Origin: Nitrospirota bacterium
GTDB taxonomy: Bacteria; Nitrospirota; Thermodesulfovibrionia; UBA6902
NCBI GenBank assembly: GCA_016208905.1
Contig: JACQXG010000044.1
Span: 1 to 39,004 of the forward strand
Reading direction: 5' to 3'
DNA: 39,004 bases
The stretch's first letter is position 1. Each line of letters opens with the position of its first letter. The position numbers and the translations under genes were made by a program. The notes below the pieces were generated by a model. The model searched no databases. It saw nothing but the letters and a program-made list of their open reading frames with translations, and was not told the origin of the DNA. Of this stretch, positions 1 to 39,004 are shown piece by piece.

Positions 1-258
1 CGTGCCCTCATACACCGCATTGGCCCTGAGCATCGGGAACACATAGTCCCTTACAAACTCTTCCCTGAGATCGACAACGTGTGCCTTAGAGGCCCCGGTC
101 TTCAGCGCCTTGGCTTTCACGGCACTGATATCTTCCTCCTGTCCGAGGTCCGCGCAGAAGGCAATTACTTCACAGTTATACGTTTCTTTTAACCATTTAA
201 TAATGACGGATGTATCAAGTCCGCCCGAATATGCAAGGACAACTTTCCTGACTTTCAT
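1..258 (-). CDS. argG: Argininosuccinate synthase, N-terminal part (cut by window edge)
   Basis: The 86 visible codons are the start of argininosuccinate synthase, the cytoplasmic enzyme that joins citrulline and aspartate using ATP in arginine synthesis. The PP-loop nucleotide-binding motif AYSGGLDTS lies at residues 9-17, where it sits in this family, followed by the usual KWLKE and [10 protein letters not shown] segments. The ATG at 258 has a good ribosome-binding site (GGAGG about 7 nt upstream on the minus strand). The other roughly 300 residues lie outside the window. The identity rests on direct recognition of the family's N-terminal motif; nothing looks broken in the visible part. Confidence 0.95.
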
Positions 259-394
259 TTTTTCAACCCTCCGAGTTTATAAACATATCACAAGGATATT
301 GGAAATGTAAAATGCGGATGCTCTTAGGTAGTGGGTCATTTTGATTAAGGAGATTTAAATTGACGCAATGTTCGAATATAGTTAAAATTATCGC

Positions 395-1219
395 ATGGTT
401 GAATTGTGGAAACATATTAAAGAGGAGTGGCCTGTGATAAGGCAAACTCCTCGATTATTTATAATGGCAGTTCTCATGGTTAGTTCAATTATAGGAACTG
501 GAATATATTGGTTTTTTTCTGAGAGAATGACTTTGTATAGAGATAAACTACACATATATGAACAACCCAAAGAAAATGTAGACATACCTGAACATATTTC
601 TGAATCAGCTTTACCCCAAAATAATTATGGAGCTACTGAATTTAACTCTATAATATTAATGCCTAAAATTTCTAAATTTGTTGAAAATCCAGGAATAAGC
701 TCACCAACTTCGAGTATGCAACGTCTGGCATCAACTAGGATATTGACAGGAACTCTTTATGAGGACGATTTTAAAAACATAAGACGTGAAATAATGGTTG
801 GCGATTTAGATAATAATAAAGAATTTAGGGGGTTCATTAGTTTTAATATATTAGAAATTCCATTTTATAATAAAATTATTACTGCTGAATTATTTTTAAG
901 TAGCCCTTACACAAGTGGCAATATGAATTCTAAATATTTTAATACTCTTCTAATAGACGCTATTTATATAGGAGACTATTTGGACAAAACAGATTTTAAT
1001 AGTAATGGGATTATTGAAAAAAATAATTCAATCTTATTTAAAGATATTGGTAGAAAACCTCTAAATGTTACGAAAGAAATAATTAGATTTTTAGAAGATG
1101 GGCGTGATATCGCTACATTTAGACTCAGATTTACTGAGCGTACAGATTCAAATAATGTGCTAGATAAAATGACAATTAATGAAGATTGCAAAACAATGTT
1201 GTTAGTAAAATATAAATAA
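395..1219 (+). CDS. Membrane-anchored protein with DNRLRE-like beta domain, AT-rich
   Basis: The 274-residue protein has a short cytoplasmic N-terminus (EEWPVIRQTP), one transmembrane segment at about residues 23-41, a short charged helix, then a soluble domain. The middle (VGDLDNNKEFRGFISFNI) and the end (FRLRF, then LLVKYK) resemble the strand pattern of DNRLRE/CBM-like beta-sandwich domains; that resemblance is from memory and is an inference. The coding sequence is visibly richer in A+T than its neighbours (runs of AAT, ATA, TTA codons), suggesting recent transfer. The start is uncertain: ATG 395 has no ribosome site, whereas the in-frame GTG at 434 has GAGGAG six bases upstream. A 25-codon out-of-frame ORF from TTG 360 with a good AAGGAG also overlaps the beginning. 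Function unknown. Confidence 0.6.
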   Translation: MVELWKHIKEEWPVIRQTPRLFIMAVLMVSSIIGTGIYWFFSERMTLYRDKLHIYEQPKENVDIPEHISESALPQNNYGATEFNSIILMPKISKFVENPGISSPTSSMQRLASTRILTGTLYEDDFKNIRREIMVGDLDNNKEFRGFISFNILEIPFYNKIITAELFLSSPYTSGNMNSKYFNTLLIDAIYIGDYLDKTDFNSNGIIEKNNSILFKDIGRKPLNVTKEIIRFLEDGRDIATFRLRFTERTDSNNVLDKMTINEDCKTMLLVKYK

Positions 1220-1390
1220 CAATCCTTAGTCTCTTCAGGATTTTTGTCATGCCGTAAGACTGCTGAAGATTATCGGTTGGCCCTCAACCATCAGTTTCTT
1301 AAGTGATCCTCAAGCAGATGCCTCTCATCACTTGTTTTTCTTTCAATGCATGTGCATAAAATTCACGATTCATCTTACCATACCCATTCT

Positions 1391-2434
1391 CTATTCCCTG
1401 ATCTCCCGTATAATCTGTCTCTCCAGTTCCTTCGGCTTCGGAAGTTTGCCGACAAGTTCGGATGGGAGTTTTCTTGTAACAGTATATTCTGCTACGCCGA
1501 TGGGCTTGCTGATTCCCTGCAACGCATATTCAACTTCCATTCGGCTGCGGTCTCCGCAAAGTATTATGCCAATAGACGGGTTTTCATCCGGCTCACGAAC
1601 AAAATCATTAAGCAGGTTCAAATAGAAATTCATCTTTCCCGCGTATTCGGGCTTGAATTTGCCGGCCTTTAATTCAATAGCAACCAGGCACTTCAGCTTT
1701 CTGTGATAAAAAAGAAGGTCAATAAAATATTCTTCATTCTCAAGTTTTACAGGATACTGGTTCCCAATGAAAGTGAAGCCTTGCCCGAACTCCAATATAA
1801 CATCCCGTATATGATTAACCATCCGCCGCTCTAATTCGCGCTCAACAACCGGGCTGGTAATTCCAAGAAAGTCGAGTGCATAAACATCCTTCATTGCCTC
1901 ATCAGCCTGCTCAGCAATGGATATGGGCAGGGTATTCTGAAAATTATGCTGTTTTACGGTAAGACCATGTCTTTGGTAGGCATTGGTTTTAATTTGATGC
2001 AGAAGAGCACTGCGACTCCATCCCGTTTTTGCTGTCATGCTGAGGTAGTATTCACGAGCTGAAATATCTTTCACCTTTGACATAATAAGCAGATTTTGTC
2101 CCCATGGTATTTCTCCAACAACCCGTTGGAGTTTTGGGTATTCTTTATATTCAAGATAAAATTGTCTCATATACCATAAATTCTGAGAAGAATAACCCGA
2201 TGTTCCATAAAACTCTTTTCGTAAGTCCTGTGACAATCTTTCGACAACTGATTTCCCCCATCCCTCGCGTTCCTGACGGGAAGCTATCTCATGACCGATA
2301 TTCCAGTACAGTTTTATCAGTTCTTTATTGACGGCACGGTATGACAGAATACGGCTTTCCTGAATACGAGCTTTTATTGTTTGCAATAAGTCGCCGTAAC
2401 TTGTTGTTCTCGAAGTAATTCTTTTTGGTCCCAT
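1391..2434 (-). CDS. DUF1016 family PD-(D/E)XK nuclease (YhcG-like)
   Basis: The 347-residue protein matches the DUF1016/YhcG architecture: an N-terminal helical domain (residues about 15-165, with the conserved LYWNIGHEI and YSSQNLWYMRQFY segments) and a C-terminal PD-(D/E)XK nuclease domain. The visible catalytic signature is D239 in EEYFIDLLFYH, then E254-L-K256 in VAIELKAG, so the active site looks intact. Family members are common in accessory islands next to restriction or defence genes; their biological role is poorly defined. The ATG at 2434 has GGGAGGGG five bases upstream. Here the gene sits alone, 213 bp after a decayed toxin-antitoxin-like module on the same strand. Confidence 0.88.
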   Translation of the reverse strand: MGPKRITSRTTSYGDLLQTIKARIQESRILSYRAVNKELIKLYWNIGHEIASRQEREGWGKSVVERLSQDLRKEFYGTSGYSSQNLWYMRQFYLEYKEYPKLQRVVGEIPWGQNLLIMSKVKDISAREYYLSMTAKTGWSRSALLHQIKTNAYQRHGLTVKQHNFQNTLPISIAEQADEAMKDVYALDFLGITSPVVERELERRMVNHIRDVILEFGQGFTFIGNQYPVKLENEEYFIDLLFYHRKLKCLVAIELKAGKFKPEYAGKMNFYLNLLNDFVREPDENPSIGIILCGDRSRMEVEYALQGISKPIGVAEYTVTRKLPSELVGKLPKPKELERQIIREIRE

Positions 2435-2647
2435 GTCCCCTCCCAGTGCATTACGAAATCACATTAAATGATTCCGTTACTTTCCATCATGCTATAATCT
2501 CGCTTTTTAATAACCGTTCTGGCCGGTTCTGAAATTTACAATATACTCCTCAAGCCAATGCTAATTACAAGGCAGTCTACCGTCTAAACTGTATGCGAGA
2601 TTGTTCCCCTTCATCTATGCCATGTCCCCTTTTTCGACAATGCTACT

Positions 2648-2701
2648 TCATGCTTCTTTAAACTGCTTCATTATAGTTTCTGCGACGTCAAATGAGTTCA
2701 A
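2648..2701 (-). pseudogene. Possible 17-codon remnant of the antitoxin's partner gene
   Basis: A TTG inside the stop region of the antitoxin-like gene opens a reading frame of 17 codons (LNSFDVAETIMKQFKEA) that ends at a TGA. It resembles the start of nucleotidyltransferase-fold (DUF6036-like) proteins that often overlap this kind of small upstream gene, where the protein continues for about 150 residues or more. No continuation is seen in any frame up to the DUF1016 start at 2434. This is an inference from remembered N-termini; the stretch is short and could be chance. Confidence 0.3.
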
Positions 2702-2925
2702 TCGCCCAAATGAGAAAGCCTTCTCGCTACTTCTTTTCCAAGCAAATCGTCATCCCATTCCGGATGTGACTTTCTCAGGTGGGTCATCAGCATACCCCGC
2801 GCTGAGACCCACATATTGAACCCTATACTTATACGTTCGGCAGGGGTCTTTTTGCTTAGAACACGCGCCATCGCATCATCCAGCATTTCTATCTGCCCAC
2901 TGTCCAGTCTTGCTTTTGAAAACAT
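2698..2925 (-). CDS. Small antitoxin-like protein (Rv0078B-related type)
   Basis: The 75-residue protein is mostly helical and charged, with the pattern DDAMARVLSKKTPAER, then MWVSARGML, then HPEWDDDLLGKEVARRLSH. This resembles the Rv0078B-related antitoxin family, whose genes usually lie directly before and overlap a nucleotidyltransferase-like partner. The start is set at ATG 2925 because GGAG lies six bases upstream; a longer form from TTG 2937 would add four residues. A TATAAT-like box occurs at 2949-2954 on the same strand. No intact partner follows, so the module looks decayed. The family match is by eye and moderate; a stand-alone small protein of other function is possible. Confidence 0.55.
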   Translation of the reverse strand: MFSKARLDSGQIEMLDDAMARVLSKKTPAERISIGFNMWVSARGMLMTHLRKSHPEWDDDLLGKEVARRLSHLGD

Positions 2926-3033
2926 ATGATGCTCCAATTTGATTATCCATTATAACAAAAAGCTTAAAGACAGAGTCAGTAAAATATTAAGAGCACCTTG
3001 TTAAATAACAAATTTATTTGTTACATTTTTAAT

Positions 3034-3279
3034 ATGAAAAAACACATATTCTATCTAACCCTGATCCTTCTCGTCCCGCTCACCCTCTACATCCTGTCAC
3101 TAAAAACAGTTTCCCCAATCCCCTCCGACGATAACCACGCAGGAATTTCAGAAATAAAAGGTTGTTTTGAATGCCACGGGGACGATAAGGAATTTCCGAA
3201 AAAGAAAACTCATCCTCCAAAGGACCAGTGCTTTAACTGTCATAAAGCCGCTAAAAAGCCTCCTGCAGCTAAAGGATAG
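3034..3279 (+). CDS. Small secreted or anchored diheme c-type cytochrome
   Basis: The 81-residue protein starts with a basic n-region (MKKH) and a hydrophobic segment (residues about 5-22), followed by a short polar part with two heme-attachment motifs, CFECH and CFNCH, about 30 residues apart, and a Lys/Pro/Ala-rich tail. This is the layout of small periplasmic diheme c-type cytochromes held by an uncleaved signal anchor. ATG 3034 is chosen because it begins a textbook signal sequence; a 12-residue longer form from TTG 2998 is less likely. No clear ribosome site is visible for either. The partner in electron transfer is unknown; the flanking genes give no hint. Confidence 0.75.
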   Translation: MKKHIFYLTLILLVPLTLYILSLKTVSPIPSDDNHAGISEIKGCFECHGDDKEFPKKKTHPPKDQCFNCHKAAKKPPAAKG

Positions 3280-3346
3280 TCATGATGTTCCCGTAATGAA
3301 TATACAGGTATGGAGATAAAACCTTTGATAGTCGGCCATAACTTAT

Positions 3347-4786
3347 ATGATTGATAACTCAGGCATAGGAAATATTAAATATTTGCTGACCCTTATGCAG
3401 TCCTCCGGTAAGGACACCACATTCGAGGCCGGCTCCATTATTAAGGCGCAGGTAATAAATATAACTGATAGCGGAGACGCAGTCCTTCGAATCGCTACAA
3501 CCAGCGGCGATAAAAACAGTCCATCCGGAACCATCATAAAGGCTTATTCAGAAGTCCCTTTAACGAAAGGGCAGAATATATTTCTTGAAATACTCGAAGG
3601 GAAAGACAATATCACCATGAGGTTTATTGGTGAGTCAGGCAAATCACCGGAAGCCCTTCAGCAGATGATTAAAAACCCCGGCACAGGAAATATTAAAAAT
3701 CTGCTGACCCTTACGCAGTCCTCCGGTAAGGACGCCAGATTCGAGGCCGGCTCCATTATCAAGGCGCAGGTAATAAATATAACTGATAGCGGGGACGCAG
3801 TCCTTCGAATCGCTACAACCAGCGGCGATAAAAACAGTCCATCTGGAACCATCATAACGGCTTATTCAGAAGTCCCTTTAACGAAAGGGCAGAATATATT
3901 TCTTGAAATACTCGGGGGAAAGGACAATATCACCATGCGCTTCATGGGCTATTCTGACAGCTCATCCGAAACCATCCGGCAGAACTTCCCTGTTAAAATA
4001 CTCGATATGCTCGCTCAGTTGTCCACCGCCCGTGCAGGCAACCCAGAATTCCAGAAGCTTTTCAACATGCTTAAATCCCTCCCGGAGAGCATAAAGACAG
4101 CAATCCCGGAGTTCAAAAGCCTGGAACAGCTCCTGCTGGATATCAGGCAGCTGGACGGCAAAGTCCTGAAGGCGTTTGTTGAGACTTCAGGTGTTGCCTT
4201 TGAGACGCGGCTGAAGATTGCCGTACTGGGGGACCCGGCATCGATTTTACAGAACCTCATGTCGCTCCAGGCAGAGGGGGATCTCAAGGCCCTTCTCCTG
4301 AGGCTTAAAGGCCTGTTAAAAGACCGGCATATTTTAGAAGCGCTGAAGCTGTCGGGACACGATATAGCAGATGTATCAGAGAAGATTGACAAGTTTATAA
4401 AGAACATTGAGTTGTTTCAGCTGACGTCAAAATTAAACGATATGTTTTATACCTTCCTGCCGGTCCTGTGGGATGGCCTGAAAGACGGTGAATTTCTCTT
4501 TAAGAAAAACCGGGAGAAGGGCAAAGAATCGTATACCTGCGATATCAACCTGGACCTTGAATCCATCGGCAAGCTGTCCATTTCCGTGACTATACTGGAC
4601 AAGTCTTTTTTCATCACTTTCTATTCTGAACGGCATGAAGTCAATGAGCTTATTAAATCACAGAAGCATGTCCTGGAGGAACGGTTTGCCTTGCAGGGAC
4701 TGCCGCTAAAAGCAATAAATTTCAATCATAAAAATGCCATCCCCTTTGGAAAGTCCAATGATCAGGGGGTAGACGTAAAAATATAG
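3347..4786 (+). CDS. FliK-like flagellar hook-length control protein with duplicated N-terminal domain
   Basis: The 479-residue protein has a C-terminal region (about 370-470; LWDGLKDGEFLFKK, then LGKLSISVTILD-type strands and VLEERFALQGL) resembling the FliK/Flg_hook domain that senses hook length and switches the export gate. The N-terminal part contains two nearly identical copies of an 88-residue beta-rich unit (residues about 8-93 and 114-199, seven differences), then a helical linker. The next gene encodes an FlhB C-terminal-like protein, the natural interaction partner of FliK, which supports the call. Start at ATG 3347; an in-frame stop lies just upstream at 3329. No strong ribosome site is seen. 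No other flagellar gene is in the window. Confidence 0.7.
   Translation: MIDNSGIGNIKYLLTLMQSSGKDTTFEAGSIIKAQVINITDSGDAVLRIATTSGDKNSPSGTIIKAYSEVPLTKGQNIFLEILEGKDNITMRFIGESGKSPEALQQMIKNPGTGNIKNLLTLTQSSGKDARFEAGSIIKAQVINITDSGDAVLRIATTSGDKNSPSGTIITAYSEVPLTKGQNIFLEILGGKDNITMRFMGYSDSSSETIRQNFPVKILDMLAQLSTARAGNPEFQKLFNMLKSLPESIKTAIPEFKSLEQLLLDIRQLDGKVLKAFVETSGVAFETRLKIAVLGDPASILQNLMSLQAEGDLKALLLRLKGLLKDRHILEALKLSGHDIADVSEKIDKFIKNIELFQLTSKLNDMFYTFLPVLWDGLKDGEFLFKKNREKGKESYTCDINLDLESIGKLSISVTILDKSFFITFYSERHEVNELIKSQKHVLEERFALQGLPLKAINFNHKNAIPFGKSNDQGVDVKI
3367..3937 (+). repeat. Tandem duplication, period 318 bp, inside the FliK-like gene
   Basis: Two copies of about 253 bp, at 3367-3619 and 3685-3937, are nearly identical at the nucleotide level and exactly 318 bp (106 codons) apart, so the reading frame is kept. 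The spacers between and after the copies differ. Most differences between copies are single bases and many change the residue, which suggests a fairly recent in-frame duplication. The unit encodes a small beta-rich domain (FEAGSIIKAQVI to NITMRF). Confidence 0.95.
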
Positions 4787-4788
4787 CC

Positions 4789-5061
4789 ATGAAGGACAAA
4801 TCCGAAAAAGCCGCGGCTTTAAAATACAGGCATGGCAAAGACTCTGCGCCTAAACTTGTGGCCAAAGGCAAAGGCAAGGTCGCGGAGAAGATAATTGAGA
4901 TTGCAAAAGCACACGGTATCCCGGTACAGGAAGACAAAGAGCTCGTCGAGTTCCTCTCCATGCTTGACCTGTATCAGGAAATTCCGCCTGACCTGTACAG
5001 GGCAGTTGCCGAAATCCTCGCATTTGTGTATGCGTTGAAAAACCTCAACAGGTCAACGTAA
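4789..5061 (+). CDS. FlhB C-terminal-like protein (FlhX/YlqH type export-switch homologue)
   Basis: The 90-residue protein matches the cytoplasmic C-terminal domain of FlhB without its membrane part: AALKY near residue 9, then APKLVAKGKGKVAEKIIEIAK-type segment, GIPVQEDKELVEFL and a final IPPDLYRAVAEILAFVY. In true FlhB an NPTH site is cleaved before this region; here the equivalent segment begins directly after the start, so no autocleavage is needed. Stand-alone forms of this domain are known next to fliK-like genes, as here (start two bases after the upstream stop). It probably modulates the type III flagellar export switch. The family call is confident; the exact role is inferred. Confidence 0.85.
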   Translation: MKDKSEKAAALKYRHGKDSAPKLVAKGKGKVAEKIIEIAKAHGIPVQEDKELVEFLSMLDLYQEIPPDLYRAVAEILAFVYALKNLNRST

Positions 5062-5063
5062 CC

Positions 5064-5118
5064 TGAAACAGTAGAACACAGAAACGTTGAATGGTGAAAC
5101 CTTGAACGGTTGAACAGC
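5064..5118 (+). repeat. Repetitive 'word' DNA (GAACACAGAA / TTGAACGGTTGAAC)
   Basis: The spacer after the FlhB-like gene is built of short near-repeated words (GTAGAACACAGAAACG, GTTGAATGGTGAA, TTGAACGGTTGAAC). The word GAACACAGAA recurs inside the TPR membrane-protein gene at 32641-32720 on the other strand. Such low-complexity spacer DNA is familiar from some Nitrospirota and deltaproteobacterial genomes, but genome-wide copies cannot be seen from this window. Confidence 0.55.
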
Positions 5119-5122
5119 AGTT

Positions 5123-5995
5123 TTATTCACCTGCCACCACTTCTATCGCAGATTTGAGACCCAGTACAACTTCCGCCATCCGTTCATAGTCCAGTGTTTC
5201 GGGTCCATCCCCTCCGCCGTGATAGTGGGGGTTTCTGTAAAAGGCGGTATCAGTCACCATGACGGCGTTATAGCCGAATTTCCAGAAAGACCTGTGGTCG
5301 GAGAAATCCACTCCAGGGACAATAAAGACAGTCGAAAGGGACTCCACCGGAAGATCCGTTCCTTCCTTAAAACCACCCTTCACACGATTTAAAAAGCCCT
5401 TCGACTGAAGATTACTTATCAGAGTTATAAAATTCCCCTTGTCCGGATAAAGCCATTTCAAAAAAGACAGCGGCAAAAGCTGGCTGTCCGGCTCGTCGCT
5501 GAAATATCCTATCATCTCAAGACATATCATCCCCTTTATATCCCTGCCGGCCTGATGCAGGCTTTTGGCATATACATAACTTCCCATAAATTTACTTCGG
5601 AATAAAGGTGGTTCCTCAAGGGTAAATGCAACAAAATGCACCGTCTTACGAAGCGGCTTTCCGGCAAGCAGCCGCGCCAGTTCAAGCATACCTGCAATGG
5701 CGCTCGCATTGTCATCCGCCCCCGGAGTACCGGTAACAGTATCATAATGGGCGCCTACAACAAGTATCTCTTCCGGCACGTTTATACCTTTTTTCTCAAC
5801 ATATATATTTTTATAAGTCAGTCCTTTGTAGTCACAGGGTTGATTGAAAACAGAATAACCATAATCACTCAATTCCGAGGTAATGTAATCAATAGCTCTA
5901 TTTAATTCATTTATTTGAAGATATCCCCTGGACCCTATTTCCCCGGCAAGGACATTAACAGTTTTTCTGAGGTTGTTTTGTATATCTGCCTTCAT
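5123..5995 (-). CDS. M28 family zinc aminopeptidase
   Basis: The protein (290 residues from the chosen start) has the metal-ligand series of M28 peptidases: H83-x-D85 in GAHYDT, D94-D95 in PGADDNAS, the Glu pair E127-E128 in TLEE, a later Glu in CLEMIGY, and a His near the end (NPHYHG). These enzymes remove N-terminal residues from peptides with two zinc ions. There is no obvious signal peptide from ATG 5995; a form from 6046 would add 17 residues with a hydrophobic stretch, which leaves export undecided. Neither start has a clear ribosome site. The gene stands alone between a repetitive spacer and hsp20. Family assignment is firm, substrate unknown. Confidence 0.88.
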   Translation of the reverse strand: MKADIQNNLRKTVNVLAGEIGSRGYLQINELNRAIDYITSELSDYGYSVFNQPCDYKGLTYKNIYVEKKGINVPEEILVVGAHYDTVTGTPGADDNASAIAGMLELARLLAGKPLRKTVHFVAFTLEEPPLFRSKFMGSYVYAKSLHQAGRDIKGMICLEMIGYFSDEPDSQLLPLSFLKWLYPDKGNFITLISNLQSKGFLNRVKGGFKEGTDLPVESLSTVFIVPGVDFSDHRSFWKFGYNAVMVTDTAFYRNPHYHGGGDGPETLDYERMAEVVLGLKSAIEVVAGE

Positions 5996-6206
5996 CGTAA
6001 AAGTATAAAAAATTTTCAGGAGCCCGGGAGTTACGGAAAAAATCATTCTTTGTTATTTGAATAACAATAGTTACCACCTTCAGGCACAGGCGAGGTAAAA
6101 AAAAAGGGGAAGCAGTGCATAATCAACAGCCAACAAACGAGAAAACTTCTTTAATAGTTACCCGTCTCCGTGCCGTTGAGTTACTTACTACCACCCCCCT
6201 CAACCG

Positions 6207-6704
6207 TCATTCGATTTTTATTTTGTGTTCTCTTTTCTTCGCAGCTTCTGTTTTCGGGATCTTTACTTCAAGCACGCCGTTCTTAAACGACGCCTTTGCC
6301 TTATCGGTCTGGACCTCTGCCGGAAGAACAAATGAACGCTTAAATGATCCATACGAACGTTCCAGACGGAAGTAATCTTTTTTCTCTATCTTCTCTTCTT
6401 TCTTCTTCTCTCCTGAAAGTGTGATTGTGTCATCAGTCAGATTAACTTCAATATCATCTTTCGACATACCGGGAAATTCCGATTTAACTACAATGTTATC
6501 TCCCTCTTCAAATATATCTACTGACGGAGATGGTTCTGTTACTTCTAACATCCGCGGTAAATCCGGCCACAGCGCATGGCTAAAGGGTCTGCGGAAGAAT
6601 TCATCAAACATCTCTTCCATTCTCTCAAAAGGAGCAATCCATCCAGCGGGTCGATAAGGTGTAAGTCCTTTTTTCTCTGTTATCCTGATTTTTTCAGCTG
6701 TCAT
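6207..6704 (-). CDS. Hsp20/alpha-crystallin small heat-shock protein
   Basis: The 165-residue protein has the standard layout of bacterial Hsp20: an N-terminal arm with WIAPFERMEEMFDEFF, an alpha-crystallin domain (about residues 55-150) containing VKSEFPGMSKDDIEV, and the hallmark ASFKNGVLEVKIPK, then a short C-terminal tail ending in the oligomer-contact motif IKIE. It acts as an ATP-independent holdase for unfolding proteins in the cytoplasm. ATG 6704 is preferred because AGGAGG lies seven bases upstream; a GTG at 6708-6710 overlaps that site. A strong vegetative-type promoter lies about 90 bp upstream. Confidence 0.95.
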   Translation of the reverse strand: MTAEKIRITEKKGLTPYRPAGWIAPFERMEEMFDEFFRRPFSHALWPDLPRMLEVTEPSPSVDIFEEGDNIVVKSEFPGMSKDDIEVNLTDDTITLSGEKKKEEKIEKKDYFRLERSYGSFKRSFVLPAEVQTDKAKASFKNGVLEVKIPKTEAAKKREHKIKIE

Positions 6705-6794
6705 AATCACCCCTCCTTTCTTCTATCGACTGCTCATCAGGGCAGCCAACTTTATAGACAACCGCCCATGCGGTTATTGCTTCTTCTTAATTTA

Positions 6795-6823
6795 TTTATA
6801 GCACACGTTCCCCCTCATGTCAA
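6795..6823 (-). promoter_or_regulatory. Sigma-70-type promoter for hsp20
   Basis: On the minus strand TTGACA (6818-6823) is followed after exactly 17 bp by TATAAA (6795-6800), a near-perfect -35/-10 pair, about 90 bp before the hsp20 start. No CIRCE-type inverted repeat is visible nearby, so the form of heat control is not evident from the sequence. Confidence 0.75.
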
Positions 6824-6970
6824 TAGAGTAACTGTATGTTTAATAAGGATTTTTCAGGACTGAAAATAATTATGCAATTCGTACAAATAACTGCAAATAA
6901 CACTATGAAATATCAGCGGAAATTGACCGGCAGGGTATTTTTATTTATAGTATGAAAGTCTTTTTCAAAC

Positions 6971-7489
6971 ATGAAAACTTCCAGAAAACAAAAAACATTA
7001 AGACCTACTACAGGTAAAGTCAGAGAAGCCCTTTTCGATATTTTGCGGGGCAAAATAGAAAATACAAGATTTCTTGACTTATACGCCGGTACAGGCGCTG
7101 TTGGAATCAATGCCCTGAACGAAGGGGCCGCAGAAGTTATTTTTGTTGAGGAGAGCAAAAGAAACACTAAAAAAATAATCGAACTTACAATAAAAAACCG
7201 GGCTTCTGATAAAACTAAAATTATTAATAAAAAAGTGATGTCTTTCCTTCAATGGGCAGAATTACAGGAGATCATCTTTGATATAATATTTCTGGATCCG
7301 CCGTATCACACAGATGAAATAATGTATGCCCTGGCTGCAATCGGAAAATCACACATCATAAAACATGGCGGAATTGTCATTGCAGAACACTTTACAAAAA
7401 AACCGTTGCCTGACATGTTCGACAGACTGCATAAAATAAAAGATTATAACTACGGGGACTCGGTGCTGAGCTTTTATGAAGCTGCTTGA
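6971..7489 (+). CDS. rsmD: 16S rRNA (guanine-966 N2)-methyltransferase
   Basis: The 172-residue protein carries the SAM-binding motif FLDLYAGTGAVGINAL at about residues 32-47 and the catalytic LDPPYH near 112, preceded by RPTTGKVREALFDIL, which is diagnostic of RsmD. It methylates G966 of 16S rRNA during small-subunit assembly. Compared with typical RsmD the N-terminus is short by about 10-15 residues (the usual RIIxGxxKGRxL stretch is missing), and ATG 6971 has no clear ribosome site. It precedes coaD, a common rsmD-coaD pairing, but here the two are separated by a short mobile element. Confidence 0.92.
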   Translation: MKTSRKQKTLRPTTGKVREALFDILRGKIENTRFLDLYAGTGAVGINALNEGAAEVIFVEESKRNTKKIIELTIKNRASDKTKIINKKVMSFLQWAELQEIIFDIIFLDPPYHTDEIMYALAAIGKSHIIKHGGIVIAEHFTKKPLPDMFDRLHKIKDYNYGDSVLSFYEAA

Positions 7490-7532
7490 TTATTTCAAAA
7501 CCATAATTGATATAATTTGTATAATGAATGTC

Positions 7533-7657
7533 GTAACTACTCAGGTGGATAGTCTGTAGGTGTTTAGGTAGATAGGGGGGAATAACCATGCGAGATCACA
7601 CAAAACTCAAAGCAGCAGTCCTAACAGACTACAGTCTAAACCACCTGAGTAGTTACA
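7533..7657 (+). mobile_element. Short transposon-like element (MITE) with 16-bp terminal inverted repeats and 7-bp target repeats
   Basis: Perfect 16-bp inverted ends occur at 7533-7548 (GTAACTACTCAGGTGG) and 7641-7656 (its reverse complement), with imperfect pairing continuing inward (AGTCTGTAGG against CCTAACAGACT). The element is flanked by the direct repeat GAATGTC at 7526-7532 and 7658-7664, the mark of a target-site duplication. Inside is a good ribosome site (GGGGGG) and an ATG at 7588 opening MRDHTKLKA, which resembles the N-terminus of four-helix-bundle (23S rRNA intervening-sequence, S23-type) proteins. I infer an internally deleted derivative of a four-helix-bundle element that inserted between rsmD and coaD. 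As RNA the ends could form a long hairpin. Confidence 0.7.
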
Positions 7658-7695
7658 GAATGTCTGAGTTATTACTGAGAATGAAAGGGGTATAA
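7588..7695 (+). pseudogene. Truncated four-helix-bundle-like ORF in the MITE
   Basis: The 35-codon frame starts MRDHTKLKAAVLTD after a G-rich ribosome site, then runs through the right inverted repeat (YSLNHLSSYR) and out into the flank, ending ten bases before coaD. Only the first nine or so residues look like the four-helix-bundle family; the rest of the roughly 120-residue protein is absent. It could still be translated and couple to coaD, but no function is claimed. Confidence 0.4.
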
Positions 7696-7704
7696 TAAGC
7701 CATA

Positions 7705-8202
7705 ATGAAAAAGTCGCAGAATAAACTCGCCATATATCCAGGCACATTCGATCCTATTACCAACGGGCATATTGACCTGGTCAAAAGGACCCTCAAAATA
7801 TTTGACGAAATAATAATCGCCGTTGCCCCGAGTCAGAAGAAACAGCCGTTATTTACAGTAGATGAAAGGATTGCATTAATTAATCAATCTATAAAAAATC
7901 TCCGTGGAGCCAGGACAGACGCCTTTAACAAGCTTCTTGTTGAGTATGTAATAAGCAACAAAGGTATTGCGATCATCAGAGGGCTCCGGGCAGTCTCGGA
8001 TTTTGAATATGAACTTCAGATGGCCCTGATGAACAGGCGTCTTGATTCAAACATTGAAACAGTCTTTATGATGCCGAGTGAAGAGTATACATTCCTTTCA
8101 TCAACGGTAGTCAAAGAAGTTGTCTCCTTCGGGGGGTCTGTTAAAGGGCTTGTGCCGGAAGCAGTTGAAAAGGCCCTCAATAATAAATTTAAAAATAAAT
8201 GA
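7705..8202 (+). CDS. coaD: Phosphopantetheine adenylyltransferase
   Basis: The 165-residue protein is of normal length for CoaD and shows the nucleotidyltransferase signature YPGTFDPITNGHIDL (T19-x-G-H22), IIRGLRAVSDFEYELQMALMNR, and the end motif FLSSTVVKEV. It transfers AMP from ATP to 4'-phosphopantetheine, the fourth step of coenzyme A synthesis, in the cytoplasm. A weak AAAGGGG lies about 13 bases before ATG 7705; this leader belongs to DNA next to the inserted element, so the element may have changed coaD expression. An EamA transporter gene follows after 13 bp and is probably co-transcribed. Confidence 0.96.
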   Translation: MKKSQNKLAIYPGTFDPITNGHIDLVKRTLKIFDEIIIAVAPSQKKQPLFTVDERIALINQSIKNLRGARTDAFNKLLVEYVISNKGIAIIRGLRAVSDFEYELQMALMNRRLDSNIETVFMMPSEEYTFLSSTVVKEVVSFGGSVKGLVPEAVEKALNNKFKNK

Positions 8203-8215
8203 AGACTAGCGGGCA

Positions 8216-9079
8216 ATGGGTCATTTAAAAATCATCGCCGCTATTCTTATCTGGAGCTCTCTCGGTATATTTGTGAGAAGGATAGGTCTGCCGAATGCCG
8301 CTATTGTCTTTTATTCGGCGGCAATTGCCGGGCTGTTTCAATTCGCGCTCCTGGCATTAACGGGAGGCATGAAAAAAGAACTCAACGCTTCAAGTCAAAC
8401 AAACAATATATTGCTATTCATCGGCATTCCCGCCATCTCCCTCGCAAACGTGCTCCTTTTTTATTTTGCCTTCACGCATACGACAATAGCCAATGCCGTG
8501 CTCTCACACTATACAGCGCCTATATTCGTAGCAGTAATGGCCCCACTTTTTTTGAAGGAAAGGAGCCATAAAACCATATGGATTGCCATCCTGCTTTCCT
8601 CTGCCGGGATGTGGCTCATGCTATGGATGCCGTCATCGAGCGGGGTAATGCCCATGAGCGTAAACGAGCGTAATGGTATTATCGCAGGGGCCTCCTCCGG
8701 TTTTGCATACGCGCTGATCATATTGACATTGCGGACCCTGGCCTCCCGGTATTCGCCGCTTTTCATTATTTGCATACAAAACTGCATAATGTCCCTTATA
8801 TTGTTGCCGTTTATGCTCGTCATAAACTTCCCCATGCAGTCCCTGCCATACCTTATTACGATGGGGATGGTCCACTCCACTATCGCCCCCCTTCTCTACG
8901 TCCAGGGGTTCAGGAGCGTGAAGGCAAATGAGGCGGCAATACTGGGATACTTCGAGCCTGTCGGAGCAACTCTATTGGCGCTTGTCTTTTTACATGAGAG
9001 CCCGGGTTTGATATCATTACTCGGCGGGGCATTGATTCTGTTTTCAGGGTATATGATTTTAAAGGCCGGAACAAATTAA
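8216..9079 (+). CDS. EamA/DMT superfamily inner-membrane transporter
   Basis: The 287-residue protein is almost entirely hydrophobic and fits two five-helix EamA repeats: the first from residue 1 (IIAAILIWSSLGIFVRRIG) to about 140, the second from about 148 (GIIAGASSGFAYALIILTLR) to the end, with the conserved YFEPVGATLLALVFLHE near the last helices. Members export amino acids, metabolites or other small molecules; the substrate cannot be read from sequence. It follows coaD by 13 bp. The residue pair EP in the ninth helix is typical of the family. Confidence 0.9.
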   Translation: MGHLKIIAAILIWSSLGIFVRRIGLPNAAIVFYSAAIAGLFQFALLALTGGMKKELNASSQTNNILLFIGIPAISLANVLLFYFAFTHTTIANAVLSHYTAPIFVAVMAPLFLKERSHKTIWIAILLSSAGMWLMLWMPSSSGVMPMSVNERNGIIAGASSGFAYALIILTLRTLASRYSPLFIICIQNCIMSLILLPFMLVINFPMQSLPYLITMGMVHSTIAPLLYVQGFRSVKANEAAILGYFEPVGATLLALVFLHESPGLISLLGGALILFSGYMILKAGTN

Positions 9080-9145
9080 AACCGTCACAATATTCCCGTA
9101 TAATATCTTTATTTAATTTTTAATATTGTAAAATAATAAATTCAT

Positions 9146-9598
9146 ATGAGGTTAAATAAAGACACTAAAGAAAAAATATACAATCACGCGTTACAAGAGT
9201 ACCCTGATGAGTGCTGCGGTATTGTAACGGGCGATAGCGATAAACAGAGGGTCCATCTTTGCGAAAATATTCAAAACAAACTTCATACAGAAGACCCGGA
9301 AAGATATCAGAGAGATGCCCGCACAGCTTATTTTATTGAAAGACGCCGGTTTGATGACATCCTGTCTTATGCAAAAGAAAATGGCGAAGAGATCATAGCT
9401 TTTTATCATTCACATCCTGAACATGAGGCATACTTTTCAGAAGAAGATTTTGCAGCTCAAACCGTCTTTGGCGAACCTGAATTCCCCGATGCCTTACACG
9501 CAGTTGTTTCTGTAATGGACGGAAAAATTCATGCTATGAAGTGCTATAAATGGGACTGCAGCGCTCAGGTTTTTACAGCTGTTGAAAATTGCTTATAA
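9146..9598 (+). CDS. M67 family JAMM/MPN+ metallopeptidase
   Basis: The 150-residue protein has a complete JAMM zinc motif, H88-S-H90-x7-S98-x2-D101 (FYHSHPEHEAYFSEED), and the upstream catalytic glutamate E22 in DECCGIV. Bacterial M67 enzymes of this size cleave isopeptide or C-terminal bonds, often trimming ThiS/MoaD-type sulfur carriers or ubiquitin-like proteins. No such carrier gene is adjacent, so the substrate is unknown. ATG 9146 lacks a clear ribosome site; a TATAAT at 9099-9104 could be its -10 box. Confidence 0.9.
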   Translation: MRLNKDTKEKIYNHALQEYPDECCGIVTGDSDKQRVHLCENIQNKLHTEDPERYQRDARTAYFIERRRFDDILSYAKENGEEIIAFYHSHPEHEAYFSEEDFAAQTVFGEPEFPDALHAVVSVMDGKIHAMKCYKWDCSAQVFTAVENCL

Positions 9599-9660
9599 AC
9601 GCTTTTATCGTGATACAATTTAGATAAGAACTTACGTATTTAAAATTTTATCAGTAAACA

Positions 9661-9687
9661 CCGTTAGAAAACTAATTTCTCTAACGG
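9661..9687 (+). promoter_or_regulatory. Hairpin in leader of universal stress protein gene
   Basis: CCGTTAGA (9661-9668) and TCTAACGG (9680-9687) form a perfect 8-bp stem with an 11-base loop, ending four bases before the AAAGGGGGG ribosome site of the next gene. It could be an operator or an mRNA element that affects ribosome access; there is no T-run, so it is not a standard terminator. Confidence 0.5.
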
Positions 9688-9704
9688 AATAAAGGGGGGT
9701 TACG

Positions 9705-10592
9705 ATGAAAATACTATTAGCCACGGACGGCTCGGAATATTCCGAAAAAGCAGCAAAGTTTTTGGCAGGGTTTAATTTTTCCCCGTCTGATGAGATTAAT
9801 ATTTTGCATGCCATAAACTGGATTCCGGTTACTACTGAATGGGAAGCACTTTCCTACAATATCAATGAAATAAGAGACGAAGTCGTTCCGAAGATCCTTG
9901 CTTCAACAGCAGATATTCTAAAACCGGTTAAAGCAAAAATCAGCACCTCATTTAAAGAAGATTATCCCGACAAGGCTATAGTAGAAGCATCGGAAGAATC
10001 AGGAGTTGATCTTATTGTTATGGGGGCAAGGGGAATGAGAGGAATCGGATCTTATATTATTGGCAGTGTTACAAAACTCGTGGCGCTCAAATCATCAATG
10101 CCTGTCCTGATTGTCAGACCGCCTAAGAAGGAAATGACCGGCAAATTAAAGGTCCTATTTGCAACTGACGGCTCTGTTTATTCTGATGCTATAGGAAAAT
10201 TTTTGTTGTCAATGCCGTTCCCCGATAACACTGAATTAACCGTCCTGAATGTCATACCAACTGTTTTTGAAGATATCCCGGAAAGGTTCGCTATTGAAAT
10301 AAACGACAGGATTAAGAATATTGTGGCCGCTTCACGAGAGAAAGAATTGAAAGATTCGGAGGAGATAATTAAAAAGGCCCGTAATGACTTAAGCTGCAAA
10401 TTTGCCAAAATAGAGAAACTTACCAGATTCGGAGACCCTTCCGTGGAAATTCCTTCCGCAGCAGATGCTGCAAACGCGGATATAATTGCAGTCGGGACCA
10501 GCGGTATGAGAGGCATCAAGGGAATGCTCGGAAGTGTTTCAAGATACATAATTAATCATTCCGGATGTTCCGTTTTGATCGGGAAGAAGTAG
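9705..10592 (+). CDS. Universal stress protein with two UspA domains
   Basis: The 295-residue cytoplasmic protein is a tandem of two Usp domains (about 1-140 and 147-295). Each starts with a strand-loop ATDGS motif (residues 6-10 and about 153-157) and ends with an ATP-binding pattern G-x2-G-x9-G-S: GARGMRGIGSYIIGSV in the first and GTSGMRGIKGMLGSVS in the second. Both look competent for nucleotide binding. Tandem Usp proteins respond to starvation, oxygen or envelope stress in many anaerobes. The gene has a strong G-rich ribosome site and a hairpin just before it, and is directly followed by a DUF1284 gene starting at the base after its stop. Confidence 0.93.
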   Translation: MKILLATDGSEYSEKAAKFLAGFNFSPSDEINILHAINWIPVTTEWEALSYNINEIRDEVVPKILASTADILKPVKAKISTSFKEDYPDKAIVEASEESGVDLIVMGARGMRGIGSYIIGSVTKLVALKSSMPVLIVRPPKKEMTGKLKVLFATDGSVYSDAIGKFLLSMPFPDNTELTVLNVIPTVFEDIPERFAIEINDRIKNIVAASREKELKDSEEIIKKARNDLSCKFAKIEKLTRFGDPSVEIPSAADAANADIIAVGTSGMRGIKGMLGSVSRYIINHSGCSVLIGKK

Positions 10593-10997
10593 GTGCCGTC
10601 GCTAAGAGGACATCATCTTATTTGCCTTCATTTCTTTAACGGAGAAGGGCATGATCCGGATTTCATCAGGAATCTCGGAATGACCCTTAAAACAATTGAA
10701 AATACAGCTGTGAAAATCTGCTCCGGTGCAGATGACATATGTATGAAATGCCCCCATCTGATAAACAATGTCTGCAATTACAATAAGAACGCGGAAGACG
10801 AAATAAATAAAATGGACTGTAAGGCGCTGGATTTGTTAAACCTGTCTGCTGTCAGTGAAGTCAGTTGGACCAAGACCAGGGAAATGCTTCCCCGCATATT
10901 CACGCAGTGGTTCGAGTCATATTGTAACGATTGTGACTGGTTGAAGGTTTGTGAGAAAAACGGGTTCTTTCAGAGCCTGCTGCCTGATAAGCTTTAA
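10593..10997 (+). CDS. DUF1284 Cys-rich protein
   Basis: The 134-residue protein begins LRGHHLICLHFFNGEGHD, the signature of DUF1284. It has nine cysteines, with clusters C50-x2-C53-x7-C61 and C111-x2-C114-x5-C120 that could bind a metal or an iron-sulfur cluster; this binding is an inference. The GTG start follows the stop of the universal stress protein without any gap, so translation is probably coupled. The function of the family is not known; a redox or sensor role would suit the cysteine pattern. Confidence 0.82.
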   Translation: MPSLRGHHLICLHFFNGEGHDPDFIRNLGMTLKTIENTAVKICSGADDICMKCPHLINNVCNYNKNAEDEINKMDCKALDLLNLSAVSEVSWTKTREMLPRIFTQWFESYCNDCDWLKVCEKNGFFQSLLPDKL

Positions 10998-11045
10998 AGT
11001 CTTCCCGGGGATATAAGCTTATGGGAATTGCGACAGCAAAATAAT

Positions 11046-11261
11046 TTAATTCAGGACAATCACGTCCTGTGCCTGTGGGCCTTTGGGTCCTGTAATTATT
11101 GTAAACGTTACTTTATTTCCTTCTTCCAGATGGCATTCACTCTCTTCACAAATCACAGCGCTGTAGTGGACAAAAATCTCCCCTCCCTTATCGCGTTCAA
11201 TATAACCGTAGCCCTTTCCCTGGTCAAACCATTTGACAATTCCGGTTTCACTTTCCGTCAT
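11046..11261 (-). CDS. Cold-shock domain protein (CspA family)
   Basis: The 71-residue protein is a single cold-shock domain: TGIVKWFDQGKGYGYIE contains RNP1 (KGYGYIE, with Tyr in place of the usual Phe) and IFVHYSAV is RNP2. Such proteins bind single-stranded nucleic acid and melt RNA structure. ATG 11261 has GGAAG nine bases upstream. The upstream spacer is long (over 400 bp), in keeping with the long leaders often seen for csp genes, though no cold-box is recognised. Confidence 0.93.
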   Translation of the reverse strand: MTESETGIVKWFDQGKGYGYIERDKGGEIFVHYSAVICEESECHLEEGNKVTFTIITGPKGPQAQDVIVLN

Positions 11262-11664
11262 TATTAACGCACTTCCTTCTTTCTAAATGCAGGAGAGGAA
11301 TTAAAGCTTTCCGGGGCGGAATTACCATCTAATCTTATGGTTAGAGGAAGACACTCTATCCCATCCGTCTCTATAAAACCTCTGCTTCCTGTCCCCTGGT
11401 TCATGAGGATTAATCGCCGTGAAATATCCTTACAAAATCTAAACTCAATTTCCGAATGGGGATGCCGACTATTTTTCAGTATACTTTTTTATCATGGTGT
11501 GCTGCGATTGTCCAATATATAATTATTATAGAATTATTACGGAATCTGACCGGCTGTATTTTTTTAAAAAAAGTACATTTATATCAATGTCATTATCTGT
11601 GAAATCTGTGGGTGTAACTGTTGTCCTTAGGATGAATTCGGGAGGAAGATAGACAGCAGCTTTT
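11262..11664. other. Intergenic spacer between csp and acs
   Basis: About 400 bp without a supportable gene. It must hold the minus-strand promoter and leader of the csp gene. A perfect TTTTTTTAAAAAAA palindrome lies near 11559-11573. No tRNA, riboswitch or conserved ORF is recognised. Confidence 0.6.
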
Positions 11665-11695
11665 AGCAGGGGCGGATTTGATGACCGCCCCTGCT
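11665..11695 (-). terminator. Perfect GC-rich hairpin after acs
   Basis: AGCAGGGGCGG (11665-11675) and CCGCCCCTGCT (11685-11695) form an 11-bp perfect stem with a 9-base loop, starting eight bases after the acs stop codon. On the minus strand no U-run follows (AAAAGC), so it is either a U-tract-less terminator or a 3' mRNA-stabilising hairpin. Confidence 0.65.
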
Positions 11696-11702
11696 GATTC
11701 AT

Positions 11703-13679
11703 TTATAATCTCTCTTTAACCAGATTGTCTACAACCGAAGGATCGGCAAGGGTTGAGGTATCGCCTAAATCTTCGACATCTCCTTTAGCGATCTTCCTGA
11801 GTATCCTTCTCATGATCTTGCCGCTCCTGGTCTTCGGCAATCCAGGGGCAAACTGCAACTTGTCAGGCGATGCAATCGGGCCGATAACAGTTCGCACGTG
11901 ACCGACCAGTATCTTCTTGAGTTCATCAGAAGGATTTTGTCCGTCCTTCAAAGTTACATATACATAGATGCCTTCGCCTTTAATTGCGTGAGGAAATCCT
12001 ACAACAGCGGCCTCTGCTACTGCCTCGTGGCTGACAAGGGCTGATTCAACTTCGGCGGTTCCGAGCCTGTGCCCGGAGATATTGATAACGTCATCAATCC
12101 TTCCCATGAGCCAGTAATCGCCGTCTTTATCGATACGCGCTCCGTCACCTGTCAGATATTTACCTGCGAATCTTGCGAAATATACCTCTTTCACACGTTT
12201 TTGCTCAGGATCGCCGTAGGTCCCGCGTATCATTCCGGGCCATGGTTTATCAATTACAAGATAGCCGCCTTCGTCAACAGCCGCTTCAGAGCCGTCCTCT
12301 TTTAAAATCTTCGGCACTACGCCGGGGAACGGCCTGTTAGCGGAACCTGGCTTCAATGTCATTGCGCCAGGAAGCGCCGTCAGTAATATGCCTCCTGTCT
12401 CTGTCTGCCACCATGTGTCCACGATCGGGAGTTTTTCCTTCCCTACGTTGACGTGATACCACATCCAGGCCTCAGGATTTATAGGTTCTCCAACCGAGCC
12501 GAGGACACGGAGTGATGAAAGGTCATGCTTAAGCACATGGCTCTCGCCTTCTTTCATCAGGGCCCTGATCGCAGTAGGCGCTGTATAGAAAATATTGACT
12601 TTATGTTTATCGCAAATCTGCCAGAACCTTCCGGCGTCAGGATATGTCGGGATGCCTTCAAACATGAGGCTTGTTGCGCCGGCAGAGAGCGGGCCATATA
12701 CAATATAACTATGTCCCGTCACCCAGCCGATATCCGCGGTGCAGAAGTGGATGTCTTCATCATGGTAGTCGAATATCCATTTAAATGTAAGGTTGGCGAA
12801 AAGAAGATAACCTCCGGTCGTATGAAGAACGCCCTTTGGCTTCCCTGTTGAGCCGGAGGTATAAAGGATGAAAAGCGGGTCTTCCGCGTCCATCTGTTCA
12901 GGCTCGCAGTAGTTTGCGATATCAGGGGCATTCATCTCATCATGCCACCAGACGTCTCTCTTTGGCTCCAGGTCAATATTCTGGTCAGTCCTCTTGACAA
13001 CAATTACCTTCTCGACGGTCGGGCATTCTTGCATCGCGGTATCACAGTTGACCTTAAGGGGGACGAACCTTCCGCCTCTTACGCTCCTGTCGGCTGTGAT
13101 TACGAGTGATGCCTTACAGTCCTGCACCCTGTCCCTGAGGGCCGTTGCGCTGAATCCCCCGAAGACTATACTGTGGATTGCTCCGATCCTTGCGCAGGCA
13201 AGCATGGATATCGCAAGCTCCGGGATCATCGGGAGGTAGATTGTCACCCGGTCTCCTTTTTTCACGCCGTGCTTTTTCAGCACATTGGCGAACCTGTTTA
13301 CCTCGTAATAAAGCTGCTGATAAGTGTATGTCCTGTAAGTGCCGCTGTCGGCCTCCCAAATGAGGGCGGCCTTGTTTCTTGTTGAAGAAGTTATATATCT
13401 GTCAAGACAATTGTATGAAACGTTGAGTTTGCCGCCCTGGAACCATTTTATCTCCGGCTTCTCGAAATTGTATTCCAGCACCTTGTCCCACTTTTTATAC
13501 CAGGTCAGATGTTGCTCTGCCATATCAGCCCAGAACCCCTCAGGGTCTTCAACGGACCTCTTGTATATCGCTTCGTATTCCTCTATGCTCTTGATATGGG
13601 CCCTGCTGCTGAAATCCTTTGACGGCGGGAAGGTCCTTTCTTCCGTCATGAGGACTTCAATATTTTTGTCTTCTGCCAT
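11703..13679 (-). CDS. acs: Acetyl-CoA synthetase (AMP-forming)
   Basis: The protein (658 residues from ATG 13679) is a full-length AMP-forming acetyl-CoA synthetase that converts acetate, ATP and CoA to acetyl-CoA via acetyl-AMP. Visible motifs are the P-loop-like [11 protein letters not shown], the substrate-pocket [20 protein letters not shown], the hinge region YLTGDGA, and the C-terminal [15 protein letters not shown] with the lysine that is acetylated in the family. Two starts are equally well served: ATG 13694 and ATG 13679 each have an AGGAGG five bases upstream; the shorter form begins MAEDKN, as in many homologues. A TATAAT box sits just upstream. A strong hairpin follows the stop. 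Confidence 0.96.
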
Positions 13680-13850
13680 ACAAACCTCCTTCATGCATAC
13701 CTCCTTTTCATTATAAGGCGTGATGCATTGCTTATCGTATAACCTATGGAATAACTTTAGTCATATATAAAATATCATAAAAAAATAATTTGTTGCCGGT
13801 ATAAATCAACACCTCTATCGAGGCATTTCTTTTTATATCCGTTTGAGAGA

Positions 13851-15719
13851 TTACAATGAAACCTCCATAGCACTGAGCCTTTCTTCAAACTCCTGTGTCT
13901 TGCTGTCAAGCTCCGCGTGCAAGAGCTCCAACTCGGGGAACAGGGAATCAATCTTTGACTTTGCATCATGAAGGGCCTTTGACAAAGACTTGATGGCCTC
14001 GCCGTCGCCCTTTATGGAGGCCTCGAAAAGTTCTTTATTGTCCTGGTTGGTCTTTTCTTCAAGGCTTATGATCTCACCTTCGATCTCATCAATTCTCTTT
14101 TGAAGCGCCCCCAATGTCCTGGATTTTTCGTTGATCAATTCGGCCTTGATACGCCGGAAGAGTTTTTTATCCACCGGCCGGGCTGGTTGTGATGTCTCTT
14201 CTGTCTTGGTTTGGACCGGCACATTCTCACCTTTCCACCCGACGCGGTCCAGAAAGTCCTGATAGGCACCTTCAAAAAGTGTTACCTTCCCGTCATCGAA
14301 AACAATCAGCCGCGTTGCAAGCGTGTGGAGTATCATCTCGCTGTGTGTAACGATAATTACGGCGCCCCTGAATTCCTCAAGGGCCTCAACAAGAGATTCA
14401 GTCGACTCCATATCAAGGTGGTTGGTGGGCTCATCAAGCAGCAGCATATTGGCGGGGCTGACGAGCAGTTTACCGAGCAGGACGCGGCTCCTTTCACCAC
14501 CTGAAAGGACGCTGATCTTTTTCAGCGCCTGGTCTCCCGGGAACATCATGGCGCCGCATATTTTACGGGCTGCTCCCCGGTTATGTTCCGGGTGCACGTC
14601 CATGATTTCTTCTTCCACGGTTTTCTCAGGGCTAAGCCGGTTTATATTTGTCTGGCCGAAATATGCAAGCTTCAGGTCCCTGTGATAGTGTACTGTACCG
14701 CAAAGCGGGGTCAGCTCACCTGCGAGGAGGTTCAGAAGTGTGGTCTTTCCCTTGCCGTTTTTACCTATAATGGCTATGCGGTCATTTTTCCCGGCATAGA
14801 GGCTCAGCTTCTCAATTAACCTTGGTCCCCCCGCGTCAAATCCGAAAGACAGGTCTTGCACCTCCATGAGATGTTTGCCCGTAAAAGGAGCTGAGTTAAA
14901 AGTGAATTCAAGGTCTTTTATTTCGGTCAGTCTATCAAGACGTTCTTTTTTCTGAAGGGTCTTGATCCTTGACTGTACGGCCCTGGCCTTGGTCGCCTTG
15001 GACCTGAAGCGGTTTATGAACTGCTCGATCTCCTTCCTCTTCCTCTCGTCGTTGGTCCGCGTCTTTTCGTGTATTTCCTCTTCCAGCAGAAGCTGCTGAT
15101 ATACCTTTTCCGTGGGACCGGCCACCTTACGTATCTTACAGCGGTGTATTGCCATAGTATGTGTGGTAACGCTGTCCATAAAGCTGCGGTCATGAGTGAT
15201 GATAATGAGCTCCTTGTTCCAGCCGCGCAGGAATTGCGTGAGCCAGCGGAGAGAAACTATATCAAGGTAGTTCGTGGGTTCGTCAAGGAGCAGGATGTCA
15301 GGATCCGAGACGAGCACCTTGGCAAGGTTCAGCCGCACCTGATACCCGCCGGACAGTGCCGCAGGAGCGGAAATGAAATCGTCCGTGGAAAAACCGAGGC
15401 CCATGAGGATTGTCTCAGCTTTATATTTCTCGTCCGGGCCTTCTTCAGAAGTGGGGAGGCTGAGGCATGCCTCCTTCAATACCGTATCCTCAGTAAACCG
15501 GAGATGCTGGGAAAGGTGGCCTATTCTGTAATCATTGGGGATGCCGATGGTTCCGGAGTCAGGATGTTCCTGCCCAAGAATCATCCTGAAAAGCGTGGTC
15601 TTGCCGTGGCCGTTTCTTCCTATAAGACCCACACGTTCTCCTGGATTGACCGTAAAACCTGCCTTATCGAAGACAACCTGCTTCCCGTATGCCTTGTCTA
15701 AATTACTGACCTGAATCAT
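13851..15719 (-). CDS. ABC-F family ATPase (Uup/YheS-like)
   Basis: The 622-residue cytoplasmic protein has two ABC domains and no membrane segment. Domain 1 has Walker A GRNGHGKTT (residues 34-42), signature LSGGYQVRLNLA and Walker B ILLLDEPTNYLD; domain 2 has Walker A GKNGKGKTT, signature LSGGERSRVLLG and LLLDEPTNHLD. Between them is the charged P-site linker (RKRKEIEQFINRFRSKATKA), and the C-terminus (about 525-622) is a coiled coil, as in Uup. ABC-F proteins act on the ribosome in translation control or antibiotic protection. The gene lies downstream of nothing obvious; it reads toward acs on the same strand with a 150-bp gap between them, so independent transcription is possible. Confidence 0.92.
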   Translation of the reverse strand: MIQVSNLDKAYGKQVVFDKAGFTVNPGERVGLIGRNGHGKTTLFRMILGQEHPDSGTIGIPNDYRIGHLSQHLRFTEDTVLKEACLSLPTSEEGPDEKYKAETILMGLGFSTDDFISAPAALSGGYQVRLNLAKVLVSDPDILLLDEPTNYLDIVSLRWLTQFLRGWNKELIIITHDRSFMDSVTTHTMAIHRCKIRKVAGPTEKVYQQLLLEEEIHEKTRTNDERKRKEIEQFINRFRSKATKARAVQSRIKTLQKKERLDRLTEIKDLEFTFNSAPFTGKHLMEVQDLSFGFDAGGPRLIEKLSLYAGKNDRIAIIGKNGKGKTTLLNLLAGELTPLCGTVHYHRDLKLAYFGQTNINRLSPEKTVEEEIMDVHPEHNRGAARKICGAMMFPGDQALKKISVLSGGERSRVLLGKLLVSPANMLLLDEPTNHLDMESTESLVEALEEFRGAVIIVTHSEMILHTLATRLIVFDDGKVTLFEGAYQDFLDRVGWKGENVPVQTKTEETSQPARPVDKKLFRRIKAELINEKSRTLGALQKRIDEIEGEIISLEEKTNQDNKELFEASIKGDGEAIKSLSKALHDAKSKIDSLFPELELLHAELDSKTQEFEERLSAMEVSL

Positions 15720-15927
15720 GATTTTCTACAGATACTATTCTATGATTTAAGACCTGGTTAATTCAATTACTCCGGATAATCAATATTCAGTTTCTCTGTT
15801 TCTCATTATGATATTAGGAATGAAATAAACGGACATGCTAATATATTCAAATCACAGAGAGTTGTGAAAGTTAAAAACAGGAAGATTGTTGCCGAACCAC
15901 TAACCATCAAAAATAAAAGGATCAACT

Positions 15928-17415
15928 GTGCTCACTTTTAAAAACATCCCGCTGTTACAGAAAATGCTGATTCTTACAATTATTGTTGGTGTTATTACAT
16001 GGGCTATTCTGGATTCGGTTCAGAACCGAACGATTAAGAAGACCTTTGATGCCCAGTTATCTGAAGGGATTCAAACGGACTATAGTTCCTCAGACCTGGA
16101 AATAGAATTTTTTACCCTGCTTCCTAATATCCAGTCTGCGGCGCTGAGCAAATCAATTCTCAGGATAGAAAGAAGGAGCCGCATAATAGCCGCTTTATCG
16201 CTGATACTTTCGTTTTCATTAATTATGGTATGGATTACAAAGCGCATCCGGAAATTAACCAACAGGGTCATAGACTTTTCAGTAGAAAAACTTAATACGG
16301 AACGACAGGATTTAAAAGGAGGAGATGAGCTTGAGGTACTTGAAGGACATTTTGAAAATATGACTGATATAATCGTAATGTCCCATGAATATTTGAAACA
16401 GCAGGCTGAATCACTGCGCAAACAGAGAGATATGGCTCAAAATTATCTCGATATAACCGGAACGGCCATTCTGGCATTAAATGCGAATGGAGAAGTTACA
16501 CTTATAAACAAAAAGGGTTGTAAAATTCTCGGATATGCAGAAAATGAAATTGTAGGCAAAAACTGGTTTGACAATTTTATTCCCAAAAAACTCAAAAACG
16601 AAGAAATGACAGTTTTCGTAAAATTGATTACAGGGGTGCTTAAGCCGGTTGAATCTTTAGAAAATACGGTTATAACTAAAACGGGCGAAGAGAGGGTTTT
16701 AGCATGGCATAATACCATGCTAAAAGATGATTCAGGCAATATCGTCGGTACATTAAGTTCAGGTGAAGATATAACTGAACGCAAGCAGCTTGAGAAATCA
16801 ATTATTGAAATCGAGGAATGGGAGCGACAGCGTATTGGACATGATTTGCATGACGGTCTGGGACAGCTCCTGACGGGAATAGCATTTAAAAGTCAGTCAA
16901 TAGAAAGCGGACTTGAGGAAAAATCGATTGAAGAAGCCAGAGACGCAGCAGAAATTTCCCTGCTTGTGGAACAGGCAAAGGCACAGGTCAGACGTTTATC
17001 GAGAGGGCTTTTACCGGTAGAGTTGGACAGTGAAGGTTTGATGGCCGCGCTTGAATTACTTGCATCCTACACTGAGAAGATATTTGGAATACCGTGTGTT
17101 TTTATGTGCGATGATCCTGTATCTGTGCATAATAAAACAGCAGTAACTCAATTATATCGCATTGCGCAGGAGGCGGTCACTAACGCTGTTAAACACGGCA
17201 AGCCCGGGCGGATCGATATTTCTCTTAAAAATGAAAACGGTAAAACCATCATGACTATACAGGATGACGGAACAGGCATTTCCGGCATATCCGATCAAGC
17301 AACCGGTATGGGACTAAAGATTATGAGGTACCGGGCAAGCCTCATCAACGCCTCAATTGATATCCAGAGAGGCAGCGATGGCGGGACACAGGTAATATGT
17401 GACATTATCTTATAG
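15928..17415 (+). CDS. Membrane sensor histidine kinase, HAMP-PAS-HisKA_3 (NarL type)
   Basis: The 495-residue protein has a transmembrane helix at about 10-28, a short periplasmic loop of some 55 residues, a second helix at about 86-104, a HAMP-like linker, a PAS domain (about 168-285, ending GEDITERKQ), a HisKA_3 dimerisation domain with the phospho-acceptor in ERQRIGHDLHDGLGQ (H308), and a HATPase domain with N-box EAVTNAVKHG, DDGTGI and GMGLKIMRYR. The sensor loop is too small for a large ligand domain, so the PAS domain may do the sensing. GTG 15928 has AAAGG seven bases upstream. The response regulator follows after 142 bp. Confidence 0.92.
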   Translation: MLTFKNIPLLQKMLILTIIVGVITWAILDSVQNRTIKKTFDAQLSEGIQTDYSSSDLEIEFFTLLPNIQSAALSKSILRIERRSRIIAALSLILSFSLIMVWITKRIRKLTNRVIDFSVEKLNTERQDLKGGDELEVLEGHFENMTDIIVMSHEYLKQQAESLRKQRDMAQNYLDITGTAILALNANGEVTLINKKGCKILGYAENEIVGKNWFDNFIPKKLKNEEMTVFVKLITGVLKPVESLENTVITKTGEERVLAWHNTMLKDDSGNIVGTLSSGEDITERKQLEKSIIEIEEWERQRIGHDLHDGLGQLLTGIAFKSQSIESGLEEKSIEEARDAAEISLLVEQAKAQVRRLSRGLLPVELDSEGLMAALELLASYTEKIFGIPCVFMCDDPVSVHNKTAVTQLYRIAQEAVTNAVKHGKPGRIDISLKNENGKTIMTIQDDGTGISGISDQATGMGLKIMRYRASLINASIDIQRGSDGGTQVICDIIL

Positions 17416-17557
17416 CATTTAAGATCAGATTTAAATAAACTGGGACCTTGCATGGATGAATAAAAAGATCGGGCTGGCAACCTGATTAAAAGCAGAAGGT
17501 ACAGAAAACGGCATTTAATAAAATTTATTTTTTTTGTAACATATAAATACTGTATCC

Positions 17558-18274
17558 ATGGAAAACATAAAAATCATGCATCCCGGCAAAGAAAAAAATA
17601 AAAAAATTGAATATAAAATCTTTATAGTTGACGATCATCCCATTGTTCGCGAGGGGCTTACGAAACTTATTAATCAGCAGCGCGATCTCAAGGTTTGCGG
17701 CGAAGCAGGCGATGCAAAATCAGCTTTGCAAGCCATTGAAAATTGTCAACCTGATATAGCCATTGTTGATATTTCTCTAGGTCAAAGCAGCGGGCTCCAG
17801 CTTTTACGGGACCTCCTGAATAAGAATGCAAAACTTTCGATACTGGTCCTGTCCATGCATGATGAATTAGTATATGCTGAACGTTGTCTCAGCGCAGGGG
17901 CTAAAGGCTACATTATGAAAGAGGAGCCTCCTAAGAAAGTTATTGCAGCTCTGAAAACGATTCTGAATGGAGAAATATATATCAGTGATAATTTAGCCAC
18001 AATATTAGTAAAAAAATTTGTCAACAAAAAGCCGAAAGATCAAAGTTCACCTATTGAGAGCCTTAGTAACCGTGAACTTGAAGTATTTCAACTGATAGGC
18101 GAGGGGTTCAAAACTCGAAATGTGGCTGAGAAGTTAAATCTTAGCGTAAATACTGTCGAAAGTCATATAGAGCACATCAAAAAGAAAATGAATTTTAATA
18201 GTTCCCGCGACCTATTTTTACATGCCGTCAAATGGTCTATGATGGACCCGTCGAGGGCCCATCATTTTTCTTAA
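17558..18274 (+). CDS. NarL/FixJ-type response regulator
   Basis: The 238-residue protein has a receiver domain (about 19-135) with acidic pocket D25-D26, phospho-acceptor D71 in AIVDIS, and K121 in YIMKEE, followed by a LuxR-type helix-turn-helix (about 168-225) with LSNRELEVFQLIGEG and NTVESHIEHIKKKM. It has a 19-residue Lys-rich extension before the receiver. Together with the preceding HisKA_3 kinase it forms a two-component system; target genes are not evident. The convergently placed two-CW protein gene is one candidate by position only. Confidence 0.94.
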   Translation: MENIKIMHPGKEKNKKIEYKIFIVDDHPIVREGLTKLINQQRDLKVCGEAGDAKSALQAIENCQPDIAIVDISLGQSSGLQLLRDLLNKNAKLSILVLSMHDELVYAERCLSAGAKGYIMKEEPPKKVIAALKTILNGEIYISDNLATILVKKFVNKKPKDQSSPIESLSNRELEVFQLIGEGFKTRNVAEKLNLSVNTVESHIEHIKKKMNFNSSRDLFLHAVKWSMMDPSRAHHFS

Positions 18275-18315
18275 ACTGATGCTGTTTTGCTATTGTCCGG
18301 ATACAGATAACCTAT

Positions 18316-18624
18316 CTATTTAATTGAAGCTGCATAGGTCTGACCCTTTTTCATCAGTAAAAATCCTGCACCCTCTTCTGCTTTTGCGGTTTTAAAGAAA
18401 TCGCATGACATGCAGGATACCGATTTCTGCGCATAGTCACCCTGGACCTTTCCTCCGCAAAAAGTTCCTGCAACAGCCCAGCAAATACGACCGGCGTTTT
18501 TACCGCCATTTGAGCCGTTGCTCGACGTGTCTGTCGATGCAGGACACACACCCATTTCAGCGCTCTTGCTTCCACCCTGTTCCCTGCCGCATTTCTTAAA
18601 TTCCCAACAATTTATTCTTGCCAT
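18316..18624 (-). CDS. Two-CW domain Cys-rich protein
   Basis: The 102-residue protein has the two CW pairs that name the family: C6-W7 (NCWEFKKCGR) and C48-W49 (GRICWAVAGTFCGG), with further cysteines at 12, 27, 56, 71 and 74 (CMSCDFF). The seven-cysteine pattern suggests a bound metal or iron-sulfur cluster, which is inference. ATG 18624 has AGGAGG eight bases upstream. Such small proteins occur in anaerobic and metal-reducing bacteria, often near signalling genes; here it converges on a two-component system. The function is unknown. Confidence 0.8.
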   Translation of the reverse strand: MARINCWEFKKCGREQGGSKSAEMGVCPASTDTSSNGSNGGKNAGRICWAVAGTFCGGKVQGDYAQKSVSCMSCDFFKTAKAEEGAGFLLMKKGQTYAASIK

Positions 18625-19140
18625 TTCATTCCCTCCTGAATTCGATTCAGAGCTTTAACATCTCTTGCATATGTTTTACCGGCATTTCCACCATAATACT
18701 TTAGTCAATTTATCGCTGCGAGTTATCACATATACCTAGTCCAAATGATTATTAACCTGGTTGAGTTATCTCATGAGTTCTTCACAACTCATGAAGCCGC
18801 CGGTAATCTCTCTAAAAGAGAGCGATCTTCCCAATTGACAGAAAAGCGGGACAACAAATTGCCCTCAGCTTGTGAATCCCTTCGTCTTGTGTTCCGCTTT
18901 CGTCTCCCTCACCGCTTTTTCAAACTCAATCTTCGAAAAAAATGTTAACATTTGACTGAAAATACTGGTAAACTGATTCATACACTCCTCTGATCTGGGT
19001 TTGTTTTTGTTCATCACAACTATATTACCCGAATCGTGGTTTGTATCTAAATCTATTTTGACAAGACTGATTCCAGATTGGAAAATAAGGGGGCAGGAAT
19101 ATGCCTTTTGTGGAGTTGATAATGCAGAACAGGTGTTCTT
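18625..19140. other. Structured intergenic region between two-CW gene and glycan operon
   Basis: No gene is supported in these 516 bp. It contains three inverted repeats: a 9-bp stem at 18771-18779/18786-18794 (TCATGAGTT), a 6-bp stem at 18808-18813/18817-18822 (CTCTCT), and an 11-bp stem with one G-U pair in plus-strand RNA at 18843-18853/18890-18900 (AAAGCGGGACA). A 14-bp perfect palindrome AAATGTTAACATTT lies at 18940-18953. The region must hold divergent promoters for the two-CW gene and the flippase operon. No known riboswitch class is recognised. Confidence 0.55.
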
Positions 19141-20601
19141 TTGGAAAGTAATAATATTTCAGAAATTACGAGTAAGGCCTTAAAAGGCACAAAATGGATT
19201 TTCCTGTCCTCAATAACTTCAAATATATTTCAATTCCTTTCAACAATTGTTTTGGCACGGCTGCTGGCTCCATCGGATTTTGGTCTTATCGCTTATGCAA
19301 TGATCATTATCAGCATTGTAAGTCTTTTTCAGGATTTAGGATTAAAACAGGCGCTTATACAAAGAAGAGATAATGTTACAGATGCTGCAAATACAGTCTT
19401 TATAACCACCATCTTATTAGGATTGTTCTGGTATACCGGAACTTATTTTTCCGCGCCGTATATAGCCTCGTTCTTCGGCAATCAGCAGATTACGTCAATT
19501 TTAAGGATTACGGCCCTCAGCTTTGTAATTACTCCTTTTGGTTTCGTCCAGGGTACCATGCTGACAAAAGAACTTTACTTTAAGAAAGTTTCTTTTCTTA
19601 ACTTGATTTCATCAGTAATTCCGGGAATTCTATCTATCTTGCTGGCCGTGTCCGGTTTCGGGATATGGTCTCTTGTTTATGGTTTTCTGGCGGGCACTGT
19701 ATTGAATGTACTGGCTTCATGGCTGATTGTCTCATGGAAGCCTGAGGTTGAGTTTAATCTGCACATTGCAAGGAAGCTGTTCAAATTCGGCAGGGCAGCA
19801 TCTGCAGAGAGCTTGTTAAGCTGGATGGTCAATACCTTTGATGACTTACTGGTCGGCAAATGGCTTGGAAGCTCGGCATTAGGTATATACAGAGTTGGAT
19901 TCAACATAGCCGTTGCGCCGGCCATGCAAATTTCGAATCCGCTCATCGGCATAGCATTCCCGGCCTTCAGCAAAATGCAGAATAACATTGAAGAAATGAA
20001 GAAAGTATTTCTAAAATGTATTAAAATGATCTCATTAATTACTTTCCCTCTCGGCGCGGGCATTGCTGCTACTTCGGCATTATTTATCCCCGTACTGTTC
20101 AGTGATAAGTGGGCCCCTTCAATTCCCGTTATTCAATACATCTCCATTTATGGAATAATCATGTCAATCGGCTCATTAATCCCTCAGGTTTATAAAGCAT
20201 TAGGCAGACCGGACATATATCTGAAATATGTGCTTGTCAGAACGATAATAACCATCCCGGTATATTTCTATGTCGTTCCTTATGGAATTATTGCCGTCAG
20301 CTTGTCCCATCTTTTACTGTCCCTGCTTATTTCTCCCTTTAATTTTTACATAATGACCAGGATATTAAAAATGAAGTCTGTTGAGCTGGTCAGCGTGCTT
20401 AAAACATCTTTTATCGCCGCATTGTCTATGGGCATATTCTCTCTTTTTCTTGTAAAAATTTTGTCTGCGTATTTCGGTTTAAGCGGTTTAGTTTTAACTA
20501 TAACCATTATTTTATCTGTGTTGTTTTATCTGACATCCGTCCGGTTACTCGATAAAGAAGCAGTCCATCAGTTTAAGATATTAATTAAGGAGGCATTTTG
20601 A
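19141..20601 (+). CDS. Wzx/WzxC-type polysaccharide flippase (MOP superfamily)
   Basis: The 486-residue protein is a multi-helix inner-membrane protein. The N-terminal pattern (KALKGTKWIFLSSITSNIFQFLSTIVLARLLAPSDFG, split over residues about 13-49) and internal VGKWLGSSALGIYRVGFNIA are characteristic of the WzxC/RfbX polysaccharide-transporter family, with about 12-14 predicted helices. It probably flips a lipid-linked oligosaccharide made by the following genes to the periplasmic face. The start is TTG 19141 with only a weak AGG upstream. It overlaps the next gene by four bases, marking it as the first gene of the glycan operon. Confidence 0.9.
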   Translation: MESNNISEITSKALKGTKWIFLSSITSNIFQFLSTIVLARLLAPSDFGLIAYAMIIISIVSLFQDLGLKQALIQRRDNVTDAANTVFITTILLGLFWYTGTYFSAPYIASFFGNQQITSILRITALSFVITPFGFVQGTMLTKELYFKKVSFLNLISSVIPGILSILLAVSGFGIWSLVYGFLAGTVLNVLASWLIVSWKPEVEFNLHIARKLFKFGRAASAESLLSWMVNTFDDLLVGKWLGSSALGIYRVGFNIAVAPAMQISNPLIGIAFPAFSKMQNNIEEMKKVFLKCIKMISLITFPLGAGIAATSALFIPVLFSDKWAPSIPVIQYISIYGIIMSIGSLIPQVYKALGRPDIYLKYVLVRTIITIPVYFYVVPYGIIAVSLSHLLLSLLISPFNFYIMTRILKMKSVELVSVLKTSFIAALSMGIFSLFLVKILSAYFGLSGLVLTITIILSVLFYLTSVRLLDKEAVHQFKILIKEAF

Positions 20602-21923
20602 TCAACCCGTCAGGCCTGATGTCATTGATTGAAAAGACCAACCGTTCATTGTCCTTCCGGTATGACTCCGGGAATCTCTTTTCAGCGGTATGTCATCTGC
20701 AAAATCAGGCAAGGACTGCCCTGTTTTTTTTTATCAATGGTTTCTTCTGGCTGGAAAACGCATTCCACGTACTGTACTTATTCGACAGGACCCACATTGA
20801 AAGCCCGGCAGGCAATATAATTAACAATCTCAGAGATACAATCCGTCAGCTAAATAAAGAATACAGCATGTTCAAAAGAACAAATGACCTCTTTAACAGG
20901 CAGAAGAGTCTTCGCTGGTCCATTAAAAATGCCGCCTTCTTCTTTTCCCTTTTTTATGAAGAATTTTCATTTGCTGTTTCAAAACTCAGGACAGATGAAA
21001 GAATATCTGTGATAGAATGCGCTGAGGTCAGGCCTTTTGATATTACCGCATACCCAGAAGAAGATCAGGATTTCTTAAGCCCCTTATCAGCTCTGATGAG
21101 TTACGCAAATGATAATTTCAAAGAACATCTCTCAGGTTTTTATTTGCACGGAAGTCTGTCTACAGGCGATTACATACCTCACTGGAGCGACGTTGATACG
21201 TTGATGATTGTTAAAAAAGAAACCATAGCGGCCCCTGAAAAGCTGATTCAATTGAGAAGATCAGCCATTGATTCCCTCAAATATTTCTATCAGGTCGACC
21301 CTATCCAGCTTCACGGTCATATGGTCATATCCGGGTTTGATGCGGATTTCTATGCAGAACCCTATTTCCCGCTTTCACTCTTTAATTACTCAAGATCTTT
21401 TCTGGAGAATGAAAGACCCGGTTTTGCTTTAAGAGAATCTCATACAGAAAGAAAGACGGCCTTCTGGAACGATGCCGTCTTTTATTTCCTGCAAAAGGCG
21501 GTTGATTATGCGAACTCCGGCAAAACACTTAAATCTATTAGAGAGAGAAAGCTTTTCCTGCACCGGCTTATGACTTTTCCCCTCTTTTATCTTCAGGCAA
21601 AGGGGACCTATTGTTACAAAAAACATTCGTTTGAAAAGGCGAGGGGGGATTTCCCGGAGACTGTCTGGAGAGTAATTGATAATGCTACTGATATGATGAA
21701 CAGGTGGCCTTATAAATATCGCGCCAACAGGAATATGGCATTTGTTTCAGATCTGGATTTTAGAAGCTACTTCTTTATGACAACAAGATATTACGAATAC
21801 AGGCATCATTTGATTGACGGGATTTTCAGGGAATTTGACGATAACTTCGGTTTATGGATCCGATTATCCGTGGAGCTTGCGCTGGAAGGATGGAGCAAAA
21901 TTGAGGAAGAGCAGACTAATTAA
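20598..21923 (+). CDS. Nucleotidyltransferase-fold protein A in glycan operon
   Basis: The 441-residue protein carries a polymerase-beta/MNT-type nucleotidyltransferase signature in its middle: H184-G-S186 then W-S-D198-V-D200 followed by hydrophobic TLMIV. The pattern GS...DxD supplies the metal-binding pair, and a later acidic strand could be the third ligand (DADFYAEPY near 265). The N-terminal 150 residues and the C-terminal helical part are not recognised. It starts at TTG 20598 inside the flippase stop, so translation is coupled. Because its neighbours make a glycan, it may nucleotidylate a sugar, lipid or protein acceptor; that is inference. It overlaps a second nucleotidyltransferase-like gene. 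Confidence 0.72.
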   Translation: MINPSGLMSLIEKTNRSLSFRYDSGNLFSAVCHLQNQARTALFFFINGFFWLENAFHVLYLFDRTHIESPAGNIINNLRDTIRQLNKEYSMFKRTNDLFNRQKSLRWSIKNAAFFFSLFYEEFSFAVSKLRTDERISVIECAEVRPFDITAYPEEDQDFLSPLSALMSYANDNFKEHLSGFYLHGSLSTGDYIPHWSDVDTLMIVKKETIAAPEKLIQLRRSAIDSLKYFYQVDPIQLHGHMVISGFDADFYAEPYFPLSLFNYSRSFLENERPGFALRESHTERKTAFWNDAVFYFLQKAVDYANSGKTLKSIRERKLFLHRLMTFPLFYLQAKGTYCYKKHSFEKARGDFPETVWRVIDNATDMMNRWPYKYRANRNMAFVSDLDFRSYFFMTTRYYEYRHHLIDGIFREFDDNFGLWIRLSVELALEGWSKIEEEQTN

Positions 21924-23046
21924 TATTCCCGAAAGATACGGTTTAAGCGACTATGATAAAGCGGTTGAAAGCTTTATTGAACATTATCGAAAACATCAGG
22001 ACATAATCGCGATTTACCAGTTCGGCAATGTATCAGCGCCGGGGATTTCAGACCTGGATTTCATTGTTGTTTTGAGAGATAAGCTGAACGCTCCATTTGA
22101 TAATGAGTATTCAATATGCAGATTTTCAAAAGATCTCCGGTATTTGTATAACGATACCCAGCCGTTTTTAATGCCGATTAATATCTTCAAAAACTTTTAT
22201 AAAATATTTCCTGTTTCCAGCCTTAAACTGCTTTACAGCGGCGATCACTATAACTTTGAGTATCGTGAAGAGAATAAAGGCAGAGAAGTTTTCAGGCTTC
22301 TTTCACTAATCGATATCTGCATATATTTTTATCCGGCTATTTTCCTGCGTGAACTTTTTTCTGAGACCCTGAATGTCAGATTTTCGCTCCTGATTCTGAA
22401 CTCCCTGAAATTCGCACTGGCAATAGCGTCCGAGATTTGCGGGAATGAAAACGACCGCTGGAAAAGTTACGTTACTTCGTCAACAAACCTGCGGCATGAA
22501 TGGTTTGATTTAGATGACAAAGCAAAGATTCAATCCCTTAAAGAACTTCTCGAAGAGGCGTCAGGGGTCTCGGCAGAGATGGTGCAAAGCCTTGATGCAC
22601 ATATTCAGACTCATTGCTGGAAAACGGATATTACCCCCCCTTCCTCCGGGAGCCGGATATTTCATTGCAGCTTTATATCATCCTACGACCCTGAAGATAT
22701 CATATTGAGAGAAAAAGAGTTTTACGAAAATAATAACGGCTGGTCCAACCTTCTTCCCTTATCATTCATGTATCCGGCATGGAATTATGCGCGTCAAAAC
22801 GGGCCTGTAAGCAATCATATAAAAACCTATCTTTCTCTCAAGGGGGATTTCCCGGCAGTTTGCATTAATCCATATATATCCGAACACCTTAATGAAAGGA
22901 TATCCTGTATGAACAGGCACGCCGCCTTTTATTCGGAAAACAGGATAAAAATCCCCATGGTCCACAATTATTATTTTTATGACCCGGTAAAGAAAAATTC
23001 CGGCTTGATAAGTTCTATCATTAACTTTTTCAATGAGGCAAGATGA
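21901..23046 (+). CDS. Nucleotidyltransferase-fold protein B in glycan operon
   Basis: The 381-residue protein has the signature FGNVSAPGISDLDFIVVL at about residues 41-58 (G42-N43, D51-x-D53), again a MNT/pol-beta nucleotidyltransferase core, but close to the N-terminus and with the form PGxSDLD. The remainder is helical and unrecognised. TTG 21901 is chosen because GGAG lies five bases upstream and the signature then sits at the normal distance; the same frame is open back to 21814 but that would run deep into the preceding gene. The overlap with protein A is 23 bp, and the stop overlaps the start of the radical SAM gene (ATGA). The active site appears intact; substrate unknown. Confidence 0.7.
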   Translation: MRKSRLINIPERYGLSDYDKAVESFIEHYRKHQDIIAIYQFGNVSAPGISDLDFIVVLRDKLNAPFDNEYSICRFSKDLRYLYNDTQPFLMPINIFKNFYKIFPVSSLKLLYSGDHYNFEYREENKGREVFRLLSLIDICIYFYPAIFLRELFSETLNVRFSLLILNSLKFALAIASEICGNENDRWKSYVTSSTNLRHEWFDLDDKAKIQSLKELLEEASGVSAEMVQSLDAHIQTHCWKTDITPPSSGSRIFHCSFISSYDPEDIILREKEFYENNNGWSNLLPLSFMYPAWNYARQNGPVSNHIKTYLSLKGDFPAVCINPYISEHLNERISCMNRHAAFYSENRIKIPMVHNYYFYDPVKKNSGLISSIINFFNEAR

Positions 23047-24563
23047 AGATATTATTTGTACAGCCGGGACTTGAGAAGCTGACAAACGAATATCCGCCGA
23101 TCGGGATTTTATATCTCGCCTCTGTGGTCCGTGAACATGGATACGCCGTTGATTTTTATGACGCTTCAGCCGAGGGGCAATCCCTGGCAAAGGCGCTTGA
23201 CTATGTTGACTCCTGTAAACCATCCATAATTGCTTTAAGCCTGTATACGATAGGACTTTTGCATCAGTATGATTTTGCCGGGAAACTCAAGAAGGCCAAC
23301 CCTGAATGTATAATTATTGCCGGAGGGCCCCATGCGACGGCCCTGCCCGTTGATACTATGGAGGAGTGTCCGGAACTGGATTTCCTGATCTTTGGAGAGG
23401 GAGAAGAAAGCATAATTGAATTACTTGATTCAATAAAACTCAACCTTCCAAAAAACACGATAAAGGGGATATGTTACCGCAGCAATGAAAATATAGTATG
23501 CAATGAAAAAAGGGAGCTTATTAACGATCTTGATACAATCCTTTTTCCTGCCTTTGACCTGGTGAGAAAACATAATTTTCAATACGCCGCAAGGGCCTTT
23601 GAAATGTCGCGGCACAAGGGCGCGATCATTACTTCAAGAGGATGTCCCTCCAAATGCGAATTCTGCTTTAAAGCGACCTTCGGAAGCAGATTGAGAAGGA
23701 GGTCACCTGGAAATGTAGCCGCTGAGATGGCCTGGCAAATGAAGGAATTCGGCATCAAAGAGTTTCAATTCGTAGATGATCTGTTCGCCGTAAGTTCCAG
23801 ATGGTTGAATGATTTCTTTATGGAGTTGAAGAAGCAGGACATCAATGTCCCCTGGAAATGTCTTTCGAGGGTAAACACGATAAAAGAAGACGACATAAGA
23901 GAGATGAAAACACGCGGCTGCTACGGCATCGAGTTTGGAGTGGAGTCCGGCAACGATGAGATACTTATCGATATAAATAAAAATATAACCCTTGATCAGG
24001 TGAGGTGGGCGTTCAGGACGAGCAGGAAATACGGCATGCTTACCTTCGGTTTTTTTATCTTCGGCCATAGAAAAGATACACATGAGACAATAAAACAGAC
24101 AATGAAAATTGCAAAAGAAATCAGTCCTGATATGCCGGGCTTTGCCGTCCTGCTGCCTTTCCCCGGCACCGGAGTTTACAGGTCCCTGGATGAAGGCAAA
24201 AGGAAAAACTGGGACATGTTTAACAGTTACTATGACAAATCCGCCCTGCCCCTATCGATATGCTCAGTGACCCCTCAAGAGTTAAGAAGCTATGGCGGGC
24301 AGGCGGAATCTGAATTGTACGGGTCTCTGTCCTTTTTGTTAAAGAATGTGATTTTTCGAAGGGGAATCAGGTTCATGCATCGTGTTGAGTTATTTTATAA
24401 ATGCATTGCCTCGATGAAAGTTGTTAATAAACTGCATAATGAAAACAGGAGGATATTCTCCGAAGGCCCTTTTAATTTTAACTATCTCATAAATCAGATT
24501 ATTATCACTTTCGCCGTAATGCTGATGAAGGCAGCCGGACCAATAAAAGCCAGGAAACTATAA
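23043..24563 (+). CDS. B12-binding-domain radical SAM enzyme
   Basis: The 506-residue protein has an N-terminal B12-binding-like Rossmann domain (about 1-135; PPIGILYLASVVREHGY, AGGPHATALP, GEGE) and a radical SAM domain with the cluster motif C201-x3-C205-x2-C208 (SRGCPSKCEFC), followed by GIEFGVESGNDEIL. The usual DxHxxG of cobalamin proteins is replaced by DASAEG, so cobalamin, if bound, lacks that His ligand. The C-terminus has a hydrophobic stretch (about 478-500) that may touch the membrane. Class members in glycan or lipid clusters perform methylations or C-C bond chemistry; the reaction here is unknown. Its ATG overlaps the previous stop. Confidence 0.88.
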   Translation: MKILFVQPGLEKLTNEYPPIGILYLASVVREHGYAVDFYDASAEGQSLAKALDYVDSCKPSIIALSLYTIGLLHQYDFAGKLKKANPECIIIAGGPHATALPVDTMEECPELDFLIFGEGEESIIELLDSIKLNLPKNTIKGICYRSNENIVCNEKRELINDLDTILFPAFDLVRKHNFQYAARAFEMSRHKGAIITSRGCPSKCEFCFKATFGSRLRRRSPGNVAAEMAWQMKEFGIKEFQFVDDLFAVSSRWLNDFFMELKKQDINVPWKCLSRVNTIKEDDIREMKTRGCYGIEFGVESGNDEILIDINKNITLDQVRWAFRTSRKYGMLTFGFFIFGHRKDTHETIKQTMKIAKEISPDMPGFAVLLPFPGTGVYRSLDEGKRKNWDMFNSYYDKSALPLSICSVTPQELRSYGGQAESELYGSLSFLLKNVIFRRGIRFMHRVELFYKCIASMKVVNKLHNENRRIFSEGPFNFNYLINQIIITFAVMLMKAAGPIKARKL

Positions 24564-24566
24564 AAA

Positions 24567-26672
24567 ATGAAAGAAATTTTGTTACAAAAGATATTCCCTA
24601 TGGGCTCACGCAGAAGAAGGTTCGTTGAGATTTTTTATGAAAGCTTCAGGATCACTTATCGGGAAGGCATAAGCAGGTTTCTCTATCTGGCAATGAACAG
24701 GCTTAGAAGCAGTAAATTGTTCAACAGGTCGTCCAGGCTGGACTTATCAGAAAAATTTTACCCTTTGTCCTTCCCGGCATTTGATAATGCAACTGTTTCA
24801 ATCATTGTCCCGGTTTACAATCAGGCCGTTTATACATTTAACTGTTTGCGGTCTGTTCTGGAAAAGACTTCAGATGTTAATTATGAGATGGTCCTTATCG
24901 ACAATGCCTCCGGCAAAGAAACGGTGGAGATGCTAAGCGCTGTCTCCAATATAAAAATCATCCGCAACAAAGTAAATAAAGGCTTTGTCGCGGCATGCAA
25001 CCAGGGAGCTGAAGAGGCACGGGGCAAGTTTTTACTTTTTCTTAATAACGACACTCAGGTGGAAACAGGCTGGCTCAGCGCCCTTCTGGATATTTTTGAA
25101 AAAGATAAGGCAGCCGGGGCGGCTGGGGCAAAATTAATTTATCCGAACGGGGTCTTACAGGAAGCCGGGGGAATAATATGGGGTGATAAGACCGCCTGGA
25201 ATTATGGAAAATTTGATGACCCGGACAAACCGGAATATTCATATGTAAGAGAAGTAGATTATTGTTCGGGCGCCTGTCTTATGGTCCGCAAAAGCATATT
25301 CGAAAATGCCGGCGGATTTGATGCAAGATATGCTCCGGCATATTGTGAAGATGCTGATCTGTGTTTTGCTGTGAGACAGGCGGGACACAAGGTGATCTTT
25401 CAGCCTAAAAGCAGGGTCATTCATTTTGAGGGGATAACCTCCGGAGGAAAGGTATACAGCGGTCTTAAAAAATATCAGGTCATAAATTTCGAAAAATTTA
25501 CGGACAAATGGTCCCGGGCCATTTCACAACAGCAATTTATGGAGAATGACGGCAGGGCCTTTCTCGCGAGAGACAGAAAACAGGGTAAAAGGATACTGAT
25601 TATTGATCATCATGTCCCGACTCATGATAAAGATGCGGGCTCTTTCTGGATGTACAGCTTTGCAAAGGGACTGTCCAGCATGGGGCACAGGGTCATTTTC
25701 TGGCCGGACAATCTCCATGCTGAACAGCCGTATACAGAGGACCTCCAGCAGGCCGGGATTGAAGTAATATACGGATTCCGGCGCTTTGATAAATACCTGA
25801 ATGATGTTGGAAGGTTTATTGATATTGTTGTACTGACCCGCCAGCATATCGCAATCAAGTACATAGATATGGTCAAAAAACACCTCAAACACGCAAAGGT
25901 CATTTACAGGATGCCTGATCTTGAGTATCTCAGGGAACAGAGGAGGGCACGGCTTGAGGGGAGGAAAGATATGCTGAAGACATCAGAGGAAATCTTTCAG
26001 AGGGAACTTTATCTGTTTAACAAAAGCGATGTTATTATTGCCATAAGCAATGAAGAAAAGGAAATCCTTTTAAAAGAACTGCCCGGAAAGAGGATTGAAA
26101 TCATTCCCCATCCAATAAATAAAATTACTCCGGTCAGCACGCCTTTTGAAAATCGGAAAGACCTGCTTTTTGTGGGCAGTATGCACCCGCCGAATGAGGA
26201 TGCTGTTTTGTATTTTGCAAATGACATTATGCCTATTCTTGACAAGCGGCTCCCGGGTGTTAAACTTTACGCTGTTGGAAGCAATCCGTCAAAGAGACTT
26301 CAGGACTTGAGGGACAAATCAATCTCCGTTACAGGCTTTGTTAAAGATTTGTATCCTTATTTTGATAAATGCAGGGCATATATTGCCCCCTTGAGATACG
26401 GCGCCGGTGTTAAAGGAAAAATTATAGAGGCCATGAGTTTTGGACTGCCGATAGTGACGACGCCAACAGGGGCAGAAGGCCTTAAACTCACAAACGGCGA
26501 TAATATTTTAGTCGCGGACAGCACGGAAGATTTTGCAGATGCAGTAGCGCATCTTTATAATGATAGAGAGTTGTGGGAAAAACTGAGCCGGAATTCCCTG
26601 AAGTATGTTGAGGAATATTTTTCGCAAGAGGTATTTCTTAATCTGATTCAGGAGATTATAAACACAGTATGA
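24567..26672 (+). CDS. Bifunctional glycosyltransferase: GT2 fused to GT4
   Basis: The 701-residue protein joins two glycosyltransferases. After a basic N-terminal stretch, residues about 75-310 form a GT-A domain: VSIIVPVYNQ, LIDNAS, the nucleotide-sugar motif LNNDTQVE, and EDADLCFAVRQAGH, as in rhamnosyl-type GT2 enzymes. Residues about 340-701 form a GT-B domain of family GT4: KRILIIDHHVP, FVGSMHPPNEDAV, and the donor-binding end YGAGVKGKIIEAMSFGLPIVTT. Both active sites look complete, so it may add two sugars in turn. It starts three bases after the radical SAM stop. Such GT2-GT4 fusions are known in surface-glycan clusters; the sugars are not predictable. Confidence 0.92.
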   Translation: MKEILLQKIFPMGSRRRRFVEIFYESFRITYREGISRFLYLAMNRLRSSKLFNRSSRLDLSEKFYPLSFPAFDNATVSIIVPVYNQAVYTFNCLRSVLEKTSDVNYEMVLIDNASGKETVEMLSAVSNIKIIRNKVNKGFVAACNQGAEEARGKFLLFLNNDTQVETGWLSALLDIFEKDKAAGAAGAKLIYPNGVLQEAGGIIWGDKTAWNYGKFDDPDKPEYSYVREVDYCSGACLMVRKSIFENAGGFDARYAPAYCEDADLCFAVRQAGHKVIFQPKSRVIHFEGITSGGKVYSGLKKYQVINFEKFTDKWSRAISQQQFMENDGRAFLARDRKQGKRILIIDHHVPTHDKDAGSFWMYSFAKGLSSMGHRVIFWPDNLHAEQPYTEDLQQAGIEVIYGFRRFDKYLNDVGRFIDIVVLTRQHIAIKYIDMVKKHLKHAKVIYRMPDLEYLREQRRARLEGRKDMLKTSEEIFQRELYLFNKSDVIIAISNEEKEILLKELPGKRIEIIPHPINKITPVSTPFENRKDLLFVGSMHPPNEDAVLYFANDIMPILDKRLPGVKLYAVGSNPSKRLQDLRDKSISVTGFVKDLYPYFDKCRAYIAPLRYGAGVKGKIIEAMSFGLPIVTTPTGAEGLKLTNGDNILVADSTEDFADAVAHLYNDRELWEKLSRNSLKYVEEYFSQEVFLNLIQEIINTV

Positions 26673-26684
26673 AAAAGGAGGGGG

Positions 26685-27800
26685 ATGGAAAAAATTAATC
26701 TTGACTGCCGGTATTTCAGGGGAGATATTCCCTGTAAGCCCCATAAAGAACACGGGGTCCATTGTGACGGGTGCATATATTACGACAAGATAAAATTTAA
26801 GATACTCATAATAAAGCTGGACGCGGTTGGAGATGTATTAAGGACGACCAGCATTTTGCAGGGGTTGAAGGAAAAATACCGGAACTCGCACATTACATGG
26901 CTGACAAGACAGCAGTCCCTGCCTATTTTTGAGAATAATAATATGGTTGATGCCGTCATTGATTATTCTGCGGAGTCTTTCTTGCAGATACAATCAGAGC
27001 ATTTTGACCTGGTTATCAACCCCGACGCAGCTCCGAAAAACGCAAGGCTTGCACAGGCTGCCCGCGGAGACATCAAGATAGGTTTCGGTTATCATGGAAA
27101 GGGACACGTCTACCCGTTTAATGATAATGCTCAAAAATGGTTTGAGATGGGACTGTTCGATGACGTGAAAAAGGCCAATACCCTTACGTACCAGCAAATC
27201 ATACTCGACATGATAGGTTTATCTCCATCAAGCCATGAGATAGCGCTGAATTTGAGTGATGATGAGGAAAGGTTTGCAGAGGATTTCTGCAATAAACATA
27301 ACATCGACAGGAGTAAATTAAAGATCGGCCTCAATACAGGAGCCGGTGGGAGATGGGATTTCAAAAAATGGACGGTGAAAGGCTTTTCCCGTCTCATCGA
27401 AATGATTATCGGCTCACTGCCGGAAGCGCCGATTCTTTTGTACGGCGGGCCTGAAGAAAAAGAGAGAAATGAATATTTAAGCAGAACATATGCCGGTACT
27501 GTCATAGATACGGGCTGCGATAATTCCCTGAGGGAGTTTATATCTCTGCTTAACATTTGCGACATCCTCGTCACAGGAGACACGATGGCCCTGCACATGG
27601 CTCTGGGATTGCATAAAAAGGTTGTCGCCTTGATGGGACCCACATCTCCTTCGGAGATAGAACTTTACGGGCGTGGTAAGATCATTTGCGCAGATATGGA
27701 CTGCCTTTGCTGCTATAAACAAACCTGCGAAGAGCGTCCGAATTGCATGGAACTGATCCCGCCGGAAACGGTGCTTAACACTATAAAGGAGCTGATATAA
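26685..27800 (+). CDS. Glycosyltransferase family 9 (heptosyltransferase-like) with Cys-rich ends
   Basis: The 371-residue protein shows the GT9 fold: KILIIKLDAVGDVLRTTSIL at about residues 38-57, IGLNTGAGGRWDFKKW, GGPEEKER and the donor-site DTMALHMALGLHKKVVALMGPTSP. GT9 enzymes add ADP-heptose to lipopolysaccharide core. Unusual are a Cys-rich N-terminal extension (C8, C17, C27, C30) and a C-terminal cluster CADMDCLCCYKQTC...C, which together could bind a metal; the latter pattern is seen in some GT9 relatives. ATG 26685 has a strong AAGGAGGGGG. It starts 12 bp after the fusion glycosyltransferase. Confidence 0.9.
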   Translation: MEKINLDCRYFRGDIPCKPHKEHGVHCDGCIYYDKIKFKILIIKLDAVGDVLRTTSILQGLKEKYRNSHITWLTRQQSLPIFENNNMVDAVIDYSAESFLQIQSEHFDLVINPDAAPKNARLAQAARGDIKIGFGYHGKGHVYPFNDNAQKWFEMGLFDDVKKANTLTYQQIILDMIGLSPSSHEIALNLSDDEERFAEDFCNKHNIDRSKLKIGLNTGAGGRWDFKKWTVKGFSRLIEMIIGSLPEAPILLYGGPEEKERNEYLSRTYAGTVIDTGCDNSLREFISLLNICDILVTGDTMALHMALGLHKKVVALMGPTSPSEIELYGRGKIICADMDCLCCYKQTCEERPNCMELIPPETVLNTIKELI

Positions 27801-28982
27801 TTGCGGCTGCTTATTGTTACCCCATTCTTCCCCCGCGCAAAAGTCCACCATGCAGGCGGGAAATTTGTTTATGAGTTGATAAAGGCATTATCCCGCAGGC
27901 ATAAAGTTCATCTCCTGTCCAGGATTGAACCGGGGGAAATAAAGTACGTAAGCGAAATGGAGGAATTTTGCGAAGATATCAGGATTTTCAGATTTGGAAC
28001 ACCGGATCGTTCAAATCCTCTGAGGACGCTGTTCATCACAATGTCATACCTTCGCCTGGCTTTAATGGCCAACAGGCTTATTCGCGATCATATCTTTGAT
28101 ATAATCCAGGTCGAACACTCCGAAACAGGGCTGCTCATGAAAAAGACAGCACATTCAGTAATGATTCTTGATGCCCATGATGTGATATCAAAGCCCGCCG
28201 GCAGAAGGCATCTTGCGGCCAGGGGGGCCTTACAGAGATGCATAGGCTGGCTGAAGTGGCAAATCATTAAAAAGATGGAGGTCCATATTACGGGGAAATT
28301 TGATCATGTCTTTACCCGCTCGGCCATGGACAGGGACATTATTCTTGATCTCTGTCCGGATGTAAAAGTCAGCGTAGTCCCCCATTTAGTCATGTCCCCT
28401 GCTCCGGCAGATAACATCACAAAAGAAGAAAACAGCATCTTGTTTGTCGGCGCCATGGGCAGGGACGTGAACATTCAGGCAGCGCTCTTTATATGTAAAA
28501 AGATACTCCCTTTAGTCCGGGAAAAAATCGATAATGTTAAAATCTATATCGCAGGCCATAATCCTCCGGATGAAGTCAGGGTATTGGCAGACGAGTCGGC
28601 CCATGTCGTTGTCACCGGTTTTGTTCATGATCTTGCTTTCTATTACCGCAGGGCCGCCATATTTGTCAGCCCCATATTCATCGGGGGAGGCATCATTGCC
28701 AAAAACATTGAGGCCATGTCATACGGTCTGCCGGTCGTGACAACAGCAATCGGCAATGAGGGGATCAAAGCAGTCCCCGGGCAAGACCTTATAACAGCTG
28801 AAACAGCCGGAGAATTTGCCGGCGCTGTCATTTCACTTTTAAAAGATCATAACAGGATGCAGTTAATCGGGCAAAATGCCAGGAAATATTTTGAGAATAA
28901 TTTTGATATGGATTCCATCATAAATAAAGTTGAGAGGATTTATGGAGAGCTCTGTCCCGCTGGTATCGATAGTCATTCCTAA
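27801..28982 (+). CDS. Glycosyltransferase family 4
   Basis: The 393-residue protein is a GT-B enzyme of family GT4: LLIVTPFFPRAKVHHAGGKFVYEL at the start, VEHSETGLL, LDAHDV, FVGAMGRDVN, and the donor-binding motif FIGGGIIAKNIEAMSYGLPVVTT near residue 300. TTG 27801 follows the previous stop directly and has AAGGAG nine bases upstream. It resembles the GT4 half of the fusion gene 24567-26672 (same FVGAM and EAMSYGLPVVTT positions), so the two may share an ancestor. Overlaps the next gene by about 41 bp. Confidence 0.9.
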   Translation: MRLLIVTPFFPRAKVHHAGGKFVYELIKALSRRHKVHLLSRIEPGEIKYVSEMEEFCEDIRIFRFGTPDRSNPLRTLFITMSYLRLALMANRLIRDHIFDIIQVEHSETGLLMKKTAHSVMILDAHDVISKPAGRRHLAARGALQRCIGWLKWQIIKKMEVHITGKFDHVFTRSAMDRDIILDLCPDVKVSVVPHLVMSPAPADNITKEENSILFVGAMGRDVNIQAALFICKKILPLVREKIDNVKIYIAGHNPPDEVRVLADESAHVVVTGFVHDLAFYYRRAAIFVSPIFIGGGIIAKNIEAMSYGLPVVTTAIGNEGIKAVPGQDLITAETAGEFAGAVISLLKDHNRMQLIGQNARKYFENNFDMDSIINKVERIYGELCPAGIDSHS

Positions 28983-29970
28983 CTTAAACGGCATGGTATA
29001 TTTGCCGGACTGCCTTTCATCGATACAGAACCAGACTTATAAAAAATTTGAGGTGATAGTCGTTGACAACGCCTCCAATGACGGCTCTGTTGAATTCATC
29101 AAAACCAGCTTCCCCAGGACAATAATCATTGAAAACCGTGAAAACAAGGGGTTTGCAAAGGCAAACAATCAGGGGATAGCAGTTGCTAAAGGGGACTATA
29201 TTGCCACTCTCAATAATGACACAAAAGCGGACAGGGACTGGCTTTTACATTTAATCAGCGCAGCCGTGGCATCTGATGCCTCGGTCGGTATGTGGGCGCC
29301 TAAAATCCTTTCTCTGAATCCGCCCCACCTCATTGACTCGGTGGGAGGACTTCTTCTTTACCGGGACGGGATCGCCAAGGGAAGGGGCCGGCTTGAGGAG
29401 GACAAAGGACAAAACGACGGGCTCTCCCATATCCTTTTCCCCAGTGCATGCAGCGCGCTCTACAGGAAAAAGATGCTTGATGAAATCGGCTGTTTTGACG
29501 AGGATTTTTTCGCATACTGTGAAGACAATGATCTTGGACTCAGGGCAAGACGCGCCGGCTGGAAGGCCCTGTCCACGCCGCAGGCAGTTGTATACCATGT
29601 ATATTCCGGGACAGGAGGCGAGTACTCAAGCAAAAAGGCTTTTCTCGTAGAGCGGAATCATCTGTGGGTTGCGTGGAAGAATTTCCCTGTATCATGGATT
29701 TTCGCATTGCCATTTTATATTGTCATGAGATACGTGATACAGTTATATGGAACAGCGGCCGGGAAAGGCAGCGCTGCAAAATTCAAGGAATCTCATTCAT
29801 TCCTGGATATTGTGAGCACGCTGATAAGGGCATATGCATCCGCATTCAGGGGGCTTCCCTCGATTATGAAAAAAAGAAGGGAAATGAAGAGGACTATTTC
29901 AGAGACTGAATATCGCCGGATTCTGAAAAAACATACCATAAGCGCAAAAAAAATATCTTTGATAGATTGA
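28942..29970 (+). CDS. GT2 glycosyltransferase (rhamnosyltransferase-like)
   Basis: The 342-residue protein starts with VSIVIPNLNGMVYLPDCLSS and has VVDNASNDGS, TLNNDTKADRDWL and FDEDFFAYCEDNDLGLRARRAGW, the full set of GT-A motifs of WbbL-type rhamnosyltransferases. A hydrophobic segment at about 248-268 and a basic C-terminus suggest membrane contact. ATG 28942 is preferred over TTG 28930 because GAGAGGA stands six bases upstream. The overlap with the preceding GT4 gene indicates coupled translation. Confidence 0.9.
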   Translation: MESSVPLVSIVIPNLNGMVYLPDCLSSIQNQTYKKFEVIVVDNASNDGSVEFIKTSFPRTIIIENRENKGFAKANNQGIAVAKGDYIATLNNDTKADRDWLLHLISAAVASDASVGMWAPKILSLNPPHLIDSVGGLLLYRDGIAKGRGRLEEDKGQNDGLSHILFPSACSALYRKKMLDEIGCFDEDFFAYCEDNDLGLRARRAGWKALSTPQAVVYHVYSGTGGEYSSKKAFLVERNHLWVAWKNFPVSWIFALPFYIVMRYVIQLYGTAAGKGSAAKFKESHSFLDIVSTLIRAYASAFRGLPSIMKKRREMKRTISETEYRRILKKHTISAKKISLID

Positions 29971-29989
29971 TAACAATCAGGACCATATA

Positions 29990-30676
29990 ATGAAAATACT
30001 TGTAGTCATTCCCGCGTATAATGAAAGTGAAAATATAAGCGATGTTATTGATGACCTGAGGCAGGACTTTCCACAGGGAGACTCTCTTATCATTAATGAC
30101 GGTTCTGAAGATGAAACATCTTCCGTTGCCCGTTCGCTGGACTGCCGGGTAATTGACCTGCCCTACAACATCGGCATCGGTGGGTCCGTTCAAACCGGGA
30201 TCATTTACGCCATCAGAGAGAACTTTGACGTAGTGGTCCAGTTTGATGGTGACGGCCAGCATATTGCCATGGAGATTGAAAAGATATTAGCGCCTGTCTC
30301 TGAAGGGGCGGATATTGTCATAGGATCGCGCTTTCTGGGGGGGAACAGATATACATCGTCTATTATCAGAAAAATGGGTATAACAATCTTTGCCCGGATC
30401 ATGTCACTTATCTGCGGACAGAAGCTCACGGACACGACTTCGGGGTTCAGGGCTTATGGCAGGAAGGCGATTGATTTGTTCAGTGATTATTACCCCGAGG
30501 ATTATCCTGAAGTTGAAGCCCTGATCCTGGCCCATAAAAATAATTTAATCATAAGGGAAGTCCCTGCTGCGATGAGGCAGCGTATTAAAGGCAAGTCATC
30601 TATAACGCCATTACGTTCAATCTATTACATGGTCAAAGTGCTCCTTGCAGTATTTGTTGATATATTGAAAAAATAA
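29990..30676 (+). CDS. GT2 polyprenyl-phosphate glycosyltransferase (DPM1-like)
   Basis: The 228-residue protein is a compact dolichol-phosphate-mannose-synthase-like GT2: VVIPAYNESENI, INDGSEDET, NIGIGGSVQTG, the metal motif QFDGDGQH, and GSRFLGGN followed by DTTSGFRAY. There are no multi-pass helices, only a hydrophobic end. These enzymes load a sugar onto a polyprenyl phosphate, which GT-C transferases then use on the periplasmic side. The neighbour DUF2304 and the two GT-C-like genes downstream fit that scheme; the connection is inference. Confidence 0.92.
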   Translation: MKILVVIPAYNESENISDVIDDLRQDFPQGDSLIINDGSEDETSSVARSLDCRVIDLPYNIGIGGSVQTGIIYAIRENFDVVVQFDGDGQHIAMEIEKILAPVSEGADIVIGSRFLGGNRYTSSIIRKMGITIFARIMSLICGQKLTDTTSGFRAYGRKAIDLFSDYYPEDYPEVEALILAHKNNLIIREVPAAMRQRIKGKSSITPLRSIYYMVKVLLAVFVDILKK

Positions 30677-30774
30677 TAAGACAGAATCACAAAGGCACAA
30701 AGAATGCCGGACGTTAAATAAACATTTGCATCTGAAAATTGACATAATTATTCCAGATATTTTCTAATACATAC

Positions 30775-31131
30775 ATGCAGCTCGTCCAGGTCCTGTCAAT
30801 AATTGTAAGCGCATTAATCTTTCTCTTCGTCATAGAGTTAATACGGCGAGGGGCCTTTAAAGAAAAGTACGCTCTCCTTTGGCTGCTTGCATCTGTTGTA
30901 CTGCTTGTCCTTTCCATTTGGAGAAGACTTCTTGATTATCTTGCATTGATGTTCGGATTTTTTTATCCCCCTTCCTTCCTTTTTCTCCTCGGATTCGGGT
31001 TCCTGCTGTTAATAACACTGCACTTCTCCATTGTCATATCCAACCTGAGTGAAAAAAATAAAAAGTTGACACAGGAACTGGGACTCATAAGAGAGGAGAT
31101 TGACCGGATAAAGAAGGCGGGAAAGTTTTAG
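30775..31131 (+). CDS. DUF2304 small membrane protein
   Basis: The 118-residue protein has three hydrophobic helices (about 5-22, 30-48, 62-85), with RRGAFKEKYALLWLLASVVLL between the first two, then a charged C-terminal coiled coil (LSEKNKKLTQELGLIREEIDRIKK). This matches DUF2304, a family regularly found next to DPM1-like glycosyltransferases, as here (98 bp downstream). It may anchor or help that enzyme; function not established. Confidence 0.85.
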   Translation: MQLVQVLSIIVSALIFLFVIELIRRGAFKEKYALLWLLASVVLLVLSIWRRLLDYLALMFGFFYPPSFLFLLGFGFLLLITLHFSIVISNLSEKNKKLTQELGLIREEIDRIKKAGKF

Positions 31132-31152
31132 CCGGCATGTCTTTTTATCTTT

Positions 31153-33213
31153 TTATCGCCTTTTCACGTTTATTGCGGCCTCTATTTCCTTTGCCTTCTC
31201 ATAATGGAATGCTGCCCTGTCGTGCTTACCCTTCTCTGCGTATGCATCTCCCAGTTGATAGTGGGCCTGGGCATAGTCGGGGCGTATCTCAATGGCCCTG
31301 TTAAATGACAATATTGCTTTATCAATTCTTCCCGTATATCTATAAAGATATCCCAGATTATAATAAGCTTTATCATATCCCGGATCTTTAGCAACAGCCA
31401 TTTCAAAATATTCAATTGCCTTATCTGCCTGTCCCAGTTTTGAATAGGCGATACCGAAATTGTAAAAGGCAGCGGCATTGCCCGGGTCCGCTGAAACTGC
31501 CTTTTCAAAATATTCAACGGCCTTACTCAGTTCTCCTTTCCGGAGGTAGATTGTTCCAATATTATTGTATGCCTTTCCATAATCCGGCCTTATATCAACC
31601 GCCTTCAGGAAGTACCGCAATGCGCGGTCAAACTCCACTTTTTGTACATAGGCAACTCCGAGATTATAGTGGGCCTTGGCATAGTCAGGCCTTACGGCAA
31701 CTGCCTTACTAAGATAATAAACAGCATTGTCCGGTTGGCCTTTCTCAATATAGGCATCTCCCAGATTTGTTAATGCTATTTCATGATGAGGACTCTTCTC
31801 TACAACATCCTTCCACAGAGTGACCCCGTCTTTCCATACGGAGTTTCTGGCATATGTAGAAGCTGACAGTATTACAATGATAAAAACAAAAACCGGAACA
31901 ACGGCTGCTTTAATACGGGGGAATTTGTCCTTGAGCTTATCTGCCGCAACAAAAACAGAGGTCGTTATTGCAATAAAGGCCCCGGCTGACGCGAGATAAA
32001 CCCTGTGCTCAAATATTACATGCAATATAGGGATAATGCTTGACTCTACGGACAGCGTCACGAAAAACCAGAATATACCAAAGGCAATAAACCGTGAATA
32101 GTGAGGCTGTGAGTTTGGAGTTTTGAATCCGGTGTTTGTCGCTGAACGCTGAACGCTGAATGCCGGGCGATAACAAAGATATATCCCGAGACCCAACACG
32201 GATAAGAGAAACAAAAAAGACAGAAATACATCAGGCTCCGAAAATGAATTATATACCGGATAATCATAGAGAAGATTCTGATTTACCGGCAGAAATATCA
32301 ATCTTATATATGTAACTATGACCCTGCACTGGGTATAAAAATAGTCCATCCTTGATAACTGTGTCTCAAGCTTCGTTACCCCGCCAACATCGCCTATCAC
32401 TTCTCCAACTGGCTTGTTAATATCTATGAGGCTTAATGGAATAATCAGCATAGTCAGAAGAAGCGGCACAAGCATCAACAATCGCTTCCTGATCTTTCCT
32501 TCAAAGAAAATGAATTCATAAAGACCGGCCATAACCGGCAGGGTAAATGCAATGCTCTTTGTCTTCATCGCAAGTATTGCGGAAAAGACAGAGCCCAGAT
32601 ACCAGATGACAGATGATAGATTTGAAGATTTTTCGTCTTTCTTCTGACTTCCTGCTTCTGCCTTCCGTGCCGTGTATTCTGAGTTCTGAGTTCCGTGTTC
32701 TGTGTTCTGTATTCTGAATTTCACATACATGACAAGGGAGAGAAGATAAAACATGGCTGCAAGTGACGCGAGTCTCTGAACAATATATGTAACTGCCTGT
32801 GTCTGTAAAGGATGGGCAACAAAAAGGAGGGCTGAAAAAAGAGCGATCAGATTCGTATGGAATTTATAATCAACAATACGATTTATTACCGGAGTTTTTA
32901 ACGTGAGAATAACGAGACAGTAGACAAGGACGGCATTTATGAGATGAATCATGAGATTAAAAACATGATATCCGGTGACATCCAGGCCGTGCATTTTGTA
33001 ATTCAGCGCAAACGTCAAATAACTGATATATCGTGCATTAAAAAGCTCCTGGTTTGAAGAAAAAGGGTGGGCGAAATTATTCAGGTCCTTAATAACAGCA
33101 TTCTCTGGAATATTATTTATGTCATCAAATTGAAAGGGGACATTAAAAGTATTTGAATAAACTGCGAGGCCGAGGAATACAATTAATAATATATTAACAG
33201 CATGCTTATTCAT
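31153..33213 (-). CDS. TMTC-like GT-C membrane protein with six C-terminal TPRs
   Basis: The 686-residue protein has an N-terminal polytopic part with the GT-C-type first-loop motif FQFDDINNIPENAVIKDL (about residues 28-45) and the TMTC-like YHVFNLMIHLINAV and VTYIVQRLASL. Six canonical TPRs of 34 residues follow at the C-terminus (from about residue 478, HEIALTNLGDAY onwards). Relatives are thought to be membrane O-glycosyltransferases using polyprenyl-phosphate sugars. Two hydrophilic loops (YRPAFSVQRSATNTG and RIQNTEHGTQNSEYTARKA) are encoded by repetitive spacer-like DNA and look inserted. The gene is convergent with the glycan operon. The enzymatic role is inference. Confidence 0.82.
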   Translation of the reverse strand: MNKHAVNILLIVFLGLAVYSNTFNVPFQFDDINNIPENAVIKDLNNFAHPFSSNQELFNARYISYLTFALNYKMHGLDVTGYHVFNLMIHLINAVLVYCLVILTLKTPVINRIVDYKFHTNLIALFSALLFVAHPLQTQAVTYIVQRLASLAAMFYLLSLVMYVKFRIQNTEHGTQNSEYTARKAEAGSQKKDEKSSNLSSVIWYLGSVFSAILAMKTKSIAFTLPVMAGLYEFIFFEGKIRKRLLMLVPLLLTMLIIPLSLIDINKPVGEVIGDVGGVTKLETQLSRMDYFYTQCRVIVTYIRLIFLPVNQNLLYDYPVYNSFSEPDVFLSFLFLLSVLGLGIYLCYRPAFSVQRSATNTGFKTPNSQPHYSRFIAFGIFWFFVTLSVESSIIPILHVIFEHRVYLASAGAFIAITTSVFVAADKLKDKFPRIKAAVVPVFVFIIVILSASTYARNSVWKDGVTLWKDVVEKSPHHEIALTNLGDAYIEKGQPDNAVYYLSKAVAVRPDYAKAHYNLGVAYVQKVEFDRALRYFLKAVDIRPDYGKAYNNIGTIYLRKGELSKAVEYFEKAVSADPGNAAAFYNFGIAYSKLGQADKAIEYFEMAVAKDPGYDKAYYNLGYLYRYTGRIDKAILSFNRAIEIRPDYAQAHYQLGDAYAEKGKHDRAAFHYEKAKEIEAAINVKRR
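32101..32166 (-). repeat. In-frame insertion of repetitive word DNA (TTCAGCGTTCAGCG)
   Basis: On the minus strand this stretch reads as repeated words CATTCAGCGTTCAGCG and CAAAACTCCAAACTCAC, a pattern of intergenic low-complexity DNA, yet it lies inside the TPR membrane-protein gene and encodes SVQRSATNTGFKTPNSQPH in a loop between two predicted helices. It keeps the frame. Confidence 0.6.
32641..32720 (-). repeat. In-frame insertion of repetitive word DNA (CAGAACACAGAACACGG)
   Basis: The minus strand shows words of 8-10 bases such as CAGAATACAGAACACAG, GAACTCAGAACTCAG and GGCAGAAGCAGG, read in frame as a polar loop rich in Asn, Thr, Gln and Lys (IQNTEHGTQNSEYTARKA) directly after a transmembrane helix. 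The word GAACACAGAA also occurs in the spacer at 5064-5118. Confidence 0.65.
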
Positions 33214-33295
33214 GCTCTAATTGTGCACTAATAAATATTAAGCTTGCAAGTTTGTGATAAGGTTTGTGATAAGGTCTGTTCGCGCAACGCCTTGA

Positions 33296-33325
33296 CATGC
33301 CTGATTCTACAGGCATGCCTTTTTT
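33296..33325 (+). terminator. Orphan intrinsic terminator-like hairpin
   Basis: CATGCCTG (33296-33303) and CAGGCATG (33310-33317) form an 8-bp stem with a 6-base loop, then CC and six T. On the plus strand no gene ends just before it. It precedes the membrane-protein gene at 33384 and follows a tandem 12-bp repeat GTTTGTGATAAG (33250-33261, 33262-33273). It may end an unseen short transcript or work as an attenuator. Confidence 0.6.
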
Positions 33326-33383
33326 ATATACATTTTTTTAGTTAATATATATTCCAGCGATAAATAATTAGAATTTAAAAACA

Positions 33384-35243
33384 ATGAAAAATATATTTCA
33401 TTCCATTTCGGTCTTATTACTTCTGGTCATAGTTTTTGTAACTTACGCAAATACTGTTGATGATCTTGACCTCTGGTGGCATCTGAAGGCAGGCCAGCTG
33501 ATATATGAAACTCATACTATCCCTCAAAAAGATGAATTTGCTTTTACAACATATATTCCCGAAAGCATAAACAATATTGGCAAGACAGAGGTCAACCCAT
33601 CCGAACTCCCTTCAGAAAAAGTAAAACGCTTTTTATTTATTGCACTTAAAACCAGTTGGCTGGGGCAGCTTGGTTTTTACATAATCTATCTTTCAGGCGG
33701 TCTTAAAGGGCTTGGCATTTTTAAATCAATCATCTTCATCACTTCCTATGCAGTTATATACCTGACAATGCTCAAAAGAGGCGCCGGCCGCTTCAGTTCA
33801 CTTCTAGTTCTAAGTCTTATTGCATTCATAGGAATTGATTTTAACTACACTAGAACACAGTTATATTCTTACTTTATGTTCTCCTGCACGCTATACGCTC
33901 TTTACGACTTCAGAAAGGGCGGCAAATGCATTTATTTTCTTCCGGTGCTTATGCTCATATGGGCAAACCTTCACGGAGCTTTTATTTTAGGCATCCTGAT
34001 AACCATTGCCTTCGCCTTTTCCGAATTTATTAAGTATGTACTGAACAATAAATTGAACATATCAGAAATCCAGCCTGTCTCAAAAGGACAATTGCAAACA
34101 TTAATGATGATTTCTTTCGCTTCTTCTGTGTTATGTTTATTCAATCCAAATACTTATAAAACTTTTTTATTCACCTGGATTATGAATAGCAGTATATTCG
34201 GGTCTGTTATTGAAGAATATCGCAACCCGATGTTCTATGAATATCATGCTTACTGGTTCATGCTTGTCCTGGTAGTCATTTCCATTCTTATTTGTACTAT
34301 AAAGAAACGCATGGACCTGAATGAGTTCTTCCTTTCTCTTATACTCATCATTCCGTCGTTGACCGGTCTTAAATACATAATTTTTTTTGCATTGGGAACA
34401 GGCGCATTCCTGGCATATTCGTTAACTTGCACCGGGACCAGGATTAAAGAATGGGGCCTTCAAAAAAAACTTCTTGATAATAAATTAATTTCAAAACTGG
34501 AGACAAAAGCTTTTTTTTCATTATTGCCGGCAGGATTAGCACTCATGTTTCTCATCAAGATTGCACTAAGCGGCACGGCGCTGAGATTTGATATGCGCGA
34601 AAAAAGATATCCTTCAAAGGCAGTGGCTTTTATTCAAGAAAACAGGATCCCCGGCAATATGTTTAATCTGTATAATTCAGGGGGCTATCTCATCTGGTCA
34701 CTTTATCCGGATTATAAAGTTTTTATGGACGGCCGAAATCTGAGTGAAACAGCCTATTTCCATTATAATCAAATACTCGGGGCCTCAATAGGCAACGAAC
34801 CGGGACTGCCCTTATGGAAAAGACTTCTGCATGCCTATGATGTAAATTTTATTCTAACCACTGCGGTTTCATCAATGGGAAATATAATTCCCCTTGTAGA
34901 TAGTCTTTATCAGGACAGCGAGTGGGAGTTAGTTTATAGCGATGGCAACTCAATGATTTTTTTAAAAGCCTCACAAAACAATTATGATTTTATTCATCAG
35001 CACTACGTTTCAAAAGAGAAGATATACGATGAGATTATTAGTGAGTGCAAGATGGGCATAGCAGAAAAACCTGCAACATGGGGATATTATGAGACACTCG
35101 GTTTCTTATACATGAAGCAAAACCGTTTTAAAGATGCGGCAATAATGTTTCAGAAATATCTGGCAATAAATCCAAACAATGTGAACGTGCAATATTATTA
35201 TGACTTGCTGAAAAAATATATGGGGAATCCTGTTGAGGATTAA
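33384..35243 (+). CDS. Polytopic GT-C-like membrane protein with C-terminal TPR
   Basis: The 619-residue protein has a signal-like first helix and an early extracytoplasmic motif DDLDLWWHLKAGQLI (about residues 26-40) typical of a GT-C-like family of uncharacterised bacterial membrane proteins, about ten further helices up to residue 400, then a soluble part (about 410-550; MFNLYNSGGYLIWSLYPDYKVFMDGR) and a short TPR near the end (WGYYETLGFLYMKQNRFKDAAIMFQKYLAINPNN, split here over one repeat). The lipid-linked glycosyltransferase role is inference from fold. The leader has a hairpin with a T-run. It is divergent from the TMTC-like gene. Confidence 0.7.
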   Translation: MKNIFHSISVLLLLVIVFVTYANTVDDLDLWWHLKAGQLIYETHTIPQKDEFAFTTYIPESINNIGKTEVNPSELPSEKVKRFLFIALKTSWLGQLGFYIIYLSGGLKGLGIFKSIIFITSYAVIYLTMLKRGAGRFSSLLVLSLIAFIGIDFNYTRTQLYSYFMFSCTLYALYDFRKGGKCIYFLPVLMLIWANLHGAFILGILITIAFAFSEFIKYVLNNKLNISEIQPVSKGQLQTLMMISFASSVLCLFNPNTYKTFLFTWIMNSSIFGSVIEEYRNPMFYEYHAYWFMLVLVVISILICTIKKRMDLNEFFLSLILIIPSLTGLKYIIFFALGTGAFLAYSLTCTGTRIKEWGLQKKLLDNKLISKLETKAFFSLLPAGLALMFLIKIALSGTALRFDMREKRYPSKAVAFIQENRIPGNMFNLYNSGGYLIWSLYPDYKVFMDGRNLSETAYFHYNQILGASIGNEPGLPLWKRLLHAYDVNFILTTAVSSMGNIIPLVDSLYQDSEWELVYSDGNSMIFLKASQNNYDFIHQHYVSKEKIYDEIISECKMGIAEKPATWGYYETLGFLYMKQNRFKDAAIMFQKYLAINPNNVNVQYYYDLLKKYMGNPVED

Positions 35244-35293
35244 GAGTCGATGTTATGCACTAATGCTTCTACTATCAGGTTATCAATGTAAAT

Positions 35294-35324
35294 AAAAAAA
35301 AGGCTGGGATTCTTATTCAACCAG
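35294..35324 (-). terminator. Weak terminator candidate after cytochrome 1
   Basis: On the minus strand CTGG/CCAG (35321-35324 and 35304-35307) can pair across a 13-base loop, followed by CC and eight T (35294-35301). The stem is short, so the call rests mainly on the T-run about 30 bp after the cytochrome stop. Confidence 0.35.
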
Positions 35325-35354
35325 GTTTTAGAAAATATTTTCGAAAGCAAAAAT

Positions 35355-36521
35355 TTAATTTTTTGTTGTATGGCAGGTAAAACAGCCCCCTGAACCACCG
35401 CCGCCTGCTACCATAGTGTCGTAATCCCATCTCAACATGTCGGGATAATTGGAAGCATGCGCCACATGACAGGAAAGGCACATGACAATAGCGCTATTTA
35501 CACCAGTGGTGCCGGGATTAACAATTGCACTGATACTTGAGGGGACAGTATCCCGCGCAACAGGCGCTTCAACGCTGAATTGGTTGCTGCCAGTTGGGTT
35601 ATAATTTGCATATTCCCCGGTGTTTGGCAAAATCACATCGGTCGGATGTCTGGTAAACGGCGAACTATTGTCACCGCCTATCGCTTCTAAAATATGAATG
35701 TTCTGGTGGCATGTGGCGCAGAACATGCTCATGGTATGGTTTGTCGGTTGTATACCATTCCCACCACTGGTATGACAGGAAGCCATACTGCAACCGCCGC
35801 CAAAATCAATTGGGGATGTAGTCCCAAAATACTCATTATGTTCATTTGAATCAAAGTTCTGCCATTTATTAGTGCCTGCTGTATTTTCATAACCATAAAC
35901 ACCCATTAGGAATCTGTAACTGTTTTGAGGCGTATCAGCAACATCGAGCTTCCCGTCTACATTATTATGATGAATCCCTTTAAAAGCCGGAACAGGTAAT
36001 GTACGAATGCCGTGACAGCCGAAATTCCCGTAACAAGTGATATCTACTCCGATATCGTTGGGATCATGGTGTCCCGGAGGCTCTGTTAATGTACCTTCAA
36101 GGGCACCAATATCTGTCACATTATGCCCCTTGGCATCAGATGCGCCGCTGCCCTTTGTTCCCAGGATATACGCAAAGTTGCCGCCTGCTAAATCAGCGCC
36201 TGCAGCGGTGTGATAAACCTGAGGGATCTGGCTGGCGCCAATGGTTACAATTTTGGAAGTGCCGATGCCGTGACAGCCGAGACAATCGCCGCGAGTAAGT
36301 GCTTTATAAGGACCAGTCCCTTTCCACGGCTTACCGGACGCTCCATAATCTGCCATGACAGAAGAATTTTGACTATTGTGCATCGTATGACAGTTAACGC
36401 ATTCTCCGCTTATGGCCGCTATTAGATATGTCGGACCACTTATCAAAAAAACAACCATGATAACTATTGAGTAAGCTATAAATATTTCTCGTTTTTCCAT
36501 CATATATTCTCTATACATCAT
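35355..36521 (-). CDS. Secreted multiheme c-type cytochrome 1
   Basis: The 388-residue protein has an N-terminal hydrophobic signal ([15 protein letters not shown]) and five canonical heme motifs, CVNCH, CLGCH, CATCH, CLSCH and CFTCH, plus two spaced forms ending in [10 protein letters not shown] (CX5CH) and CSMASCH (CX4CH). It shares the blocks GGNF...KGHNV, RHPTD...LP..GEY, EAPVAR and MCLSCHxAH...DMLRWDYxxMxAGGG with the two downstream-numbered paralogues. The role is probably periplasmic or extracellular electron transfer. Start choices are 36521, 36503 and 36500 (MEKREIF, a better n-region). A near-consensus sigma-54 promoter stands 32 bp upstream. Confidence 0.9.
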
Positions 36522-36552
36522 TTTCTGTCTATTAACTATATGTGTAATTTAT

Positions 36553-36568
36553 TGCAATCATCATGCCA
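36553..36568 (-). promoter_or_regulatory. Sigma-54 (-24/-12) promoter for cytochrome 1
   Basis: The minus strand reads TGGCATGATGATTGCA, which differs from the RpoN consensus TGGCACGNNNNTTGCW at one position and has the required GG-N10-GC spacing. The predicted start of transcription near 36543 leaves a leader of about 20-40 bases before the cytochrome start codons. Confidence 0.75.
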
Positions 36569-36771
36569 GTATCTTTATTTCACTCAATAGCTTACATAAT
36601 ATATTAATTTAATGAAGTATTTTATCTAAATATAAAAGTTAGCTTTAATGTTATATTTATTTTTTTGTGCTATATCACTCAGTTATGAGCAAAATATCTG
36701 TACAGCTGATGAGTCCAAGTTTTTAACATGAACACTTTTTTGCAGGCTAATTATCTCATACCGAGACTAAT
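36569..36771. other. AT-rich spacer upstream of cytochrome 1
   Basis: About 200 bp of AT-rich DNA between the sigma-54 promoter and the terminator of cytochrome 2, without an ORF. It is the place where an activator of the NtrC type would bind; no clear paired operator is seen. Confidence 0.5.
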
Positions 36772-36806
36772 AAAAACCCGGCAAAGTCGCTTAAGACTTC
36801 ACCGGG
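36772..36806 (-). terminator. Intrinsic terminator after cytochrome 2
   Basis: On the minus strand CCCGGTGAAGTC pairs with GACTTTGCCGGG (12 bp including two G-U pairs, 6-base loop), followed by TTTTT and an AT-rich tail. It lies 25 bp after the stop of cytochrome 2 and separates that transcript from cytochrome 1. Confidence 0.88.
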
Positions 36807-36830
36807 CTTTTGTTTATACTGTTTTGATTT

Positions 36831-37886
36831 CTATGGTGTTCCGTCCTTTCCAGTATGACAGGTAAAGCATCCTGTGGTGTTCGAACCACCGCCTGCTATC
36901 ATGGTATTATAATCCCATCTCAGCATATCAGGCTGGTCTGACCCATGGGGTCTATGACATGACAGACACATAACTCTTGCCTCAGATCTTACAGGAGTTG
37001 CAGGATTTTGCCAGGAAACAGGGGCTTCGGTACTATAACTGGTTGTTGGATCATAACTATTATATTCACCTGAAGTAGGCAGCGCTATATCTACAGGATG
37101 TCTCGTCCAGGGACTTGTAGGCCCGCCATTGTCATTATGAAAAAGACCATGACAGCCAGAGCAAAATGCGCTGATGCTATGTGTATTAGCTAATCCATTC
37201 GCGCCGGCAGAATAAGCCGCTGATGTCCCTTTGTAAAAATTATGGTCAGAAGACGATTTTGTAGCTTCCCAGTCAGAATCTTCAACCCCTTCAACCCAGG
37301 CAGTATAATTTCCGCCAGAGTAAGTATGCCCCCAAAGGAAGCGATACCCTGTAGTACTGTTGACAGAGCTAGAATCAATAACATGGTGCATTACCCTGAA
37401 ATGGCAACCCTGGCATCCGGGTTTATTTTTGGTATTTGTTGCAGAAGCGAGCGTTGTATGACATTCACCAGCGGCACAGGCGTCAAGCGTTCCCGGAGCT
37501 TCAGCAAGATTACGGTCTGTGCCTACTATGCCATACACATTGTGGCCATATTTATCCCATGAGGCGCTGTCTTTAGAAACCCAGTAGAAATTACCGCCTG
37601 CCAGCATATTAGTAGCAACAGGCGCAGAAGGAGCTACCGTATTGAGCACAATAGGCACTATACTGCCGTTTAAATTCTTTTTAGTTTCATTAGCTACAGA
37701 AGAAGTATGACACCCTACGCATGGATCGGCATACCCGCCTATCCCCGGCATCAAATACTTATTCGGCCCACTGCCACTGCCGGCATTAGCCCCGTTCTGG
37801 CTATTATGCATTGTATGACAATTGGAACAGACACCACCTATTGCTGCAAATGACTGCAAGGGAAAAAGTATCAATAAAATAAGCAA
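36831..37886 (-). CDS. Multiheme c-type cytochrome 2, with damaged 5' end
   Basis: The protein (351 residues if started at TTG 37886) has six canonical heme motifs, CSNCH, CVGCH, CQGCH, CSGCH, CLSCH and CFTCH, plus CAAGECH (CX4CH). It is the only one of the three with CQGCH next to the conserved HH pair (VMHHV). The N-terminus keeps a hydrophobic signal core (LILLILFPLQSFAA) but lacks an ATG, a ribosome site and a basic n-region; the frame opens inside the 3' end of cytochrome 3, overlapping it by 16 bp. This looks like the product of a deletion that removed its true start. It may be expressed only by reinitiation, or not at all. Confidence 0.82.
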   Translation of the reverse strand: MLILLILFPLQSFAAIGGVCSNCHTMHNSQNGANAGSGSGPNKYLMPGIGGYADPCVGCHTSSVANETKKNLNGSIVPIVLNTVAPSAPVATNMLAGGNFYWVSKDSASWDKYGHNVYGIVGTDRNLAEAPGTLDACAAGECHTTLASATNTKNKPGCQGCHFRVMHHVIDSSSVNSTTGYRFLWGHTYSGGNYTAWVEGVEDSDWEATKSSSDHNFYKGTSAAYSAGANGLANTHSISAFCSGCHGLFHNDNGGPTSPWTRHPVDIALPTSGEYNSYDPTTSYSTEAPVSWQNPATPVRSEARVMCLSCHRPHGSDQPDMLRWDYNTMIAGGGSNTTGCFTCHTGKDGTP

Positions 37887-38992
37887 GAGGTAGTATTACC
37901 ACCGCCTGCTACCATACTAGAGTACGTCCAACGAAGGAGATCATCCTCAGGTGAACCGTGTGCCCTGTGGCAAGACAGACACATTACAATTGCGCCTGTA
38001 GCGCCAGAACCACCAGCAACAACAGTAGCGGAGCTTGTTGCCGGAACTGTCGGCCTGGCAACTGGAGCCTCAAGACTGTAGTTACCCTCAGAATTATCAC
38101 CATTGTCGGAATTGTAATCGTCATATCCACCACTGTCAGGCAGATTGATATCGGTCGGGTGTCTCACCCATGGTGTGCCGGATGTAGCATCAGCATCAAT
38201 TGTAGCGTGGAATACTCCATGACATTCTGCACAGAGAAAGCTTATGGTATCCTTTGATCCATAATTCGCACCAGCGCTTCTGTCAGCAGTGTAGTTAACA
38301 CCATAATATTCATTATGAGTAGTTGCTGTCTCACCCCAGTTCCAGTCAGCGTTTTCAAGGCCTTTGATACCGCCTAAGAACCTGAAGCTGTTTCCTACGG
38401 TGCTTGCAGTGGCAAGCTGTCCGTTGGAATTGTTGTGATGAGCGCCATTTACACCTTCGAAACTGCCTGCGTTAGTGTGGCTACCGTGACATCCGTATTT
38501 GCCTGCACAGGTTAGCTGGCTAGTCCATGCTGCTTCACCATCTGCTACATCAGCAAAGGTAAAACCGGTTGTTGCAGCAGGTGCCCAGCCGGGCGGGGTA
38601 AGATTCGGCATATTGGTATCTTTAGCTGTTACACCGGCGAGATCAATAACATTATGCCCCTTCTTGGCTGTAGCAGCGGTTTCAGCTGCATTTACCCAGT
38701 AAAAGTCACCGCCTGCATTTGTATAGCTGGCACCCTGACCTGATGGCTGCGTTGAATGCAATACTGCAGGAGCGCCATAAGTGCTTGTCTTTGCGGTAGC
38801 AGCCGTATGACAGGCGACACAGCCTGCATTCAACAGCTGATTAAAGGGTCCACCACTTGCTACTGCAGCGCCATTCTGGCTGTCATGCATAGTATGGCAG
38901 TTGGAGCAAACGCCGCTAATAGCGTCAGCATATCCATACATCATTACTACTGATAGAAACATGAGTAACATCGTCATGATTGTTTTTCTCAT
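37871..38992 (-). CDS. Multiheme c-type cytochrome 3, lacking its last heme motif
   Basis: The 373-residue protein has a clean Sec signal peptide (MRKTIMTMLLMFLSVVMMYGYADA), canonical heme motifs CSNCH, CVACH, CAECH and CLSCH, and CAGKYGCH (CX5CH). The paralogues end with MxAGGG...GCFTCHT and a short tail; here the sequence stops as GGGNTTSCLFY, so the final CxxCH is lost after its first cysteine. ATG 38992 has GAGGT seven bases upstream, at the window edge. The truncation coincides exactly with the start of the cytochrome 2 frame, consistent with a deletion fusing the two genes out of frame. Confidence 0.88.
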   Translation of the reverse strand: MRKTIMTMLLMFLSVVMMYGYADAISGVCSNCHTMHDSQNGAAVASGGPFNQLLNAGCVACHTAATAKTSTYGAPAVLHSTQPSGQGASYTNAGGDFYWVNAAETAATAKKGHNVIDLAGVTAKDTNMPNLTPPGWAPAATTGFTFADVADGEAAWTSQLTCAGKYGCHGSHTNAGSFEGVNGAHHNNSNGQLATASTVGNSFRFLGGIKGLENADWNWGETATTHNEYYGVNYTADRSAGANYGSKDTISFLCAECHGVFHATIDADATSGTPWVRHPTDINLPDSGGYDDYNSDNGDNSEGNYSLEAPVARPTVPATSSATVVAGGSGATGAIVMCLSCHRAHGSPEDDLLRWTYSSMVAGGGNTTSCLFY

Positions 38993-39004
38993 ATTCTTTA
39001 CCTC

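Follow-up and report, generated by a model that had tools for sequence, protein, structure and literature searches.

The 124-bp segment at positions 7533–7656 of the window (the whole stretch of 39,004 nucleotides analysed here) lies between rsmD and coaD; it is a mobile element rather than a palindrome that arose by chance. It is very probably a non-autonomous MITE of the IS66 family derived from a passenger cassette with a four-helix-bundle gene; its movement in trans is inferred, without experiment. The original prediction had tied four-helix-bundle genes to a DNA-level mobile element, and this tie is supported by the copies of the element, by an empty site and by full-length versions. IS66-type MITEs and passenger cassettes are known kinds of element; their combination, with a four-helix-bundle passenger, was not found described.

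The element and its insertion site

Perfect 16-bp inverted ends had been predicted and are present, with correct coordinates, at 7533–7548 and 7641–7656. The direct repeat GAATGTC predicted to flank them is likewise present, at 7526–7532 and 7658–7664, but its length of 7 bp does not stand: because the family duplicates exactly 8 bp abutting GTAAC...GTTAC, the repeat is better counted as 8 bp, TGAATGTC at 7525–7532 and AGAATGTC at 7657–7664, with 7 of the 8 bases equal. The internal ribosome site (AGGGGGG) and the ATG at 7588 opening MRDHTKLKA were also correctly recognized; the frame from this ATG has 35 codons, exits the element and stops at 7693–7695. Within the window the next-best match to the outer 14 bp of the ends has 3 mismatches. 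The features are as follows.

6971–7489, + strand: rsmD-like 16S rRNA methyltransferase gene, intact upstream neighbour (function read from sequence only)
7525–7532, no strand: left target-site duplication TGAATGTC, 8 bp, 7/8 equal to the right copy; single GAATGTC in the L304 empty site
7533–7656, + strand: very probable IS66-type MITE, 124 bp, derived by internal deletion from a four-helix-bundle gene cassette of ~443 bp
7533–7548, + strand: left terminal inverted repeat GTAACTACTCAGGTGG, its outer 14 bp being the IS66-type end
7545–7579, + strand: left inner array of 7–8-nt units ending in TAG (GTGGATAG TCTGTAG GTGTTTAG GTAGATAG)
7574–7580, + strand: Shine-Dalgarno-like AGGGGGG, in a position shared with the full-length L140 element
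7588–7614, + strand: remnant of the four-helix-bundle gene start, ATG and MRDHTKLKA (from the L140 alignment and the PF05635 match of the full gene)
7614–7615, no strand: deletion junction, where the window copy lacks 319 bp present in the full-length version
7615–7646, + strand: remnant of the last codons of the gene, overlapping the right inner array (the left array inverted)
7641–7656, − strand: right terminal inverted repeat
7657–7664, no strand: right target-site duplication AGAATGTC
7705–8202, + strand: coaD, intact downstream neighbour (named from its sequence)

The host assembly (2.19 Mb in 107 contigs, 86% complete) contains about 16 copies at unrelated loci, 74–98% identical to the window copy, and many more exist elsewhere, so the finding of a single copy, which would have refuted the prediction, is ruled out. 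Nearly all ends in the host assembly pair into short elements, and perfect 8-bp duplications (ATTTAATC, ATAATATC, TTAAATCT) flank a number of them. In 28 of 101 non-redundant elements with paired ends the duplication is perfect and exactly 8 bp long, compared with 0.03 expected from mispaired left and right flanks; in 40, at least 7 of 8 bases are duplicated (0.35 expected). One of the 101 has a duplication at 7 bp and none at 9 bp. A+T makes up 78% of the duplicated bases. Of 231 genomes of the class, 18 contain the exact 14-mer, with a maximum of 64 occurrences in a single genome; the reversed control pattern gave five matches in all among those listed. When a public genome collection was scanned for one end with its adjoining array, at least 113 stretches were found; the taxa represented among those listed are Nitrospirae, Desulfobacterales, other deltaproteobacteria, Elusimicrobia, Brocadiaceae, Methylomirabilis, Armatimonadetes, Lentisphaerae, Omnitrophota, Nitrospinota and Calditrichota. 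In IMG/VR a search with the full-length protein confirmed nothing, and the end pattern was found in one contig.

An empty site with a single GAATGTC, as expected under the original prediction, is found in a genome of the same family (L304), which has the same rsmD–coaD spacer ('tgtataatGAATGTCaaag'). The L304 spacer reads ctgtataatGAATGTCaaagtgaatgataaaag, and its window counterpart is tttgtataatGAATGTC and aGAATGTCtgagttatt on the two sides of the element. The insert is also missing from the rsmD–coaD spacer of a same-genus genome (L278). None of the four same-genus genomes contains the exact 14-bp end, and the family is therefore probably a recent arrival in the host lineage. Separately, another genome of the same family (L282, G020) has a different element independently inserted in the same spacer at ~1297–1429; it is flanked on each side by AAACCATG, has ends of the same kind and contains inner arrays of the GGCACAAAG type.

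Folded as RNA, the window element reaches −46.3 kcal/mol (z = −5.5), which none of 200 shuffles equalled. Rfam gave no match in the window, where no rRNA is detected at gathering thresholds. The element was also considered as a 23S rRNA intervening sequence and rejected as such, since it sits between rsmD and coaD in a window without rRNA.

The probable parent cassette and the IS66-type ends

The original prediction held that MRDHTKLKA recalls the start of S23 four-helix-bundle proteins and implied that full-length versions would be found with a complete gene between the same ends. Both expectations are borne out. Complete open reading frames lie between these ends in L140 (Brocadiaceae; 443 bp, intact PF05635 gene, 106.9 bits, E 7.5e-31) and L231 (Desulfobulbaceae; 466 bp, intact PF05635 gene, 103.1 bits, E 1.2e-29), both scored against a curated PF05635 cut-off of 33.8 bits, and L055, from the same order as the host, has a complete gene with worn ends. 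MRDHTKLKA aligns with the start of the L140 gene, and phmmer matches the protein of the full-length element to the solved chain 2gsc. Aligned to L140, the window copy shows one 319-bp gap, and of the gene it retains the ribosome-site region, nine codons (MRDHTKLKA) and the final codons, which overlap the right array. The retained start codon is thus a deletion remnant, not evidently a selected feature. Other host copies (L008, L010, L011) have different deletions, and no host copy contains an intact four-helix-bundle gene.

The proteins of L231 and L055 are 85–87% identical to that of L140, and the three form one clade. Their genes show dN/dS of 0.15–0.16, indicating that the protein is maintained by purifying selection in intact cassettes and therefore serves the cassette or the host, in a function that has not been shown. 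Few full-length cassettes are available in assembled form, and perfect duplications are lacking in all of them. Many contigs of SZUA-224 end inside full-length copies, which fits the expectation for a collapsed multi-copy repeat; its copies are cut by contig ends, and no perfect duplication was found around L140 or L231. Long end-to-end intervals in L208, L164 and L222 were rejected as transposons because they contain ordinary genes.

Judged from sequence comparison, the ends GTAACTACTCAGGT together with the 8-bp duplication point to the IS66 family. Published IS66 ends begin with GTAAGCG or GTAACCG, and insertions make 8-bp repeats (PMC11946415, PMC3281130, PMC12888890). In four other genomes, IS66 transposase genes are found immediately within these 14-bp ends. 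Identity to the ends beside these genes is 14/14 bp in L433/L436/L458, L424 and L448, and 13/14 and 14/14 in L254, where an intact IS66 transposase (E 5.4e-43) follows a DruA-domain open reading frame between GCAACTACTCAGGT and GTAACTACTCAGGT; the L254 assembly also carries mini-elements (L171, L186). In G097 the contigs break ~250 bp inside the end, which encloses the N-terminal DUF6444 part in L436 and L458 and the C-terminal DDE_Tnp_IS66 part in L433; C-terminal IS66 remnants lie inside the end in G005 (L424) and G335 (L448). L254 and L424 have no duplication. A further IS66 copy in an element-bearing genome (L262) has ends GTAACTATCCAGCT and the perfect duplication GAATATTT, and others in such genomes end in GTAACTATTCAGC and similar sequences. 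IS66 elements and mini-elements have only the outer 14 bp in common, the usual IS66 end being 20–30 bp long. No IS66 gene or other autonomous partner was found in the 86% complete host assembly, so no active partner is seen there. As a side observation, at L254 131–2436 (G210) the DruA-domain frame (PF14236, Druantia) lies immediately 5' of the IS66 transposase within shared terminal repeats, which suggests that DruA-like proteins can be transposon accessory genes.

The interiors enclosed by the 14-bp ends comprise at least five kinds of palindromic array: the TAG units of the window, GGCTGAAG (G097), GGTTCACGG (G141, G007), GGCACAAAGG (G008, G020) and CCCCCTTTGG...GGGGG (G142). Perfect 8-bp duplications also surround elements with other inner arrays (L413, L428, L439, L441, L446). 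In G142, three loci (L413, L445, L446) have an intergenic repeat of the CCCCCTTTGGAAAAGGGGG type inside GTAACTACTCAGGT ends with 8-bp duplications.

The proposed parent would have been about 443 bp long and arranged as IS66-type end, inverted array of 7–8-nt units, S23/23S-IVP gene (PF05635), inverted array and IS66-type end. IS66 transposases recognising GTAACTACTCAGGT would have moved such elements in trans by cutting an 8-bp staggered target, an inference made because the ends and the duplication length are identical. In the host lineage, cassettes would have lost internal DNA while keeping both ends, and could therefore still be moved; one of these landed in the rsmD–coaD spacer. The window copy is now an orphan, with no intact gene in host copies and no IS66 gene in the host assembly. 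With 124 bp, no transposase and about 16 host copies it meets the structural criteria for a MITE, and L140 and L231, as IS ends enclosing an intact passenger gene without transposase, meet the criterion for a mobile insertion cassette. These conclusions are limited by the use of metagenome-assembled genomes, the few assembled full-length cassettes, the lack of a host IS66 and the absence of experiment.

Four-helix-bundle genes between inverted arrays

The expectation that four-helix-bundle genes would lie within the same inverted ends is met by L140, L231 and L055; most others lack IS66-type ends. The host's own four strong PF05635 genes were checked for these ends and none has them, and each lies between inverted short-unit arrays (GGCACAAAG, GTTGAAAG, GGGTTAAAG, TTAAAATAGC). 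Of 107 PF05635 genes from the phylum, 65% have an inverted match scoring at least 16 between their upstream and downstream flanks, as against 1% among 209 control open reading frames; the median is 18 versus 10 with the downstream flanks of other loci (p = 5e-46). The threshold of 16 was picked after seeing the data, and the rank test is independent of it. Inverted arrays also surround 10 of 10 plasmid-borne PF05635 genes examined (annotated plasmids of Cyanobacteria, Gemmatimonadota and Azospirillum). The commonest unit length is 7, followed by 8.

Protein similarity predicts array similarity (Mantel r 0.235, with none of 2000 permutations as high) in a test between different families from which DNA-similar flanks were removed. 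Both this test and the enrichment draw on a single phylum and ten plasmid loci, and the permutation p-values take no account of how the loci are related. Where similar pairs occupy different loci (L315/L337, 441 bp at 93.7%; L316/L330), they have only the gene and arrays in common, and array-gene-array therefore behaves as a travelling cassette. As a whole, four-helix-bundle genes appear to form a general class of mobile array-gene-array cassettes, of which some are IS66-ended, and this general pattern is more surprising than the specific MITE. Binding of each protein to its own array is only a hypothesis, as co-inheritance in one cassette would give the same correlation. Going further, we offer tentatively, and with less than even confidence, the proposal that an S23/23S-IVP gene is generally the only gene in a mobile cassette of ~430 bp with inverted arrays of ~7-nt units at its borders. 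The encoded protein would recognise its own cassette's array and aid the cassette's spread or its tolerance inside operons; 23S rRNA intervening sequences would be members, and IS66-ended families would have arisen when IS66 ends enclosed such cassettes.

Two further observations concern the sites of these genes. Inverted heptamer arrays accompany the four-helix-bundle genes of L464, L469 and L470, which are placed between CRISPR-cas genes and run in the direction of the operon, twice at cas6/cas4 (Pseudanabaena and Anabaena, with different arrays) and once at cas10/cmr3. In two genomes (L120, L130), dissimilar four-helix-bundle genes with different arrays occupy apparently the same site after a gene ending LYWLVLNEAP, which looks like repeated use of one site or cassette turnover.

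Alternative explanations and known systems

The occurrence of inverted arrays around four-helix-bundle genes without IS66 ends would also suit a reading in which the protein, and not IS66, moves an autonomous array-gene-array cassette of which the IS66-like ends are a part, as would the near-identical cassettes L315 and L337, which share gene and arrays but not flanks, and the tracking of protein similarity by array type. We consider this reading improbable, since gene-less host copies still have perfect 8-bp duplications, elements with the same ends, other arrays and no such gene are nevertheless flanked by 8-bp duplications (L413, L428, L439, L441, L446), and IS66 elements themselves carry the same ends. 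A four-helix-bundle protein could still act in trans from another locus, but in this family it is the DNA ends that decide.

Still less probable is movement as RNA, in the manner of a 23S rRNA intervening sequence or a retroelement, with incidental DNA ends. The termini are fixed as GTAAC and the duplication is fixed at 8 bp; fixed termini and a target duplication of fixed length are hallmarks of DDE transposases. The copies, moreover, lie at protein-gene loci and not in rRNA, although gene family and size are the same as in the Coxiella intervening sequence (428 nt, tandem heptamers before the open reading frame; PMC4990558). That an ordinary transcribed hairpin (a terminator, REP-like sequence or structured RNA) between rsmD and coaD merely resembles a transposon is hardly credible: the strong fold (z −5.5) agrees with it, but the window has no Rfam match, the copies are dispersed at unrelated loci, and the empty site and 8-bp duplications refute it as the main explanation. 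The hairpin may act secondarily as a terminator.

Movement by IS66 of a four-helix-bundle passenger cassette, the preferred explanation, bears on the 23S rRNA intervening sequences and the S23 protein, both described in the literature as of unclear origin and mobility, with 'remnants of a transposition event' being only a hypothesis (PMC4990558). The finding supplies DNA-level evidence for S23-type genes in transposable cassettes, specifying the ends, the length of the duplication, an empty site and a transposase family as candidate, and a concrete lead on how four-helix-bundle genes spread. Heptamer arrays that track protein similarity suggest a specific partner relation, and inverted heptamer arrays are a possible source of the short intergenic repeats common in environmental genomes. 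In the open-access literature searched, which covered repeats or MITEs at four-helix-bundle genes, MITEs of IS66 and heptamer repeats of cyanobacteria, no description of the association was found, and an earlier description is not excluded.

Like IS66 insertion sequences and IS66-derived MITEs, the element has ends starting with GTAA, an 8-bp duplication and 14-bp ends also found around IS66 genes; unlike them, it has no transposase inside, and its interior comes from a four-helix-bundle cassette and not from simple deletion of an IS66. IS66 is known to carry passengers, as in ISPa75 with fosZ (PMC12888890). The full-length cassette resembles mobile insertion cassettes (MIC) and such passenger-carrying IS66 elements (tIS66) in combining IS ends with a passenger gene, and differs in that the passenger is an S23/IVP protein gene with no transposase beside it, a case not found in the open literature searched. 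Compared with the 23S rRNA intervening sequences of Leptospira and Coxiella, the window element lies outside rRNA and has DNA transposon ends and a target duplication, and RNA excision is not indicated. They are nonetheless alike in protein family, in size (428 versus 443 bp) and in complementary ends, and the Coxiella sequence also has short tandem heptamers before its S23 open reading frame; these GACAGAT units (PMC4990558) fit the array-gene-array pattern.
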